Source of the DNA: Zymomonas mobilis subsp. pomaceae ATCC 29192
GTDB lineage: Bacteria > Pseudomonadota > Alphaproteobacteria > Sphingomonadales > Sphingomonadaceae
Length of the DNA: 64,000 bases
Assembly (NCBI RefSeq): GCF_000218875.1
Contig: NC_015709.1
Location: 1,302,001-1,366,000, forward strand
Direction: 5' to 3'
Under the pieces are notes generated by a model. It saw nothing but the letters and a program-made list of their open reading frames with translations, had not been told where the DNA came from and did not search any database. A program made the position numbers and the translations under genes. Of this stretch, positions 1 through 64,000 are shown piece by piece (the stretch's first letter is position 1; every line of letters begins with the position of its first letter).

Positions 1-523
1 TTTGGGTCATTTCAGCCAAAGAATTCATGGCCGCGTTATAATTTTTCCGCAAGGATTCATAAAGATCTGGGAAGGGCGACGTAATACGGCTGGCTAAATC
101 GCCTTGCGCCAATTTATTAAGGCGTTCTGCCAAGGTATCCGTGACAATACGCTGACCTTTGGTGACGGCTTCCAAATTAAGGGCATTATTACGGAAAACG
201 TCCATGGCGCGTGTCATGCGTCCTACGCAGTCTTTATGATCCCGATAGGCAATAGGACTATCAAGATCACCCGCAGCCAGCTGTTCCATACGGATAACTG
301 TATTGACATAGGGACCACTTATCACCTTTCCGGTCAAATAAGAAAAAACAGTGGTCACAAAAACACCCGCCACGCCAGAAGCGATGGCTAGAAGATAGCT
401 TCCGGTAAAAGTAAGGCTGCTAAAAATGGCAAGAACCATCAATAAAGAAATTAACAGCTGCCCTAATAAAATGGCTTTAAATTTTACCTTAATAGGGGCT
501 TGGGTAGAAAACCAATGCAGCAT
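1..523 (-). CDS. Methyl-accepting chemotaxis protein, N-terminal part (cut by the window edge)
   Basis: The minus strand is open from an ATG at 521-523 to the window edge. The first residues (MLHWFSTQAPIKVKFKAI) lead into two hydrophobic segments at about residues 18-36 and 38-60, separated by a very short loop, so the protein has almost no periplasmic domain. A HAMP-like stretch follows, with the motif EQLAAGDLDSPI and then RMTRAMDVFRNNA, and a second HAMP-like unit (LNKLAQGDLASRI). This arrangement is known from sphingomonad chemoreceptors that sense internal or membrane signals. The C-terminal signalling domain that would bind CheA/CheW lies outside the window, so the assignment rests on the HAMP pattern. 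It points away from the rel gene and is separated from it by AT-rich DNA. Confidence 0.75.
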   Translation of the reverse strand, partial: MLHWFSTQAPIKVKFKAILLGQLLISLLMVLAIFSSLTFTGSYLLAIASGVAGVFVTTVFSYLTGKVISGPYVNTVIRMEQLAAGDLDSPIAYRDHKDCVGRMTRAMDVFRNNALNLEAVTKGQRIVTDTLAERLNKLAQGDLASRITSPFPDLYESLRKNYNAAMNSLAEMTQ

Positions 524-954
524 GGTATTTATCCTAACCTTTTTTGTAAGATCGATTCCGTTTTTTGAGAAATATCAGCAGAAATTACAGCCAAACTAAA
601 ACCGAACCACTAAAGTTGTCTCTTCTATTTTAACGACTAGATTATTTAAAAATTCACTAATCGCTTAAAATAAAAATTTTTATAATTTTATATTACTACA
701 CCTATTATAAAATATAATTTATTTTAAAAAATCAATATTTATACTATTATATAATATATTAAATTTCATTAAATTCTTTAAAGAAATAAAAATTACATTT
801 TATTGTAACCCCAAGTTTTTTTTAATAAAACTTTTAAATCTTCATTACATAAATTGATATTTTGATTTTAAAAAAAATCTTAAAAAATAATGGCTTGGAA
901 AAAATTTTCGGGGCTGCTGATAAAAAAGATAAGGAAAAAAATGAGGCCCAAAAA
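524..954. other. AT-rich intergenic region
   Basis: This gap between the chemoreceptor start and the rel terminator is very AT-rich, especially 600-880. It presumably holds the receptor promoter, but no clear -35/-10 pair stands out. The plus strand is open at 853-972, ending in a lysine-rich peptide from GLEKIFGAADKK onward. It has no good start and could be the eroded end of a lost gene. Confidence 0.4.
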
Positions 955-984
955 AAGGATAAAGCCCGTTAAGACTTTATCCTT
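955..984 (-). terminator. Rho-independent terminator of the rel gene
   Basis: A perfect 10-bp inverted repeat (AAGGATAAAG with CTTTATCCTT, 10-base loop) lies 31 bases beyond the rel stop. It is followed on the minus strand by a run of T residues, the normal layout of an intrinsic terminator. Confidence 0.8.
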
Positions 985-1015
985 CCTGTATTCTTTATTT
1001 AATGTAAAATCAGTC

Positions 1016-3130
1016 TTAGGCTTCTAGCAACAATTGCTCTCTTTCCGCCTGAACAACCACATCGGCAGCGCGTAAGGCTGCCAAGATTCGCATTAAATGC
1101 TGAAGATCTCTTACTTCAAGGGTAACATTAAACGTGTGAAAATTCTCATCACGATCTGCCAGCACCAGATTAATAATATTGGCCTTATGGGCACCGAAAA
1201 TAGTGGCCATAACGCCCAAGGCACCCGCTTCATTCTTGACAACAACACGCAGACGAACAGTTGCGCCCTCGGCTTTATCACCCCACCGTAAATCTACCCA
1301 GTCATAAGGATCAGTTTCTGCCAAATGGGGACAATCAATAACATGCACTTCAATAGAAGCATGGGGACGTCTTAACCCTACAATGCGATCACCCGGTACC
1401 GGATGACAACAAGTAGCTAATTCATAGGCAGCACCAGGAGTCAGACCTCGAATAGAGATCGCTTGATTCATTAAACGCGGTAACGGCTCGCTGGCATCAT
1501 GTAAGGCCATACCCGGCATTAAAGCTTCGATAACCGCATCATCTGTTATGTTGCGAAGGGCGATAGCCTCAAACAAATCATCGGCTTCTTTTAGGCCTAA
1601 ACGCGGTAACGCCGCCTCTAGTGCATTCTCTGATAAAGGCGCTGGCAAGCGTTTAATAATCGTTTCGTAAAGCTGCCGACCCAGGGTTAAGGTATCGCTC
1701 CGCTCTTTATTCCGCACATAACGACGAATAGCCGCCCGTGCTTTACCCGTGGTAATGAAATTGAGCCATGAAATCTGCGGTATCTGAGCTGCCGAGCGCA
1801 GAATATCTACCTGATCACCATTTTCAATTCGGGTACCCAAAGGCACCACACGACCATTAATTTTTGCCCCGACGGTCTGATTACCTAAATCCGTATGCAC
1901 GGCATAGGCAAAATCCACCGGCGTTGCCCCTTGCGGCAACTGAATAAGTTCTCCTGTGGGCGTAAAAGCAAAGATACGGTCTTTGTACATTGCCATCTTG
2001 GTATGTTCGAGCAACTCTTCGGGGCTCTCAGCATTATCAAGAATTTCAACCAGATCACGAATCCAGCCACTTTGCTGAAATTTATCCGGTGCTGTTTTCT
2101 GCTTATAAGCCCAATGCGCGGCCAGTCCATATTCAGCTTGCTCATGCATCGCCTGAGAACGGATTTGAATTTCAATACGCAGATTTTCGTTGTGAATGAC
2201 CGCTGTATGAAGCGAACGATAGCCGTTTCGACGAGGCGTCGAGATATAATCTTTAAACCGCCCCGGCACCATCGGCCATTTACCATGCAAAATACCCAAA
2301 GCCCGATAACAATCTTCGGTATTATCGACGATAACGCGGAAAGCCATAACATCCGATAATTGATCAAAACTGATATGGCGTTCTTCCAGTTTTTTCCAAA
2401 TCGAATAGGGGTGCTTCTGACGGCCCGAGACCTTGGCTTTGATACCGGCTTTTTCTAATACCTCGCCAATCCCCGTTATGATCCGCTTAATCTGCCCCGT
2501 ATCGCCTTTATTAAGCTGCTCCAGCCGCCTTGTAATCGAGGCATAGGCTTCGGGTTCCAAAAACTGAAAAGATAACGTCTGCATTTCACGCATGAATTCA
2601 TACATGCCGATCCGCTCAGCCAGCGGGGCATAAATATCCATGGTTTCCCGCGCGATACGGCGTCTTTTTTCTTCTTTGGGAATGAAATGCAATGTCCGCA
2701 TATTATGAAGCCGGTCAGCCAGTTTCACCAACAGAACACGAATATCATCGGACATTGCCAGCAAAAATTTTCGCAAATTCTCGGCAGCCCGTTCGGTAAC
2801 GGATTGTGCTTCAATACGCGATAATTTGGTAACCCCCTCTACCAATCGCAAAACAGAGGCGCCGAACAGCTTTTCCAACTGTTCCCTGGTCGCAACCGTG
2901 TCTTCAATGGTATCATGCAGAATAGCGGTTACGATTGTCTCTGCATCCATATGAATATCGGTTAAGATGCCCGCCACTTCCAAGGGATGACTGAAGTAAG
3001 GGTCACCACTGGCGCGTTTCTGGTTGCCATGCGCTTTCATAGAAAAGACATAGGCACGGTTTATCAGCGCTTCATCAGCGTTGGGATCGTAGCTTAAAAC
3101 CCGATCGACTAATTCATATTGTCTCAACAC
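1016..3130 (-). CDS. rsh: Bifunctional (p)ppGpp synthetase/hydrolase (RelA/SpoT, Rsh)
   Basis: This is the long RelA/SpoT homologue that makes and breaks the stringent-response alarmone (p)ppGpp from GTP/GDP and ATP. At 704 residues it has the usual family length. Domains in order: an HD hydrolase domain (about 25-180) with His34, His48 and the HDTIEDT motif at 72-78; a synthetase domain (about 230-350) with GRQKHPYSIWKK and the R-x-K-DYI-PR-NGY-S-H pattern; a TGS domain (about 385-450); a helical region; and a C-terminal ACT domain (about 625-700). Because the hydrolase motif is intact, this is a bifunctional Rsh and not a synthetase-only RelA. Most alphaproteobacteria carry one such enzyme. 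It starts at ATG 3130, stands alone on the minus strand and has its own terminator. A 22-bp tandem repeat lies about 60-100 bp upstream. Confidence 0.95.
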   Translation of the reverse strand: MLRQYELVDRVLSYDPNADEALINRAYVFSMKAHGNQKRASGDPYFSHPLEVAGILTDIHMDAETIVTAILHDTIEDTVATREQLEKLFGASVLRLVEGVTKLSRIEAQSVTERAAENLRKFLLAMSDDIRVLLVKLADRLHNMRTLHFIPKEEKRRRIARETMDIYAPLAERIGMYEFMREMQTLSFQFLEPEAYASITRRLEQLNKGDTGQIKRIITGIGEVLEKAGIKAKVSGRQKHPYSIWKKLEERHISFDQLSDVMAFRVIVDNTEDCYRALGILHGKWPMVPGRFKDYISTPRRNGYRSLHTAVIHNENLRIEIQIRSQAMHEQAEYGLAAHWAYKQKTAPDKFQQSGWIRDLVEILDNAESPEELLEHTKMAMYKDRIFAFTPTGELIQLPQGATPVDFAYAVHTDLGNQTVGAKINGRVVPLGTRIENGDQVDILRSAAQIPQISWLNFITTGKARAAIRRYVRNKERSDTLTLGRQLYETIIKRLPAPLSENALEAALPRLGLKEADDLFEAIALRNITDDAVIEALMPGMALHDASEPLPRLMNQAISIRGLTPGAAYELATCCHPVPGDRIVGLRRPHASIEVHVIDCPHLAETDPYDWVDLRWGDKAEGATVRLRVVVKNEAGALGVMATIFGAHKANIINLVLADRDENFHTFNVTLEVRDLQHLMRILAALRAADVVVQAEREQLLLEA

Positions 3131-3474
3131 AAGGATAAAATTGCGAAGGATTGAAAGAGATGCAACCCCTCATTCGCAAAGGAACGCATAATTTTAGAGT
3201 CCCTATAAAATAATTTTAGAGTCCCTATAAAAATGACAACGAGATTGATCAAATATCGCCTATCCTTAAGCTAAAATTACCCTCAATGTTTAATAATAAA
3301 GGACGAGTTGAAGTATAAAAACACACTAAAAATTTAACCAATATATTATAATTATTTATCAAAATAATTTAATATCTGGATTATTTTAGATAGGCTTAAA
3401 AAGCATAAATTTTCATTTTATTTAATTTATTTGCTTCAAAAAAAAACAATTTTATAAGAAATTTTTATAAAAAA
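3131..3474. other. Intergenic region between rel and the SDR gene
   Basis: AT-rich DNA upstream of rel that should contain its promoter. The only clear structure is the 22-bp tandem repeat at 3188-3231. No open frame of interest was seen. Confidence 0.4.
3188..3231. repeat. 22-bp perfect tandem duplication upstream of rel
   Basis: Two identical adjacent copies of a 22-base unit (containing TTTTAGAGTCCCTATAAA) occupy 3188-3209 and 3210-3231, 57-101 bp upstream of the rel start codon. The duplication would double any promoter or operator element inside the unit, but no named motif was recognised. Confidence 0.9.
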
Positions 3475-3502
3475 GGCAGTCTTTCCCTATTAAAAGACCG
3501 CC
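3475..3502 (-). terminator. Rho-independent terminator of the SDR gene
   Basis: GGCAGTCTTT and AAAGACCGCC pair (one G-U) around an 8-base loop, with a T-rich tail on the minus strand, 68-95 bases past the dehydrogenase stop. Confidence 0.7.
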
Positions 3503-3569
3503 ATTTATTATTTATTAGTTAATATAGTAAACTTTAATATGTCGGCAATATTTCAAATAATACCTACTC

Positions 3570-4367
3570 TTACAAATAATTGAGGATACCGCCTTCAACC
3601 CGTAAGGAAGCGCCCGTTGTAGCAGAGGCAAAAGGTGAAGCCGCATAAAGCACCATATTAGCCACCTCTTCAACACTGGCAGCGCGTTGAATAATGGACG
3701 AAGAACGCGCGGTCTTGGTGAATTCAGCGGCAACATCTTCATAAGATCGGCCGGTTTTCTTAACCGTTGGCTCTAAAAGTTTTTTCATACCTTCGGACAA
3801 AGTCGGTCCCGGTAATACGGAATTAACCGTGACACCGCTACCAGCTAAACTTTTCGCTAATCCGCGCGCAATCGCTACTTGAGCGGTTTTACTAAAACCA
3901 TAATGCACCATCTCAACGGGAATATTGAAGGCAGATTCAGAGGCAATAAAGATAACGCGCCCCCATCCCCGTTTAGCCATGTCTTTTGCATAAGCGCGAG
4001 AAAGACGAACGCCCGACATCACGTTAATATCAAAGAAATTCTGCCAACATGCGTCATCCGTATCGAAAAAATCGCTTTGCGGATTAAAGATACCAACATT
4101 ATTCACTAAAATATCACAAGAAGGATGCGCTTTTATCAAAGCATCGCAGCCTTCAGCATTTCCTAAATCTCCGACAAATCCGACAACTTCCGATTCAGGA
4201 GCTGCTTTTTTCACCTCAGTAATGGCTTTATCAAGCTTTTCTTGATGACGGCCATTAACGATAACTTTGGCACCTGCTTCTGCAAGGCGTATCGCAATAC
4301 CTAAACCAATACCTTCGGATGAACCACTGACGAGCGCCGTTTTACCAGAGAGGTCTATCGCGATCAT
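3570..4367 (-). CDS. SDR-family NAD(P)-dependent oxidoreductase
   Basis: Classical short-chain dehydrogenase/reductase of 265 residues, one Rossmann-fold domain, cytoplasmic. The cofactor-binding motif is SGSSEGIG at 14-21 (in place of TGxxxGIG), the NNVG motif is at 89-92, and the catalytic residues are Ser143, Tyr156 and Lys160 (YGFSK). The substrate cannot be read from the sequence; beta-ketoacyl reductase-like or sugar/alcohol dehydrogenase roles are all possible. The asparagine in VNGR after the second strand hints at NADP(H) preference, which is only an inference. It diverges from the aldo/keto reductase across a 475-bp gap, so the two may share control. Confidence 0.88.
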   Translation of the reverse strand: MIAIDLSGKTALVSGSSEGIGLGIAIRLAEAGAKVIVNGRHQEKLDKAITEVKKAAPESEVVGFVGDLGNAEGCDALIKAHPSCDILVNNVGIFNPQSDFFDTDDACWQNFFDINVMSGVRLSRAYAKDMAKRGWGRVIFIASESAFNIPVEMVHYGFSKTAQVAIARGLAKSLAGSGVTVNSVLPGPTLSEGMKKLLEPTVKKTGRSYEDVAAEFTKTARSSSIIQRAASVEEVANMVLYAASPFASATTGASLRVEGGILNYL

Positions 4368-4842
4368 ATTATCGTTCCCTATTTATAAAAGAAATTTCGG
4401 AAATCAGGACATAAAACACGGGGACAGTACGTTCAAAAGAGAGCAAGCACCACAATGGCTTCACTTCTAACACTATAAAAAATTCAAACCTTATAGTTAT
4501 AAAAACGAAATTTATCGCAACAGTTTCCCTTATTCTTTGCGATTATTCCCGATGAAATAACCGTTAAATATTGATTATATCAATAAAAAATCAAATCTTG
4601 ATCCTATCCCTTTCTCGCTCCGTAGAAAGGATACAATCTATATCAAAACTTGAATTGCTTAAAATCGGTGTTTTTAAAATACTTGAAAAAAAGCCTTTCT
4701 CTAAGGGATATTTTTCAAAGGTTATTTGTTTTTATGGTTAGAGCCAGACACTGAATCCGGCCATTTCTGAAAATATAAATAATTACCGCAGGGTATTCAA
4801 AAGGATGCCCTCACTCCCCTTTTTACAGTGTTAGGAAAAATC
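4368..4842. other. Divergent intergenic region between two oxidoreductase genes
   Basis: AT-rich DNA containing the divergent promoters of the SDR and aldo/keto reductase genes. No repeat, operator or RNA structure could be supported by eye. Confidence 0.35.
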
Positions 4843-5826
4843 ATGGAACAGCGTCTTTTAGGCAAAACAGGTTTCAAGATTGCCCCCGTTGTATTGGGTG
4901 GCAATGTCTTTGGTTGGACTATTGACGAAAAACGCAGCTTTGAAATTCTTGATGCATGGGTCGATGCAGGATTCAATGCCGTTGATACCGCGGATATATA
5001 TTCTGCATGGGTCAATGGTAATAAAGGGGGAGAATCCGAAACTATCATTGGACATTGGTTGCAAACACGACCGGATAAACGGGATAAAATTCTAATCTTT
5101 ACAAAAGGCGGCGGCGATTTTGGCGATAATAAACGCAAGGGTTTAGCCGCTGGTTATATCCGTTTAGCGGTAGAAGCCTCTCTAAAACGATTAAATATCG
5201 AAGCTATTGATCTTTATCAATCTCACTTTCCTGATGAAAGTGTTTCGGATGAAGAAACCTTGGGTGCTTATAAAGATTTAATGAAAGAAGGGAAAATCAA
5301 GGCTATTGGGGCTTCCAATTTTAATGCCGAACAATTGGCCCACGCCTTAAAAATTTCGGAAGAGAAGGGGCTACCTGCCTATCAGACCTTACAACCCGAA
5401 TATAACCTTTATGATCGAGATAGTTATGACGGTGCCCTACGCGAATTATGCATAAAAAAAGGCCTCGGTGTCATCACCTATTTCAGCCTCGCTTCCGGCT
5501 TTCTTTCCGGTAAATATCACTCGAAAGCCGATCTCGATAAAAGCCCACGCGGAAAAGGTATTGAAAAATATTTAACTGAACGGGGTATGCATATTATCGC
5601 TGCCTTAGAAAAAACTGCCCAAAAACATAATGCAAAACCTGCCGAGGTTGCCCTTGCATGGTTGATTGCAAGAGATGGCGTAACGGCCCCGATTGCCAGT
5701 GCAACCAATCTCCAACAATTACAAAGCCTTCAAAAAGCCGCGACTTTGAAGCTGAACGCTTCAGATATTATGTTGTTAGATAAAGCGAGCGCGCCTGCAC
5801 GAGAAGAAGCGACTACGATGGCTTAA
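4843..5826 (+). CDS. Aldo/keto reductase
   Basis: Cytoplasmic NADPH-dependent reductase of the AKR superfamily, 327 residues, expected to reduce aldehydes or ketones. The catalytic tetrad is visible: Asp48 and Tyr53 (DTADIYS), Lys88 (IFTKGG) and His128 (LYQSHFPDE). The later GASNF and NLYDRDSY segments fit the subfamily related to YajO/Tas and plant AKR proteins. The ATG at 4843 is preferred over the upstream GTG at 4828 because TTAGGA sits 6 bases before it and homologues begin with MEQRxLGKTG. A strong hairpin terminator follows. The in vivo substrate is unknown; detoxification of furfural-like aldehydes is a reasonable guess only. Confidence 0.9.
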   Translation: MEQRLLGKTGFKIAPVVLGGNVFGWTIDEKRSFEILDAWVDAGFNAVDTADIYSAWVNGNKGGESETIIGHWLQTRPDKRDKILIFTKGGGDFGDNKRKGLAAGYIRLAVEASLKRLNIEAIDLYQSHFPDESVSDEETLGAYKDLMKEGKIKAIGASNFNAEQLAHALKISEEKGLPAYQTLQPEYNLYDRDSYDGALRELCIKKGLGVITYFSLASGFLSGKYHSKADLDKSPRGKGIEKYLTERGMHIIAALEKTAQKHNAKPAEVALAWLIARDGVTAPIASATNLQQLQSLQKAATLKLNASDIMLLDKASAPAREEATTMA

Positions 5827-5858
5827 AACCTAGATACCAGACTACTAGATACTATAAT

Positions 5859-5896
5859 AAAGGCTGCTTTTGATTCGAGATACAAAAGCAGCCTTT
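5859..5896 (+). terminator. Rho-independent terminator of the aldo/keto reductase gene
   Basis: A perfect 14-bp stem (AAAGGCTGCTTTTG paired with CAAAAGCAGCCTTT) with a 10-base loop lies 32 bases after the stop. The tail is AT-rich and not a clean T run. Confidence 0.7.
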
Positions 5897-6027
5897 ATTA
5901 ATATTAATAAAAATTTTTAAGGTCAAAAAATCAGTCTTTGCCTTTTGATCAAAAGAGATCACCCTTTAACAAATAAAAAAATTGGCTTAAACAGCGGCGT
6001 ATTCTTTCAAATACGCAGATATGAATT

Positions 6028-7311
6028 GTGGAAAATCAAAAAATCTCATCCTCTTTTTCTCGTGAACGCTTTAGTTTTTTGCCGATAAAACGACTGAAAT
6101 TCATAAAGACCCGGAAAAAGGCACCTGTATCAGATTTTAATAATGAGACCGATTTTCAGACTATTAAAAGGGTGCTTCCGCTTCTCCTTATCGGTCATAT
6201 TCTCTTATTAGCCGCAACGCCTGTCCTCTTATCTCTTATGCATTATAAAAGCAGTATTATCGAGATAACCTGCCATTGGGACTGCCATTGGTATGCAGCT
6301 ATTGCCAAGGGGGGCTATATAACGCCGCTTATAGAGCAAAGAGACCCTGGACAGGATACATGGGCGTTTTTTCCGCTTTTTCCGTTAGCCGTACGTTTTC
6401 TTTCAAAAATAACCCATCTTGATATAGAAACTAGCGCCTTATGGCTCAATGCCTGCCTACTCCCCTTGTTAATCCTTGCAACTATGCTTTATGCCAAAGC
6501 TAAAAATATTCTTTATTCCGCGCCTCTTTTCTGTCTGTTTTTTCTTATTTTCCCCTTGGGTATATGGTATCGAATACAATATAGTGAATGCCTTTATGGC
6601 TTATTATTGATGATGACGCTCTATTTCATGCAAAAGGGCTCTATTCAATTAGCCTCTATACCCGCTTTTTTACTTACTGCCTGTCGTCCAACAGGTATGA
6701 TTATTAGTGCAGTTATAGCTTTTTTTCACTTCATTTCTGCCTTTACAGAACCGGATTACTCAGGCTCTACATTCCATTCTGACAAAAAGAAAAAAATCTC
6801 TTTTTACCATTGCCTATGCACATCTCAAAAAATCAAGGCTTTGATAGAAAGTAGTAGTTTTTTTATTATCAGTGCCAGCGGTCTGGCGTTTTATATGATT
6901 TATCTTCACCAAATAACGGGTGATGCGATGGCTTTTTCTCATGTGCAAATCGGCTGGCACAGGTATTTTGCTAATCCTATTCACCATTTAATCCATGACA
7001 TCCATGCCCATCATCATGGCTTTGCACTTGATGTTTTTGCCTTAGCAGGTGTCGCACTTATTATTTGGGGATTTTTCAAAGGACAATGGTTAGAAAGCCT
7101 TTTATTAACCGCGACCGCGATTCTCTCGCTTTCAACTGGGATTAACTCCATTCACCGGATTATTTTTGCTAATCCGCTTGCTATTATTTTATGTTGGCAA
7201 ATGATTACCCCGTTATCCCGCCCTATCAGAAATACTCTTTTTTCGATTATGCTTCTATCAGACGTCATCTTAACAATCGTATGGCTTCATGGGAGTGCCT
7301 TTCTTGCCTGA
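6028..7311 (+). CDS. Multi-pass membrane glycosyltransferase, PIG-V/mannosyltransferase-like
   Basis: A 427-residue integral membrane protein with about eight hydrophobic segments after a basic N-terminal tail. Near the end of the first lumenal loop it carries a WDCHWYAAIAKGGY motif (84-97) and then AFFPLFPLAVR. This WDxxWYxxIAxxGY plus FFPLxP pattern is typical of the PIG-V-like GT-C mannosyltransferases, which use a lipid-linked sugar at the membrane. The acidic residue Asp85 would be the catalytic candidate. The only in-frame start near the open frame boundary is GTG at 6028; the ATG at 6021 is out of frame. A second small gene overlaps the 3' end by 23 bases. The sugar acceptor is unknown; a role in envelope glycan or glycolipid synthesis is inference. 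Confidence 0.65.
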   Translation: MENQKISSSFSRERFSFLPIKRLKFIKTRKKAPVSDFNNETDFQTIKRVLPLLLIGHILLLAATPVLLSLMHYKSSIIEITCHWDCHWYAAIAKGGYITPLIEQRDPGQDTWAFFPLFPLAVRFLSKITHLDIETSALWLNACLLPLLILATMLYAKAKNILYSAPLFCLFFLIFPLGIWYRIQYSECLYGLLLMMTLYFMQKGSIQLASIPAFLLTACRPTGMIISAVIAFFHFISAFTEPDYSGSTFHSDKKKKISFYHCLCTSQKIKALIESSSFFIISASGLAFYMIYLHQITGDAMAFSHVQIGWHRYFANPIHHLIHDIHAHHHGFALDVFALAGVALIIWGFFKGQWLESLLLTATAILSLSTGINSIHRIIFANPLAIILCWQMITPLSRPIRNTLFSIMLLSDVILTIVWLHGSAFLA

Positions 7312-7546
7312 ATTACAAAACCAGATTCCACAGTCCTCTAAAAAGTTTGGTCGCATAGCATGGCTACTGGTGGCTTGGCTGATCACGCTCCCTATTGATC
7401 TTCTCGCTTTTTATGATGTCATGACGCCAAAAGTCAGCCCACTCTATCGTAGATACTATATTGATCACAGTATAAGCGCCCAAGACTATCAAAATCGTTC
7501 CAAAGCACCCCCTATCCATCATCCTATTGATTGGAGCACACAATAA
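7289..7546 (+). CDS. Small membrane protein overlapping the glycosyltransferase gene
   Basis: An 85-residue product with one strong membrane segment at about 23-42 (IAWLLVAWLITLPIDLLAFY) and a soluble tail rich in Pro, His and Tyr. It starts with ATG 23 bases inside the upstream gene, in another frame, which suggests translational coupling. No family was recognised. Its position and single membrane span suggest it assists or is regulated with the GT-C-like protein. Since it is short and overlapping, its reality rests on the coding-like composition and tight linkage. Confidence 0.5.
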   Translation: MGVPFLPELQNQIPQSSKKFGRIAWLLVAWLITLPIDLLAFYDVMTPKVSPLYRRYYIDHSISAQDYQNRSKAPPIHHPIDWSTQ

Positions 7547-7694
7547 ATCGAATAAGACAAACTTATATCAAATTTAAGGGGTATTTGAGACCCTCTTTAA
7601 GGAATATTTAAGAGCATCCTCTTTTATTTTATAAAATCTGTTCTGTATTTTCAATTTTTAAGGTCTAAACAGCTTTCCAAAAAAGGATTTTTGA

Positions 7695-8021
7695 ATGTTA
7701 ACGGGCTGGCCGGGACTAATTATTGCTGTCTTTTTTGAAGTAGCTGCCACCACAGCTTTACGATTAGCCAATGGCATTGATAAACCGTTATGGTTGGTGA
7801 TGGCCTGCATCGGTTATTTCATCTGTTTTACGATTATTTCTTTCGTTTTCAAAACCTTACCTATGGGCATTGTCTATGCAGTTTGGGCAGGCGGCGGCCT
7901 TGCGATTATGACGATCATCAGTCAATGGGTCTTCAAAGAAACGCTCGACATCCGACAAATCGCCTGTATTCTTCTTATCCTAGTCGGGGTCATTGGTCTT
8001 AATCTCCTATCGCCAGCATAA
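7695..8021 (+). CDS. Small multidrug resistance (SMR) family efflux protein
   Basis: A 108-residue protein with four hydrophobic helices and the SMR hallmark acidic residue in helix 1 (Glu15 in VFFEVAATTALR), which binds protons and cationic drugs in EmrE-type exporters. Further family marks are PMGIVYAVWAGGG in helix 3 and RQIACILLILVGVIGLNL in helix 4. It works as a dimer in the inner membrane and exports quaternary ammonium compounds, guanidinium-type cations or polyamines. SMR subtypes (Qac, SugE/Gdx, MdtIJ) cannot be separated with confidence here. A good AAAAGGA ribosome site precedes the ATG. Confidence 0.9.
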   Translation: MLTGWPGLIIAVFFEVAATTALRLANGIDKPLWLVMACIGYFICFTIISFVFKTLPMGIVYAVWAGGGLAIMTIISQWVFKETLDIRQIACILLILVGVIGLNLLSPA

Positions 8022-8170
8022 AGGGCGAAGGGATAGATCCTCCCCTTAAAAAAGACGAATAATTTCTATCTTTTTAAAAAGCCTAGAGACAACCCTTAAA
8101 ATTGTCTTTGCAAGACTCGTTTCCGCTTCTATCTCGAACCTCATGAATATTCGGCTGGAAAAGAGATAAG

Positions 8171-8998
8171 ATGACCCAGCAGTTATGGACAGCGTTAATT
8201 CTGGCAGGTCAACGTCCGGGGATAGACCCCTTGGCGGCCCAATTTAATCAGCAATGGAAAGCCTTGATACCGATTGCCGGTGAATCGATGCTTTCGCGGG
8301 TAGCCAAAAGTCTGCTCGCGCTCTCTGAAAGCAGTCGAAAGGGTGACAGCATCAAGCGCCCTCCAATCGGGCGCATTATTATTATGGCACAAGAGCCAGA
8401 GGCTTTATTAACGGGCGATTGTGCATGGCTGGCCAAAGATTCCCGAATAACAACGGCGATATCAGGACAAGGCATCGCCACCAGTATTATGACCTTAATT
8501 GATCAAAAAAAGATCACATGGCCACTCTTGGTAACAACGGCGGATCATCCGCTACTGACACCCGAAATTATAACCGAATTCTTAATGAAAACCCCTGATA
8601 AAGATCTTAGTGTGGGGGTCGTAAACCGGACAACTATTTTAAAACATTATCCAGAAAATCGCCGTACATGGCTCAAATTTTCGGATGAGGCCTATAGTGG
8701 CGCGAATCTTTTTGGGATGAGAAATGAGAAAGTAAAAAGCGCGCTTCACCAATGGTCAATGATAGAACAAGATCGCAAAAAAGCATGGCAACTTATCCGC
8801 CATTTCGGGCTTTGCCTTGCTATCCGTGCCGTTACACGCACCATCAGCTTTGAAAAAGCCTTAACCCAAGTCGGTCATACGCTTGGCCTTACTATTCAAC
8901 CTGTTGTTTTAGCGCAGGCAGAAGCGGGTATCGATGTCGATAAATTATCGGATTATAAACTAGCGGAACAAATTTTAAAAAGCCGATCCCGACCATAA
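8171..8998 (+). CDS. MobA-like nucleotidyltransferase family protein
   Basis: 275 residues, beginning with the NTP-transferase signature LILAGQRPG (9-17) followed by a lysine in QWKAL that would contact the phosphates. A TTADHPLLTPE segment near the middle resembles the metal-binding aspartate region of GT-A/MobA folds. Such proteins transfer a nucleotide to a sugar phosphate, polyol phosphate or molybdopterin; in sphingomonads close relatives are often linked to CDP-alcohol phosphotransferases. The substrate is not determined. The gene is unusual in that its last sense codon and stop lie inside the degenerate terminal repeat of the CRISPR array, which is transcribed toward it from the other strand. 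Confidence 0.75.
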   Translation: MTQQLWTALILAGQRPGIDPLAAQFNQQWKALIPIAGESMLSRVAKSLLALSESSRKGDSIKRPPIGRIIIMAQEPEALLTGDCAWLAKDSRITTAISGQGIATSIMTLIDQKKITWPLLVTTADHPLLTPEIITEFLMKTPDKDLSVGVVNRTTILKHYPENRRTWLKFSDEAYSGANLFGMRNEKVKSALHQWSMIEQDRKKAWQLIRHFGLCLAIRAVTRTISFEKALTQVGHTLGLTIQPVVLAQAEAGIDVDKLSDYKLAEQILKSRSRP

Positions 8999-10057
8999 TC
9001 CCCGCCTCAGCAGGGAACACTGCCGAACATGACAGAAACCCGCTTCCCCCAACGGTTCATTCCCGCGTGGGCGGGGAACACGCCACGTGGCAGGGGTGCA
9101 GATCATGGGTTCGCGGTTCATCCCCGCGTGAGCGGGGAACACTATTGTTCGCGATGTGATGAAATGAGCCAAGACGGTTCATCCCCGCGTGAGCGGGGAA
9201 CACTTTCATCATTTTGGATTTAAAGAATGTCCACGCGGTTCATCCCCGCGTGGGCGGGGAACACACGTCCGGATCAAAAGCAACAACCGCCATTTTTGGT
9301 TCATCCCCGCGTGGGCGGGGAACACTCCTGCCAGCGCTGAACAATGGCACGACGAAGCGGTTCATCCCCGCGTGGGCGGGGAACACCTGTTCCGGTATCA
9401 ATTAGCCCAGACATAACCCGGTTCATCCCCGCGTGGGCGGGGAACACAGATGGTCTTTGATATGAATTCGATGCTTGATCGGTTCATCCCCGCGTGGGCG
9501 GGGAACACATATCGAGCAACGCCGAAATTCATTCAAACGGCGGTTCATCCCCGCGTGGGCGGGGAACACATCCTGCCCATCAGAGCGAGATAAGGTAATT
9601 CCGGTTCATCCCCGCGTGGGCGGGGAACACCGGCATCCATAATCCCTTCTTTTTTCGCGTGGCGGTTCATCCCCGCGTGGGCGGGGAACACGTCATAATT
9701 TGGAATTAATCTATCTATTTTTTCGGTTCATCCCCGCGTGGGCGGGGAACACGTCATAATTTGGAATTAATCTATCTATTTTTTCGGTTCATCCCCGCGT
9801 GGGCGGGGAACACGATTGATAATAACACCGTCAGGATTGCGTAGCCGGTTCATCCCCGCGTGGGCGGGGAACACCTTTCTGCTGAAATCGGCAAAGTCTC
9901 GGAAGCCGGTTCATCCCCGCGTGGGCGGGGAACACATTGATAGTCCGAGCGATTAGTGCTGCGGGGGCGGTTCATCCCCGCGTGGGCGGGGAACACAGCG
10001 CCAGTCGGTGCATTGAAATCGAGATTTCCGGTTCATCCCCGCGTGGGCGGGGAACAC
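8992..10057 (-). CRISPR. Type I-E CRISPR array, 18 repeats and 17 spacers, no cas genes nearby
   Basis: Eighteen 29-bp repeats start every 61 bp exactly (8992, 9053, 9114 ... 10029), so every spacer is 32 bp. Read on the minus strand the repeat begins GTGTTCCCCGCCC and ends GGGGATGAACCG, with a CCCCGC/GCGGGG hairpin. This matches the I-E repeat class processed by Cas6e and gives a 5' handle AUGAACCG. Orientation is supported twice: the degenerate repeat (20/29 matches) is at 8992-9020, the trailer end, and a leader with I-E features adjoins 10057. Repeats at 9053, 9114, 9175 and 9297 each carry one substitution. Spacers 9692-9723 and 9753-9784 are identical. No cas1, cas2, cas3 or Cascade gene lies in the window, so function depends on cas genes elsewhere. 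Confidence 0.98.
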
Positions 10058-10136
10058 TCATCCCGATAAGGGATTGATATTAAACAATATTCACGATGTC
10101 AAAAAATCTACCAACTTTTTATAGATTATTCAGGGC
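10058..10136 (-). promoter_or_regulatory. CRISPR leader with IHF site and upstream integration motif
   Basis: The AT-rich stretch next to the first repeat contains, on the minus strand, TATCAATCCCTTA (10067-10079), a perfect match to the IHF consensus WATCARNNNNTTR, 9 bases from the repeat. TTGGTAGATT lies further upstream at 10105-10114. Both resemble the E. coli I-E leader, in which IHF bends the DNA so that Cas1-Cas2 contacts an upstream anchor. The array promoter should lie here as well, but no clear -35/-10 was chosen. Confidence 0.7.
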
Positions 10137-10141
10137 AAAAA

Positions 10142-10165
10142 AACAGCCCGCAAAAACGGGCTGTT
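10142..10165 (-). terminator. Rho-independent terminator of leuCD
   Basis: AACAGCCCG and CGGGCTGTT form a perfect 9-bp stem with a 6-base loop, followed on the minus strand by seven T residues. It lies 36 bases past the leuD stop and insulates the CRISPR leader from leu transcription. Confidence 0.9.
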
Positions 10166-10200
10166 CATCAAAAAATAGACAGAATACATCCGAAGAAATT

Positions 10201-10779
10201 TTAAACCCAAGGCCGATCAGAGGCTAACACATCTTCATAGCGGCTAATCTTATCTTGTTCTTTCAAGGTAAGACCAATTTCATCCAAGCCTTCCAGCAAA
10301 CAACGCTTACGGAAAGGATCAATATCAAAATGAAAACGATCTTGGAACCGCGTGGTGACAACCTGATTTTCAAGATCAATCGTAATAGGATCTGTTTTGG
10401 CAACTTCTAACAAACGCTCAACTGTTTCTTCGGGTAAAACTACCGTTAATAGGCCATTTTTAAAAGCATTACCCGAAAAAATATCAGAAAAGCGCGGTGC
10501 AATAACCGCTTCTATTCCCATTTCACTGATAGCCCAAGCCGCATGTTCCCGACTGGAACCGCAACCAAAGTTGTCACCAGCAATAAGAATGGGGGCGCCT
10601 TTATATTCGGGATTATCAAAGACATTCCCGTCTTTGGCGCGAATGGTTTCAAAAGCGCCTTGGGCTAAACCTTTACGGTTAGTCGTTTTCAAATAATGCG
10701 CCGGAATAATAATATCCGTATCGATATTACTTTCCCCCAAAGGATAGGCTCGGCCTTCGACTATTTTAACAGCTTTCAT
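10201..10779 (-). CDS. leuD: 3-isopropylmalate dehydratase, small subunit
   Basis: LeuD, the swivelling small subunit that with LeuC isomerises 2-isopropylmalate to 3-isopropylmalate in leucine synthesis. At 192 residues it has the normal bacterial length. The family motifs are [14 protein letters not shown] near residue 18 and [13 protein letters not shown] at 68-80, the loop that binds the substrate carboxylate. Its ATG overlaps the leuC stop as ATGA (4 bases), so translation is coupled and subunits are made in equal amounts. leuB and leuA are not in this window. A strong terminator follows directly. Confidence 0.97.
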
Positions 10780-12239
10780 GCCGTTTCTCCCTGTTTGACC
10801 GATGCAAGCGGCACCATATTGCGGACATCTGTCAAATACCCCGTCACAGCTGCCGCGGCAGCCATAGCAGGCGAAACGAGATGCGTTCTTGATCCTGGCC
10901 CCTGCCGTCCAACAAAATTACGATTTGAAGTAGAGGCACAACGCTCACCGGCAGGCACTTTATCCGGATTCATCGCAAGACACATAGAGCATCCCGGTTC
11001 ACGCCATTCAAAACCGGCAGCCTTGAATATCTGATCCAAGCCTTCGGCTTCAGCCTGACGTTTTACCAAACCGGAACCCGGTACGACCAAGGCCTGCTTG
11101 ATAGTATCAGCAACATGCCGTCCCCATACAACAGAGGCCGCCGCCCTTAAATCTTCAATCCGGCTGTTGGTGCAGCTTCCAATAAAGACATTTTCAATCG
11201 CAAGCCCTTCCATTTTCTGGCCGGGTTTCAAATCCATATATTCAAGCGACCGCCGCGCGGCAGCTTGCTTGGCTGGATCAGCAAAAGAAGCCGGATCGGG
11301 TACAACGCCAGTGATGGGTAAAACATCTTCAGGGCTAGTTCCCCAAGTCACTGAAGGCTGGACATCAGCCGCTTTAATAACAACCGTTTTATCGTAAATC
11401 GCGCCTTCATCGGTTGCTAATGACCGCCACCACTGAACTGCTTTGTCCCAATCTTTACCCTTAGGGGCCATAGGCCGTCCCATAAGATAGGCAAAGGTTT
11501 TCTCATCCGGTGCAATCAAACCGGTGCGCGCCCCTGCTTCAATGGACATATTGGAAACGGTCAAACGCTCTTCAATCGACAGATTGCGGATAGCCTCGCC
11601 TGTATATTCGATAGCATAGCCCGTGCCCCCCGCAGTCCCCAGCACATGAATAATATGCAAGATTAAATCTTTTGCTGAAACATCAGGCGACAAAGCCCCC
11701 TCAACGCGCACTTCCATCGTTTTGGAAGGCGATAAGATCAAAGTCTGGGTTGCCATGACATGTTCGACTTCGGATGTTCCGATACCAAAAGCCAAAGCAC
11801 CCAAGGCACCATGGGCAGCCGTATGGCTATCCCCACAAACCAAAGTTGTGCCGGGTAACGTAAAACCTTGTTCCGGCCCGACAACATGCACAATCCCCTG
11901 TTCAGGGTCAGTAGCGCTGATATAACGCACGCCGAATTCAGGCGCATTTTTCGCCAAAGCCGCTAACTGTGCAGCCGATTGAGGATCGGCAATCGCCAAA
12001 GGCTTGCCGTCTTGATCAAGCCGCGCCGTCGTCGGCACATTGTGATCGGGCACCGCCAAGGTGCGATCAGCTCTGCGCATTGTGCGACCTGTTTGACGGA
12101 GGCTTTCAAAAGCTTGCGGACTAGTCACTTCATGCACAAGATGCCGGTCAATATAAACAAGTGCAGATCCATCTTCACGACGCTCAATAACATGAGCGTC
12201 CCATATTTTTTCGTAAAGCGTGCGGGGGTTTTTCGTCAT
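10776..12239 (-). CDS. leuC: 3-isopropylmalate dehydratase, large subunit
   Basis: LeuC, the [4Fe-4S]-carrying large subunit of isopropylmalate isomerase, 487 residues and a member of the aconitase superfamily. The three cluster ligands are visible: one cysteine in IGSCTNSR in the second half, and two in [12 protein letters not shown] near residue 415. The N-terminal segment [11 protein letters not shown] and the [15 protein letters not shown] block are diagnostic of LeuC. It starts at ATG 12239 after an AAGGAA ribosome site. An unusually GC-rich inverted repeat lies in its 5' untranslated region. Being an oxygen-sensitive dehydratase, it fits a fermentative, largely anaerobic host. Confidence 0.97.
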
Positions 12240-12251
12240 AATTATTCCTTT

Positions 12252-12296
12252 GGCGGCGCTTTTTAACGCTATCTATTATAATTGCAATGCGCCGCC
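12252..12296 (-). promoter_or_regulatory. GC-rich hairpin in the leuC leader
   Basis: GGCGGCGC and GCGCCGCC are perfect complements 29 bases apart, ending 3-4 bases before the AAGGAA ribosome site of leuC. There is no T run after it, so it is not a terminator. It could stabilise the 5' end or affect initiation. No leucine-rich leader peptide was found. Confidence 0.45.
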
Positions 12297-12354
12297 CTGG
12301 TTATTCCTAGACCTGACCTCCTATAAACAAGGCTTTTTTTGCCTGTATTACAGG

Positions 12355-13902
12355 TTATTTTTTGTGAGTGGGGTTGACCTTTTTAGCAGTCACCTTTTTC
12401 GTAACCGTCACGGTTTTCTTTACCTTTACGCTATGCTCTGTTTTATGGAGAGAAGCGTTATGGGGTAAAGATGCCTTATGGCTGGTGCTCTTTTCAACCT
12501 TATGGCTATGCTCAACCAGACCGCCGTGGTGAAGGGTATGACTGGTTCGGGCATTCTGCCCTTTTCTTAAAGGAGCAGCCTCCAGATGTTTTTCTCTGGT
12601 ATGCACAAGATGGGCAGGTTGATCAGGAACGTCAAGTTCCATCCAGTCATGAAAAGGTTGATGATAAAGCATATCCATCACCTCTAGCTGCACGCCTGTC
12701 GGGCGCGGGCTTTCGCTATTCCATAAAGCCGCTACACCCGATTTAAGCTTTGGATCAAACAAGATCAAGGAACGATAACCGCTGACCGCGCCGCGATGCC
12801 CGACCATCAGATGACCCCGATAGTGATACACACGAAAAGCCATCGCATAGGCGGCATCATCCATAGCATGATCGACGGGACCGCCTTTCCAGGTTCCGGT
12901 ATTAATCTGGGGTTGGTGAAGCCGATTGAGAAGGGCAGGCGGTAACGTTTCAGGATCCATTCCCATTTGTGCCCGCATCCAGCGTCCTAAATCCAAAATC
13001 GAGCTATTGACGCCACCCGCCGCCGGAATACGATAATAATTCTCGTTGACGACCTTTACATGCTGACCGGTATGGGGTTCGGCCCAATCAAGCGAGTTGA
13101 CGAGCGCTTCACGACCAATCGAAGCGGAATACATACCAAGGGGTAAAAAAAGATACCGTCTTACCGCTTGGGCATAACTCTGCCCCGTGACCCGTTCAAC
13201 GATTTCATGCGCGGTATCAAAAGCGATATTCTGATAACCATAACACTGGCCGACGGCACAACTTAAATGCAGACGGTCAAGCGTTTGACGTAGGTTAGCT
13301 GGATCCTCGCCTTGTTCTAATCTATCATCATAGGCGTTATGAACCAATCCCAAACGCTGGGATAATAACATCCGAATAGTAGCCCGCTGTTCTGCATGAT
13401 CAGGCAAATGTAAACTGGTGCCATAACGGGCAATCATATCATCTAAGGATAAACGACGCTTATCCGCCAAGACATTGACCAGCGTTGCGGCTACCCCCTT
13501 GGACAGGGAAGCCCAGCGGAATAAAGTGTTCGGGGATACAATTTCATGTCCGCCCGCTTTTCTGACACCATATCCCCGAACAAAACGGATCTGGCCATTC
13601 TCGACGATGACCACACCCAATCCGACCATAGTCTTAGAGTTCATAAGCCGATTTAAACGCTGATCGATCTGCTGATAATTTATAGCACTCGTCCCCTCTT
13701 CTGGGGGCGATAAACTCTGAACAATAGTATTCTGATTGTCACCAGCAGCCAGCAAAGCAGAGGGCATTATACTGCACGCTGCCATCAAAACGGTACCTAT
13801 CTTGAAAACCGTTTTTTGAAGAGAGGCGACCTTACTTTTAAAATCGGCTACAGGTTTTTTTTTCTTCTGATTGATAGCCGTGATGATCGTCCGACACTTC
13901 AT
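12355..13902 (-). CDS. Secreted serine beta-lactamase-like hydrolase (class C/PBP fold)
   Basis: 515 residues with a long basic N-terminus and a hydrophobic export segment at about 33-52 (cleavage plausible after ALLAAG). The catalytic domain carries the SxxK motif S132-L-S-K135, YxN as Tyr223-Gln-Asn225, and an HxG motif in VGHRGAVSG near residue 375. These are the active-site motifs of the beta-lactamase/D-aminopeptidase/esterase family (Pfam Beta-lactamase). The substrate may be a peptide, ester or lactone; resistance to beta-lactams cannot be inferred. The last 80 residues are an unusual low-complexity tail rich in His, Lys, Ser and Thr, which may bind the cell wall or metals. The tail is not part of the family fold. 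Confidence 0.82.
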   Translation of the reverse strand: MKCRTIITAINQKKKKPVADFKSKVASLQKTVFKIGTVLMAACSIMPSALLAAGDNQNTIVQSLSPPEEGTSAINYQQIDQRLNRLMNSKTMVGLGVVIVENGQIRFVRGYGVRKAGGHEIVSPNTLFRWASLSKGVAATLVNVLADKRRLSLDDMIARYGTSLHLPDHAEQRATIRMLLSQRLGLVHNAYDDRLEQGEDPANLRQTLDRLHLSCAVGQCYGYQNIAFDTAHEIVERVTGQSYAQAVRRYLFLPLGMYSASIGREALVNSLDWAEPHTGQHVKVVNENYYRIPAAGGVNSSILDLGRWMRAQMGMDPETLPPALLNRLHQPQINTGTWKGGPVDHAMDDAAYAMAFRVYHYRGHLMVGHRGAVSGYRSLILFDPKLKSGVAALWNSESPRPTGVQLEVMDMLYHQPFHDWMELDVPDQPAHLVHTREKHLEAAPLRKGQNARTSHTLHHGGLVEHSHKVEKSTSHKASLPHNASLHKTEHSVKVKKTVTVTKKVTAKKVNPTHKK

Positions 13903-14130
13903 GCCCTACCCTTTTGTTACCTGTCCGGAAATCGCTGGACAGCCAATAAAATAAAACTGTCATTTTGTGGTGTGATGCAAAAAAGCGAATCAAGTCACCT
14001 TAGTTTCTTCGATAACGTTTTTTCACAAAATGATAGGTTATTTTAGACGAAATAGGATGGTTTCTCAGATAGAAAAGATAACGACAAAAACAAACCCAAG
14101 AATTAAAAGAGATAAAAAGCGCAGAAGACA

Positions 14131-15399
14131 TTAATCACAACTGCAATGAAGCCGCCAAGATAACCAAGCAGCAATACAGCACATAGCCGCAACACCCCAT
14201 AAAATCTGTGAAGTAGAGGCCCCAAGGCTATTAGCAAGGGCCGCAGAAAAACCCCCAAAAACCATAGCGCCCGAGGTCATAATATTATTGGCGGCAACTG
14301 TCCTTGCTGTATGATCTTTGGCGACAGTCGTCGTTAAAAAAGCATAAAGGGGTACCACAAACATACCGCCAGTAACCGCAATCGCTAGTAAGGCGACAAA
14401 AACCATCCAAATATCGGGTTGATGAATAAAGGCTGAGACAGTGAAGAAACGGCCCGTTGGCAAATTATGCCAATTATGAATAACACGATCAAAGCCCAAA
14501 ACTGAAACACCCATTGCTAAAACCGAGGCAGGCGCATAGCGCGCAGAGACATTCCCCGACAGTAAACGGTTAATCAGCAACGAACCAATCGCAACACCAA
14601 TAGAAAAAATTGCCAGAAATAAACTCGCGACTTGTCTGTCCGCATAAAAAAGATTTTTTACCACTGGCGGAAACTGGATAATCAACACCGAACCAATGGC
14701 CCAAAAAAAACTGATCGAGCAAATCGCTAAAAATAAGCGTGGAATATGCATAGTGCCGGAAACCAGCCGATAAGAAGCGCGAACAATATTTCGATCAAGC
14801 GGGGGGCCATCATGTTCGGCTTTCGCATCTGGAATACTTCTTGAGGCATAACATCCCAAGACTGCAATGATCAGAACAATGATACCCGCTTGGCGGCTAG
14901 TTATAAAACCGGCCAAAATAGTGCCGGATAATATAGCAAGATAACTACCCGCCTCGACCAGCCCCGTGCCGCCCAGCACTTCATCCTTTTGCAAATGTTG
15001 TGGTAAAATAGCGTATTTGATAGGGCCAAAAAAAGTCGAATGAATGCCCATCGCAAACACACCCACCAACATTAAAGGCACTGAATAAACCCATAATCCG
15101 ATAGCGCCTGCCAACATGATACCGATTTCCACTATTTTGACGATACGGATAATCTTGGCCTTATCATGGGTATCGGCCAACTGCCCTGCCAAAGCAGAAA
15201 ATAGGAAAAAAGGTATAATAAAAATACCGGTGGCCACCGCAGAAAAACGGGTCTCGATCTGAGGATCAGAATAAATCCCATAAGTGGCTACCAGAACTAT
15301 CACCGTCCTGAACAGATTATCGTTAAACGCCCCTAAAGTCTGGGTAACGAAAAGCGGCAGGAACCGGCGTTTAGTCAGAAGCCGGATAGAAGCTTTCAT
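14131..15399 (-). CDS. MFS transporter, LplT-like
   Basis: A 422-residue inner-membrane protein with about twelve hydrophobic helices. The start, RRFLPLFVTQTLGAFNDNLF, matches the FxxQFLGAFNDNLFK signature of the lysophospholipid transporter family (LplT and the transporter half of bacterial acyltransferase fusions). The cytoplasmic loop LADTHDKAKIIR replaces the usual MFS motif A. It may flip lysophospholipids for re-acylation. It lies divergent from pgsA, a phospholipid synthesis gene, which agrees with a lipid role, but no acyltransferase is adjacent. Other MFS substrates remain possible. Confidence 0.8.
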   Translation of the reverse strand: MKASIRLLTKRRFLPLFVTQTLGAFNDNLFRTVIVLVATYGIYSDPQIETRFSAVATGIFIIPFFLFSALAGQLADTHDKAKIIRIVKIVEIGIMLAGAIGLWVYSVPLMLVGVFAMGIHSTFFGPIKYAILPQHLQKDEVLGGTGLVEAGSYLAILSGTILAGFITSRQAGIIVLIIAVLGCYASRSIPDAKAEHDGPPLDRNIVRASYRLVSGTMHIPRLFLAICSISFFWAIGSVLIIQFPPVVKNLFYADRQVASLFLAIFSIGVAIGSLLINRLLSGNVSARYAPASVLAMGVSVLGFDRVIHNWHNLPTGRFFTVSAFIHQPDIWMVFVALLAIAVTGGMFVVPLYAFLTTTVAKDHTARTVAANNIMTSGAMVFGGFSAALANSLGASTSQILWGVAAMCCIAAWLSWRLHCSCD

Positions 15400-15726
15400 G
15401 CCGGAAAAGAACTCATGTTGCCTTAAATGAAGCTGCCTTTCATAACGAAAGCTTCAAGCTACGCCAAGGGCAAGCATAATCGATAGAGGGTAAAAATGCC
15501 GTTTGCTCCTTTTTTTCCATTTTGACGTTAAAAAATATGAGTTTCCCCTTGGTTATTGATAAGTGTTATCCTACTAACTGAAATAAATCGGGGAAAATTT
15601 TAACGCCTTAAGATAAAATCATTTCCCTTAAAATTGTTATAAGTACAGCTGATACTTTCTGAGCCGGAAAGCGTGTTTCTGCTTTTAAAGGATATCCGCT
15701 TCACTATTTCAGGAACTGATCGTGAC
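15400..15726. other. Divergent intergenic region between the MFS gene and pgsA
   Basis: Contains the divergent promoters. The open frame of pgsA extends back to a GTG at 15673, but that part lacks family similarity. No repeat or RNA element was supported. Confidence 0.35.
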
Positions 15727-16278
15727 ATGCTGACCCTGCCAAATGTCTTGACCCTTTCCCGTATTTTTGCGGTTCCGGTGTTAGTCGCCTTATTATGGAA
15801 TCCGGGCTGTCTTGGCTATATTTGCGCCTTTTTACTTTATTGCCTGATGGCGATTACTGATTATTTTGATGGTTATCTGGCACGGGCGCAGGGTACCGTT
15901 TCCAAGCTTGGTATCTTCCTTGATCCGATTGCGGATAAAATCATGGTCGCTTCGGTCATCGTCTTGCTGATTTCTCGCCACCCGCTCATTACCGATTTCA
16001 ACATTCTGGCAGCCTTTATCATTCTTTTGCGCGAAATTGCGGTTTCTGGATTGCGAGAATTTCTGGCGGAATTACATGTATCCCTTCCTGTCAGCCGATT
16101 GGCTAAATGGAAAACAACTTTTCAGTTGGTCGCTTTTGGTGCCATTATCTTAAGCGGTGCTACGCCGCAAACGCCGGCGATAGCTGAAGCCGGTCTTGTT
16201 TCCTTATGGATAGCCGCCATTCTAACGCTGATTACAGGCTGGGATTACTTACGTATCGGCATCAAACATATGGATTAA
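15727..16278 (+). CDS. pgsA: CDP-diacylglycerol-glycerol-3-phosphate 3-phosphatidyltransferase
   Basis: Makes phosphatidylglycerol phosphate from CDP-diacylglycerol and glycerol-3-phosphate, the committed step to phosphatidylglycerol and cardiolipin, in the inner membrane. At 183 residues it has the usual length. The full CDP-alcohol phosphotransferase motif is present: D45-YF-D48-G49-YL-A52-R53, then G62, D66 and D70. The start MLTLPNVLTLSRI is typical of PgsA, so ATG 15727 is preferred over the in-frame GTG at 15673. A candidate AGGA lies about 12 bases upstream, which is somewhat far. Four to six membrane helices follow. CDP-alcohol enzymes differ in acceptor, but length and N-terminus argue for PgsA. 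Confidence 0.9.
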   Translation: MLTLPNVLTLSRIFAVPVLVALLWNPGCLGYICAFLLYCLMAITDYFDGYLARAQGTVSKLGIFLDPIADKIMVASVIVLLISRHPLITDFNILAAFIILLREIAVSGLREFLAELHVSLPVSRLAKWKTTFQLVAFGAIILSGATPQTPAIAEAGLVSLWIAAILTLITGWDYLRIGIKHMD

Positions 16279-16452
16279 ATTTCACAATTCAGGGATGGCA
16301 ACCCTAGCAATCAACAAACGTATAATATGGCTAACTTAATAGCATTTCTGATTTTTAAAAATAATATTATTATATATATCACTATAATATTATAATTAAT
16401 AGCTATAATATGCGCAATAGAGTGTCCTATTTTTGGAACACAGTCCTTAATT

Positions 16453-16471
16453 GATATTGTTTATCATTATT
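16453..16471. promoter_or_regulatory. Putative Fur box
   Basis: GATATTGTTTATCATTATT matches the 19-base Fur consensus (GATAATGATAATCATTATC) at 15 positions by eye. It lies 55 bases before the start of the siderophore receptor gene, where an iron-responsive repressor site is expected. Confidence 0.6.
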
Positions 16472-16526
16472 ACTATCAGCTTTCCTCTCGTTATTGATCG
16501 CACGCTATCAATCAACAGGAGGACAA

Positions 16527-18671
16527 ATGAAGATCCCATTAAAAAAGCTTATTTCTTTTAAAGACGGTTATAAGTGGAGCACTTTTCTTACAGCCTTAGC
16601 TTTATCCTCACCTCTGTTGGCAGAAGAAAATAACAAAAAATATGATCCGTCCGAACTTATAATTACGGCTAAAAAAGATAAAGATAATTACGGACAAAAC
16701 CGAAATACAGCTGCAAAAATTGCTCTTGCTGCACGCGATCTTCCCCAAACAGTAAATGTCGTCTCGCACCGCTTAATGCAGGATCAGATGGTGCTATCAC
16801 AACAAGATGCGCTTAAAAATGTTCCGGGCGTTTCTTTTTCAACCGGCGACGGACAACGCGATCAGGTCTTCATTCGTGGATTTAACGCTTTTGGCGATGA
16901 ATTCGTGGATGGTTTTCGGGATGATGCGCTTTATTTTCGTGACATGTCCAATATCGAGAATATCGAAGTCCTAAAAGGCCCCTCTGCGGCCTTATTTGGA
17001 CGGGGTTCAGCGGGAGGTATTGTCAACCGCGTCCGAAAACAAGCAGATACCAATATTACAAACCTCACTTTTACCGGCGGATCATGGAATGACTATCGCG
17101 GGCAATGGGATTTCGGGCGGACAAGTAAATATAATGGGAATGGTTTTCGCCTGACAGGTGCCATTGAAAGCGGGGACAGCTATCGAGAACAGCAATTTGT
17201 CCATCGCTTCGCGATTGCGCCTTCTTTCATGTATGGAAAAGGTACGGACACAGTTATTTCGGTACAGGCCGATTATCTAAAAGATCGCAGAATTGCCGAT
17301 TTAGGGAACCCTTCTCTTAATGGTCGCACGGTCAATATCGATCACCCCGAAGTTTATTACGGTTCAGCCGATGCCGCTAAATATGATTACACACAGTCCA
17401 CTGTATTTTCCCAAACGGTAAATGCCGTTCATCATTTTTCAGATAATTTGTCCTTACGAGACGGTTTTCGCCATTATGATTATAAGATGTTTCGAGGAAA
17501 CACGAGTCCGGCAAGTGGGGTCGTCAACGGATTAGTTCAACTTTCGCACCATCCGGCGGCCCGTAATGAAAATGGATGGGATAACCAACTGGAATTAACG
17601 CAAAAAATTGCAACAGGAAAAATCCATCAAACCTTGCTTTATGGTTTTGAAGTTTCACGTCAAAGTAAATTATCAACGACCTATGCAACCTATCCCGGTA
17701 AATCGACATCCCAAGAGATTAAAGACAGTTTTTATGTTGATCCGTTCGATCCAGTATTACCCAATATTACAGGAGATGATCTCAGCAGTATTACAAATAA
17801 AAATCGTGGCATTTTTTATGATTATGGGCTTTACCTCCAAGATGCCATCGACTTCACGCATGGTTTTAAGCTGTTAGCTGGCATCCGCTGGGATTCCTTT
17901 AGCCAAACAACCTTGCCGATTTCGGGATCAGCAACCTATGCCCATCGTCTTGATCACACATGGAGTCCCCGTCTCGGTCTGACCTATGAACCTGATGATC
18001 ATCAATCCTATTATGTTTCATGGAGTAAAAGTTACCAGCCCTCTGGCGAGACCCTGAATATTGTGGCTAAGCAGGCCGATCTGGTGCCTTCAGAGACCAC
18101 CTCTAAAGAAATCGGTGCTAAATATACCTTATTACACAATCGGCTGATGATTCAGATCGCAGGCTTCATCATCAAAAAAACGCATATTCAGGCTACTAAT
18201 CCCCTTGATAACACCACTATGGCTATCGGAACTCAGCGCAATGAAGGCGCGGAATTTTCAGCAACCCTTGATGTCGGACGCGATATTCATTTGATTGCGG
18301 GCTATGCTTATATCACCACCAAAAATCTGGCTTCCGCAACCCCCGCCTATGTTGGAAAGGAAGGCACGTTGACGCCTCATAATCAGGGCAATTTTTATAT
18401 AACCAAAGCTTTCGGTAAACATTTCGGTATCGGAGGCGGCATGAATTATGTGGGCAACCGTTGGGCAGATCCCAGCAATACAGTCATTTTACCCCATTAT
18501 GTAACGGGCGATGCCATGGGATGGGCACAATTTGGCCGCTATAGATTTCAGCTCAATGCCTATAATATTTCGAATGCACGTTATATTGTTTCTGGTCATG
18601 GGACCAATGCTAATTTGAATATGCCGGGGGCACCCTTGAATTTCCGCGGCACTGTCAGTGTCTCTTTGTAG
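16527..18671 (+). CDS. TonB-dependent siderophore receptor
   Basis: Outer-membrane receptor of 714 residues that imports a ferric siderophore using the TonB-ExbBD system. After a signal peptide (hydrophobic core about 22-35, ending PLLAEE) comes a plug domain with the pattern LPQTVNVVS ... GVSFSTGDGQRDQVFIRGF and IEVLKGPSAALFGRGSAGG, then the 22-strand barrel and a C-terminal aromatic-rich strand ending in leucine. These segments fit the catecholate receptor group (Fiu/FiuA-like). The start at 16527 is chosen because AGGAGG lies 4 bases before it. The upstream frame to 16494 has no such site. The Fur box upstream suggests iron repression. Confidence 0.92.
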   Translation: MKIPLKKLISFKDGYKWSTFLTALALSSPLLAEENNKKYDPSELIITAKKDKDNYGQNRNTAAKIALAARDLPQTVNVVSHRLMQDQMVLSQQDALKNVPGVSFSTGDGQRDQVFIRGFNAFGDEFVDGFRDDALYFRDMSNIENIEVLKGPSAALFGRGSAGGIVNRVRKQADTNITNLTFTGGSWNDYRGQWDFGRTSKYNGNGFRLTGAIESGDSYREQQFVHRFAIAPSFMYGKGTDTVISVQADYLKDRRIADLGNPSLNGRTVNIDHPEVYYGSADAAKYDYTQSTVFSQTVNAVHHFSDNLSLRDGFRHYDYKMFRGNTSPASGVVNGLVQLSHHPAARNENGWDNQLELTQKIATGKIHQTLLYGFEVSRQSKLSTTYATYPGKSTSQEIKDSFYVDPFDPVLPNITGDDLSSITNKNRGIFYDYGLYLQDAIDFTHGFKLLAGIRWDSFSQTTLPISGSATYAHRLDHTWSPRLGLTYEPDDHQSYYVSWSKSYQPSGETLNIVAKQADLVPSETTSKEIGAKYTLLHNRLMIQIAGFIIKKTHIQATNPLDNTTMAIGTQRNEGAEFSATLDVGRDIHLIAGYAYITTKNLASATPAYVGKEGTLTPHNQGNFYITKAFGKHFGIGGGMNYVGNRWADPSNTVILPHYVTGDAMGWAQFGRYRFQLNAYNISNARYIVSGHGTNANLNMPGAPLNFRGTVSVSL

Positions 18672-18830
18672 AAATCCTTTATTTTTATAAAAAGAATAAA
18701 AGAACAAAAGTAACATACAGAAAAAGCTAGCTTTATTCTTTTTTTATTAAAAAAACTATTTTATATATTTCAATTAACTTCAGTTGTGTTATTTTATTTC
18801 TCCTACCCCATACAAAGAAAGGGAGAAATA

Positions 18831-19049
18831 ATGTTACATATTCATATGTTTCCTCTGGTCGCGTTGCTACCGTTTATTATTATTTCATCAGCGGTATTAA
18901 CAACTATTTTGTATGTCGAAAATCAAAAGGATAGCTATTATAATAAATTCCCAATTTTCGGAATCGGGTTTAGTTCTTTTATTTATTTTTCAGTATTCGC
19001 AATTATGATCAGTAATATTGGTGAATTTATTTATGATAGAATACTGTAA
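18831..19049 (+). CDS. Small two-helix membrane protein, unknown function
   Basis: 72 residues from ATG 18831, preceded by an AGGGAG ribosome site. Two hydrophobic segments at about 8-27 and 45-63 are separated by a charged loop (YVENQKDSYYNK). The protein has no recognised family. It is followed by a clear terminator and may be cotranscribed with the receptor upstream, so a link to iron uptake is possible but unproven. Length, ribosome site and terminator favour a real gene. Confidence 0.55.
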   Translation: MLHIHMFPLVALLPFIIISSAVLTTILYVENQKDSYYNKFPIFGIGFSSFIYFSVFAIMISNIGEFIYDRIL

Positions 19050-19066
19050 ATTTGAATTTTTTAAAA

Positions 19067-19100
19067 AATAGCCTCAATTCGAGTACAGATTGAGGCTATT
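19067..19100. terminator. Bidirectional terminator between a small ORF and bioB
   Basis: AATAGCCTCAAT and ATTGAGGCTATT form a perfect 12-bp stem, with T-rich DNA on the plus side and A-rich DNA on the left, so it can serve both convergent genes. Confidence 0.85.
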
Positions 19101-19109
19101 TTTATTTTA

Positions 19110-20114
19110 TCAAACGTTAGCGCTCAACGCCTCTAATAAAGCATCATCCGCTTGAACATCCGCATTCGGCGTCGTCAGCAAAACATTTCCATAAAAAATC
19201 GAATTAGCGCCTGCTAACAAACAAAGAATCTGCGTTTCACGACTAAGCGAAGAACGACCGGCTGATAAACGCACCATAGATTGGGGCATCATCAGACGGG
19301 CAGTTGCAATCATCCGAACAATATCTAATGAATCCACAGGTTCAGCCTGTGCAAGAGGCGTGCCCTCTATCGGAACTAACATATTGACGGGCACGCTTTC
19401 TGGATGAGGGGCCATAGAGGCTAAAACCCGCAATAAAGCGACCCGATCACGTGGGGTTTCGCCAAGACCGATAATGCCCCCTGTGCAAAGGGCAATACCT
19501 GCTTCTCTTACACATTTCAGTGTCTCTAGCCGATCCTGATAACTATGGGTTGTTACAATTTTTGGATAGTAATCAGGGCCGGTATCAAGATTATGATTAT
19601 AAGCGGTAAGACCGACTTCGGCTAAACGTTTTGCCTGATCTTTATTAACCATGCCCAAGGTAACACAGGCTTCCATATTCAAAGCCCGCACCCCTCGGAT
19701 CATGGCTAAAACCGCATCAAATTCTTTACCATCGCGGATTTTTCGCCAAGCGGCCCCCATACAAAAACGTTCAGCCCCAGCTTGCTTTGCCTTGGCCGCT
19801 AACGCAATCACAGCATCAGGGTCCATTAATTTTTCGCGGGTCAACTCTACATCGTGATGAGCAGATTGCGAACAATAGCCACAATCTTCAGGACAGCCGC
19901 CCGTTTTAATACTCAGCAAACTAGCCTTTTGCAGCCGCCCTGCCTCATGATAGCGTCGATGGACGGCATTCGCTTGTCCTACCAATTCCAATAATGGCAG
20001 ATTATAAAGGGCGAGCGCTTCCTCTTCTTGCCAATCGTAACGAATATCTTCCGTCAATTGCGGTATAACGGTTGTGCCATCGCGTTCTGTAGGCTGCGTC
20101 TCGACCGGTATCAT
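19110..20114 (-). CDS. bioB: Biotin synthase
   Basis: Radical SAM enzyme that inserts sulphur into dethiobiotin to form biotin. At 334 residues it has normal length. The [4Fe-4S] motif is [13 protein letters not shown] with Cys74, Cys78 and Cys81. Other BioB blocks are [24 protein letters not shown] and [10 protein letters not shown]. Arg in the VRLSAGR segment is the usual ligand of the [2Fe-2S] cluster. It starts at ATG 20114. The rest of the bio operon (bioFADC) is not adjacent, so bioB stands alone here, separated from its neighbours by AT-rich DNA and a terminator. Confidence 0.97.
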
Positions 20115-20306
20115 GCGTCAAAAAACCCTTATTGTTTACGGCTTTATATGGCTTTACGAATTTAAAGCATCAATTATGCTTTAAAAGCTTAAAATTTTTT
20201 ATAACCAATTTTTAATTAAAGTAATTTTTTAAAAACAAAATTTAAAAAACCATGAAAAAAATAATAAATATTGAAATTTATTATAATTATAAAATATATA
20301 CAAAAA

Positions 20307-21131
20307 CTACAATAATTTGAATTTAATTTCATTAAGTATTATTGAGGCTATAGCCAACAATATTTGATTAATATTACGAGTTTTTATTTCTAAAATTACC
20401 TCTTCCATTTCATTTTTATAATAATGATCTATAGAATACGTCTTATTAATAAATATTGACTTATCAAAGACTGATGGAAAACGATCAATATCACGCGCGA
20501 AAACAGCTATTTTATCAAAACCGTAAGAACGGTTCTCTATTAAAATCAACAAAGTATTCTTAAGGTCTTTATTAAAAATACTACCTATATCCTCAATAAA
20601 TTGAGCATTACGGCTACGATCAATATACTCAATCGCCAGTAATAAGAGCACGAAAAATATCTTATCCCGATAAGCATTCTCTAATAATAACTCAAAAGTG
20701 AATAGATATTTTACTTTCTTTTTAAATTTCTGTTTCAAAGCAATAAGCAGCTTAATCCGTTCTAAGGTTTGAGCATTCTGATCAGCCTTATTGATGACCC
20801 AACTATAGGCATCTAACGACTGCGTTATAATACCTTGCTCAATCAATCCATTAAACAGACGATCAAAATCTTTATCGCTCGGTCTTTTGGGATGTAACAA
20901 CAAAATACCGGCATTATCAGGCAGTAAAGCCGTTGTCAGAAAATCGCGAAAATAGGTTTTGAATTCGTTGATACGAGAAACGGTATAAATAAAATCCGTT
21001 GCTGTTTTTTCACCATAAAAGAAGCTAGCCGCATGGGCAATCAAAGCGGCAAAACTATCGTCACGGATGGGAGCTAAAGCATGGAGTGCATTCATACCCC
21101 TGCTATAAGGCAACCACCCCCCATCAGGCAA
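20307..21131 (-). CDS. Hypothetical protein next to an IS element, possibly 5'-truncated
   Basis: 274 open codons with no recognised family. The frame opens at a TTG (21131) only 9 bases from the CTAG target duplication of the IS element; the first ATG is at 21095 (MNALHALAPIRDD). Neither start has a well-spaced ribosome site, so the native 5' end may have been removed by the insertion. The first third is mixed and resembles the rest of the chromosome in base use, while the C-terminal half is AT-rich and Lys/Ile/Leu/Asn-rich with predicted helices (LLIALKQKFKKKVKYLF, EEVILEIKTRN). That change suggests a composite or foreign origin. No catalytic motif or signal peptide was seen. Confidence 0.5.
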   Translation of the reverse strand: MPDGGWLPYSRGMNALHALAPIRDDSFAALIAHAASFFYGEKTATDFIYTVSRINEFKTYFRDFLTTALLPDNAGILLLHPKRPSDKDFDRLFNGLIEQGIITQSLDAYSWVINKADQNAQTLERIKLLIALKQKFKKKVKYLFTFELLLENAYRDKIFFVLLLLAIEYIDRSRNAQFIEDIGSIFNKDLKNTLLILIENRSYGFDKIAVFARDIDRFPSVFDKSIFINKTYSIDHYYKNEMEEVILEIKTRNINQILLAIASIILNEIKFKLL

Positions 21132-21139
21132 ATTAAAGA

Positions 21140-21895
21140 CTAGGTTCTGTTGACAAAAGAGGGCAATCCCAACTTGACGGTAGCAAGATATGGGAAGGTA
21201 AGAAAAGATTCTTTCATTTTATCATATCGGATAGCGGGTAGCGATACGATGGAACCGCTTAAGTTTGTTAAGCATCCGCTCAATGCGATTACGATCTCGC
21301 AAGAACATCGAACATCATAGGGGATTGCTCTGTCAGGTTTAGGCGCGGGGGAATTACGGGAATCGCCTTGTGGAAAAACAGCTTTTTATGCAACCTTATC
21401 AGCCAGAAGTAGATAGGATGTTGCGACGGGCAGGGACATCAAGACCTCGAAGCCGGAATAATCGGAGACTTCTCCGCCGGTTACTTCAATGCCAAAAGGG
21501 TGTCCCTGATCCTCAGCACGGGCATGGATCTTGCTCGTAAAGCTTCTGGGGCTTCGACCAAAGCCTTCCTTATAGGTTCTCCTTCTGCGCCAGCTGACCG
21601 AATATGACATCGAACAACCCGACTATTTATCATGTGTTCCAGTCATCCGTCAGTCTGCATTTACCAGCGTTTCCAAAAGTGCATCCCATACGCCTTGTTC
21701 GGCCCAGCAACGAAAACGGACATAGACCGAGTTCCACTCCCCATAGCGTTTATCCATATCTCGCTAGGGGCAGCCCATAAAGAATCCCGTTCAGAAACTG
21801 GCGATTATCCTTGGCTGGACGTGACCAACACGGCAATAGCGCGCCCCCATCATCTTCCTTTCAGCGTCTGTCAGGTCTCCGCGTACCTTTTCATA
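21140..21895 (-). pseudogene. Broken IS5-family transposase
   Basis: Fragments of one DDE transposase occur in order but in different frames: DLTDAERKMMG at the N-terminus, then NGILYGLPLARYG and WNSVYVRFRCWAEQGVWDALLETLV, then GRSPRSFTSKIHARAEDQG ... VTGGEVSDYSGFE in the middle, and RNRIERMLNKLKRFHRIATRY and PSFVNRT at the end. Several frameshifts and stops separate them, so no active enzyme can be made. The final stop TAG coincides with the target duplication at the left end. Confidence 0.85.
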
Positions 21896-21958
21896 TCTAA
21901 AAAGATCGACCTTAATTCATCTCAGGGCTAGATTAAAATTACCTTTTGTCAACAGAAC
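21144..21958 (-). mobile_element. Decayed IS5-family insertion sequence with intact ends
   Basis: About 815 bp bounded by perfect terminal inverted repeats (GTTCTGTTGACAAAAG at the left and its complement at the right) and flanked by CTAG on both sides (21140-21143 and 21959-21962). CTAG fits the YTAR target preference of IS5-type elements; because it is a palindrome, a TA duplication is also possible. The only gene is a broken transposase. The ends are intact, so an active relative elsewhere could still move it. Confidence 0.85.
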
Positions 21959-22047
21959 CTAGGAGGCTTCGCCAAAGAAGATTTTATTTTCACAAATGCC
22001 TTCATCAAAAGACAAACCAGCCTTGCGTTCTTAAATCTATACTTATT

Positions 22048-23856
22048 TTACTGGGATGCCTCCACCTGCTCGGCTAATTCTAACCAACGCATTTCTGCAT
22101 CCTCTTTCTTATCCCGCAATGCGGCAACTTTATCGGTTAAAGCCGAAAATTGTGCGGGATCGCGAGTGTAAAGCTCAGGATCAGCTAAAGCGGCTTCATG
22201 GCTAGCAATTTCGGCTTCCATTTTTTCAATCTGTTCAGGCAACAAGTCATAATCGCGCTGATCTTTATAAGATAATTTGAAGCGGGTAGGTTTTTGCACT
22301 GCAGCTGTCGTTGCGGTCGCATCCCCTTTTTCAAGGTTTTTTGCCGAAGCACGCGATTGTGACAAGGCCAACCGATCAGCACGCTGTTTTTGCCAGTCGC
22401 TATAGCCCCCTGCGACAACATCAATGACACCGGAACCATCCATTCCCAAAGTGGTCGTCGCGACATTATCGAGAAAATCGCGATCATGGCTAACTAACAA
22501 GACCGTGCCGCTATAATTGCTGATTACTTCTTGCAAAAGATCAATGGTTTCCAAGTCGAGATCATTCGTAGGCTCATCCAAAATCAACAGATTAGAACGT
22601 CTGGCAAATTCTCGCGCCATCAACAAACGGGAACGTTCACCGCCCGATAACGTGCTAACCTTGGCATCCAACAAAGCCGGATCAAATAGAAAATCTTTTA
22701 AATAGCCGACGACATGCTTCTTTTGATCGCCGATTTCGATCCAATCACCGCCATGGGCAATAATATCCCGCAAGGTTTTATCAGGGAGCAAAGCCGCTCG
22801 TTGCTGGTCAATAACGACAGCTTCCAAATTTTCAGCCCGTTTAATGCTGCCTTGATCCGGTTCGATCTCGCCCATTAATAACTTTAGTAAGGTCGTCTTA
22901 CCCGCACCATTTGCGCCAACAATACCAATGCGATCACCCCGACGCACTCTTAAGGAGAAATCTTTAATAATTTCACGATCACCAAAGCTTTTGCTTATAT
23001 GCTTGGCCTCAATGACGATTTTAGTACGAACATCATTGGTATCAATGGCCAGCTTGGCCGTACCTTCCGGCCCTGTCATAGATTTTCGTTCGGCGCGCAT
23101 TTCATAAAGTTTGGTCAGACGTCCCTGATTACGCTTTCGTCTGGCCGTGACGCCACGGATTAACCAATGCTCTTCTAACTTTAATTTAGCATCCAACTTT
23201 TCAGCAGCACGCACTTCTTCTGCCTGAATTTTTTCCATCCAGGCTTCAAACCCACCAAAGCCGATTTCAGCCCGCCGAACCTGTCCCCGATCAAGCCATA
23301 AACATTGTCTGGTTAAACGCGTTAAAAAGGTACGATCATGGCTGATAACAATAAAGGCGCCTCGAAAACGGTTAAGCCACCCTTCCAAAAACTCGATCGC
23401 GGCCAGATCAAGATGGTTGGTAGGTTCATCCATTAACAGTAAATCAGGCTCCATCGCCAACGCGCGAGCAATAGCCGCACGACGTTGTTCACCGCCAGAA
23501 GCCGACTGAGCCGATCGAGAAAGATCGACTCCTAATTGGTCTGCAATAGCTTCCACCTGATAGCGGGGTGGGGCGTCAGCTCCGGCCAAGGCATAATCAG
23601 CCAGAGTTTCACAGCCTTCAAAAGAAGGGGCCTGTTCTAATAAAACCAGTTTCAAGCCGGGTTGAATACTACGTCGCCCCTCGTCAGGCTCAATCACACC
23701 CGCCAAAAGCTTTAACAAGGTGGTCTTACCTGCACCATTGCGCCCGATCAGGGCTAAACGATCACGGGGTTGGATGTTAATATCCAGATGTCGGAACAAA
23801 TATCCCGCGCCTTGAATAACGCCAAGATTTTCAAAAGATAATAAAGGAGGAGCCAT
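22048..23856 (-). CDS. uup: ABC-F family ATPase, Uup-like
   Basis: 602-residue soluble protein with two ATP-binding cassettes and no membrane segments. Walker A motifs are GRNGAGKT (38-45) and GANGAGKT (second cassette). The signature motifs are SGGEQRR and LSGGERSRL, each followed by a LLLMDEPTNHLD or LLILDEPTNDLD Walker B. A linker rich in Lys and Arg (TARRKRNQGRLTKLYEMRAE) joins the cassettes, and a C-terminal coiled coil (YDLLPEQIEKMEAEI) is the Uup mark. ABC-F proteins act on ribosomes or, for Uup, on branched DNA intermediates and ribosome assembly. The exact subgroup is inferred from the C-terminal domain. Confidence 0.9.
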   Translation of the reverse strand: MAPPLLSFENLGVIQGAGYLFRHLDINIQPRDRLALIGRNGAGKTTLLKLLAGVIEPDEGRRSIQPGLKLVLLEQAPSFEGCETLADYALAGADAPPRYQVEAIADQLGVDLSRSAQSASGGEQRRAAIARALAMEPDLLLMDEPTNHLDLAAIEFLEGWLNRFRGAFIVISHDRTFLTRLTRQCLWLDRGQVRRAEIGFGGFEAWMEKIQAEEVRAAEKLDAKLKLEEHWLIRGVTARRKRNQGRLTKLYEMRAERKSMTGPEGTAKLAIDTNDVRTKIVIEAKHISKSFGDREIIKDFSLRVRRGDRIGIVGANGAGKTTLLKLLMGEIEPDQGSIKRAENLEAVVIDQQRAALLPDKTLRDIIAHGGDWIEIGDQKKHVVGYLKDFLFDPALLDAKVSTLSGGERSRLLMAREFARRSNLLILDEPTNDLDLETIDLLQEVISNYSGTVLLVSHDRDFLDNVATTTLGMDGSGVIDVVAGGYSDWQKQRADRLALSQSRASAKNLEKGDATATTAAVQKPTRFKLSYKDQRDYDLLPEQIEKMEAEIASHEAALADPELYTRDPAQFSALTDKVAALRDKKEDAEMRWLELAEQVEASQ

Positions 23857-24032
23857 AGGCCGCTATATAAGGATAAAAACGGCATTCGTCATCCTCTATA
23901 ACAAAGGCCGCTATCCGATTAGGAAAATGGAGAATTCTTAACCGATTTATTAAAATAAATGCTTTCAGGTAACCTATATTTTACCTTCTTATGTTCATTC
24001 CTTATTCAAAGGCATAGCCTTACTAAGGAAGA

Positions 24033-24404
24033 ATGCTCAAAATGAAATCTGCCACGGTTTTTTGTCTGTGTGCCGTTTTTGCCCATGCTGTATTAATAGC
24101 ATCGCCACTAAGGGCCCAGCAAAGACGAGATCGGGATGTTGCGCTTGCGGCGATCCGAAGCGGTCAGATATTGCCTTTGCGCCAGATCGAAGGAAAAATA
24201 CTCCCTCAAATGAGCGGATGCCGTTATCTTGGGCCGGAACTGCATGATAACACCATTTATCGTCTGAAATTTATTCGTAACAATACGGTTATCTGGATTG
24301 ATGTTGATGGCCAAAGCGGGGATGTCATTAGCCGGACAGATGCAACAGGTAATTTCAGCGAATCCTCCAGTGAAACCGAATTAATTTCAGGAACTAGGGA
24401 ATAA
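24033..24404 (+). CDS. Secreted PepSY-like protein
   Basis: 123 residues with a signal peptide (hydrophobic core about 9-25, cleavage plausible at LRAQ). The mature part has RDRDVALAAIRSGQILPLRQIEGKI and then YRLKFIRNNTVIWIDVDGQSGDVISR, the layout of a PepSY domain, which inhibits proteases or senses envelope signals. In alphaproteobacteria such genes often precede a two-component system; none follows here. An in-frame ATG at 24042 is an alternative start. Confidence 0.7.
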   Translation: MLKMKSATVFCLCAVFAHAVLIASPLRAQQRRDRDVALAAIRSGQILPLRQIEGKILPQMSGCRYLGPELHDNTIYRLKFIRNNTVIWIDVDGQSGDVISRTDATGNFSESSSETELISGTRE

Positions 24405-24604
24405 TTAATAATATATTTCTATATAAGGCTTATTTTAATTCTAATACAACAAAATAAACCTAAAACCTTATTTCATATCCCCTTAAGCCTCCAACGCTTT
24501 TCAAAGCCATAAAATTTACGGATTGATCTATCCTTTACCGCTTTCATCATTTAAACAGAAAAATCGATAAATAACCTGATACTATAGGAATATCTGAGGC
24601 AGAG

Positions 24605-26002
24605 ATGTGGCAGCGGAAACTCAATTGGATGAATCCACTGACGGCTGCTGATCGTCTGTCATCCCTCAAAGGCTTTGTTTTTCTTGATAGTGCCCTATCC
24701 CAAGCCGAATTGGGGCGCTATTCCTATATTGCCGTTGATCCTTTTGCTTTATTTACAGTCATTAAAGGAACAGCTTACTGGAATGGGAAAGCCTTAGAAG
24801 GGGATCCTTTACACGCTCTAAAAACGCAGCTTTCGACTTACAAACTGGACGTTCAAGAAAAAAAATTTCCGTTTCAAGGGGGCTGTATTGGCTATATCGG
24901 CTATGATTACGCCCAATATCTCGAAAAAATTAAAGACTATCCTCAATCTAGCGAAAATCTTGTTGAAATTACTTTCGGCTTCTATGACGCCATTGTCGCT
25001 TTCGATAATCTTACTCAAGAGAGTTATCTTCTTGCCTCGGGCTTCCCCGAGACAGAGCCTGAAAAACGGGCAGAACGGGCGACCCAACGTCTTGATCAAT
25101 TGACAAAATGGCTCAACGAAAAGCTCGGAGCTCCTAGAGAAGAAGCCTCAATAACGCTTTCAAATTGGCACTCCAACTTTACGCAAACCCGCTACATCGC
25201 TGCTATTGAACAAGTGAAAGAATACATCAGGCAAGGCGATATTTATCAAGCCAATATTGCCCAGAAATTTACAGCGAAATTACCTGATAATTTTAATCCT
25301 TGGCGGCTTTATACCAAGCTCCGCACGATAAATCCGGCTCCCTTTGCCGCTTTTTTATCCTTTACCGATCTCGCCATTGCGTCCGCCTCACCTGAACGGT
25401 TCATTCGTTTACAAGGCACTCAGGTTGAAGTGCGCCCTATCAAAGGTACAGCCGCCCGCGCAAACGATAGTCAAACAGACAAAGCTTTGGCTGACATTTT
25501 ACTTCATTCTGAAAAAGACCGTGCTGAAAATATTATGATCGTCGATCTGCTGCGCAATGATTTATCACGTAGCTGTATCGCCGATTCAGTAGAAGTTACA
25601 GCCCTTTGTCAGCTTGAAAGCTATACAGGGGTGCATCATTTGGTTTCAGTGGTAACCGGCATCTTAAAACCGGAACTTGATGGCTTGGATTTGTTAAAAG
25701 GTTGTTTCCCCGGCGGTTCGATTACCGGGGCACCTAAAATTCGAGCGATGGAAATTATCGCGGAAACTGAAAAAGCCTGTCGCGGTGTTTATTGTGGTGC
25801 TATCGGCTATATTGATTTCGACGGGGATTTTGATTTTAACATTGCTATTCGAACCATCACTTTTTCAGAAAAAGAAGCTGTGTTTCAGGCGGGCGGCGGT
25901 ATTACGCTGTTATCAGATCCAGAAGCCGAATATTCAGAAACACTGACGAAAGTAGACAAAATTTTTGAAAGCTTCGGTAACCCCCTGACGGCAGGGCGCT
26001 GA
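24605..26002 (+). CDS. pabB: Aminodeoxychorismate synthase, component I
   Basis: Converts chorismate plus ammonia (from PabA) to 4-amino-4-deoxychorismate for folate. 465 residues with an N-terminal domain (LGRYSYIAVDPFA, FQGGCIGYIGYDYA) and a C-terminal chorismate-binding domain: IRQGDIYQANIAQKF, ASPERFIRL, the PIKGTA motif whose lysine is the PabB nucleophile (TrpE has Ala there), DLLRNDLSR and GGSITGAPKIRAMEI. The lysine in PIKGTA favours PabB over anthranilate synthase. pabA starts 16 bases after its stop, so the genes form an operon. Confidence 0.93.
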   Translation: MWQRKLNWMNPLTAADRLSSLKGFVFLDSALSQAELGRYSYIAVDPFALFTVIKGTAYWNGKALEGDPLHALKTQLSTYKLDVQEKKFPFQGGCIGYIGYDYAQYLEKIKDYPQSSENLVEITFGFYDAIVAFDNLTQESYLLASGFPETEPEKRAERATQRLDQLTKWLNEKLGAPREEASITLSNWHSNFTQTRYIAAIEQVKEYIRQGDIYQANIAQKFTAKLPDNFNPWRLYTKLRTINPAPFAAFLSFTDLAIASASPERFIRLQGTQVEVRPIKGTAARANDSQTDKALADILLHSEKDRAENIMIVDLLRNDLSRSCIADSVEVTALCQLESYTGVHHLVSVVTGILKPELDGLDLLKGCFPGGSITGAPKIRAMEIIAETEKACRGVYCGAIGYIDFDGDFDFNIAIRTITFSEKEAVFQAGGGITLLSDPEAEYSETLTKVDKIFESFGNPLTAGR

Positions 26003-26018
26003 TCTTCGGAGAAAGCTG

Positions 26019-26630
26019 ATGCTTTTAATCATCGATAATTATGACTCATTCGTCTTTAACCTTGCCCGCTATTTTGAAAGGCTCGGCAAAAAAACGATGA
26101 TTATCCGTCGCGATGAAGTGACGATGAAAGACATCAGGCATTTAAACCCAAAAGCTATTATTATTTCACCGGGGCCTTGTTCCCCTAAAGAAGCCGATAT
26201 TTCTGTAGAGGTAGTCCGCGTTTTCTCGGGCAAAATTCCTATTCTCGGCGTTTGCCTCGGGCATCAATGTATCGGTAGCGCTTTTGGCGGAATCATTACC
26301 CGTGCAAAAAATCCAATGCATGGTCGTGCTACAGAAATAAGACATCAGGGTAAAAGCTTATTTAAAAACCTTCCGATGCCTCTTAAAGCAGGCCGTTATC
26401 ACTCTCTTATCGTGCAACCGACCTTGGCCATGAATAGCCATCTCATCACAGAAGCACTTTCTCCAGATGGAGAGATCATGGCGCTATCTCATGTTGCTCA
26501 TCCAACTTATGGCGTGCAATTTCACCCTGAATCTATTCTGACAGAATACGGATATGAAATTTTAAAAAATTTCTTTGCTTTAGAGGAGGCCTTCCATGCC
26601 AACATGGCTAAACGGGGTACGGGCGGATAA
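26019..26630 (+). CDS. pabA: Aminodeoxychorismate synthase, glutamine amidotransferase component
   Basis: Class I glutamine amidotransferase of 203 residues that supplies ammonia to PabB. The start MLLIIDNYDSFVFNLA is typical. The oxyanion strand is ISPGPCSPKEA, the nucleophile Cys is in GVCLGHQCIG, and the catalytic His and Glu are in GVQFHPESI. In many bacteria one PabA/TrpG protein serves both folate and tryptophan synthesis; its linkage to pabB and pabC makes PabA the primary role here. Its 3' end overlaps pabC by 35 bases. Confidence 0.92.
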   Translation: MLLIIDNYDSFVFNLARYFERLGKKTMIIRRDEVTMKDIRHLNPKAIIISPGPCSPKEADISVEVVRVFSGKIPILGVCLGHQCIGSAFGGIITRAKNPMHGRATEIRHQGKSLFKNLPMPLKAGRYHSLIVQPTLAMNSHLITEALSPDGEIMALSHVAHPTYGVQFHPESILTEYGYEILKNFFALEEAFHANMAKRGTGG

Positions 26631-27426
26631 TGACATCACCGAATTTAACCTTACAGATAAAGGCCTATTATTAGGCTATGGCGTTTTTGATACCGCCCTT
26701 ATCGTAGAAAATAGGGTTATCTATCGGGAAGCGCATCTAGAAAGACTCATAACAAGTTGTGCGGCCTTGTCTTTACCTGTCAGCGCTTTTGAACTTGGTA
26801 AGGCGATGGATATAGGCAATGCCGATATAGCCCTTGGATCGGTACGGGTTACGGTAACGGCTGGAAAAGGGCCTAGGGGTCTTTCGCTTCCCACGGAAAT
26901 AAAACCTAATATTATAGTGTCGAAAGCGATGATTACGCCTGAAATATTTTGTCCCGAATTACGCCTTCTACCCAGTGAAACACGGCGGAATGAAACCTCT
27001 CCTACCGCCAGAATAAAGACTTTGAATTATCTCGATGCTGTTTTAGCCGTGCGTCATGCCCGTTATAAAGGCTATGATGATGTGTTGTTTTTAAATACCA
27101 AAGACCGCGTCGCCTGTAGCAGCATGGCTAATCTCTTTATGATCCGTGAAGGAAGATTGATTACGCCGCCGGTAAGCGAAGGTGTATTGCCCGGCATTAT
27201 GCGGGCCACTGTTTTACGGTTAGCCGCGGCCAATAATATCCCGACAGAAGAGCGTCCGATTTTATTTTCTGAATTATTGAAGGCGGATGATGTCTTTTTG
27301 ACGAACAGCCTACGGATGATCTGTCAGGTCACACAAATCGGTGACATTCTTATGCCGCGTCGTTTTCAAGCCTTACTCGCGCTGATAATAACAAAATTAT
27401 ATGAAGATATGCATTACACCCGATAA
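26596..27426 (+). CDS. pabC: Aminodeoxychorismate lyase (class IV aminotransferase fold)
   Basis: PLP enzyme that splits aminodeoxychorismate into p-aminobenzoate and pyruvate. 276 residues: LTDKGLLLGYGVFDT at the start, the PLP lysine in IKTLNYLDAVLA, and DDVLFLNTKDRVACSSMANLFM followed by GVLPGIMR. D-amino acid or branched-chain aminotransferases share this fold, so sequence alone would leave doubt; the pabB-pabA-pabC order settles it. The ATG lies inside the end of pabA, with an AGAGGAGG ribosome site, so the two are coupled. A terminator follows. Confidence 0.87.
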   Translation: MPTWLNGVRADNDITEFNLTDKGLLLGYGVFDTALIVENRVIYREAHLERLITSCAALSLPVSAFELGKAMDIGNADIALGSVRVTVTAGKGPRGLSLPTEIKPNIIVSKAMITPEIFCPELRLLPSETRRNETSPTARIKTLNYLDAVLAVRHARYKGYDDVLFLNTKDRVACSSMANLFMIREGRLITPPVSEGVLPGIMRATVLRLAAANNIPTEERPILFSELLKADDVFLTNSLRMICQVTQIGDILMPRRFQALLALIITKLYEDMHYTR

Positions 27427-27472
27427 AGACCGCAATTTTTGGTTCCTCACACCCTAAAGACCTTAAAAAAGG

Positions 27473-27503
27473 AAAAGCCTACCTAATCAAAAGGCTTTTT
27501 TAA
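27473..27503 (+). terminator. Rho-independent terminator of the pab operon
   Basis: AAAAGCCT and AGGCTTTT pair around an 11-base loop and lead into a T run, about 45 bases after the pabC stop. Confidence 0.75.
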
Positions 27504-27588
27504 AAACAGGACGCTTGATGTTATTTTTTAATAAAAACTTTCTCCCGATAGGAAGCCAATCTTAGCCTTATTATTATTTTTTTAAATA

Positions 27589-27623
27589 TTACCTAATGGT
27601 AAAATTTAAACTTTACCTAATTA
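27589..27623. promoter_or_regulatory. Putative operators of the Rrf2-type regulator
   Basis: The palindrome TTACCTAATGGTAA (27589-27602) and a second TTACCTAAT half (27613-27621) are spaced 24 bases apart. They lie 45-80 bases before the Rrf2 gene, where an autoregulatory site is expected. Rrf2 dimers usually bind such short AT-rich dyads. Confidence 0.5.
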
Positions 27624-27668
27624 TCCACTTTTGATATTACCCTTCATAGATTAAGGAATCCGTGCTCT

Positions 27669-28127
27669 ATGCTCTCTCTTTCGCAATCAGCCGGTTATGC
27701 TGTTCTTGCGTTGTCTGCTCTTTATACAGACAGCGGAAAACTTACCATGGCACGCGAAATTGCGGAAAAAGCGAACATTCCACGCCCTTATCTGAATAAG
27801 ATTTTAGGTCGCTTACAAGAAGCTGGACTGATTACCGCAAAACGGGGCCAAAATGGCGGGTTGAAACTGACTCGTCCATCCGAATCTATATCCGTTTTAG
27901 AGGTAGTTAAGGCTATTGATGGGATAAATTGGGCTAATCGCTGTTTTTTAGGGTTACCGGGTTGTTCTGATAAACATCCCTGTCCGATGCACAGTTTTTG
28001 GCTAAAAGCCCGTCCGGCTATTGAACAGCAGCTACAGGAAATGACCTTGGACAAAGTCAGACCTTTTGCTGAGGCAGGTTGGAAATTCCGCTCAAAAAAG
28101 CCTGATGGGTCTTTTCCTGTGACTTAA
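27669..28127 (+). CDS. Rrf2-family iron-sulphur transcription regulator (NsrR-like)
   Basis: 152 residues with an N-terminal winged helix (SQSAGYAVLALSALY, IPRPYLNKILGRLQEAGLI, RGQNGGLKLTRP) and three cysteines Cys92, Cys99 and Cys105 that can hold an Fe-S cluster, as in NsrR, IscR and RirA. The downstream gene, 46 bases away, is hcp. In many bacteria NsrR controls hcp in response to nitric oxide, so an NsrR-like role is the best guess. IscR or RirA functions cannot be excluded because the family is uniform in sequence. Putative operator dyads lie upstream. Confidence 0.85.
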   Translation: MLSLSQSAGYAVLALSALYTDSGKLTMAREIAEKANIPRPYLNKILGRLQEAGLITAKRGQNGGLKLTRPSESISVLEVVKAIDGINWANRCFLGLPGCSDKHPCPMHSFWLKARPAIEQQLQEMTLDKVRPFAEAGWKFRSKKPDGSFPVT

Positions 28128-28172
28128 AATCCTTCTGCATTTTGAATGGACTGTCAAAAGGATTATAATGTC

Positions 28173-29813
28173 ATGTTATGCTTTCAGTGTGAACAAACCC
28201 AAAAAGGTACGGGTTGCACAGTCAAAGGCGTATGCAGTAAAACGCCCGAAGTAGCCGCTATTCAGGATTTATTGCTTCTTGCCTCTTCGGGATTGGCTTA
28301 TGTGGCAAAAAAATTGCCTGCCGATTACGAACAAGAACAAAAAGAGGCAACGGCCTTAGTCACCCAAGCATTATTTTCTACGGTTACAAACGTCAATTTT
28401 GACGCCGATGTTTTATGTGCCTCCCTTTATAAATTGGCTGATCTCCGCGACCGTCTCAAAGGTAAGCTCCCTGAAAATATTGATCTTCCGCTAGCGGCCA
28501 CCTTGCATTTTTCTCAGGATCGTGAGGCGTTAATCAAACAGGGGGAGTTATATGGCATTGAGAGCCGTGAGAAAACACTGGGTAAAGACATCACCGGCTT
28601 ACAGGAATTATTGACCTACGGCATTAAAGGTATGGCCGCTTATGCCCATCATGCTGCGGTGCTGGATTTCCATGACAATGATGTGGATGCCTTTATCCTT
28701 GAGGGTATGGCCGCGCTCACCGATCACAGTTTAGGGGCTGATGCCTTATTGGCACTGGTAATGCGTTGCGGTGAAGCCTCTTATAAAACCCTTGGACTTT
28801 TAGACAAAGCCAACACCTCCAGCTTTGGTCATCCAGAACCTACCGCTGTCAAAATGGGACCCTCACAAGGCAAGGCTATTTTGGTTTCTGGGCATGATTT
28901 GCTGGACATCAAAGCGCTTCTAGAACAGACAGCCAATACGGGCATCAAAATCTATACCCATGGCGAAATGTTGCCCGCACACAGTTATCCTGAACTCAAA
29001 AAATATCCGCATCTGGCTGGACATTATGGTGGCGCATGGATGCGTCAGCGCCAGGAATTTATTAATTTCCCGGGGCCGATTGTCATGACGACCAATTGCC
29101 TGATGGAACCGAGATCAGAATATGCGGGACGCGTTTTCACCCGTGATTTGGTAGGTTGGCCGGGCTTATCCCATCTGCCTGATCGCGATTTTTCCAAGGT
29201 GATAGAAGCCGCTCAGGCGATGGACGGCTTTACAGAAGATGACAAAGATATCCGTCTCCATAATACCGGATTTGGCCATAACACGGTGCTGAATGCTGCC
29301 GATGCGGTTATTTCAGCTGTGAAAAAAGGCGACATCAAACATTTCATGCTGGTGGGTGGCTGTGATGGCGCGAAATTAGGGCGTAACTACTTCACTGACA
29401 TTGCAGAAAAAGCGCCCAAAGACTGGATTATTCTAACATTAGGCTGCGGAAAATTCCGCTTAACCGACCTTGATTTAGGCGAAATCGGCGGTTTACCGCG
29501 TCTGCTCGATATGGGGCAGTGCAATGATAGCTATTCGGCTATCAAGGTAGCCTTAGCCTTAGCGGAAGCCTTTGAAACCGACGTTAACAGCCTTCCCCTT
29601 TCTCTTATTCTGTCATGGTATGAGCAAAAGGCAGTTTGCGTTCTGTTAGCGCTTCTTTACTTAGGGGTTAAGGGAATCCGCATTGGGCCTTCTCTGCCCG
29701 CCTTTATTACCCCCAACATGCTCAAAATTCTGGTCGATAATTTCGATATTAAAGCGATCGGAACATCAGCCGAAAGCGATTTACAGGCTATCATCACGGC
29801 CAAAGCGGCCTGA
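28173..29813 (+). CDS. hcp: Hybrid cluster protein (hydroxylamine/NO reductase)
   Basis: Hcp of 546 residues, an oxygen-sensitive Fe-S protein with a 4Fe and a hybrid Fe-S-O cluster. It reduces hydroxylamine in vitro and is linked to nitric oxide detoxification. N-terminal ligands are Cys3, Cys6, Cys15 and Cys21 (C-x2-C-x8-C-x5-C), the spacing known from strict anaerobes and not the wider spacing of E. coli Hcp. The hybrid-cluster ligands lie in IYTHGEMLPAH, VMTTNCLM, LTLGCGKFR and GQCNDSYSA. ATG 28173 is preferred because homologues start with MFCxQCEQT; AAAGGA is 11 bases before it. The hcr reductase gene is not adjacent. Confidence 0.95.
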   Translation: MLCFQCEQTQKGTGCTVKGVCSKTPEVAAIQDLLLLASSGLAYVAKKLPADYEQEQKEATALVTQALFSTVTNVNFDADVLCASLYKLADLRDRLKGKLPENIDLPLAATLHFSQDREALIKQGELYGIESREKTLGKDITGLQELLTYGIKGMAAYAHHAAVLDFHDNDVDAFILEGMAALTDHSLGADALLALVMRCGEASYKTLGLLDKANTSSFGHPEPTAVKMGPSQGKAILVSGHDLLDIKALLEQTANTGIKIYTHGEMLPAHSYPELKKYPHLAGHYGGAWMRQRQEFINFPGPIVMTTNCLMEPRSEYAGRVFTRDLVGWPGLSHLPDRDFSKVIEAAQAMDGFTEDDKDIRLHNTGFGHNTVLNAADAVISAVKKGDIKHFMLVGGCDGAKLGRNYFTDIAEKAPKDWIILTLGCGKFRLTDLDLGEIGGLPRLLDMGQCNDSYSAIKVALALAEAFETDVNSLPLSLILSWYEQKAVCVLLALLYLGVKGIRIGPSLPAFITPNMLKILVDNFDIKAIGTSAESDLQAIITAKAA

Positions 29814-29833
29814 TTATTCACGCTTCAAAATAT

Positions 29834-29866
29834 AAAAGGGAAGGGTGCTTAGGCTCCCTTTTCTTT
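29834..29866 (+). terminator. Rho-independent terminator of hcp
   Basis: AAAAGGGA and TCCCTTTT pair around a 13-base loop, followed by TCTTTTAT, 20 bases past the hcp stop. Confidence 0.7.
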
Positions 29867-30134
29867 TATAATTTTCAATTTTACTATTAAATTACATCAT
29901 TATCATATAATTTTATTTTAAAAAATTTATATTAAAATAATTTCGATTCCCTTAAAATTAATCATATCTTATAAAAATTGAAACCTAAAAAATTTTAAAA
30001 ACCCTTAAAAATCAATTTGTTATTCAGAAAATATTTCATTCTTGAATGCATAAGGCTGTTCTATACTGTTCTTTATCTGAAGAAGGCTGCTCGTCAACCG
30101 CCTTCAGTAAGCTGAAATAACAGGAAGAAGGCTG
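29867..30134. other. AT-rich intergenic region before the cupin gene
   Basis: Very AT-rich to about 30020, then a mixed segment that probably holds the cupin promoter. The cupin gene has an AGGAAG ribosome site at its 3' edge. No other structure was supported. Confidence 0.35.
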
Positions 30135-30593
30135 ATGAAAAATTATACCAAGCGGACGTATATTTCATCTCTACTATTCATGTTTGGCGCTATCTCTACC
30201 GTCTTTCCAGCCTATGCTGAGGAAAATACAGGCCATGCAGGCCAAAGTAAGACTCTCCTTCGTGCAGATACGGCTTGGGACGGCATACCCTATAAAGCCT
30301 ATCCCCAAGGTTCTCCTGAATTAGTAGTGATGCAAATTACGGTACCGGCCCATAGTGAACTTGACTGGCACAGGCATCCTGTACCCAATGCCGTTTATAT
30401 CCTTAAAGGGAATGTGACGATTGAGGATAAAGCGACCGGAAAGAAAAAACTTTTCCCAGAAGGCACCGCTTTTCCCGAAATGTTTAATAAAATGCACCGA
30501 GGTATAAGCGGGGATGAACCCGTCACCATGATTGCTTTTTATGCCAGTACCAAAGGGATGCCCGTCACGCTCTATACGCCCTTAAAACCTTAA
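30135..30593 (+). CDS. Periplasmic cupin-domain protein
   Basis: 152 residues with a signal peptide (hydrophobic core 11-27, cleavage plausible after AYAEE). The mature protein is a single small beta-barrel: ITVPAHSELDWHRHPVPNAVYILKG is the first cupin motif with the HxH metal pair, and FPEMFNKMHRGISGDEPVTMIAF contains the second motif with its histidine. The usual glutamate of motif 1 is not obvious. Cupins of this kind bind a metal and may be enzymes or sensors; the substrate is unknown. Confidence 0.8.
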   Translation: MKNYTKRTYISSLLFMFGAISTVFPAYAEENTGHAGQSKTLLRADTAWDGIPYKAYPQGSPELVVMQITVPAHSELDWHRHPVPNAVYILKGNVTIEDKATGKKKLFPEGTAFPEMFNKMHRGISGDEPVTMIAFYASTKGMPVTLYTPLKP

Positions 30594-30598
30594 AAAGA

Positions 30599-30638
30599 AT
30601 AGCCCGCTACGATCAAGGGAGGGAGATCGGCGGCTATT
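30599..30638. terminator. Probable terminator between cupin gene and hemW
   Basis: AATAGCC..GC at the left and GCGGCTATT at the right pair imperfectly, with a second stem of GATC, and TAGTTTTT follows on the plus strand. Its position between convergent genes fits a shared terminator. Confidence 0.4.
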
Positions 30639-30677
30639 AAATAGTTTTTCATGAAAAGCACAAAACCCAAAATTTTT

Positions 30678-31871
30678 CTAACGCAGAATCTCTCGGGTGA
30701 TAGCATCTGTTAACAAAACGGACTCCCGATTGACTTTTAAACGGGTGCCTTCACGCATTATAACCGCTTGATCTATTAACTGATCGAGCGCCTTTTCATT
30801 GAGATAGTCAGTCGATTTCAACCCTGTTTTAGCCGCTATAAAGCTTAAATCGACCCCCTCAGCTAACCGCAAGCCCATTAACACGGCTTCTACCGCTTGA
30901 TCTTTTGGCTTTAACAGGATCTCTTCCTGAACAGCACATCCTTTATTTTCGATCGCTTTCAACCAATTTTCAGGCTTTTTATACCGCATAGTCGCCTTAT
31001 GAAGCCGCCGTCCATGAGCACCGGCACCGACCCCGATGTAGTCGCCATAACGCCAATAGGTCATATTATGACGGCTCTCTGATCCTAAACGCGCATGATT
31101 AGATATTTCATAAGCCGGAAGACCCACCTTTTCTGTTATATCGCGGGTCAATTCAAATAGATCAGCCGCATTATCCCCATCCATCGGCTGCCACTTATTC
31201 TGACGCACAAGGGTAGAAAAGCGCGTGCCCTCTTCAATAGTCAATTGATAAAGCGATAAATGATCGGTGCCAAAAGATAAGGCTTGATTTAATTCTTTAC
31301 CCCAATCAGCAAACGATTGATGCGGGCGTCCATAAATCAGATCAAAGCTAACACGAGGGAAATGATGTTGGGCTATATTCAGCGCTTTCAGCGCTTCTTC
31401 TACCGTGTGAATACGGCCTAAAAAACCCAGTACGTCATCATCTAAAGCCTGAATTCCCAAAGAAAGCCGATTAACGCCCGCCTGAGCCAGAGCTTCAAAG
31501 CGGGCAGCCTCAACCGAAGACGGATTAGCTTCAAGGGTAATTTCAATATTCGGCAACGGCGGCCAATAATGGCAAGCCGCTTCGATCAACGAAGCAACGG
31601 TTTCGGGGGGCATTAAAGAAGGCGTACCACCCCCGAAAAAAATTGACCCCAAAGGTCTGCCACGGGTGAAAGACGCCTCATAGGCCATATCCGCTAACAA
31701 AGCTGTCCGCCAGATAGTCTGATCCAGATTCTCGCGGACATGACTGTTAAAGTCACAATAAGGACATTTAGACAGACAAAACGGCCAGTGGATATAAAGC
31801 GCCAAAGGCGTCTTTTCCGCCGATTTTACAAATGCTATTTGTCCGGACAAAGGCACGCTTATGCTAAGCAC
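30678..31871 (-). CDS. hemW: Radical SAM heme chaperone HemW
   Basis: 397 residues resembling coproporphyrinogen III oxidase HemN but shorter. The cluster motif is CLSKCPYCDF with Cys32, Cys36 and Cys39; a fourth cysteine found in true HemN is replaced by Phe, which is the HemW mark. GGGTPSLM, LEANPSSVEAARFEAL, NRLSLGIQALDD and SFDLIYGRPHQS are further family blocks. HemW delivers heme to apoproteins and probably does not oxidise coproporphyrinogen. Its start overlaps rdgB by 13 bases, making an rph-rdgB-hemW operon. Confidence 0.9.
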   Translation of the reverse strand: MLSISVPLSGQIAFVKSAEKTPLALYIHWPFCLSKCPYCDFNSHVRENLDQTIWRTALLADMAYEASFTRGRPLGSIFFGGGTPSLMPPETVASLIEAACHYWPPLPNIEITLEANPSSVEAARFEALAQAGVNRLSLGIQALDDDVLGFLGRIHTVEEALKALNIAQHHFPRVSFDLIYGRPHQSFADWGKELNQALSFGTDHLSLYQLTIEEGTRFSTLVRQNKWQPMDGDNAADLFELTRDITEKVGLPAYEISNHARLGSESRHNMTYWRYGDYIGVGAGAHGRRLHKATMRYKKPENWLKAIENKGCAVQEEILLKPKDQAVEAVLMGLRLAEGVDLSFIAAKTGLKSTDYLNEKALDQLIDQAVIMREGTRLKVNRESVLLTDAITREILR

Positions 31872-32479
31872 CCTTCAATCAGTTGGCGAAAAGCAGCTGT
31901 GCGATGGCTAATCGCTCTTTTGGCATCGGCGGCCATCTCGGCAAAACTCTGATTTTGTCCTTCGGCGACGAAGATAGGATCGTAACCAAATCCGCGTGCG
32001 CCACGGGGTGGCCAGACCAAATTACCCCAGACATGGCCTTCAAAATTTTCGACATGTCCGTCCGGCCAGCATAAAGACATAGCACAGACGAAATGCGCTT
32101 TTTTAGAAGCATCAGAGCCTTTTTCTTCAACCAAATCGTGAATACGGGCCATAGCCTTATCAAAATCGCGGGGTTCACCTGCCCAACGGGCCGAGTATAT
32201 CCCGGGCGCTTGATCCAAGGCGTCAACACATAAACCGCTGTCATCGGCCAAAGCTACCAAACCCGTTTCCTGCGCAACAAAGCGCGCCTTGATCTCGGCA
32301 TTGGCGATGAAGCTATCGCCATCTTCTTCAGGTTCGGGCAACCCTAAATCAGCGGCAGAAACCGTTTCAAGGCCATAAGGTTGTAATAACGTGCTTATTT
32401 CTGCTAATTTGCCTTTGTTATGGCTCGCCAGAACCAAACGACCTGGGGCAAGCTTACGTCGCGAAGAGGCGCCGCTCAT
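31859..32479 (-). CDS. rdgB: XTP/dITP diphosphatase (RdgB/HAM1)
   Basis: House-cleaning pyrophosphatase that hydrolyses dITP, XTP and other deaminated purine nucleotides so that they are not built into DNA or RNA. 206 residues. Family motifs are LASHNKGKLAE (17-27), ADDSGLCVDALDQAPGIYSARWAG in the middle, and GYDPIFVAEGQNQSFAEM followed by KRAISHRTAAF. Its start is 1 base from the rph stop. The gene order rph-rdgB-hemW on one side and hrcA-grpE on the other is conserved in sphingomonads and related bacteria. Confidence 0.95.
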   Translation of the reverse strand: MSGASSRRKLAPGRLVLASHNKGKLAEISTLLQPYGLETVSAADLGLPEPEEDGDSFIANAEIKARFVAQETGLVALADDSGLCVDALDQAPGIYSARWAGEPRDFDKAMARIHDLVEEKGSDASKKAHFVCAMSLCWPDGHVENFEGHVWGNLVWPPRGARGFGYDPIFVAEGQNQSFAEMAADAKRAISHRTAAFRQLIEGCLA

Positions 32480-32480
32480 T

Positions 32481-33194
32481 TTATGCTACCGCTTTTTTTT
32501 GAGCAGCGATGATCTGTTGGCTGCCAAGACGCGCCAACCGCAACAGACGAAGCAATCCTTCTTCATCATAAGGGGCGCCTTCTGCACTCGCCTGCACTTC
32601 AATTAATCGACCGTCCCCCATCATAACAAAATTAGCATCGGCCTCGGCGGTAGAATCCTCGGCGTAATCAAGATCCAATACCGGCACCCCATTGGAAATA
32701 CCGCAAGAAACAGCGGCCACTTCTGAAATAATAGGATCTTCGGTTAATTGGCCGGACTGAAGCAATTTATTGACCGCTAAACGAAGCGCAACCCAACCAC
32801 CGGAAATAGAAGCCGTGCGAGTGCCGCCGTCAGCCTGCAAAACATCACAGTCCACGGTAATTTGACGCTCGCCTAGCTTCTTCATATCGATACCAGCCCG
32901 CAAGGCACGCCCAATCAGACGTTGAATTTCCTGGGTTCTACCCGTCTGCTTACCCCGTGCGGCTTCGCGATTGGTACGGCTATGGGTCGAACGTGGCAGC
33001 ATCCCATATTCAGCCGTTACCCAACCTTGTCCTTTACCCCGCAGCCAAGGCGGCAAACGCTCTTCTAAAGAAGCGGTGACCAACACACGGGTTTCACCAA
33101 AACTAATCAGACAAGATCCTTCGGCATGACGGGTAAAACCCGTTTCAATGGTAAGGCTCCGCAACTGGTCTGGCGCACGACCTGAAGGACGCAT
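32481..33194 (-). CDS. rph: Ribonuclease PH
   Basis: Phosphate-dependent 3'-5' exoribonuclease that trims tRNA precursors; it forms a hexamer. 237 residues, the usual length. It begins [14 protein letters not shown] and has [34 protein letters not shown], the phosphate-binding [13 protein letters not shown] block and [19 protein letters not shown]. It is the first gene of the rph-rdgB-hemW set and diverges from hrcA across about 260 bp. Confidence 0.96.
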
Positions 33195-33452
33195 CGATTA
33201 ACCTTTCTTCGGGTAAAAACCCGATCAATAACCATCCTATCAAGGCACCACATCCCCGCCATTTACCTGACGGAACATAGCCGATAGAAAAACAATCCAA
33301 TAGATAGCGCCCCTCCTGCCACGACCCTTGCCGTCATTCAATCAAAACCGACGCGCCCAATCAGCAATTTTTCTTTTTAAATTACTTTTAAGGGCTTATT
33401 TATTACGTATTTAGGGGGTGACGAACAGCATTTGGATGCTTACCTATAAGGC

Positions 33453-34490
33453 ATGTCATCCATACCGGTCATAGAATTATCATCGCGGGCGCGCGATATT
33501 TTCCAACTGGTAGTGGAAAGCTATCTTGGAAGTGGATTGCCCGTCGGATCAAAAACACTGGCGAAACAGGGGATAAATCTTTCGCCTGCTTCCATTCGCC
33601 ATGTGCTGCAAGAGCTGGAAGAAAGAGGCTTGTTATTAAGCCCTCATATTTCGGCAGGGCGCATGCCCACTGAATTAGGCCTTCGCCTGTTCGTCAATGG
33701 CATGATGCAGCTTTCCGAACCTAGTGAGGAAGAAAGGACGACGATTGAATCCGATCTTTTTCGGGCTGGTTCTGCCAAAGAAAGGCTCGTTACTGCAACA
33801 ACGACTTTATCGGGTCTTTCGGCCTGTGCTGGTCTTGTGTTGATACCGAAACAAGAACTGGTTCTAAAACAACTCGGTTTTGTCATGCTGGACAATAATC
33901 GTGCTTTGGCCGTTATTGTCGGTGCCGATGGATCGGTTGAAAATCGGGTCATTGAATTACCTTCAGGAACTTCGGCCTCGACACTGATCGAAGCGGGTAA
34001 TTATATCAGCGCGCATCTCACCGGATGTAGTTTTTCAGAAGCTAAAAAACGACTGTTTCACGAAATCGATCTTGAGCGGACGGAACTGGATTCTGCCGCT
34101 TCTGATCTGGTTCAGCGAGGTCTTGTGGTTTGGTCGGAAGATAGCCGAAAAAGACCCGTATTGATTGTTCGGGGACAGTCTAATCTGCTTCAGGATGCCA
34201 GTGATGATCTGGAACGGGCAAAACAATTGTTAGAAGAGCTAGAAGATAAAGAGGAAATCGCCCGATTGTTAGAAAAAGTCTCAGTCAGCGATGCTGCTCA
34301 AATTTTTATCGGCTCTGAAAATAAGCTGTTTTCGCTTTCCGGTTCTTCCGTTATCGCCTCTCCCTATCACGGAGAAGGCGGGCATATGGTGGGGGTAGTT
34401 GCGGTGATCGGCCCTACAAGGTTGAACTATGGCCGTATCGTCCCCATGGTTGACTTCACAGCAAAAACCTTATCGAGAATAATCGCATGA
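33453..34490 (+). CDS. hrcA: Heat-inducible transcription repressor HrcA
   Basis: Repressor of groESL and sometimes dnaK, binding CIRCE elements and sensing GroEL availability. 345 residues: a winged-helix N-terminus (LVVESYLGSGLPVGSKTLA, LSPASIRHVLQELEERGLL, HISAGRMPTELGLRLFV) and a larger GAF-like core ending in a C-terminal segment, GVVAVIGPTRLNYGRIVPMVDF, that is highly typical. The stop overlaps the grpE start as ATGA, so the two are coupled. No CIRCE element was found upstream, so this operon is probably not under its own control. Confidence 0.95.
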   Translation: MSSIPVIELSSRARDIFQLVVESYLGSGLPVGSKTLAKQGINLSPASIRHVLQELEERGLLLSPHISAGRMPTELGLRLFVNGMMQLSEPSEEERTTIESDLFRAGSAKERLVTATTTLSGLSACAGLVLIPKQELVLKQLGFVMLDNNRALAVIVGADGSVENRVIELPSGTSASTLIEAGNYISAHLTGCSFSEAKKRLFHEIDLERTELDSAASDLVQRGLVVWSEDSRKRPVLIVRGQSNLLQDASDDLERAKQLLEELEDKEEIARLLEKVSVSDAAQIFIGSENKLFSLSGSSVIASPYHGEGGHMVGVVAVIGPTRLNYGRIVPMVDFTAKTLSRIIA

Positions 34491-35053
34491 CCGAAGAACA
34501 AAAAAAATACGAAGAAACTGAACAGGCGGGTGCTCAGGCCGATGCTGCCGTCGAAGAAAAAACGACGACCGATAACGGGGAAGCGCTCAAGACTGAAAAT
34601 GAAAAATTAAAGCAGGATTTGCTTTATATTCAGGCCGAAGCTCAGAATACGCGCCGTCGCTTGGAAAAAGAAAAAAAGGACGCCGTCGCTTATTCCGTTA
34701 CAGGTTTTGCACGGGATCTTTTATCCGTTGCTGACAATATGGAACGGGCACTTGCGGCTATCCCTGAAGAAATTAAAAAAGACGAAAAAATTCAAAGCCT
34801 CGTTACCGGCATTGAAATGACAGGCAAAGAACTTGCCAATGTCCTTCAGCGTCATGGCGTAAAGCGGGTAGAAGCAATCGGTGCCAAACTTGATCCCAAT
34901 CTGCATCAAGCTATGGTTGAAATCGAAAGCGATGAACCAGAAGGTACCGTAGTTCAACAAATGCAAGCAGGCTATACGCTGCATGACCGCTTACTCCGTC
35001 CGGCTATGGTTGCCGTTGCCAAGGCGAAATCCGGTGAGACGAAACCGGCGTGA
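34487..35053 (+). CDS. grpE: Nucleotide exchange factor GrpE
   Basis: Co-chaperone that releases ADP from DnaK. 188 residues: an acidic, disordered N-terminus rich in Glu and Lys, a long coiled coil (LKTENEKLKQDLLYIQAEAQ), the dimer region NTRRRLEKEKKDAVAYSVTGFARDLL, and a beta domain including GVKRVEAIGAKLDPNLHQAM and GYTLHDRLLRPAMV. The C-terminal part matches GrpE almost word for word. It is coupled to hrcA by a 4-base overlap. dnaK is not in the window. Confidence 0.96.
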   Translation: MTEEQKKYEETEQAGAQADAAVEEKTTTDNGEALKTENEKLKQDLLYIQAEAQNTRRRLEKEKKDAVAYSVTGFARDLLSVADNMERALAAIPEEIKKDEKIQSLVTGIEMTGKELANVLQRHGVKRVEAIGAKLDPNLHQAMVEIESDEPEGTVVQQMQAGYTLHDRLLRPAMVAVAKAKSGETKPA

Positions 35054-35108
35054 GCAGACAACTTTTCGGTAAACAGTCAGTTTCTTTGACTTTATGGGCA
35101 GGGATTTT

Positions 35109-36509
35109 ATGAGCGAGATTCACCATCCCCGTCCCAAACGAAAAGATAAACAGACCCAAGCGCGATCTCAAGGAGGTCGCGCTTCCTCTGCTTCTCAAAA
35201 GCGTAATCCTCAAAGAAAAGACGCTAATCCTATTGGCTTACCCGTAAGACAAGCAGCCTTACAGCTATTAGAAGCTATTTTACGGCAAGGTTTACCCCTT
35301 GAACAGGTCATCGGGCGGATTACACAAGGCTTGAAGCAACCTGCGGATCGCTCTTTGGTGCATGCCATTGTGGCCAGTGTGCTTCGCTGGCGAACCGATA
35401 TTGATGCGCTTATTGACAGCGCCACCGCAAAACCCCTTGCGGACGATGTCAAAGCGCGGATGGTTTTACGGATCGCGCTTGCTCAAAAACTGGTTTTAAA
35501 ACAACCGGCACATGTGGCCATAGCCACAGTTCTTCCTTTGGTGGACGGTGGCCCCAGACGTTTAGTGCACGGTGTTTATGGTACGCTTGACCGTCGCGAA
35601 GATGTTGCCTTACCAGAATATCCAACGCTGCCAGAAGAAACGGCTTGGCGGTGGAAAGCCGCATGGGGCGGTATCATGGTAGAAAAGGCAGAGCAGGCCC
35701 TTGCGGAACAACCTCCGGTTGATCTTACTTTGCAGGACCCAGAAAAAACGGATCATTGGGCAAAAACCTTAGAAGGAAGCAGCCTAATCGCGGGACATGT
35801 ACGCCTCCCTTCCGAGCATAAAATGATTAGTGAACTGGCGGGTTACCAAGAAGGCGCATGGTGGGTTCAGGATATTTCCGCATCTTTACCGGCAAGATTG
35901 CTGGGTAAAGGGGAAGGGCAACAGGTCTTGGATCTTTGTGCGGCACCGGGTGGCAAGACCATGCAGTTGGCCTCACAAGGCTGGCAAGTGACAGCAGTGG
36001 ATATTGCCGCCAAACGCTTGGAAAGACTATCTGAAAATCTCAAGCGCCTCCATCTGGAAGCTAAAATTGTTACCGCTAATCTAGCGGATTACACGCCCAA
36101 GGATAAAGTGGACGCGGTGCTTTTGGATGCACCCTGTTCAGCCAGTGGTATTTTCAGACGTCATCCCGATGTGCTTTATCGTGTCGATACGACAATTATC
36201 AAACAGATGGCCGAACAGCAGAAAAAACTGCTGGAACGGGCAGCCGATTGGGTAAAAATCGGCGGCAAGTTGATCTATGCCGTCTGTTCCTTGGAACCCG
36301 AAGAAGGGGAAGAGGTTGTTCAGGCATTTCTAAAAAATCACCCTGATTATCGCCTCAATATGCTCGATCCAGCCTTACTGCCCCCAGGGATTATTCCGAC
36401 AAAGGACAGATGGTTACGCATATTACCGCAATCCATCACCGAAAAAGGCGGAAATGACGGCTTTTTTATAGCATATTTTACACGGTATAGCGAAAAAGAG
36501 GCGCATTAG
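35109..36509 (+). CDS. RsmB-like 16S rRNA (cytosine-5) methyltransferase
   Basis: 466 residues. A basic tail (RPKRKDKQTQ) is followed by a NusB-like RNA-binding domain (about 50-190) and a SAM-dependent methyltransferase domain. Motif I is VLDLCAAPGGKTMQLA, with VDIAAKRLERLSENL next. The catalytic cysteines are in DAPCSASGIFRRHPD and in VCSLEPEEGE. This is the layout of RsmB/Sun, which modifies C967 of 16S rRNA in E. coli. ATG 35109 is chosen because AGGGA precedes it; the ATG at 35094 has no ribosome site. It lacks the usual fmt partner here. Confidence 0.88.
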   Translation: MSEIHHPRPKRKDKQTQARSQGGRASSASQKRNPQRKDANPIGLPVRQAALQLLEAILRQGLPLEQVIGRITQGLKQPADRSLVHAIVASVLRWRTDIDALIDSATAKPLADDVKARMVLRIALAQKLVLKQPAHVAIATVLPLVDGGPRRLVHGVYGTLDRREDVALPEYPTLPEETAWRWKAAWGGIMVEKAEQALAEQPPVDLTLQDPEKTDHWAKTLEGSSLIAGHVRLPSEHKMISELAGYQEGAWWVQDISASLPARLLGKGEGQQVLDLCAAPGGKTMQLASQGWQVTAVDIAAKRLERLSENLKRLHLEAKIVTANLADYTPKDKVDAVLLDAPCSASGIFRRHPDVLYRVDTTIIKQMAEQQKKLLERAADWVKIGGKLIYAVCSLEPEEGEEVVQAFLKNHPDYRLNMLDPALLPPGIIPTKDRWLRILPQSITEKGGNDGFFIAYFTRYSEKEAH

Positions 36510-36603
36510 GCTGAATTAGACTATTTTTAAAAATGGGTTGATAATAGTCTGATTTTTACTAGCTCACTGTCTCAAGTCACGATAAACGCTAATACATTCC
36601 AAT

Positions 36604-36646
36604 AAAGACCGCCTTTCCCATAAAAGGCGGCCTTTCAGTTTTTTTT
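36604..36646 (+). terminator. Rho-independent terminator before rpe
   Basis: AAAGACCGCCTTT and AAAGGCGGCCTTT pair with one G-U and a short loop, followed closely by eight T residues. It would stop transcripts from the methyltransferase gene before rpe. Confidence 0.8.
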
Positions 36647-36668
36647 ATTTCTGTCTGGCTGTTGATTT

Positions 36669-37331
36669 ATGAATAAAATGCCCTTGATTGCCCCGTCTAT
36701 TCTTTCTGCGGATTTTGCCCGTCTTGGAGAAGAAGTGAGGGCTATCGATAAAGCGGGGGCCGACTGGATTCATATCGATGTCATGGACGGTCATTTCGTT
36801 CCCAATATTACGATCGGGCCGATGGTTGTAAAGGCTTTACGGCCTTGTACAGACAAGCCTTTTGATGTTCATCTGATGATCTCCCCCGTTGATAATTATA
36901 TTGAGGCTTTTGCGGCGGCCGGTGCCGATCTTATCAGCTTTCATCCCGAAGCGGGGGCGCATCCGCATCGCACTATCCAACATATCAAATCACTGGGTAA
37001 AAAAGCCGGTTTAGTCTTCAATCCGGCTACCCCCTTAAGCGGGTTGGATTATCTAATGGATGATCTGGATCTTATTATGGTGATGAGTGTTAATCCCGGT
37101 TTTGGGGGACAGAAATTTATCAAAGAACAATTGGCGAAAATAAGCGATATTAGAAATAAAATCACTACTTCAGGGCGGAATATCCGGTTAGAAGTCGATG
37201 GTGGAATCGATAAAGAAACAGCAGCGCTTGCCGTTCAGGCCGGGGCCGATGTGCTGGTAGCGGGAACAGCCAGTTTTAAAGGGGGTTCCCAATTTTATGC
37301 CAATAATATCAGGATGCTACGCAAGTCATGA
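36669..37331 (+). CDS. rpe: Ribulose-phosphate 3-epimerase
   Basis: Interconverts ribulose-5-phosphate and xylulose-5-phosphate in the pentose phosphate pathway. 220 residues, a TIM barrel with metal ligands in [24 protein letters not shown] and the LEVDGGI motif. NPGFGGQKF carries the phosphate-binding loop. The signature is unambiguous. The next gene overlaps its stop by 4 bases, so rpe and the heparinase-like gene are cotranscribed. Confidence 0.96.
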
Positions 37332-39097
37332 GTGAAAAGGAAGAACCGGATTTCACCGGCGAAGACACTTCAGACGACAACAGCAGGCCGGGTAAATGGC
37401 TAATACGGGTAAACAACGAAAAACAACCGTCGTTAACCGAAAGAATTGTTAATCGCCTTAGTCGTCTGTCATGGCATACGCCTTTTTATGCCCTTAGGCT
37501 TAGGGGACGACCGCCTTTAAGATTGATGGCGGTACCCAAAGACCCGTTTTCCGGCAGTGAAGAAGCGGGTACTTTAATCCGCAATGGAGAAATCCACTTC
37601 TTTCATGAAAAGATAAAGCTGGATCAACCGCTTTTTCCCGTGGCTGGCGTATCGCCTGAATTTACAGATTATTTACACAGCTTTATGTGGCTACGCGATC
37701 TTGCAGCGGCAGGTAATCGCCAAGAAGTAACGCGCGTTGCTGAAAGATTGACGCGCGACTGGTTAGATGCCCATGCCGAACAGATTGACGATAAAGCATG
37801 GCAGCCTGACATTTGGGGAAAGCGCATCTTATTTTGGGGGGCTTATGCGCCCCTCATTCTTTCCTCAACTGACTTGGTTTACCGATCTAAACTCTTAAAC
37901 AGTTTGGCTCGGGGGGGTCGCCATCTGACCAGAAGCGCGGATAAGGTGCCTAACGGCCTTAGTCGGGTAATAGCATGGATGGGATTAGTCGCAGCAACCC
38001 TTCTGTTACCTGATGAAAAAACCTATCTTCAACGTCAGGAACAAGGCTTATTAAAAGCCTTAAACCGCAGCTTGTTTGAAGATGGCGGCATCATCAGCCG
38101 AACCCCTTATGATCAACTTGAATTGATCGAATACAGCGCGATGTTACTGGCGGTTTATCATGCCCGTGATATGCAGCCGAATACAATGATAACCCGTATA
38201 ATGGCACGCGCAGTCAGGGCTTTGCTCGGGGTCACTCTGGGTGATGGTGGACTGGTTAGTTTCCAAGGCGGGGTTCCGGTCGATCACGCCCGTGTCAATG
38301 CAGCAATTTACGCGGCAGGTATTCGCAGTCGGCCTTTAAGTCGGGCGCGGGAATGGGGCTATCAGCGGTTAAGCCATGGCCAGACTACCCTTGTTATCGA
38401 CACTGCACCGCCACCCGTAACCCATCGCGCCGGTATGGCCAGCGCGTCAACGCTTGCTTTTGAAATGTCCGATGGCCCCGATCGCTTAATCGTGAATTGT
38501 GGGGGTTTATTGGGCAGCGACCTTGATCAAGGTAATAATAACGAAGCGCTTCCCCCAGAGTTGAGCACACTCCTTCGGGCAACCGCCGCCCATTCTACCT
38601 TGGTGCTACAAGATAGTAACTCCACCGCAATTATGGAAGATGGTTCGCTGGGTCGAGGGGTTAGTGAAGTCGAACTAGATCGCCATGAAGGCCAAACAGG
38701 TAGTTTATTAGAAGCTAGCCATGATGGCTATATGCGCCGTTTTGGTTTCATCCATCGCCGTAAATTAACTTTATCAGCCAATGGCTGGGAATTACGGGGC
38801 GAAGATATTTTACTACCTGCTGGACGGCGGCGAGCTTCAGAAATGCCCTTCACCTTGCGTTTTCATCTAGCACCTTGGGTTGAAGTGACCAACACGGCCG
38901 ATGGATTAGGGGCCTTACTGCGTATTGAACGCGGCGCTTTATGGCAATTCCGCTGCCGTGGTGGGAAACTGGGCTGTGAACCCAGCCTGTGGATTGATCC
39001 AACCGGATGGCCAAGGCTGACTAATCAAATCACGATTTCGGGGATGACGCCCGCTGGTGGGTGCAATATTGCTTGGGTTTTAAAAAGGGCGGGTTAA
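37328..39097 (+). CDS. Heparinase II/III-like protein
   Basis: 589 residues in two parts: a helical toroid N-terminal domain ([58 protein letters not shown]) and a C-terminal beta-sandwich typical of the heparinase II/III family ([52 protein letters not shown]). Related proteins occur beside rsmB, rpe and purH in many alphaproteobacteria and may cleave or remodel an acidic envelope polysaccharide. No signal peptide is visible, so an extracellular role is uncertain. Its stop lies inside the following terminator hairpin. Confidence 0.85.
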
Positions 39098-39110
39098 TCC
39101 CGTCTTTTTT
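39082..39110 (+). terminator. Terminator overlapping the heparinase-like gene stop
   Basis: A GGGCGGG/CCCGTCTTT stem with a TTAAT loop forms across the stop codon and leads into six T residues. The loop contains the TAA stop. Confidence 0.65.
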
Positions 39111-39234
39111 AAAAGATTCATACAGAAATATGTTTGCATAAAATCTTGTTCTCTTGACACCCGCCAAGCGGTTTTTTTATCCAGACCTATTCCGAAATAT
39201 CGAAAAAATCTAACGGGTCAGATAAGCCTCTAAA

Positions 39235-39846
39235 TTACTTTCCTTCGCTCTTTTTCTGAAGACGCGGCTGTAAAATTACCGACAACGACCGTACCCCTTG
39301 GGCGCCGTGGATTAAAATACCTTCAATATCGGCGGTAGCGGATGGCCCAGTGTGAAAGGCCATATAGGCATGTTTTTTGCCTTCGGAACGACGATAAGCA
39401 TGATGAAGGTTATAGACAATATCTTCGGGATCAACCAAAACGATCAAATGCTGCGGTAAATATCCCAAACTATTAATACCAAAATCGGCATCCGTAAGGC
39501 AAACCGATCCCGTTTCCGCCACCGCAAAAGAAGCCCGAACAATGCCGACATCGACATCGGCAAGATCGGTTGGTTGGGTATCGCCCGTTATTTCAAGATT
39601 ACCTTTAATTTCAGGCACATGAGAACAGATGACTTTAGCTTCATCGGTATATTTTTTAAGGGCGGCATCTAATCCTTGCGCTTGAACATGGATAATCTCA
39701 CCGCCCATACTGACAACAGCTTCTTTAAATTTTGCTACCCTGTCAACAGGAACAGGCGTATCAAAAAGGGGAATATCCGGCAGCATGGGTTCTGTCTTTG
39801 GCCGATTAACACATAAATTTTCGAGAATAAGCTGGCGACTATTCAT
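39235..39846 (-). CDS. lutC: Lactate utilisation protein C (LUD domain)
   Basis: 203-residue LUD-domain protein. Family segments are MSMGGEIIHVQAQG, ADVDVGIVRASFAVAETGSVCL and the end block YMAFHTGPSATADIEGILIHGAQGVRSL. With LutA and LutB it forms the iron-sulphur L-lactate oxidation complex found in Bacillus, Shewanella and Campylobacter. Its ATG overlaps the lutB stop by 4 bases. A permease and an LutR regulator are absent from this window. Confidence 0.92.
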   Translation of the reverse strand: MNSRQLILENLCVNRPKTEPMLPDIPLFDTPVPVDRVAKFKEAVVSMGGEIIHVQAQGLDAALKKYTDEAKVICSHVPEIKGNLEITGDTQPTDLADVDVGIVRASFAVAETGSVCLTDADFGINSLGYLPQHLIVLVDPEDIVYNLHHAYRRSEGKKHAYMAFHTGPSATADIEGILIHGAQGVRSLSVILQPRLQKKSEGK

Positions 39847-41285
39847 GCTTTTTCCCCTCTATTTTCCTGATACCATTGGTAAAAAGTTTGCCGTTCAACC
39901 TGTGGCATATCGCGCCCTGTCGTCCATGTATTAAGGCGATTATAAACGGCAAAATGCGGCAAATGTCGTAGAACACTGTTCGTTATAGGAAGGGCTTTGC
40001 GATATAATTTCGGGCTGGATAATAATAGACCGGCTGATTTCATCATGGCCTTTTTGACAAAAGGCATTTCATGATGTTCCGAGATGACCTTCCGCCATGC
40101 CGCAATTTGCTCATGAATGTTGATTTTTACCGGACAAACATTGGCACAGCTACCATTCAAGGTAGAAGAAAAAGGCAGCAATCTATATTTGTGAAGGTTA
40201 AAACTGGGGTCGATAATCAACCCGATTGGGCCTGCATAGGTTGCACCATAGCTTAACCCTCCAGAACGCCGGAAAACGGGACAGGTGTTCATACAGGCAC
40301 CACAGCGAATGCACTTCAGGGAAGGCCAAAATATTTCGCTTTTCAAGCGTTCAGAACGGCCATTATCCACTAGAACAATATGCATTTCTCCGCCTTTACG
40401 CGGCCCTTTGAAATGCGAGGTATATTGCGTAATCGGCGTTCCCAAAGCACTGCGTGATAACAATCTGACAAAGACAGCAAGATCATCAAAACGGGGGATA
40501 ACTTTTTCTATACCGATAGAGGCAATATGTAATGGTGGAAGATTAGCGGAAAGATCAGCATTCCCTTCATTGGTACAAACAACGAAGCTTCCTGTCTCGG
40601 CAATCGCATAGTTACAGCCGGTCATCCCCGCATCCGCAGACAAAATAAGGGGACGGGTAGCTTCACGCTGACATTCGGCTAAATAATGCGCATCCGCATT
40701 ATGGGCATCTGAGCCAAAATTTTTATGAAAAACCTCAGCCACATCTTCGCATAATTTATGAACCGCAGGCACCACGACATGGCTAGGGTCTTCATTGTCT
40801 AATTGCTGAATCCGTTCTCCAAGATCGGTTTCAATAACTTCAATTCCGGCTTTTTTCATAAAAGCCCGCAAACCACATTCTTCCGTTAACATGGATTTGC
40901 TTTTAATTAAGCTTTTGGCCTCGTGCTGATTCAGAATTTCTAAAACGATGCGGTTATGTTCCTCTGCATCTTTTGCCCAATGCACGTGAACACCATTGGC
41001 CAAAGCCTGCTTTTCAAACTGAAGCAAATATTCATCAAGATGTGAAAGAGTATGCTCCTTTATAGTAGAGGCTAAATGACGCAGTTCCTCCCATTCTTCA
41101 ACAGCGTGCATAGCGCGGTCGCGTCTCTGTCGCAGTTCCCATAAACGCTTATCATGCGACTTTTCATGCCGTTTTGCCGCAATAAACCGATCAGCCGCCT
41201 CGGATTGATCTACAGGGGCATTGCCCTTGATAATGGCCCCCCTTGGTTGTGGCTCAACCACAGCTTCTTTATCGGTGTTATCCAT
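39843..41285 (-). CDS. lutB: Lactate utilisation protein B (iron-sulphur protein)
   Basis: 480 residues. The first two thirds are a LUD domain (LTEECGLRAFMKKAGIEVIETDLGE, ITQYTSHFKGPRKGGEMHIVLVDNGR). The last third holds two 4Fe-4S motifs, CIRCGACMNTCPVFRRSGG and CANVCPVKINIHEQ, and a C-terminal DUF3390-like tail. It is the electron-carrying subunit of the LutABC system, which turns L-lactate into pyruvate. It overlaps lutC and abuts lutA with a 1-base overlap, so the three are one operon. Confidence 0.93.
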   Translation of the reverse strand: MDNTDKEAVVEPQPRGAIIKGNAPVDQSEAADRFIAAKRHEKSHDKRLWELRQRRDRAMHAVEEWEELRHLASTIKEHTLSHLDEYLLQFEKQALANGVHVHWAKDAEEHNRIVLEILNQHEAKSLIKSKSMLTEECGLRAFMKKAGIEVIETDLGERIQQLDNEDPSHVVVPAVHKLCEDVAEVFHKNFGSDAHNADAHYLAECQREATRPLILSADAGMTGCNYAIAETGSFVVCTNEGNADLSANLPPLHIASIGIEKVIPRFDDLAVFVRLLSRSALGTPITQYTSHFKGPRKGGEMHIVLVDNGRSERLKSEIFWPSLKCIRCGACMNTCPVFRRSGGLSYGATYAGPIGLIIDPSFNLHKYRLLPFSSTLNGSCANVCPVKINIHEQIAAWRKVISEHHEMPFVKKAMMKSAGLLLSSPKLYRKALPITNSVLRHLPHFAVYNRLNTWTTGRDMPQVERQTFYQWYQENRGEKA

Positions 41286-42028
41286 TATTCACGTGCTCCG
41301 TTCAGAATTTGGGCAATATGGATATATTTTAAAGGCAGTTTTAAGCGCTCGGCACAGCCTTGCTGATGCATCATACAAGAACTATCCGAAGAGGTGACAT
41401 ATTCTGCTCCGGAACGATATTGATCCTGCACCTTGTCATAACCCATCGCCGTTGACACCCCTTCTTCAAAAACAGAAAAAGTGCCGCCAAAGCCGCAACA
41501 TTCGTCCGGTCTTTCCAATTCAGTAAATTCGATACCACGGACTTTATTCAATAGATCACGGGGCTTAGAAAAAGCAGGCATCCTTAATTCAGACATGCTT
41601 GCAATATTTAAACCCCGTAGCGCATTACAGTTATTATGAAGCGCTACTTTGTGAGGGAATTCGGCCCAAGGAAAAGCCTCTACTTTTAGAATATCATGGA
41701 GAAATTCCACTAATTCAAAAGTCCGGCTTCTGACTGCCTTGACCGCCTCACTCTGTTCGACCGCATCCATATCGGCACGCACATGATGGGTGCAGCTTCC
41801 TGAAGGGCTGACGATATAATCATAGTCTTTAAAATTACGGACAAAATTGGCTTCGGTTGCCGCTGATTCCTCATGGCATCCCGAATTTGTCATCGGTTGA
41901 CCACAACAGGTTTGTTCTAACGGATATTCAACCTTGATCCCTAACTTCTCTAACAATTCCAAAGTTGCGATACCGACTTCAGGATGAAATTCATCAACAT
42001 AACAGGGAATAAACAAGCCCACACGCAT
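41285..42028 (-). CDS. lutA: Lactate utilisation protein A (CCG-domain protein)
   Basis: 247 residues with two cysteine-rich CCG domains: CCGQPMTNSGCHEES at about 43-57 and CCGFGGTFSVFEEG near 170, each paired with an upstream cysteine (IPCYVD, CNALRG). This is the fold of glycolate oxidase subunit GlcF and heterodisulphide reductase HdrB, which bind special 4Fe-4S clusters. It is the first gene of lutABC. In a homofermentative ethanol producer, lactate use would be a side function. Confidence 0.92.
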   Translation of the reverse strand: MRVGLFIPCYVDEFHPEVGIATLELLEKLGIKVEYPLEQTCCGQPMTNSGCHEESAATEANFVRNFKDYDYIVSPSGSCTHHVRADMDAVEQSEAVKAVRSRTFELVEFLHDILKVEAFPWAEFPHKVALHNNCNALRGLNIASMSELRMPAFSKPRDLLNKVRGIEFTELERPDECCGFGGTFSVFEEGVSTAMGYDKVQDQYRSGAEYVTSSDSSCMMHQQGCAERLKLPLKYIHIAQILNGARE

Positions 42029-42487
42029 AATATTATTCCAATAATATGATATTTTAAAAATATATTTTGAGTATCTATCACTAAATTTTCTTTAAAGAAG
42101 AAGAAATTTTTCCATTATACTTAATATAAAATGGCATTTTACCCTTCAATAGCTCTAAATTTTATATAAAAAATTATGCTAATACCTTTAATAAAGGTAT
42201 ATAATCATCGATATTTTTGGGTATATTTTACGTTTTTCGGATAATATTATATGCATAGTGGATGCATTTCCCTAGATTATGCTTGCGCTATACTTTTTTG
42301 AAAGCCTTCTTTGGAGGAAAGCGATAAAACCCCATACCGCGCGCCCCAATTTTTCTTCAAGCACTCCCCTGTTGACAAAAACAGAGTGCAAAGGCTGACT
42401 TCGGATATTTTTAGTATGATGAATCTAAAACGCTTATCCGTGCCCTTAAGCGCTGTATTTACGCGCTCTTAAGTTTAAAAATTAATA
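42029..42487. other. Intergenic region between lutA and the purH leader ORF
   Basis: Divergent promoter region. The left part is AT-rich. No named riboswitch (for example a purine or PurR-like element) could be supported. A TTGACA at 42373 is a possible -35 box but lacks a good -10 partner. Confidence 0.35.
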
Positions 42488-42649
42488 TTGAACGAAAAAG
42501 ATATTTTTTGTCAAAAATGCTCCGATGCGACCTCTCCAGAAGAGGAACACGCCTATAATAATATCACACCACTGGAACCTGACCGCCAAATCACCTATGT
42601 CGCCCCAGAGACAAGAGTCGGGAAAACTGACAGGATAAGGCATCTATGA
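42488..42649 (+). CDS. Possible small CxxC protein translationally coupled to purH
   Basis: A 53-residue frame starts at TTG 42488, directly after an in-frame TAA at 42476, and ends at a TGA that overlaps the purH start as ATGA. It contains FCQKCSD, a CxxC pair, then a polar, acidic stretch ([19 protein letters not shown]) and a conserved-looking end ([16 protein letters not shown]). The overlap suggests coupling. No clear ribosome site precedes the TTG, so the start and the reality of the gene are uncertain. A zinc-binding knuckle would need a second CxxC, which is missing. Confidence 0.4.
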
Positions 42650-44250
42650 CCGAGACAGCGATCAAAACCGCGCTACTTTCTGTTTCTGATAAAACGGGAC
42701 TGATAGAATTGGGACAGGCATTGGCTGCCCATAACATCAAACTCGTTTCGACGGGCGGAACCGCTAAATTATTACGGGACGCCGGTTTAACGGTAACCGA
42801 TATTAGTGATTTTACCGGATTTCCTGAAATAATGGATGGCCGTGTTAAAACACTTCACCCCAAAGTGCATGGCGGTTTGTTAGCAGTCCGCGATAATCCC
42901 GATCACATCGCGGCAATGAACGCCCATGAGATCAAGGCGATTGATCTGGTCGTCGTCAATCTTTATCCTTTCCGAGAGACGGTCGCAAAAGGCGCAGATC
43001 GGCCTGAAGTTATTGAAAATATTGATATTGGTGGCCCTTCTATGGTGCGCTCAGCTGCCAAAAATCATGAGCATGTGACCATTGTTACCGATCCTGAAGA
43101 TTATCCCGCTCTGATTGCAGAACTCAACGATAACGGGGGTACCACGACCTTAAAGACTCGCCGTCGTCTCGCAGGAAAAGCCTATGCGGCTACCGCGCAA
43201 TATGATGCTGCCATTTCGGCATGGTTCGCGGCAGATTTAGGGGAAGACTTGCCGGAACTACTTACCTTGCCGCTCAAAAAAGCGTCTGCTTTACGTTATG
43301 GGGAAAATCCTCATCAAAAAGCAGCCCTTTACATTCCGACCTTACCGAATTTACCGGAATGGCCTCTTGTTAATGGCATTGCACAGGCTAAACAGCTTCA
43401 AGGCAAAGCGCTCAGCTATAATAATTATGGCGATGCCGATGCGGCATTAGAACTGATCAGTGAATTCCGCGATGGCCCGCCTACAGCGGTTATTCTAAAA
43501 CACGCCAATCCTTGCGGTGTGGCTTCCGCAGATAGCCTCTTGGAAGCGTATAAAGCAGCGCTTTCCTGTGACAGTGTTTCGGCTTTTGGAGGTATCATTG
43601 CCTTCAATCGTCCATTAGATGGCCCCACCGCTGAAGCTATCACTGAAATCTTTACAGAAGTTGTTGTTGCCCCTGAGGCAGATGATGCGGCCAAGGCTGT
43701 TTTCACAAAGAAGAAAAATCTCCGTTTATTGATCACGGGGCCGTTACCAGACCCGAAACGGCATGGTCTTAATGCCCGTTCGATTGCTGGCGGCGTGCTA
43801 CTCCAATCTCGCGATGCTGAATTACTCGATCAGGCGGCTCTACAGGTTGTGACCGAAATTAAACCGACTGACCAACAGATGAAGGATGCTTTATTTGCAT
43901 GGACAGTAGCCAAACATGTCAAATCCAATGCTATTGTCTATGCGCGTGACAATGCGACCGTCGGTATCGGTGCGGGTCAGATGAACCGATTGGAATCGGC
44001 ACGGATTGCCGCCTGGAAAGCCGAAGATGCAGCCAAGAAGGCAGGCTGGGCAGAAGTACATACCAAAGGTTCAGCGGTCGCCTCTGATGCCTTTTTCCCT
44101 TTTGCTGATGGTTTAATAACCGCTACCGAAGCCGGCGCGACAACGGTTATTCAGCCGGGTGGTTCAATCCGTGACCAAGAAGTAATTGATGCTGCGAACA
44201 AGGCTGGTATCGCCATGATTTTCACGGGAACCCGTCATTTCCGCCATTAA
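42646..44250 (+). CDS. purH: Bifunctional AICAR transformylase/IMP cyclohydrolase
   Basis: Catalyses the last two steps of de novo purine synthesis: formylation of AICAR and ring closure to IMP. 534 residues, full length. The cyclohydrolase part has [23 protein letters not shown] and [14 protein letters not shown]. The transformylase part has [53 protein letters not shown] and the ending [16 protein letters not shown]. All signatures are intact. Start ATG 42646 lies within the stop of the small ORF before it. Confidence 0.97.
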
Positions 44251-44270
44251 TAGACAATCTTATCGTAAAA

Positions 44271-44303
44271 AATCGGTCAGCGATCAGGCTGGCCGATTTT
44301 TTT
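44271..44303. terminator. Bidirectional terminator between purH and a membrane protein gene
   Basis: AATCGGTCAGC and GCTGGCCGATT make an 11-bp stem with one G-U and a 6-base loop, with T and A runs on the two sides. The stop codon of the minus-strand gene lies inside it. Confidence 0.8.
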
Positions 44304-44666
44304 GCGCGTGTTTTTACGCCGGTTTTTTTTAGGCAAAACAGCCTCTAATACTGATTTAGGCAGCAAAGAATCCGGTATAAATCGGAATAAAATGAAATTA
44401 TAAAAACTGGCGAGCAAAAAAGCGCCCATGCCTAACGCCATAAGCAACCCTAACAACATGGGTTGAGATCCCCAAAGCGCTATTTTAAAATGATAAAAAA
44501 CAGGTATAGCCAGCAGACAAAGACCAAAAAAACTATATAATAGAAAGCATATCGGTCTTTTTACCCATAAAAGAAGAGCAAATAATCCATATCGCACCCC
44601 TAAAAAAAGAAAATTCAGGATATTTTTTCTTGGTATTTTCGTTGTAAAATTTTTGATAAAAGGCAT
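44277..44666 (-). CDS. Hypothetical small membrane protein
   Basis: 129 residues: basic N-terminus (MPFIKNFTTKIPRKN), three hydrophobic helices at roughly 20-35, 38-58 and 70-93, and a strongly basic tail (LPKKNRRKNTRKK). No family was recognised. It converges on purH and shares its terminator. The start has only a weak GGAT before it. The regular alternation of membrane and basic parts supports a true gene. Confidence 0.55.
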   Translation of the reverse strand: MPFIKNFTTKIPRKNILNFLFLGVRYGLFALLLWVKRPICFLLYSFFGLCLLAIPVFYHFKIALWGSQPMLLGLLMALGMGAFLLASFYNFILFRFIPDSLLPKSVLEAVLPKKNRRKNTRKKIGQPDR

Positions 44667-45035
44667 AAAACACGCTAAAATCCAAGGAATAAAGAGAATA
44701 AAATACGATAATCTTCTAATTTATTTGGGATTAATCTGCTCTTTTTCAAATAGGCTGACACTGTAACAATATCCAAAACTCAAAATACGACCGATTTAAT
44801 CTCTATTTTTTCAAAGAGGCCCTCTGGGCGTCATCATATTTTTGTAATGCAATCGGATACAGCTCAGTCAGATATTTTGAGGTAATATATTTAAGTCATG
44901 ATAGGCTACCCTAGCCTATACCTTCTCCTCTGAAGGAAGATTAAGCCTGCTAGGCGTGGATAAAAACCAATGCCAAAGCTCTTTTTAAGGGGCGAGACCG
45001 TGCCTCTATAGGCTTCTACTAAAGAAGGTAATCCT
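44667..45035. other. Intergenic region with a possible gene remnant
   Basis: On the minus strand, 44803-44895 reads as a 30-residue C-terminal-like peptide (SKYLTELYPIALQKYDD..) ending in TAG, with a stop directly upstream and no start. It may be the last piece of a lost gene. The rest shows nothing. Confidence 0.3.
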
Positions 45036-47435
45036 TTAAAAAGAACCACTCACTCGGACCCCCCATGTCGCAGGCATCCCGGCCAAAGCAACATGATCAC
45101 CACTGATAAAGAAATTTCGGGTCACATCATATCGTTTGTTGAAAATATTCTTTCCAAAAACGGCCACAGTCCAACGCGCATCTTTAGGGGTAAGCGTAAT
45201 ATCAGCCCCCCATAAAGTATAGGCTGGGACATTATAAAAACTACCAAATAACGAATGATAGGGACTTCTGCGGCTGTAATTCATCCCTGTAGTCAGGTAA
45301 AAATCTCCAATAGTCCAACGATAGCTAGCCGATCCATTCAATGTAAATTTGGGAAAGGGGAGCGTGTCGCCTTTACGGTTTACATAGATACCCGCATAGG
45401 CATTATCCGCTAGTTTCTGGACACCCCCCAAAGAAGAAAAACGATCAAATGCACCGACCGCCCATCCTGCTGACTGGGAAAGCGTAAAGTTGGGGATCGG
45501 TGTCCATGTCGCTTCTACTTCCCCCCCATAAAGATGGGAGCGAGGTGCATTAACAATTTGTCCAATCATGCCTCCATTCATAGTATTAAAAGTTGCTGAT
45601 TGGATCTGTTGATTACGATAATCATAATAAAAGCCCGAAATATTTAATTTTAGGTGGGCTTCAGGTAAAGATAATTTGTTGCCGATTTCATAGGCTAACA
45701 AGGATTCCGGCTTAAAAGGTTCAGCGGAAAGCGCATCATTCTGGGAATTATAGGTCGTAAAACCGCCAGATTTCACCCCTCTTGTAAAAGAGACATAAAT
45801 CATGTCATTCGACACAGGATTATACTGTATCTCAAATTTGCCGGTCGGTTTCGTAAAACTGGTATTGCGATGTGCGACACCGTTTTCGGGATTGGTGATG
45901 ACACCATTCGTAATATAATGCGAAGTCAAATTAAGAAGATCACGAGATTCGTGCTCAATACGCACCCCACCTGTTACCCGTAATTGAGGCGTTATATGAT
46001 AGGTGGCCTGACCAAAACCGCTAATAGTATTGACCCGTTGATCATAATTGACATCGCCATCCGTGCCATAAATCGGAGAATCCGTAAAACCGGACTGATA
46101 TTGATCGCTCAAGGACTGGTGCGCATAATAAATACCGCCTACCCATGTTAGACGGGATGTATCATTCGAAGTCAGCCGAATTTCATTGGCGAAAACCTGC
46201 GCATTGGTTTTAAAGGCAACATCGGCCAGACCTTGGTTGAAAGCATCAAAATTATCATATTCCCAACGGTGCATCCTGTCATAGCTGAAAATATCGGTAA
46301 GGGTAGCAAAGGAAAATTCTTGCTCGCTTCGTAAACTCACCCCACCGGTATCAATATGGCTAAAAGGCTTGGTATTAGGATGGATACCCACTTCTCTTGC
46401 AAAAGCAGAAGACGTGCCCCAATGGGTCATATAACGGCTTTGATCGGCGGGATAGGTCTGTCCGGGTAAGGCCGTCATGGGGGCATAAAGATGAAGCCCG
46501 TTGGCATCTGAACGATCATGGCTACCATGGATATTTAATTCAAGTTTTAAGGTATCATTGGCATCATAATCCAATAAAAAACGCGCGGCGCTACGATTAG
46601 TTCGCCCCAAAGAAGCGCCCTGTTCATTATGTTGCCATGCGCCGCCTTGTTCGGTTTGTCCCGATAAACGAAAACGTAGCCGATCATTGATCGGCCCCGA
46701 CACATATCCGTCAATTTTGGTGGCATTAAACCGCCCATACTGAACAGATAATCCCCCCTTATAGGTATCGGTTGGTTTATTCAGAATATAGTTGATTGCC
46801 CCACCGGTCGTATTCCGACCATAAAGGGTGCCTTGCGGGCCTCTTAATACTTCCACCCGCTGAATATCAAACATCATACCATTCGTCGCAAAAGGCACCG
46901 GATTGGCGACTTCATCTATATAAATACCCACAGTGGGCGCATTATTACTGGAATAATCGTTAAAGCCCACACCCCGAATAGCAAAAGCAGGCTGGCCGCT
47001 GCCGAACTGAGGCGTTACCTGTAAAGAAGGGGTTTGATATTGAAGATCAAAGACGTTGTTAACGTTACGGGTTGTCAGGGTATCCCCAGAAAGAACACTG
47101 ATAGAACTACCAATATTCTGGACATTCTCCGACCGTCTTTCAGCGGTCACAATCAAATCACTATTTTCAGCAGAAGGCGCCGCTTTAGAGTCCAATGGCA
47201 GTTGATTTGTGGCGACTTCCAGAGAAAGCATAGCCGCATTTTTCGACGTATCAACCGTATCCCTTCCCCTTGTCTCAGGCAATTGTCCTGCCTGTAAGAG
47301 GGGATTGGTATTTTTCGATTTGGGAGGCATTAAAGGTAGAGCCTGAGCTTCAAGACAGGAAGACATAAGTGTAAGATAGATACTGACACATAATGGCGAC
47401 AAAAGAAGGCTGTTATTTTTCCAGCACGAACCCAT
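45036..47435 (-). CDS. TonB-dependent outer-membrane receptor
   Basis: 799 residues from ATG 47435. A signal peptide (SLLLSPLCVSIYLTLMSSCLEAQA) leads to a short linker and a plug domain with NIGSSISVLSGDTL, FAIRGVGFNDYSSN and RVEVLRGPQGTLYGRNTTGG, followed by a large barrel ending in an aromatic strand (GVRVSGSF). It resembles the sphingomonad receptor group with a PTVGIYIDEV segment, often used for plant-derived or siderophore-like compounds. The substrate is unknown and no Fur box is visible. The frame extends to 47501, but AGGA before 47435 and the signal peptide favour the shorter start. Confidence 0.88.
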   Translation of the reverse strand: MGSCWKNNSLLLSPLCVSIYLTLMSSCLEAQALPLMPPKSKNTNPLLQAGQLPETRGRDTVDTSKNAAMLSLEVATNQLPLDSKAAPSAENSDLIVTAERRSENVQNIGSSISVLSGDTLTTRNVNNVFDLQYQTPSLQVTPQFGSGQPAFAIRGVGFNDYSSNNAPTVGIYIDEVANPVPFATNGMMFDIQRVEVLRGPQGTLYGRNTTGGAINYILNKPTDTYKGGLSVQYGRFNATKIDGYVSGPINDRLRFRLSGQTEQGGAWQHNEQGASLGRTNRSAARFLLDYDANDTLKLELNIHGSHDRSDANGLHLYAPMTALPGQTYPADQSRYMTHWGTSSAFAREVGIHPNTKPFSHIDTGGVSLRSEQEFSFATLTDIFSYDRMHRWEYDNFDAFNQGLADVAFKTNAQVFANEIRLTSNDTSRLTWVGGIYYAHQSLSDQYQSGFTDSPIYGTDGDVNYDQRVNTISGFGQATYHITPQLRVTGGVRIEHESRDLLNLTSHYITNGVITNPENGVAHRNTSFTKPTGKFEIQYNPVSNDMIYVSFTRGVKSGGFTTYNSQNDALSAEPFKPESLLAYEIGNKLSLPEAHLKLNISGFYYDYRNQQIQSATFNTMNGGMIGQIVNAPRSHLYGGEVEATWTPIPNFTLSQSAGWAVGAFDRFSSLGGVQKLADNAYAGIYVNRKGDTLPFPKFTLNGSASYRWTIGDFYLTTGMNYSRRSPYHSLFGSFYNVPAYTLWGADITLTPKDARWTVAVFGKNIFNKRYDVTRNFFISGDHVALAGMPATWGVRVSGSF

Positions 47436-47640
47436 AAGCTTATCCTGTGTGAAAGCGGTACCCAATGGAAAAGGATGCCCAAATAACCCAATGCAACCCA
47501 ATGAAAGAGTATTACGCGCGGACGCTATTTAAAGAAACAATAGTGGTCAATAGACTCATTGAACGAAATGATGCCTTTATAAGGTGTTAAGATGCCTTTA
47601 AAAATTCTTTTTGAATATCCTATAATTTTAGACAAAAGGA

Positions 47641-48075
47641 TCAAACATCATGCTCAACAATATGATTTTCAAGATCACCGGCAAACTCTTCCGAGATCGT
47701 CCATCCGCGCACCGATTTTCCGGCTTTATGAACGCTTTCCCGATCACCTGAAATCAGATAATGCCATTCGGGTAAAGACTTACCTTCATAGATCAAACGA
47801 TAGGCACAGCTTTCAGGTAGCCAAGGAATAGTACCCAACATCGAAGCACTTAACCGTACACATTCTGGAACGGATAAACGGCGATGCCGATAGTCTCGGC
47901 ACTGACCACTAGTGCAATCCAATAGGCGGCAAGCTACATTAGTATAAAGCACTTCACCGGTATCATCATCTTCCAGTTTGAATAAACAGCATTTACCACA
48001 GCCATCACACAAAGATTCCCATTCTTCCCGTTTCAAAGCATCGAGTGGAATTTTTTCCCAAAACCGATCATTCAT
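47641..48075 (-). CDS. YcgN-family cysteine cluster protein (UPF0260)
   Basis: 144 residues with a dense set of cysteines: LCDGCGKCCLFKLED near 22-36, VACRLLDCTSGQCRDY near 47-62, and PECVRLS and PESCAYRL after that. The pattern matches YcgN/UPF0260 proteins, widespread in proteobacteria and of unknown biochemical role; the cysteines probably bind a metal or an Fe-S cluster. It is a single gene on the minus strand. Confidence 0.88.
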   Translation of the reverse strand: MNDRFWEKIPLDALKREEWESLCDGCGKCCLFKLEDDDTGEVLYTNVACRLLDCTSGQCRDYRHRRLSVPECVRLSASMLGTIPWLPESCAYRLIYEGKSLPEWHYLISGDRESVHKAGKSVRGWTISEEFAGDLENHIVEHDV

Positions 48076-48287
48076 TCAAAAACCCTTGCTATAACGCTTA
48101 TAAAAAGAGACATTTTATTCTTTTAAAAAATATTTATCGAAAAGACCTGCGTTAACAGGCTATTCAAAGGAAAATTTGCTGCTTAATCTGTTATTATTAT
48201 TCGCCTGACAGATACCAATAAAAAATAATACCGTAAAATGAAGATAACTGCCTGTTACAGCCCTTTATGGATGGTTCGGAGATAGAA

Positions 48288-48887
48288 ATGTGCTCTAAAA
48301 AGTTTTTCGGTTTATTGCTGGCCGGAATGGTTCTCACCGTACCAATATCCGCTTTTGCTCAAAACGAAGATTATAGCTTTTTAAGAGCTGTCCGAGACCG
48401 CGACACGAATAAAATTACCAGCAGTATTGATCAACAGCAAAGTCTGATTAACACAAAAGACTATAGCAGTGGCGATACAGCCCTTCACATTGTTACCCGA
48501 GCCCACGATATACAATGGCTAGCTTATTTTATCTATAAAAAAGCTAAAATTGATCTTAAAAACAAGGCAGGCGAAACCCCTCTTATGTTAGCCGCAGAAA
48601 TCGGCTGGACAGATGGGGCACAACTTCTGTTAGAAGGCGGCGCCGATCCCAATATAACCGATAATAGCGGCCAAACACCGCTTATTATGGCGGTTCAAAA
48701 TCACAATCTACCCATGGTAAGGGTGCTGATAGATAATCACGCTGACCCTAAGATAACCGATCATATTGCGGGCCGATCTGCACGGGACTATGCAGAACAG
48801 GATAATCGATCAAACGCTATTCTGAAAGTGCTTGACGAGGCTAAACCAACACAAAAGAAAATCATGATGGGGCCAAGACCACGCTAA
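48288..48887 (+). CDS. Secreted ankyrin-repeat protein
   Basis: 199 residues from ATG 48288 (GGAG ribosome site 7 bases upstream). A signal peptide (LLLAGMVLTVPISAFAQNE) suggests a periplasmic location. About four ankyrin repeats follow: SGDTALHIVTRAHDIQWLAYF, AGETPLMLAAEIGWTDGAQLL, SGQTPLIMAVQNHNLPMVRVL and AGRSARDYAEQ. Ankyrin repeats mediate protein binding. In other bacteria a periplasmic ankyrin protein can work with catalase (AnkB); nothing in this neighbourhood shows the partner. Confidence 0.82.
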   Translation: MCSKKFFGLLLAGMVLTVPISAFAQNEDYSFLRAVRDRDTNKITSSIDQQQSLINTKDYSSGDTALHIVTRAHDIQWLAYFIYKKAKIDLKNKAGETPLMLAAEIGWTDGAQLLLEGGADPNITDNSGQTPLIMAVQNHNLPMVRVLIDNHADPKITDHIAGRSARDYAEQDNRSNAILKVLDEAKPTQKKIMMGPRPR

Positions 48888-48905
48888 AAAGGGTCTCAAT
48901 ATCTT

Positions 48906-49247
48906 TTAAGAAAATAAGGTGACGGCAAGGGCTTCACTTTGCCGTCCTTCTAATTCAACTAACCAAATATCGGGATCGAAACGCTGTCGCTTCTCCAGAT
49001 ATTGGCGAAAGGCCTCAGGTTCCGCACCTTCCTTGGGGCCTACACGCCCCCATCCATACTGCCCATTTTCTAATAAAATACGTTCTAACAGAAAAAGGGG
49101 AATACCTTTTTCAACGACCATCAAAATAAGACCGCCGGCTTCTTGATCCCCCTTTTTTAAAATCATCATTGACTGTCCCGCTGCATCCATTTGCCGTAGC
49201 AAAGCCTTAATCAGCATATGCGTTGCTAAACGCGGTTCAGACATCAC
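48906..49247 (-). CDS. DUF1491 family protein
   Basis: 113 residues matching the alphaproteobacterial DUF1491 family: EPRLATHMLIKALLRQMDAAG at the start, GGLILMVVEKG in the middle and FDPDIWLVELEG near the end. Function is unknown. The start overlaps the ptsN stop by 4 bases, so the gene belongs to the hpf-ptsN transcript. Confidence 0.75.
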   Translation of the reverse strand: MMSEPRLATHMLIKALLRQMDAAGQSMMILKKGDQEAGGLILMVVEKGIPLFLLERILLENGQYGWGRVGPKEGAEPEAFRQYLEKRQRFDPDIWLVELEGRQSEALAVTLFS

Positions 49248-49705
49248 TTGGTCTCATTTTCATCAATTAATAAAGCATAAAGGGCATCGCCAGACGAAGC
49301 CCCTCGCAATTTTGCCCGCAAATCGCCATCCCGCAAACGACGGCTGACACAAGCAAGACTCCGCAGGTGATCAATGCCTGCGTCTGTTGGTGAAAAAAGG
49401 AAGAATAACAGATCAACAGGCAGTTTATCGACAGCATCAAATTCAATAGGTTCTTTTAAACGTACAAAGAATCCTGAAACATGCTTCAGACCATCCAGCT
49501 TACCATGGGGGATAGCAATACCATGACCAAAACCGGTTGATCCTAAATGTTCTCTTTCATGCAGACGCTCAACAATCTGTTTAGGATTAATCAAAAATTT
49601 TTGGCCAGCCCATTGACCAACCTGCTGAAATAAACTCTTTTTATTAGAGGGATTAAAAGCCGTTTCAATCCTGTCCGGCCCGATAATCTCGGCCAGTTTA
49701 TTCAT
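49244..49705 (-). CDS. ptsN: Nitrogen-regulatory PTS IIA protein
   Basis: EIIA-Ntr of 153 residues. The phosphorylated histidine is His67 in GFGHGIAIPHGKLDGLK; the N-terminal LLEREHLGSTG-like segment and DLLFFLFSPTDAGIDHLRSLACVS are also typical. It is the end point of the nitrogen phosphotransferase relay and regulates potassium, stress and (p)ppGpp functions; in alphaproteobacteria it has been tied to Rsh activity, and an rsh gene lies in this window. It follows hpf, as in the rpoN-hpf-ptsN clusters, although rpoN is absent here. Confidence 0.93.
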   Translation of the reverse strand: MNKLAEIIGPDRIETAFNPSNKKSLFQQVGQWAGQKFLINPKQIVERLHEREHLGSTGFGHGIAIPHGKLDGLKHVSGFFVRLKEPIEFDAVDKLPVDLLFFLFSPTDAGIDHLRSLACVSRRLRDGDLRAKLRGASSGDALYALLIDENETK

Positions 49706-49910
49706 CTATTTTCGCCTTTATATGCCCACGATTTCAAAGATCGCAGCATCGGATCAGAAAAGATGCTGTATTAAGAAAACACCAAAATCTGAAAAGATAA
49801 AATCAAGCCTTCCAAGGCGGTAAAGCGCTTCTGCTTTCAATTAAGCGATACGCTTTACCCCTCTATGGAAATAAATTCTCTACCCCATTTATCAATTATG
49901 GCGGCTTGGT

Positions 49911-50504
49911 TTAATTGGGTTCAACCCAACCGATCGTACCATCAGAACGACGATAGACCATATTATAAAGGCCTGTTTTACTGTTTAAAAACAATAAAGC
50001 TGTCGTATTACGAAGATCAAGCATCAATACCGCATCAGATACCGAGGTTTCTGGTATATCCACCTGCATTTCTGCAATAATAGGAGGATGTTCGCCGCTT
50101 TCAACGGCATCATCAACCTCGAAAACAGTATAATGCGCGTTATCCAGTATTTCTTCTTCAGGGGTAAGCGCAGCTGTTTTCAAAGCAGGCGCCGGTGTGC
50201 TTGACTGCATTTTACTTTGTAAACGACTACGATGGCGACGAAGCTGTTTTTCTATTTTACCTAAGGCCTGATCAAAGGCCAAATGGGCATCCTTACCAGT
50301 ACCAGAAGCTTTTAGAATGATACCGCGCATCACATGGACAATAATGTCGCAAGAAATAACCGCCTGTCTTCGGCTGCCAAATGTTACGGTTGAGCTTAGG
50401 CATTTAGGGAAATATTTACCAATAACATCTTCAAGATGATCGGTAGTATAACGCCTTAGAGCAGTACCAGTATCAATCTGATGGCCAGAAATACGAATAT
50501 CCAT
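49911..50504 (-). CDS. hpf: Ribosome hibernation promoting factor, long form
   Basis: 197 residues: an N-terminal ribosome-binding domain (MDIRISGHQIDTGTALRRYTTDHLEDVIGKYF ending with AFDQALGKIEKQLRRHRSRL, cited as separate blocks of the family) and a C-terminal dimerisation domain (SVSDAVLMLDLRNTTALLFLN, MVYRRSDGTIGWVEP). The long form pairs two 70S ribosomes into an inactive 100S particle in stationary phase. It sits before ptsN on the minus strand, a common proteobacterial pairing. Confidence 0.95.
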   Translation of the reverse strand: MDIRISGHQIDTGTALRRYTTDHLEDVIGKYFPKCLSSTVTFGSRRQAVISCDIIVHVMRGIILKASGTGKDAHLAFDQALGKIEKQLRRHRSRLQSKMQSSTPAPALKTAALTPEEEILDNAHYTVFEVDDAVESGEHPPIIAEMQVDIPETSVSDAVLMLDLRNTTALLFLNSKTGLYNMVYRRSDGTIGWVEPN

Positions 50505-50630
50505 CTTAGCCTTCCTCCATACGCTCCTAAATAAACCCTGCTTTATTTATAATCAAAAAAATTGCTAAATAACAGGATTTTATCCCGTAATATTCGATCA
50601 TTCTATTATTGCAATCTCGATCTCTCTATC

Positions 50631-51329
50631 CTAAGCTTGACGCCAAACGGGATCGGAAATTTTATCAATAAAAGCGCCATGACGCAGCAACTCTTGCGGG
50701 CTGGCCTGATGGGGGCGGGGATTCCGTCTTGGTTTCCGGTTTTTCGACTGAGAGGCTGTATTATAGCCGTCCTTACGTCCCCCCGAAGCAGAATCATCGC
50801 CCAAGGCCATACCAATCTGACGCCCCCCCGTCAGTTCAACATAAAGTTGGGCTAACAACTGAGCATCCAGCAAAGCGCCATGCTTGACGCGATGGCTACG
50901 ATCAATGCCATAGCGGGTGCAAAGCGCATCCAAAGTATGTTTGGCCCCCGGATGCTTACTACGGGCAATCGCCAAGGTATCCACCATTCGGGTCATACAG
51001 ATGGCTGAATAGCCACATCGGCCTAATTCATGATTCAAAAAACCAAAATCGAAAGCCGCGTTATGGGCAACCAACGGTGAAAAACCGATAAAATCCAAAA
51101 AGGATTTCGCCTTTTCTGCAAAAAGAGGTTTATCTGCTAAAAACTTATCCGACAGTCCATGAATGGATTCTGCGACCGCATTCATAGGACGTTCTGGATT
51201 AAAATAGCAATGGAAGCTACGGCCGGTTTCAACTTTATTGATCAGCTCGACGCAACCGATCTCGACCAGCCGATCGCCATCAATCGGACTAAGGCCAGTA
51301 GTTTCGGTATCAAATACAATTTCGCGCAT
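50631..51329 (-). CDS. dnaQ: DNA polymerase III, epsilon subunit (3'-5' proofreading exonuclease)
   Basis: 232 residues from ATG 51329, which follows coaE by 4 bases; the longer open frame would overlap coaE in another frame. The exonuclease motifs are FDTETTGL (Asp7 and Glu9), VAHNAAFDFGFLNHE and RHGALLDAQLLAQLY with the catalytic histidine and aspartate just before. A polar C-terminal segment rich in Arg, Lys and Gly would bind the alpha subunit. Its place beside coaE, aroE and maf near the origin is conserved in alphaproteobacteria. Confidence 0.94.
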   Translation of the reverse strand: MREIVFDTETTGLSPIDGDRLVEIGCVELINKVETGRSFHCYFNPERPMNAVAESIHGLSDKFLADKPLFAEKAKSFLDFIGFSPLVAHNAAFDFGFLNHELGRCGYSAICMTRMVDTLAIARSKHPGAKHTLDALCTRYGIDRSHRVKHGALLDAQLLAQLYVELTGGRQIGMALGDDSASGGRKDGYNTASQSKNRKPRRNPRPHQASPQELLRHGAFIDKISDPVWRQA

Positions 51330-51333
51330 AGCA

Positions 51334-51930
51334 TTAGTATCGGCTACCTTGCCCCACAAGGCAACCGGCGATCTTTCTCGTCTGAGCCGCTGTTTGGGCA
51401 ATATTGCCCCCATTCCTAATAATAAAATCGGCTAATTGTCTTTTTTTCCGATCTGGCCACTGTCGTGACAGCAAGCCGTAAAAACGTGATTCGGTCATAT
51501 TTGGCCTTTTCAAAGCGCGACGACGCTGGATCCAACTGGGTGCAGAAACAACGGCAATATAATCGGTCAGGCGATCAAATCCGGCTTCAAATAATAAGGG
51601 TATATCAATAATAACAAGCGGACGGCTACGATGCTGCCGCAAGAAATGCCTTAATTCCTGAACAACAGCCGGATGAATAATAGCCTCTAAACGCGAAAAA
51701 CCGGCTGGATTAGCAAGCAACATAGATCCCAATTTTTGCCGGTTAACGCCATTAGCATCAATAACACCCGGAAAGGCCTGACCAATCGCTGGTAACAATT
51801 TTCCTTGGGGGCCTTGTAGCTGATGAACGACCTTATCTGCATCGAAAACAGGTAATTTCATGGCCGAAAAAAGAGTAGCTACCGTCGATTTACCCATCGC
51901 AATAGAGCCGGTCAGGCCTAAAATAATCAT
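51334..51930 (-). CDS. coaE: Dephospho-CoA kinase
   Basis: Phosphorylates the 3'-hydroxyl of dephospho-CoA, the last step of coenzyme A synthesis. 198 residues. The P-loop is GLTGSIAMGKST (5-16), followed by FDADKVVHQLQG, the CoA-binding ANPAGFSRLEAIIHPAVV and VIDIPLLFEAGFD. The end, RKKRQLADFIIRNGG, is the family's usual C-terminal block. It lies between aroE and dnaQ with very short gaps, which suggests one transcript. Confidence 0.95.
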   Translation of the reverse strand: MIILGLTGSIAMGKSTVATLFSAMKLPVFDADKVVHQLQGPQGKLLPAIGQAFPGVIDANGVNRQKLGSMLLANPAGFSRLEAIIHPAVVQELRHFLRQHRSRPLVIIDIPLLFEAGFDRLTDYIAVVSAPSWIQRRRALKRPNMTESRFYGLLSRQWPDRKKRQLADFIIRNGGNIAQTAAQTRKIAGCLVGQGSRY

Positions 51931-51939
51931 AACTTTCGC

Positions 51940-52821
51940 CTATTTCCGAGAAGTCAATAAAGCCCTTAACGCCTGATCTTGATCCCTTGGGGGTTTACAG
52001 CCGTAAAAAATTTCAAAAGCAACAGCGCCCTGTCCGATCAACATCGACATCCCGTCAATTGTTTTAAGACCCCGTGCTTTAGCCGCTTTTAGCAAGGGTG
52101 TTTCCAAAGGTGCATACACCACATCATAAACAAGCGTGCGGGAATCTACTTTGGCAAGACTAATATCAAGCGGCGGCTGCCCCGTCATGCCCAAGGTCGT
52201 AGCATTAACGATCAACCCTAATTCACCATCTTGTAAAAGAAATTCCGGTTCACGATTATCTTCAAGACTATGAAAATCCAAATCTCCCCGCAACGCGCCA
52301 ATATCCCGCGCTAACGCGCGCGCTTTTTCAGGATTACGATTGACAATCTGGCACGTAAAACCTGCCGCTGTTAATCCCAGAGCCACAGCGCGGGCGGCAC
52401 CACCGGCACCAATAATAAAGGCCTTTCGTAAACCTTCCCCTTGGTGCTGCATCGGGGTTTGTAAGGCTTCCATAAAACCCGGAATATCGCTGTTATACCC
52501 TTTTAAATGCCCGTCTTCTTCAACGCTTACAATATTTACAGCACCGGCTTTTTCGGCCAAAGGATCAATGCTGTCTAAAAAAGGTATCACAGCTTGTTTA
52601 TGAGGAACGGTGACATTAACCCCTCTAAATCCCAAAGCGGGCAAAGCCTTAATACTCTGCTCCAGATGGGACGGATGAACCGGAAAACGGCTATAGTCAC
52701 CGTTAATTTGACAAGCCTCTAACCAAAAACGATGCAACATCGGGGACTGGCTGTGGGCGATAGGCCAACCGATAACCCCTGCAACGGCAGGGTTCGGGCG
52801 ATAAAGAGTATTCTGAGTCAT
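51940..52821 (-). CDS. aroE: Shikimate dehydrogenase
   Basis: NADPH-dependent enzyme reducing 3-dehydroshikimate to shikimate in aromatic amino acid synthesis. 293 residues. The substrate domain has [21 protein letters not shown] and [15 protein letters not shown] with the catalytic lysine, and the cofactor domain has [16 protein letters not shown] and [12 protein letters not shown], whose arginine suits NADP. The C-terminal [19 protein letters not shown] is typical. Its ATG overlaps the maf stop by 4 bases. Confidence 0.95.
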
Positions 52822-53414
52822 ATCTTTACTATTGAGCGTTTTCGCAAATAGGCAAGTAAAGCGAGCAGGGGCAGCCCCATAATGGTGAAATGATCCCCTT
52901 CAATCTTATCAAAAAGTTGAATACCCAGCCCTTCAAGACGGTACCCGCCGACACAATAGCTAATTTCTGGCCATTCCTGATCGAGATAACTTTCCAAAAA
53001 ATCTTCAGAAAAAAGGCGCATCGTTAACAGCGCTTGATCTTGATAATGAAAAACACAGCGCCCTTGCTCGATCACGGCAAAGGCACTGGTCAGGATGTGG
53101 GGTTTTCCGGCTAAACCCCGCAAATGCTGGGCAGCCTCATCACGGTCTTTCGGCTTGCTCAATAAATCCCCTTCGGTTGTAATAACCGTTGAATCGCAGC
53201 CCACGACTAAATCATCAGGGCAATATTCAGCGACGGCCAACGCTTTGGCTTCTGCCAAGGCAAGCGCCAAACGAGCATTATCTTTTTTATTGGCCTGCCA
53301 TTGATGCTTGAGAGCGGTTTCGTCCACTTCTGCGGTTTTAATAGAAAAAGATACACCTGCCGACCTTAAAAGTGTGGCTCTGATTTTAGAGGATGACGCA
53401 AGAACAAAGGCCAT
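52818..53414 (-). CDS. maf: Maf-like nucleotide pyrophosphatase
   Basis: 198 residues from ATG 53414. Motifs are [20 protein letters not shown] at the N-terminus, the DD-type [21 protein letters not shown] and a C-terminal [21 protein letters not shown], all typical of Maf/YceF/YhdE. These enzymes cleave non-canonical or canonical nucleoside triphosphates and affect septation. A TTG start 4 codons earlier lacks a better ribosome site. In alphaproteobacteria maf, aroE, coaE and dnaQ lie together beside the origin. A short part of this gene is copied at 56874-56905. Confidence 0.9.
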
Positions 53415-53675
53415 AAATTTTTCCAAAAAAATTTCTAATATAGAGAATAATAGCAGTAATTCCCAAAGATCCTGTCTTAATTTTTTACTGTCTTATCTGA
53501 TATTATTTTTAAACAAAATTATATATAACCGTTAAAACATCTCATTTTTTAAAATATGTTACTTATAGAAAATAATAAATAACATTTTTTATAAAAAAAT
53601 TATTTTCATTATTTTTGTTAAAAAATTTAATAACAAAACCGTCATAATAAACAATGTTTAATAAAGGGGAGGGTC

Positions 53676-54263
53676 ATGACAGCTATATCTACATCAACAT
53701 CCAGCACAGTTCGCTATTGGCAAGATCCTAATTCTGACGCCACTGATCCCTCATCTACCCATGAAGACACCCTATAGTTGTTACCGCAGCAAATACGAAC
53801 AGCAAATACGAATACGCCTACCTCTTGTAACGGCTCTAGCACCGTACAAATTTCTAATAATGATAATAACATTGACATAATAGGTAGTAGTGATGGGTCA
53901 AATACTCATTCTTTAATAGGAAATATTTGTTTTCCGCCAACAACACAAAATATTAATTTTAATGATAAAGATGAAAAATCAGAAAATGATTTCAAATCTC
54001 TCAATGATAATAAAAATCTTACATTTAATGTAATTAGCTTTACGCTTTACTCTTATTTTGGGGCAATAAAAATAGAAGTAGATAAACAGCTTTCTGTGAC
54101 CGATCAGCAAAAAGCAATCAACAGGGCTGTGGAAACGGTTAATCTTATCAATAGTAAAAAAGATGCCATAGAACAGCCTTGTTCACAATCAAATCGAGTT
54201 ATAGCAGCCTACTCTGCTGTAAAAAATACTTTTTACAAACTAAGCCCAAATATACTTCAGTAA
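53676..54263 (+). pseudogene. Amber-interrupted hypothetical gene, first of the Sel1 cluster
   Basis: A strong ribosome site (AAGGGGAGGG) precedes ATG 53676, and the frame runs 33 codons (MTAISTSTSSTVRYWQDPNS..) to TAG at 53775-53777. The same frame then stays open to 54263, so one in-frame stop divides a 195-codon gene. The product is rich in Ser, Asn, Thr and Asp in its first 90 residues, then has a helical part with FNVISFTLYSYFGAIKIEVDKQL and SVTDQQKAINRAVETV. No family or signal peptide was recognised. It may be a recent pseudogene, may be expressed from a later TTG at 53778, or may be read through at the amber codon; these cannot be told apart here. Confidence 0.6.
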
Positions 54264-54279
54264 TGATGATACATTTTTA

Positions 54280-54651
54280 ATGAAATCATCTGAATTATTA
54301 AACAATAATCAAAGTGATGCTATAGCTGTTTTCGCCGATCAAACAGCACATGATGGTTGGCACATGGTTCAATATAAAAATAACAGACAAAATTTTTCTG
54401 TCAGGAAAGAAAAAGAAGCCGGTGATGTTCAAATATCTCTCTGCGATATTTTGGGGATTAGTAAAAGTAGTAAGCAATATTTTGAATCATATTTCAGTAA
54501 TCCACTCGCTATTGCAGAAAGAATGTTAGCGGGAATAACGGATCCCGCTACCCGCAACGCTATCATGCAAGAAGCACAAAAGATGATTGAAGAAGAAAAT
54601 GAGCAAAAAAAAGAAAGCTCTTATAAATCTCAACATAAATCTAAAGATTAA
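54280..54651 (+). CDS. Hypothetical 123-residue protein of the Sel1 cluster
   Basis: Starts 16 bases after the amber-interrupted gene and is followed 51 bases later by the Sel1 gene. The N-terminal part (NNNQSDAIAVFADQTAHDGWHMV) is followed by a predicted helical region (ISLCDILGISKSSKQYFESYF, IAERMLAGITDPATRNAIM) and a charged, Glu/Lys-rich coiled-coil-like tail. No signal peptide, membrane segment or known family was seen. There is no convincing ribosome site before the ATG, so translation may be coupled. It is AT-rich compared with the housekeeping genes around it. Confidence 0.6.
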   Translation: MKSSELLNNNQSDAIAVFADQTAHDGWHMVQYKNNRQNFSVRKEKEAGDVQISLCDILGISKSSKQYFESYFSNPLAIAERMLAGITDPATRNAIMQEAQKMIEEENEQKKESSYKSQHKSKD

Positions 54652-54702
54652 GAACACAATTTATATTAAATTATTTTAATAAAATAATAAGGTGGGGGCA
54701 CT

Positions 54703-56538
54703 ATGAAAAATACATATAATTTTATGATAAAAACAACAACAATACTCACGTTAATTTTATGTCATGTTCCTCCTGTTTTAGCTAAAGAAGATCAAGAAAT
54801 CACATCGCCGACCCAAGCCGAAGATCAATTTCATCTAGCGATGCACTATAAAAAAAATGACGACAATAAACAGGATTTAGAGAAAGCTTTTCGTTGGATG
54901 GAAGAGGCTGCTGATCAAGGCCATGCCGAGGCCCAACATCAGTTAGGACTTATGTATGATCGTGGTAAAGGCGTTGCTAAAAATGAAAAGAAATCCTTCT
55001 ATTGGATGCAAAAGGCCGCTGATCAAGGCATCGCAGCCGCCCAATTTGATATGAGCCTCATATATCAAGAAGGCATAATTTTCCCCAAAAATCCTGAAAA
55101 GGCCTTCGAGTGGTGCCAAAAAGCAGCCGATCAAGGTTATCCAAATGCAGAAGCTGTTCTTGGAGATATGTATTATGATGGAGAAGGAACGCCCAAAAAT
55201 TCTGAAAAAGCCTTCTATTGGTATCAAAAGGCCGCCGATCAAGATTACCCAGATGCAAAAGTCTCTCTTGGCTATATGTATAATAAGGGAGAAGGAACGC
55301 CTAAAAATTCTGAAAAAGCCTTCTATTGGTATCAAAAGGCCGCTGATAAAGGCATTCCCGAGGCCCAGTCCAATCTGGGAAATATGTATTTTATAGGGGA
55401 AGGTACCCCTAAAAATCCTGAAAAAGCCCTCTATTGGCTTAAAAAAGCGGCTGACCAAGGGAATATTATAGCGACTTATCTTCTTGGAAAACAATACATG
55501 GCTATTTCAAATGAGAAGGAAGCGGTTCATTGGTATCAAAAAGCCGCTGATAAAGGCCTTGCGTCAGCGGCATTCTATCTCGCTTTGATGTATAATAATG
55601 GTAGAGGCGTCGCTCAAAATCCTGAAAAAGCATTTTATTGGTATCAGAAGGCGGCTGATCACAATATTCCTGAAGCAGAATTCAATTTGGGGTTGATGTA
55701 TAATTTGGGAAGGGCAGTTCCAAAAGACCTCAAAAAAGCTTATTTTTGGTACCAAAAGGCGGCAGAACATGGATATGTCTCAGCACAGGTCAATGTCGGG
55801 CTTCAATATCTTTTAGGAATAGAAACCAATCGAAATTTGGAAAAAGCCTTCTATTGGTATCAAAAGGCCGCTGATCAGGGCAACGAAGATGCCGAAACCC
55901 GATTCGGGTATATGTATCAACTGGGATATGGCACCCCCAAAGATTTGGAAAAAGCCAAATACTGGTATCAAAAAGCCGCCGATCAAGATTATGCCTCCGG
56001 CAAATATGCACTGGGACAGTTGATCTATGATACAGGAAAAACGAACCCGAAAAATTTGGCTGAAGCGATTAAATGGATAAAACAAGCCGCTTATCAAGGG
56101 AATGAAGCGGCTGAATGTTTCTTGGGCGCCTTATATGAAAGAGGCGAAGGCGTCCCCAAAAATTTAGAACAAGCGATTTATTGGCTTCAAAGATCAGCAC
56201 AACAAGGCAACGCTCTTGCAGCCTGTAATCTTGGGCTGATCTATTATCAAGGCGAAGGCGTCCCAAAAAATTTGGAGCAGGCAGCCTATTGGTTCAAAAA
56301 ATCAGCGGAACAAAATTTCGCTGGAGCGGATTTTTGTCTTGGAATGATGACAGCGCATGATGACATTCCCTCTTATCCCCATACCATGGATGAATCGCTT
56401 CGGTGGTATCAAAAAGCCCAACTTCATGTTCACATTTCCATGACGGAAGTCACGCCGCCTTCTCCCAGTATGATTCCCTTTCTTCAGGAAATTTATCAGA
56501 GTCTTGATGATTTGCCGCCGCTAAAATTCACAGAATAA
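54703..56538 (+). CDS. Secreted Sel1-like repeat protein
   Basis: 611 residues. A signal peptide (hydrophobic core about 9-25, cleavage after VLAKE) leads to about 15 Sel1/TPR-like repeats of some 36 residues, with the pattern AxxxLGxMYxxGxGxPKNxEKAxYWYQKAADQG. Such solenoids bind proteins. Known relatives include exopolysaccharide regulators (ExoR, PodJ), Helicobacter Hcp proteins and Legionella effectors. Repeats four and five are almost identical in DNA, which shows recent internal duplication. A GGTGGGGG ribosome site precedes the start. The gene lies in an accessory block beside the origin, and a damaged second copy follows downstream. Confidence 0.85.
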   Translation: MKNTYNFMIKTTTILTLILCHVPPVLAKEDQEITSPTQAEDQFHLAMHYKKNDDNKQDLEKAFRWMEEAADQGHAEAQHQLGLMYDRGKGVAKNEKKSFYWMQKAADQGIAAAQFDMSLIYQEGIIFPKNPEKAFEWCQKAADQGYPNAEAVLGDMYYDGEGTPKNSEKAFYWYQKAADQDYPDAKVSLGYMYNKGEGTPKNSEKAFYWYQKAADKGIPEAQSNLGNMYFIGEGTPKNPEKALYWLKKAADQGNIIATYLLGKQYMAISNEKEAVHWYQKAADKGLASAAFYLALMYNNGRGVAQNPEKAFYWYQKAADHNIPEAEFNLGLMYNLGRAVPKDLKKAYFWYQKAAEHGYVSAQVNVGLQYLLGIETNRNLEKAFYWYQKAADQGNEDAETRFGYMYQLGYGTPKDLEKAKYWYQKAADQDYASGKYALGQLIYDTGKTNPKNLAEAIKWIKQAAYQGNEAAECFLGALYERGEGVPKNLEQAIYWLQRSAQQGNALAACNLGLIYYQGEGVPKNLEQAAYWFKKSAEQNFAGADFCLGMMTAHDDIPSYPHTMDESLRWYQKAQLHVHISMTEVTPPSPSMIPFLQEIYQSLDDLPPLKFTE

Positions 56539-56873
56539 CATTTATTCATTCTGTAAAATTATTCTAAAATTAAATAAACGAAAAACACATACACAAACTC
56601 ATACCAAAACATATTTCATATAAAATTATAAAACTTCAGGGGATGAAATGTCTTAATACAAGGAAACGCGAGGAAGCCCTTCTTTTGCATTAGGAAAACC
56701 ACAGCTTTGGTCATCTTTCTAGAATATATCATGCCGCTCTAGGCATAAGGCGACGAAAGAAACATCCATCCAACCAATGCCGAAAATCAGTTTCTTTCAA
56801 ACATCACCTAAAATAGGATACAAAAAAGAACTTTTTATCGCCGGAAAAAGCGGTTGATCAATCAAGGCTATAC
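56539..56873. other. Intergenic DNA after the Sel1 gene
   Basis: No convincing gene, hairpin or repeat. Part of it may belong to the degraded duplicate that begins at 56874, but no clear match could be traced by eye. Confidence 0.3.
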
Positions 56874-57255
56874 CAAGGTAAGCGCCAAACGAGCATTATC
56901 TTTTTCACCGGCCAGTCGGATATTTTTATCAACCTGTCAGCGCCTCCCCATCTGGCTCTGATATGATCGTGGTAAAGGCGTTGCTAAAAATAAAAACTAA
57001 GTCTTCTATGAGTTTCAGAAAGCAGCCGATCAGATGGATACGGCAGCGGCTTATTCTCTCGGGAAGCAATACACAATAATCCCCAATAATGAGAATGAGA
57101 AAGCGACTTTTTGGTATCAAAAGGCCGCTTATAGTTATCTAAAATCGGCTAAAAAAGGCAGGGATCAGCGGCTTTCATGCTTACTTGGATGTATGAAGGG
57201 TATCAGGATATCGCTTAAAATACTAAAAAGCATTTTATTAGTATCAATAAGATGA
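56874..57255 (+). pseudogene. Remnant of a duplicated maf-Sel1 segment
   Basis: 56874-56905 matches 53256-53287 inside maf with one mismatch in 32 bases. 56962-56991 is identical over 30 bases to 54955-54984 in the second Sel1 repeat. Both pieces keep their order and orientation, but 88 bases apart and not 1.7 kb. After the second match the frame gives YDRGKGVAKNKN, a stop (TAA at 56998), then FQKAADQMDTAAAYSLGKQY and KATFWYQKAAYS, clear Sel1 repeats. This is a collapsed second copy of the maf-to-Sel1 region. Confidence 0.75.
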
Positions 57256-57654
57256 CTGATAATTTTTTATACAGAAAGCGCTTAGTACTAAAAAAAATTC
57301 GATGATGTATATTCTGACAAGTCGTCACTCAAAATTTAGCAAACGCCTTTTCTGGGTATAATAAGGGCGGTCATCCCCTTAAGAACCTGCCAAAACCAAA
57401 CTATCCTATTTGTAGGGAAAAGGGATAGACATTGCGACAGCCCAAAAACAAGCCGTCTATAAGTCATAGGAAAATCTTCGATAAAGATTTCGCCGTAATT
57501 AGCGACTATTTAGATAACTGTTTGACCATGCAAATAATGGCCATAGCATAAGCAAAAAAAGATACTTCGCCATCTATGACCCAGACGACTGCTCCTCGTC
57601 AGAAGCAAAAAGATACTGAAGAATTTAAAGTACCCCAACAAGTTTCATTTTTAG
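57256..57654. other. Degenerate DNA between the Sel1 remnant and oriC
   Basis: Around 57347-57395 the plus strand can be read as YNKGGHPLKNLP, a possible further Sel1 fragment. The rest has stops in every frame and no recognised feature. Confidence 0.3.
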
Positions 57655-57906
57655 GATAAGACACGCTTTAATATCCCCTCACTCGACCCTAACCAAGTTT
57701 CTATCCCCAAAGGCGTGATAATCCTACCTATCGGGCACGCTCTTTCAGATGTTGAAATTGGGGTTAGCCTAAAAAAATGGAAAAATTGGACAATACAACC
57801 CTTCCTTTGTGCACCGCTTTTCGTAGATGCCCCCATTGTTTTATCCGTCTATTTATCTGGCTTTACCTTGATCAAAAAAACTGTGGATAAGCCTGTGGAT
57901 AAGTAG
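57655..57906 (+). other. Short open frame beside oriC, possible gene remnant
   Basis: The plus strand is open for about 84 codons (including FNIPSLDPNQVSIPKG and VIILPIGHALSDVEIGV) and ends in the first DnaA boxes, which it would encode as TVDKPVDK. There is a GTG at 57715 but no clear ribosome site. The first part looks coding. It may be the end of a gene lost when the region was rearranged. Confidence 0.3.
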
Positions 57907-58124
57907 GGGATAAAATTGTGGATAACCCTTACATCCCTAGTTATCCACAGAGTTATCCCAACAATCCACAGAACATCCACAGAGTTATCCACAGGCTAAG
58001 CCGTTTTATTACAGGACAATAAAGAATGTGTATAACTCGAACGACTCCGTAAGAGTCAACGAGTCGTCTTGGAACAAACCTGTTGATAACTTGGTGGATA
58101 AAAAACTTATCCCCATTATCCACA
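57882..58124. other. oriC: Probable chromosomal origin of replication (oriC) with a DnaA-box cluster
   Basis: Six perfect DnaA boxes (TTATCCACA) lie within 243 bp: 57882, 57894 and 57917 on the minus strand, and 57941, 57985 and 58116 on the plus strand. Near matches occur at 57953, 58027, 58081, 58093 and 58107, among others. Three GANTC sites, the target of the alphaproteobacterial cell-cycle methylase CcrM, cluster at 58043-58065 inside an ACGACTC/GAGTCGT inverted repeat. The region lies just upstream of hemE, the place of the origin in Caulobacter and relatives. An AT-rich stretch at 58137-58168 could be the unwinding element. Confidence 0.85.
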
Positions 58125-58169
58125 GCCCCTACTACTTCAACAACATTTTATTAAATCTTAAGGATTGTT

Positions 58170-59207
58170 ATGGGTGAACCGCGAAAAAAACCGAACGCAC
58201 CGCTATTAAAGGTTCTCCATGGCCAAAAACAAACGAAGCCCCCGGTATGGTTAATGCGACAGGCAGGGCGCTATTTACCGGAGTACCGAGCCCTTCGCCA
58301 AAAGAAGGCAGGATTTCTTAATCTTGTTGAAGATTCCGAGGCAGCCGCCGAGGTAACTTTACAACCTGTCCGGCGTTTCGGTTTTGATGCAGCCATTCTC
58401 TTTTCAGATATTTTGGTTATTCCCTATGCGTTGGGTCAAAACTTAACTTTCGTCAAAGGAGAAGGACCAAAGCTTACCCCTCCCTTAGTGAATCATACGT
58501 TAAAGACCTTAGAAAGGGCCCCACAGCATCTAAAAGCTATTTATGCTACCGTGCGTCGGGTCGCTGACGTTTTGGCACCAGAAACCACCTTTTTAGGCTT
58601 TTGTGGTAGTCCATGGACAGTAGCTACCTACATGGTCGCAGGAGAAGGCAGTCGTGATCAGGCCGTGACCCGAGAAATGGCCTATCGTGATCCGCAAGCT
58701 TTTTCTGAAATTATTGATGCTATCATCGACAGCAGCGTCGATTATCTTAACGGTCAGATTGAAGCTGGCGTTGATGCAGTTCAACTTTTTGACAGTTGGG
58801 CAGGGCCTTTATCACCACAACAATTCGAACGTTGGGTCATTGCTCCTACCGCCAAACTCATCAGCCGATTACGAGAAAAACAGCCCCATATCCCGATTAT
58901 CGGCTTTCCAAAAGGCGCAGGTAGCCGGATAAAAGCCTATGTGTGCGATACACAGGTCAACGCCATTGGCTTGGATGAAACCGTTGATCCTTTATGGGCG
59001 CATCAATACCTACCTTCGGATTTGCCTATCCAAGGCAATCTCGACCCTCTAGCCTTATTGGTAGGTGGAGACGCCTTAGATCAGGCTATTAAAACCATTC
59101 TTGATGCTTTTTCAGAAAGGCCTCATATTTTTAATCTGGGACATGGTATTCTTCCCCAAACGCCGCTCAATCATGTTAGCCGCCTTTTAGAGATTCTTCG
59201 TGCTTAA
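58170..59207 (+). CDS. hemE: Uroporphyrinogen decarboxylase
   Basis: Removes four carboxyl groups from uroporphyrinogen III to give coproporphyrinogen III in heme synthesis. 345 residues. Signatures are PPVWLMRQAGRYLPEYR at 25-41, GFCGSPWTVATYMVAG, VQLFDSWAG and FNLGHGILPQTP. AAGGA precedes the ATG by 6 bases. The gene lies directly beside the DnaA-box cluster, the same link as in other alphaproteobacteria, and transcription starting in oriC is likely. Confidence 0.97.
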   Translation: MGEPRKKPNAPLLKVLHGQKQTKPPVWLMRQAGRYLPEYRALRQKKAGFLNLVEDSEAAAEVTLQPVRRFGFDAAILFSDILVIPYALGQNLTFVKGEGPKLTPPLVNHTLKTLERAPQHLKAIYATVRRVADVLAPETTFLGFCGSPWTVATYMVAGEGSRDQAVTREMAYRDPQAFSEIIDAIIDSSVDYLNGQIEAGVDAVQLFDSWAGPLSPQQFERWVIAPTAKLISRLREKQPHIPIIGFPKGAGSRIKAYVCDTQVNAIGLDETVDPLWAHQYLPSDLPIQGNLDPLALLVGGDALDQAIKTILDAFSERPHIFNLGHGILPQTPLNHVSRLLEILRA

Positions 59208-59313
59208 TTCTAAAATTGCGAACGAATATATTAATGAATATAGAAACTGTGAATGAAGGTCGCTACCACTTGAACAAAAATTACATAAATAACCACAATA
59301 GAAGGAATGCTCT

Positions 59314-59769
59314 GTGATCGAATGGATGGGTTTTCTCGGTAATCTCTACCCTTGGGTCAAATCAGCCCATATTATTTTTGTGATTTTCTGGATGGCTGGT
59401 CTTTTTACGCTACCGCGTTATTGCATTTATCACAGTCAAACCATACCCGGTTCAGTCGAGGATCTTAAATGGCAAAATCGTGAGACGCGATTGCGCCATA
59501 TCATCTTAACCCCTTCTATTATTTTGTCTTGGATATTCGGGGTTTTATTAGCTTTACATGTCGGCGCTTTGGTCGTCGGATATTGGTTTCATGTTAAGCT
59601 GACGGCCGTTATTCTTCTTTCTATTTATCACGGCTGGTCGGTCGCCTATGCTAAAAAATTAGGACGCGGCTTCCGACCGTCCAGCGAACGCGGCCTTCGC
59701 CTTATGAATGAAGTTCCGGGTATTATTGCAGCCATTGTCGTTATTTTAGTCATTGTTAAGCCTTTTTAA
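59314..59769 (+). CDS. hemJ: Protoporphyrinogen IX oxidase, HemJ type
   Basis: 151 residues with four membrane helices, the HemJ (former UPF0093) family, which oxidises protoporphyrinogen IX in many proteobacteria that lack HemG and HemY. Signatures are WVKSAHIIFVIFWMAGLF with a conserved histidine, LFTLPRYCIYH, HVKLTAVILLSIYHG and RLMNEVPGIIAAIVVILV. The start is GTG 59314, with GAAGGA about 8 bases before; no ATG in frame fits. It follows hemE and precedes rho, the usual alphaproteobacterial order. Confidence 0.92.
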   Translation: MIEWMGFLGNLYPWVKSAHIIFVIFWMAGLFTLPRYCIYHSQTIPGSVEDLKWQNRETRLRHIILTPSIILSWIFGVLLALHVGALVVGYWFHVKLTAVILLSIYHGWSVAYAKKLGRGFRPSSERGLRLMNEVPGIIAAIVVILVIVKPF

Positions 59770-59848
59770 GAGCGATTTTTACTGTTATAAGATTAGAAAT
59801 ACTCTAATCCCATTATTCTTTTTCTTGACTCTCCATTTCCAACAGTTT

Positions 59849-59880
59849 AAGCGGGTTCCCCTACGGTGCCCGCTTTTCTA
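59849..59880 (+). terminator. Probable terminator between hemJ and rho
   Basis: AAGCGGG and CCCGCTT pair around a 13-base loop, followed by TTCTATT. The T run is short, so efficiency is uncertain. Confidence 0.6.
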
Positions 59881-59969
59881 TTAAAGGGTAATCTTTCCTT
59901 TATCTTATCCTCACTCTCATTCATTTTTCAGGCAATAAAGCCTATCTTGCCCCTACGGGATTCCCCGAC

Positions 59970-61226
59970 ATGCATTTAAAAGATCTCAAACAAAAATCAC
60001 CTTCCGAACTCGTCAAAATGGCAGAAGAACTCGGTATCGAAGGCGCTTCCACCTTACGTAAGCAAGACCTTCTTTTTGCTATTCTTAAAGTCCAGGCCGA
60101 GATGGGTGACCAAATTATGGGGCTTGGAACGATCGAAGTCCTCCCTGATGGTTTTGGTTTCTTACGTAGCCCAGAAGCGAACTATCTGGCTGGTCCTGAT
60201 GACATCTATGTTTCTCCAAATCAGGTGCGTAAATTTGGTCTCAGAACCGGCGATACGGTAGAAGGTGAAATTCGGGGACCAAAAGACAGTGAACGTTATT
60301 TTGCGCTTACAAAGCTGATCTCCGTTAATTTTGATAATCCGGACAATGTCCGTCATCGTGTTAATTTCGACAATCTGACGCCGCTTTATCCTTCCGAAAG
60401 ATTAAATCTCGACACCAACGATCCAACGAACAAAGATAAATCCGCGCGGGTTATCGACATTGTCGCTCCGCAAGGTAAAGGTCAGCGTTCCTTGATTGTT
60501 GCGCCGCCTCGGGTGGGTAAAACGGTCTTGTTGCAAAATATCGCACGGGCTATTTCTGAAAATCATCCCGAAGTTTTCTTGATCGTACTTCTGATTGATG
60601 AACGACCGGAAGAAGTGACGGATATGCAGCGCTCCGTCAAAGGTGAGGTGATTTCTTCGACCTTCGATGAACCTGCACAGCGGCATGTTCAGGTCGCCGA
60701 AATGGTCATTGAGAAAGCCAAAAGACTGGTCGAACATAAAAAAGATGTGGTGATCCTATTGGATTCCGTCACGCGTCTTGGCCGTGCCTACAATACGGTT
60801 GTTCCCTCTTCGGGCAAGGTCTTAACCGGCGGTGTTGATGCTAACGCGTTACAACGTCCCAAACGCTTCTTTGGTGCGGCACGCAATATCGAAGAAGGGG
60901 GCTCTCTCTCTATTATCGCGACTGCCTTAATCGATACCGGTAGCCGTATGGATGAGGTGATCTTTGAAGAATTCAAAGGCACCGGCAACTCCGAAGTCGT
61001 GTTGGATCGCAAGGTCGCCGACAAGCGTATTTTCCCGGCTATGGATGTAGGTAAATCCGGCACCCGTAAAGAAGAATTATTGGTGGATAAAAGCACTCTC
61101 TCAAAAATGTGGGTATTGCGCCGTATTCTGATGCAGATGGGTACCGTCGATGCGATGGAATTCTTACTTGATAAGATGAAAGATTCAAAAACGAACGAAG
61201 ATTTCTTCGCTTCGATGAATCATTAA
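59970..61226 (+). CDS. rho: Transcription termination factor Rho
   Basis: Hexameric RNA-dependent ATPase that ends transcription. 418 residues. The N-terminal helical part is [21 protein letters not shown], the RNA-binding cold-shock-like domain has [21 protein letters not shown], and the motor domain has Walker [11 protein letters not shown], Walker [12 protein letters not shown] and the Q/R loops [23 protein letters not shown] (cited in part). All motifs are intact. Its place near hemE and the origin is conserved in alphaproteobacteria. Confidence 0.97.
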
Positions 61227-61291
61227 TATTAAGGGAATATGATTACTTTTTCATGACAAAAAAAGATAAGAGGCATGAAAAAGATTTATGG

Positions 61292-61325
61292 TTTCTTGAT
61301 AACACAAGAAAGCTTCTCTTTTTTT
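61292..61325 (+). terminator. Possible terminator of rho
   Basis: TTTCTTG and CAAGAAA form a perfect 7-bp stem with a 6-base loop, followed a few bases later by a long T-rich tract. The stem is AT-rich and modest. Confidence 0.45.
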
Positions 61326-61386
61326 CTTCTTTTCTAGTAAGAAAAATGATCAATTGGGGTAAGGATGACTTTTGGTATTTCATTTA

Positions 61387-61405
61387 ATCCACAAAGTTAT
61401 CCACA
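61387..61405 (+). repeat. DnaA-box pair, second copy of an oriC motif
   Basis: ATCCACAAAGTTATCCACA contains one perfect DnaA box (61397-61405) and one partial box, and differs by one base from the motif at 57975-57993 in oriC. It lies in the gap between rho and the quinone oxidoreductase gene. Confidence 0.75.
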
Positions 61406-61449
61406 GATATATCCCCATATTTTAGATGACCTTTTTGTCCTAAAAGAAA

Positions 61450-61480
61450 ACCGGCTGATTTTGATAAAAGATCAGCCGGT
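61450..61480 (-). terminator. Rho-independent terminator of the quinone oxidoreductase operon
   Basis: ACCGGCTGAT and ATCAGCCGGT form a perfect 10-bp stem with an 11-base loop, followed on the minus strand by TTTTCTTTT, 45 bases past the gene's stop. Confidence 0.8.
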
Positions 61481-61524
61481 ATCCTCTAATAAATAGCCTG
61501 TCAGGACTAGAAAAATCGGTCATA

Positions 61525-62523
61525 TCAGGGGATAAGTATCGTTGATCCCGTGGTTTTTCGGCTTTCTATCAAGGCATGGGCTTTTGCCGCCTCTGTCAGA
61601 GGAAAACGCTGATTTATTTCCGCTTTCAGGATATTTTTTCGTAATAAATAGAATAATTTTTGGCTCGCCGTCATTAAATCCACAGAGTTATCCACATAAT
61701 CTTTCAGACGGGGACGGCTCATATAAAGAGAACCTGCCGCCGCTAACGCCAAAGGCGATAAAGGCGGCACTGGCCCGCTGGCATTACCATAGCTGACCCA
61801 TAATCCTCGCTTGCCCAAGGAAGCGAGTGAACTTTTCCAACTGGCTGCACCAACACTATCCAGCACCGCATGGACAGCTTCCCCTTGATTTTGTTTTTTG
61901 ATCCAGTCAGGCAATTCTGAATAGGGTAGGGTGGTAATATAGTCTGCGCCGTTTGCCTTTACTTTTTCGGCTTTTTCTGCGGTGCTGGTATGGGCAAAAA
62001 CGGTAACTCCTAAATGTTTCAACCAAGGCACTAACAGACTACCAACCCCCCCAGCAGCGGCTAAGACTAACACACGGGGCGCTTCTCCCTGTATCAGCGC
62101 ATGGGCTAAGCATTTTTCAGCCAGCATCCAACTAGTCATGCCTTTTAATAAAACAGCCGCTGCCGTTTCCGCACTTATATCATCCGGTAAAGCGACTAAT
62201 CCATGGGCATCGACAATCCGATGGGTTGCATAGGCGCCAGATTTTGACGTAAAAATGGCGACACGATCCCCCACTTTAAAGCCTTTGACATCGGGGCCTG
62301 TCGCTTCAATAACGCCCGCAGCTTCACATCCCAAAGGCGAAGGAAAATGCTGTCCATACAAGCCGGAACGATGATAAATATCAATAAAATTGACACCTAT
62401 TGCCTGATGTCGCAACAAAACTTGGCCAGCCTGCGGCTTCAAGCTGGTAAGATCGAGCGGCTTTTTTACTAATACTTCTGGGCCACCGGCCTTTTCTGCA
62501 AGGATAGAATAGGCTTCACTCAT
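61525..62523 (-). CDS. NADPH:quinone oxidoreductase, zinc-free MDR family
   Basis: 332 residues, resembling QorA and zeta-crystallin. The catalytic domain has HQAIGVNFIDIYHRSGLY and LGCEAAGVIEATG; no zinc-binding cysteines are present. The cofactor domain has VLVLAAAGGVGSLLVPWL (an AAAGGVG version of the dinucleotide loop). Expected to reduce quinones by one electron or act on related alkenals with NADPH. The stop of the upstream hydrolase overlaps its start by 4 bases. A DnaA-box motif lies inside its coding sequence at 61678-61696. Confidence 0.9.
   Translation of the reverse strand: MSEAYSILAEKAGGPEVLVKKPLDLTSLKPQAGQVLLRHQAIGVNFIDIYHRSGLYGQHFPSPLGCEAAGVIEATGPDVKGFKVGDRVAIFTSKSGAYATHRIVDAHGLVALPDDISAETAAAVLLKGMTSWMLAEKCLAHALIQGEAPRVLVLAAAGGVGSLLVPWLKHLGVTVFAHTSTAEKAEKVKANGADYITTLPYSELPDWIKKQNQGEAVHAVLDSVGAASWKSSLASLGKRGLWVSYGNASGPVPPLSPLALAAAGSLYMSRPRLKDYVDNSVDLMTASQKLFYLLRKNILKAEINQRFPLTEAAKAHALIESRKTTGSTILIP
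61678..61696 (+). repeat. DnaA-box pair inside the quinone oxidoreductase gene
   Basis: ATCCACAGAGTTATCCACA is identical to the 19-base motif at 57975-57993 in oriC, and here it encodes VDNSVD in the opposite strand's gene. It includes one perfect DnaA box (61688-61696). Confidence 0.8.
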
Positions 62524-63218
62524 GACAATGCCTTTTCAATAAAGTTAAAACTACGCTTATCGGCCAATTCTGCGGCTAATTCGGCTCTTCGTTTTCCTTT
62601 TTCAGTCGCAAAACCGTGACCAGCTTCTGGATAAACATAAACGAGGCTATTTTGTTGGTCAGCAAAGGCCTTCTCTATTTTTTCAATGGCCTGTTTTGAG
62701 ATGAAAGGATCGCTACCCCCAAAATGCAGCATTAAAGCTGCCTTTATCGAAGGCAGTTTATCAAGATGCTGATCAATCGAAACGCCATAATAACCGATAG
62801 CGGCCTCTACTTTATTTTCACTGGCCATTAAAAAAGATAAAAAACCACCCAGACAATAGCCAACAGTCGCCACTTTAAGCGTCGGAGCTAAATGCTTCGC
62901 CTCGATAAGCGCGGCTTCAACGGTTTCCAGGCCTTCTTTTAAGGTCAATTGATTATAATAGGCCATTGCTTGTTGCATTTCTTCGGGAATATCAGGGTCC
63001 AGCTCTACATTCGGCGCGATATTCCAGAATAAATCAGGGGCAAGCGCGACATATCCCGCCTTGGCCCAACGATCGACCCTGATACGGATGCCTTCATTTA
63101 TCCCGAAAATTTCAGGAATAATAAGGATAACACCCTTTGCTTTACCCACAGGACGCGCATAATAAGCTGATATTTCATGGCTTTTATCAATGGTCTTAAA
63201 GGTAATTTTTTCGCCCAT
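62520..63218 (-). CDS. Dienelactone hydrolase family protein
   Basis: 232 residues, an alpha/beta-hydrolase with a cysteine nucleophile in place of serine: Cys122 in VGYCLGG. The acid is in GGSDPFIS and the histidine in EAGHGFA, completing the Cys-Asp-His triad of the family. KGVILIIPEIFGINEGIR is the usual N-terminal block. True dienelactone hydrolase acts in chlorocatechol breakdown, but many family members have other esterase roles, and no aromatic pathway genes are nearby. It forms an operon with the quinone oxidoreductase. Confidence 0.9.
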   Translation of the reverse strand: MGEKITFKTIDKSHEISAYYARPVGKAKGVILIIPEIFGINEGIRIRVDRWAKAGYVALAPDLFWNIAPNVELDPDIPEEMQQAMAYYNQLTLKEGLETVEAALIEAKHLAPTLKVATVGYCLGGFLSFLMASENKVEAAIGYYGVSIDQHLDKLPSIKAALMLHFGGSDPFISKQAIEKIEKAFADQQNSLVYVYPEAGHGFATEKGKRRAELAAELADKRSFNFIEKALS

Positions 63219-63327
63219 AGCTAATCCTTGAAAGCCTTTTATCTTTCAGAAGATAAGCGTTTAGCGCTCAATGATAAGGTATTATCCGCGTTTATTCTGT
63301 ATTACCTATTTTCTTTCAGCCTAAAAA

Positions 63328-63822
63328 TTATGCGGGCCGATAACGCTTTTCATGATCCAGAAGCCAGCATTTTGTTGAAACGCCATTGCCGCTCGAATAT
63401 TGCCCTAAAGAGCCATCCGCCTTCACTACGCGATGACAGGGCACAATTAAAGTAAAGGGATTGCGGGCACAGCTTTGGCCTATCGCCCTTGCCCCTGAAT
63501 CTATCCCCATCGCCACTTGCCGATAACTAGCCGTTGAACCATAGGCTATGTTCATAATAGCCTGACGCATAGCTTCCCCTTTCGGAGTAGACGCAGGCTT
63601 CAAGGGAAGATCAAAATGATATAATTTTCCTTGAAAATAAGCGTCCAGTTGCTGCGTCGTTTCTTTTAAAATAGCTGATTGGCCCAATATTTCTTGTAAA
63701 TCAGCTTTTTCTGTCACGCTTTGGCGGGTTTCTTGGGGCTCAATCGAAAGCCTTTCAAGATAATGGTCAGCGGCTTCCAGAAAAAACAGACCAATGGGGC
63801 TCGGATAATATAGTCGCTGCAT
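63328..63822 (-). CDS. ogt: Methylated-DNA-protein-cysteine methyltransferase
   Basis: Suicide DNA-repair enzyme that takes the methyl group from O6-methylguanine. 164 residues. The acceptor Cys129 lies in IVPCHRVVKADGSLGQYS, followed by GVSTKCWLLDHE. The helix-turn-helix with its arginine finger is in SYRQVAMGIDSGARAIGQSCARNP. The short N-terminal domain and absence of an AraC-like part make it Ogt-like and not Ada. The gene is alone on the minus strand. Confidence 0.92.
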   Translation of the reverse strand: MQRLYYPSPIGLFFLEAADHYLERLSIEPQETRQSVTEKADLQEILGQSAILKETTQQLDAYFQGKLYHFDLPLKPASTPKGEAMRQAIMNIAYGSTASYRQVAMGIDSGARAIGQSCARNPFTLIVPCHRVVKADGSLGQYSSGNGVSTKCWLLDHEKRYRPA

Positions 63823-64000
63823 AAATGCACCTTTACTTAAACGACATTGTAACCACTAAAAACAGCTTTGCGCGCTGCCTTAAATTACGACGATACATTT
63901 ATTTCTGTGGATATTCTGAAAGGCTGTTGAAAGCCTAAAGAGAGGATATTCAAAAAATACCCCCGATATAATTCTTTAATTTATAGAAAGTGCTTTTCAA

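Follow-up and report, generated by a model that had tools for sequence, protein, structure and literature searches.

The chromosomal origin of Caulobacter crescentus, Cori, is linked with hemE. An origin beside hemE has been predicted for most Sphingomonadaceae with Ori-Finder and DoriC, as stated in passages of a study of Sphingopyxis granuli TFA (PMC4741004; this and the other published sources are drawn on in excerpts). For Zymomonas mobilis, DoriC places the origin at 1,353,901-1,354,938 in Zm6 and at 2,055,615-146 in Zm4, and a cluster of boxes together with skews is cited as the grounds (PMC8365228). These origins were used for qPCR, which gave origin/terminus ratios of 1.1-2.3, and the authors state that the site is without experimental proof; Zymomonas is also reported there to be polyploid (PMC8365228). 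In Sphingomonadales, dnaA is not kept near the origin (PMC8116508). Among the matches listed from the literature on the Zymomonas origin or DnaA, the titles and abstracts contain no treatment of oriC fine structure or of satellite boxes.

We analysed a window of 64,000 nucleotides (contig C1, 1,302,001-1,366,000) from the genome of Zymomonas mobilis subsp. pomaceae ATCC 29192, labelled G000 where it is set beside three other Zymomonas genomes (G001, G002 and G003). Positions below are those of the window unless C1, Mb or a genome label is given. We computed the DnaA boxes and their conservation, the skew, the dif-like and parS-like sites, and the genes with GcrA and CcrM-type RAMA domains. The main chromosome of this genome almost certainly has its DnaA-dependent origin (oriC) at 57882-58169. 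An earlier note had called the region a probable chromosomal origin, a proposal now supported by the skew, the absence of a rival box cluster, the conserved layout, and the nearby parA/parB-like ORFs and parS-like site. The features are as follows.

50631-51413, dnaQ-type exonuclease gene (Pfam)
51334-51930, coaE (Pfam)
51940-52821, aroE (Pfam)
52818-53426, minus strand, maf (Pfam)
57882-58169, predicted oriC: box core 57882-58124 plus a putative unwinding edge that reaches the hemE start
57882-57993, left DnaA-box array: exact boxes at 57882(-), 57894(-), 57917(-), 57941(+) and 57985(+)
58027-58035, minus strand, TTATACACA box with one mismatch, invariant in 4/4 Zymomonas genomes
58043-58065, GANTC (CcrM) triple between the arrays, with sites at 58043, 58053 and 58061
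58081-58124, right DnaA-box array: 58081(-), 58093(-), 58107(+) and 58116(+), rare in relatives
58116-58137, plus strand, box followed by GCCC and three DnaA-trio-like triplets (CTACTACTT)
58142-58171, candidate duplex unwinding element; no other 30-mer in the origin region is less stable, and it is in the top 2% of the window for instability
58170-59207, plus strand, hemE (uroporphyrinogen decarboxylase, PF01208)
59314-59769, plus strand, UPF0093 family gene (Pfam), which we take to be of the hemJ type
59970-61226, plus strand, rho (Pfam)
61385-61405, plus strand, satellite 1, TAATCCACA-AAG-TTATCCACA, in the convergent rho/qor gap
61525-62523, minus strand, zinc-binding dehydrogenase family gene (Pfam), presumably qor-like
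61676-61696, plus strand, satellite 2, AAATCCACA-GAG-TTATCCACA, within the qor-like zinc-type dehydrogenase gene

The cluster had been described in the earlier note as six perfect boxes with near matches, on both strands within about 240 bp and adjoining hemE, and our scan agrees with this description. Specifically, there are six exact TTATCCACA boxes, namely those of the left array and 58116(+), and four boxes with one mismatch, at 58027(-), 58081(-), 58093(-) and 58107(+), with hemE starting at 58170. The left array holds two perfect double boxes with a 3-bp spacing, at 57882-57900 and 57975-57993. Clustering of DnaA boxes beyond chance, a trait of hemE-linked alphaproteobacterial origins, is found at 57882-58124, where 10 boxes with at most one mismatch fall within 243 bp, compared with a maximum of 4 in any 243 bp across 200 dinucleotide shuffles of the window. 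The genome as a whole (2,061,413 bases in 3 contigs) carries 22 exact boxes, 6 of them in this interval, and the genome-wide scan found elsewhere never more than two exact boxes per 500 bases. Two exact boxes on opposite strands, 80 bp apart, are present at C1:1422266-1422354, 62 kb from oriC. A motif scan of 57701-58300 found neither an IHF consensus nor a full CtrA site (TTAA-N7-TTAA, spacings of 6-8 included), and Rfam returned no match at gathering thresholds in 50000-64000.

Both hemE and the box cluster are common to all four Zymomonas genomes (G000-G003). The boxes with at most one mismatch lie at -288, -276, -253, -229, -185, -143, -89, -77, -63 and -54 relative to the hemE start, positions that agree within one base across these genomes; the G003 contig begins at -255. 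Exact boxes upstream of hemE number 6, 6 and 7 in the three genomes where the region is complete, and the hemE protein of the present genome shares 81% identity with its counterparts in G001-G003. For a wider comparison we used 79 of 80 further hemE loci, nearly all Sphingomonadales by record title. The counts leave out L062, whose contig starts 139 bases upstream of hemE, and include L116 (Rhodoplanes, outside the order), L077 (Microvirga) and L101 (Bacillus). L101 (Bacillus sp. 2B10) and L077 (Microvirga sp. SRT01) carry boxes upstream of hemE, and their record titles look wrong. Across the 79 relatives, the density of boxes with at most one mismatch is 3.20/kb over the 700 bp preceding hemE and 0.10/kb in the rest of the locus, an enrichment of about 30-fold. 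At least one such box lies in the left-array stretch in 69/79 relatives and in the right-array stretch in 17/79, and 5/79 have none in the 450 bp upstream of hemE. Exact boxes are few: 43 relatives have none, 22 have one, 12 have two, one has three and one has four.

The right array ends beside the putative unwinding edge. Unwinding modules have been described as a box, a GC-rich element and a DnaA-trio in this order (PMC8235120), which is the source of our motif definition. The box-GCCC-trio string at 58116-58137 is unique within the window, and it was found upstream of hemE in 0/79 relatives and in 0/1867 random windows taken from them. The strict form of the trio is not retained in G001-G003, and the support that it lends is therefore weak.

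Between the two arrays, the GANTC triple spans 23 bp, and the distances of its sites from hemE agree to within one base across 4/4 Zymomonas genomes. GANTC is scarce in this genome, with 692 sites in 400 kb of sampled sequence, or 1.73/kb against the 3.79/kb expected from base composition, and no three GANTC starting within 18 bases were found in the same 400 kb. Two GANTC within 25 bases are present upstream of hemE in 53/79 relatives compared with 4/79 in the hemE body, and in 2.2% of 2695 random windows. Domain searches of this genome detected GcrA as well as a RAMA domain of the CcrM type, the CcrM-type call resting on the RAMA domain; in control searches of 14 genomes, RAMA was found in Caulobacter only, and GcrA in Caulobacter and, oddly, in Sulfolobus. 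The Caulobacter origin contains GANTC sites (PMC3973325). A GANTC cluster upstream of hemE in Sphingomonadales is not described in the titles, abstracts and passages among the matches listed, which is no proof of absence.

The origin core might be the left array alone, with the GANTC triple and the right array serving mainly as a GcrA/CcrM-controlled hemE promoter and taking no part in melting. This is a real possibility, although we place it on the unlikely side. The right array is matched in far fewer relatives than the left (17/79 versus 69/79), the genome has genes with GcrA and CcrM-type RAMA domains, and GcrA works at promoters with methylated GANTC (PMC8116508), all of which would suit a promoter. 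However, the right array terminates in box-GCCC-CTACTACTT beside the least stable stretch, which is the order of the unwinding modules, and its box positions are common to 4/4 Zymomonas genomes.

We prefer the reading in which the whole of 57882-58169 acts as oriC, and we infer DnaA binding, melting, bidirectional initiation and a role for methylation there as follows. DnaA would bind the strong boxes of the left array, including the two 3-bp-spaced double boxes, plus the right-hand boxes. A DnaA filament may then extend from the last box (58116-58124) across GCCC and the triplet repeats as far as 58142-58171, an unstable stretch that would melt, followed by helicase loading. Forks would depart both ways, travel 858 and 1132 kb, and meet close to dif (C1:228424). 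Their passage would leave the three GANTC sites between the arrays hemimethylated, and this state could link the origin, or hemE transcription, to CcrM and GcrA.

Strand composition was followed at several scales. In the contiguous stretch C1:1,302,001-1,520,000, the cumulative GC skew has its minimum at 1,366,000, about 6 kb from the boxes, and the cumulative TA skew at 1,391,000. A two-arm fit of GC and TA skew to 361 blocks, about 722 kb of C1, puts the best origin at 1.38-1.39 Mb, that is, 20-30 kb from the boxes, with 1.36 Mb being 2.3 and 1.35 Mb 10.9 log-likelihood units worse. Composition thus locates the origin within 6-30 kb and not exactly at the boxes. The skew minimum had been named beforehand as a check on the origin; over the part of the chromosome covered, the GC minimum came close to the boxes while the optimum of the fit did not coincide with them. 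At the regional scale, twenty 20-kb samples, one per 100 kb, show negative GC skew in 11/11 samples from 0.3 to 1.3 Mb and positive skew at 1.4, 1.5, 1.6, 1.9 and 0.0 Mb, with slightly negative values at 1.7, 1.8 and 0.1 Mb, where positive ones were expected, and zero at 0.2 Mb. Within the window, the skew keeps its sign across the boxes. A switch of strand composition at the origin is seen in the sampled DNA to about 30 kb only. For arms running from 1.360 Mb to dif, the sampled GGGNAGGG motifs fit in 40/44 reverse and 24/36 forward cases, leaving 12/36 forward motifs on the wrong arm; taken alone, these motifs place the best origin at 1.22-1.26 Mb (69/80 agree) versus 64/80 for 1.36 Mb.

The displacement of the skew raises the question of a start elsewhere, for example at about 1.38-1.40 Mb or at dnaA, with the cluster being a DnaA-regulated or DnaA-titrating region before hemE. 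The fit optimum at 1.38-1.39 Mb, the almost flat cumulative GC skew across about 1.36-1.39 Mb and the lack of a sign change at the boxes inside the window point that way. The 632 kb that separate dnaA (C1:1,659) from the boxes on a circular C1 also speak against the hemE-side reading. Yet the stretch 1.366-1.42 Mb has a single exact box, at 1,376,764, and not one exact box lies on C1 within 260 kb downstream of dnaA. In addition, boxes are enriched upstream of hemE across the 79 relatives, published predictions, as far as the excerpts go, put the origin by hemE in this group, and gene-strand effects could account for a displacement of 20-30 kb. We consider a start elsewhere very improbable and take hemE-side oriC as the origin in what follows.

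The genes around the cluster are arranged as in hemE-linked origins, with hemE directly downstream, rho and parAB-like ORFs on that side, and maf-aroE-coaE-dnaQ opposite. A row of mnmE-mnmG-rsmG-parA-parB-like ORFs, as read by eye, begins 6 kb from the boxes, and the parA- and parB-like ORFs, also read by eye, lie about 12-14 kb away. Between the mnmE- and mnmG-like ORFs of this otherwise conserved origin-side row sits a 469-aa ORF (C1:1367648-1369057) that looks levansucrase/invertase-like by eye. Scoring a 14-mer with at most one mismatch as parS-like, we found a site at 1,371,220 in G000, 11 kb from the boxes, two in G001 (1,393,543 and 1,395,577) and two in G002 (108,948 and 110,982), each within 15 kb of the boxes. 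Both G000 and G002 have more parS-like sites at distances of about 100-120 kb; in G000 there is a perfect parS core at C1:1243617-1243630, 116 kb from oriC. Further sites of G001 lie at 833-835 kb, beyond its inversion (see below), and those of G003 are on contigs other than the one with its boxes. On the terminus side, a dif-like 22-mer at C1:228424-228445 has three mismatches to the dif consensus; it is identical in the 3/3 Zymomonas genomes tested (G000, G001 and G002), with diverged flanks. The two arms from the boxes to this site are unequal, 858 versus 1132 kb.

The other genomes add to the picture. In G002, whose boxes are at 120 kb, the GGGNAGGG strand switches from the 105-125 kb sample to the 200-220 kb one, and the skew of the left arm is mixed. 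In G001, both the GC skew and the GGGNAGGG strand flip between the 0.9- and 1.0-Mb samples, with the hemE boxes at 1.381 Mb, and the 1.4-Mb sample has negative skew. A comparison of stretches showed that 0.70-1.11 Mb of G000 is inverted in G001, at 0.91-1.32 Mb, a one-arm inversion. The flip is thus best read as an inversion edge, and we set it aside as evidence against a hemE origin.

The left side of oriC is variable. Closeness to maf-aroE-coaE-dnaQ, another feature put forward in the earlier note, stands as far as the identity of these genes goes, all of them Pfam-confirmed, but maf is not adjacent: it is set apart from hemE by a Sel1-repeat gene of 611 aa, a pair of small ORFs and apparent Sel1 debris. 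This block occupies 53778-57250, the seemingly decayed Sel1 gene covering about 57001-57250. From the maf start to the hemE start the distance is 4.7 kb here versus 829 bp in G002, in which Sel1 genes beside oriC are absent. The left neighbour of oriC is therefore Sel1 genes in G000, maf in G002 and other genes in G001, and so the left edge of oriC seems, from these genomes, to be a site of rearrangement. In G001, the ORFs to the left of oriC look by eye like sulfate-assimilation genes, and we assume that ZM4 numbering begins at such genes. We considered, and dropped, a conflict between the ZM4 DoriC site (2,055,615-146) and a hemE origin near 120 kb, for which the clue had been a Sel1 gene at 122 kb that carries the label hemE (PMC5930841) together with hemE at 118.8 kb in G002. 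Since G002 has no Sel1 genes by oriC, it provides no bridge to the ZM4 strain, and with the sulfate-assimilation-like ORFs of G001 in the same place, no such conflict is claimed.

Downstream of hemE, the two satellite double boxes lie at +3.2 and +3.5 kb from its start, about 291 bp apart, and both are invariant in 4/4 Zymomonas genomes. Perfect copies of ATCCACA-N3-TTATCCACA number 4, 3, 3 and 2 in G000, G001, G002 and G003, respectively; 8 of these 12 are satellites and 4 belong to oriC. When two mismatches are allowed, G000 yields 11 matches versus 3 for the reversed control pattern, and 3 of the 11 fall outside oriC and the satellites. Satellite 2 covers nine consecutive codons that are identical in 4/4 genomes, where the next longest run is three, and an invariant run of nine was reached in 43/20000 shuffles; G001 and G003 are closely related (89% in the qor-like gene), so the four genomes are not fully independent. 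Among the 79 relatives, whose loci extend to +6 kb in 67 cases, a single weak match (3 mismatches) was found at +2 to +6 kb, and double-box matches with at most 3 mismatches occur upstream of hemE in 29/79. E. coli DnaA prefers boxes spaced 2 or 3 bp in vivo (PMC11317965).

Judged by their placing, a promoter role of the satellites is unlikely, and they may have a part in DnaA control or in a split origin. A second DnaA-dependent start site on the chromosome, at the double boxes of 61385-61696, is very improbable. Two perfect double boxes and a very unstable 30-mer at 61632-61661 (top 0.83% of the window) might suggest it, but there are just two double boxes, without a box-trio string, the unstable stretch is conserved only in part, and 3.4 kb is probably too near for two independent origins to matter. 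We tentatively propose, as an idea more apt to fail than to stand, that the Zymomonas origin acts with a dedicated satellite, one double box of which is kept in a coding gene by selection at the DNA level. The satellite could be the outlying half of a split origin, or else a site that stores or recharges DnaA. If so, the satellite and the many consensus boxes of oriC could set a high origin copy number in polyploid cells.

With a hemE-side origin already predicted in Sphingomonadaceae, and DoriC sites in Z. mobilis, this origin is ordinary in kind and is what a specialist would expect. What is new here is the GANTC triple, the two satellite double boxes with their conservation in Zymomonas, and a right array seldom matched in relatives. 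The origin, the dif-like site and the unequal arms fix the replication map of this genome, which belongs to a genus used for ethanol production, and the satellites, the GANTC triple and the right array offer testable handles on the control of initiation in a polyploid alphaproteobacterium.

Compared with known systems, the locus resembles the hemE-linked oriC of Sphingomonadaceae, in which a box cluster and an unwinding element, here a candidate one, lie in an intergenic region near hemE with conserved neighbours (PMC4741004). It differs from those of the relatives, which have 0-4 exact boxes (n=79), in that the Zymomonas genomes have 6, 6 and 7 and an additional right-hand array. The DoriC predictions (PMC8365228) concern Zymomonas strains other than the present one; the Zm6 position resembles that of oriC here and the genomes are similar in size, although these are raw coordinates whose numbering starts may differ. 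As in C. crescentus Cori, DnaA boxes and GANTC sites occur together in the origin (PMC4468827, PMC3973325). The DnaA sites of Cori are weak G- and W-boxes, and five CtrA sites accompany them (PMC4468827), whereas here six exact consensus boxes and no TTAA-N7-TTAA were found; neither full CtrA sites nor a reliance on weak DnaA sites, the marks of the Cori type, is seen in this origin. The double boxes with a 3-bp spacing, in oriC and in the satellites, recall those of E. coli, including DARS2 (PMC11317965); the satellites, which are putative DnaA sites, differ in their setting, one being between convergent genes and the other within a gene, at +3.2 and +3.5 kb from hemE. Finally, in Bacillus subtilis and Helicobacter pylori the origin is bipartite (PMC4285127, PMC8235120), and the present locus likewise has two separated box groups and, at the putative melting side, the order of box, GC, trio-like and AT stretch, whereas the spacer here is not dnaA but hemE-UPF0093-rho, of about 3.2 kb, and the second group consists of two double boxes.
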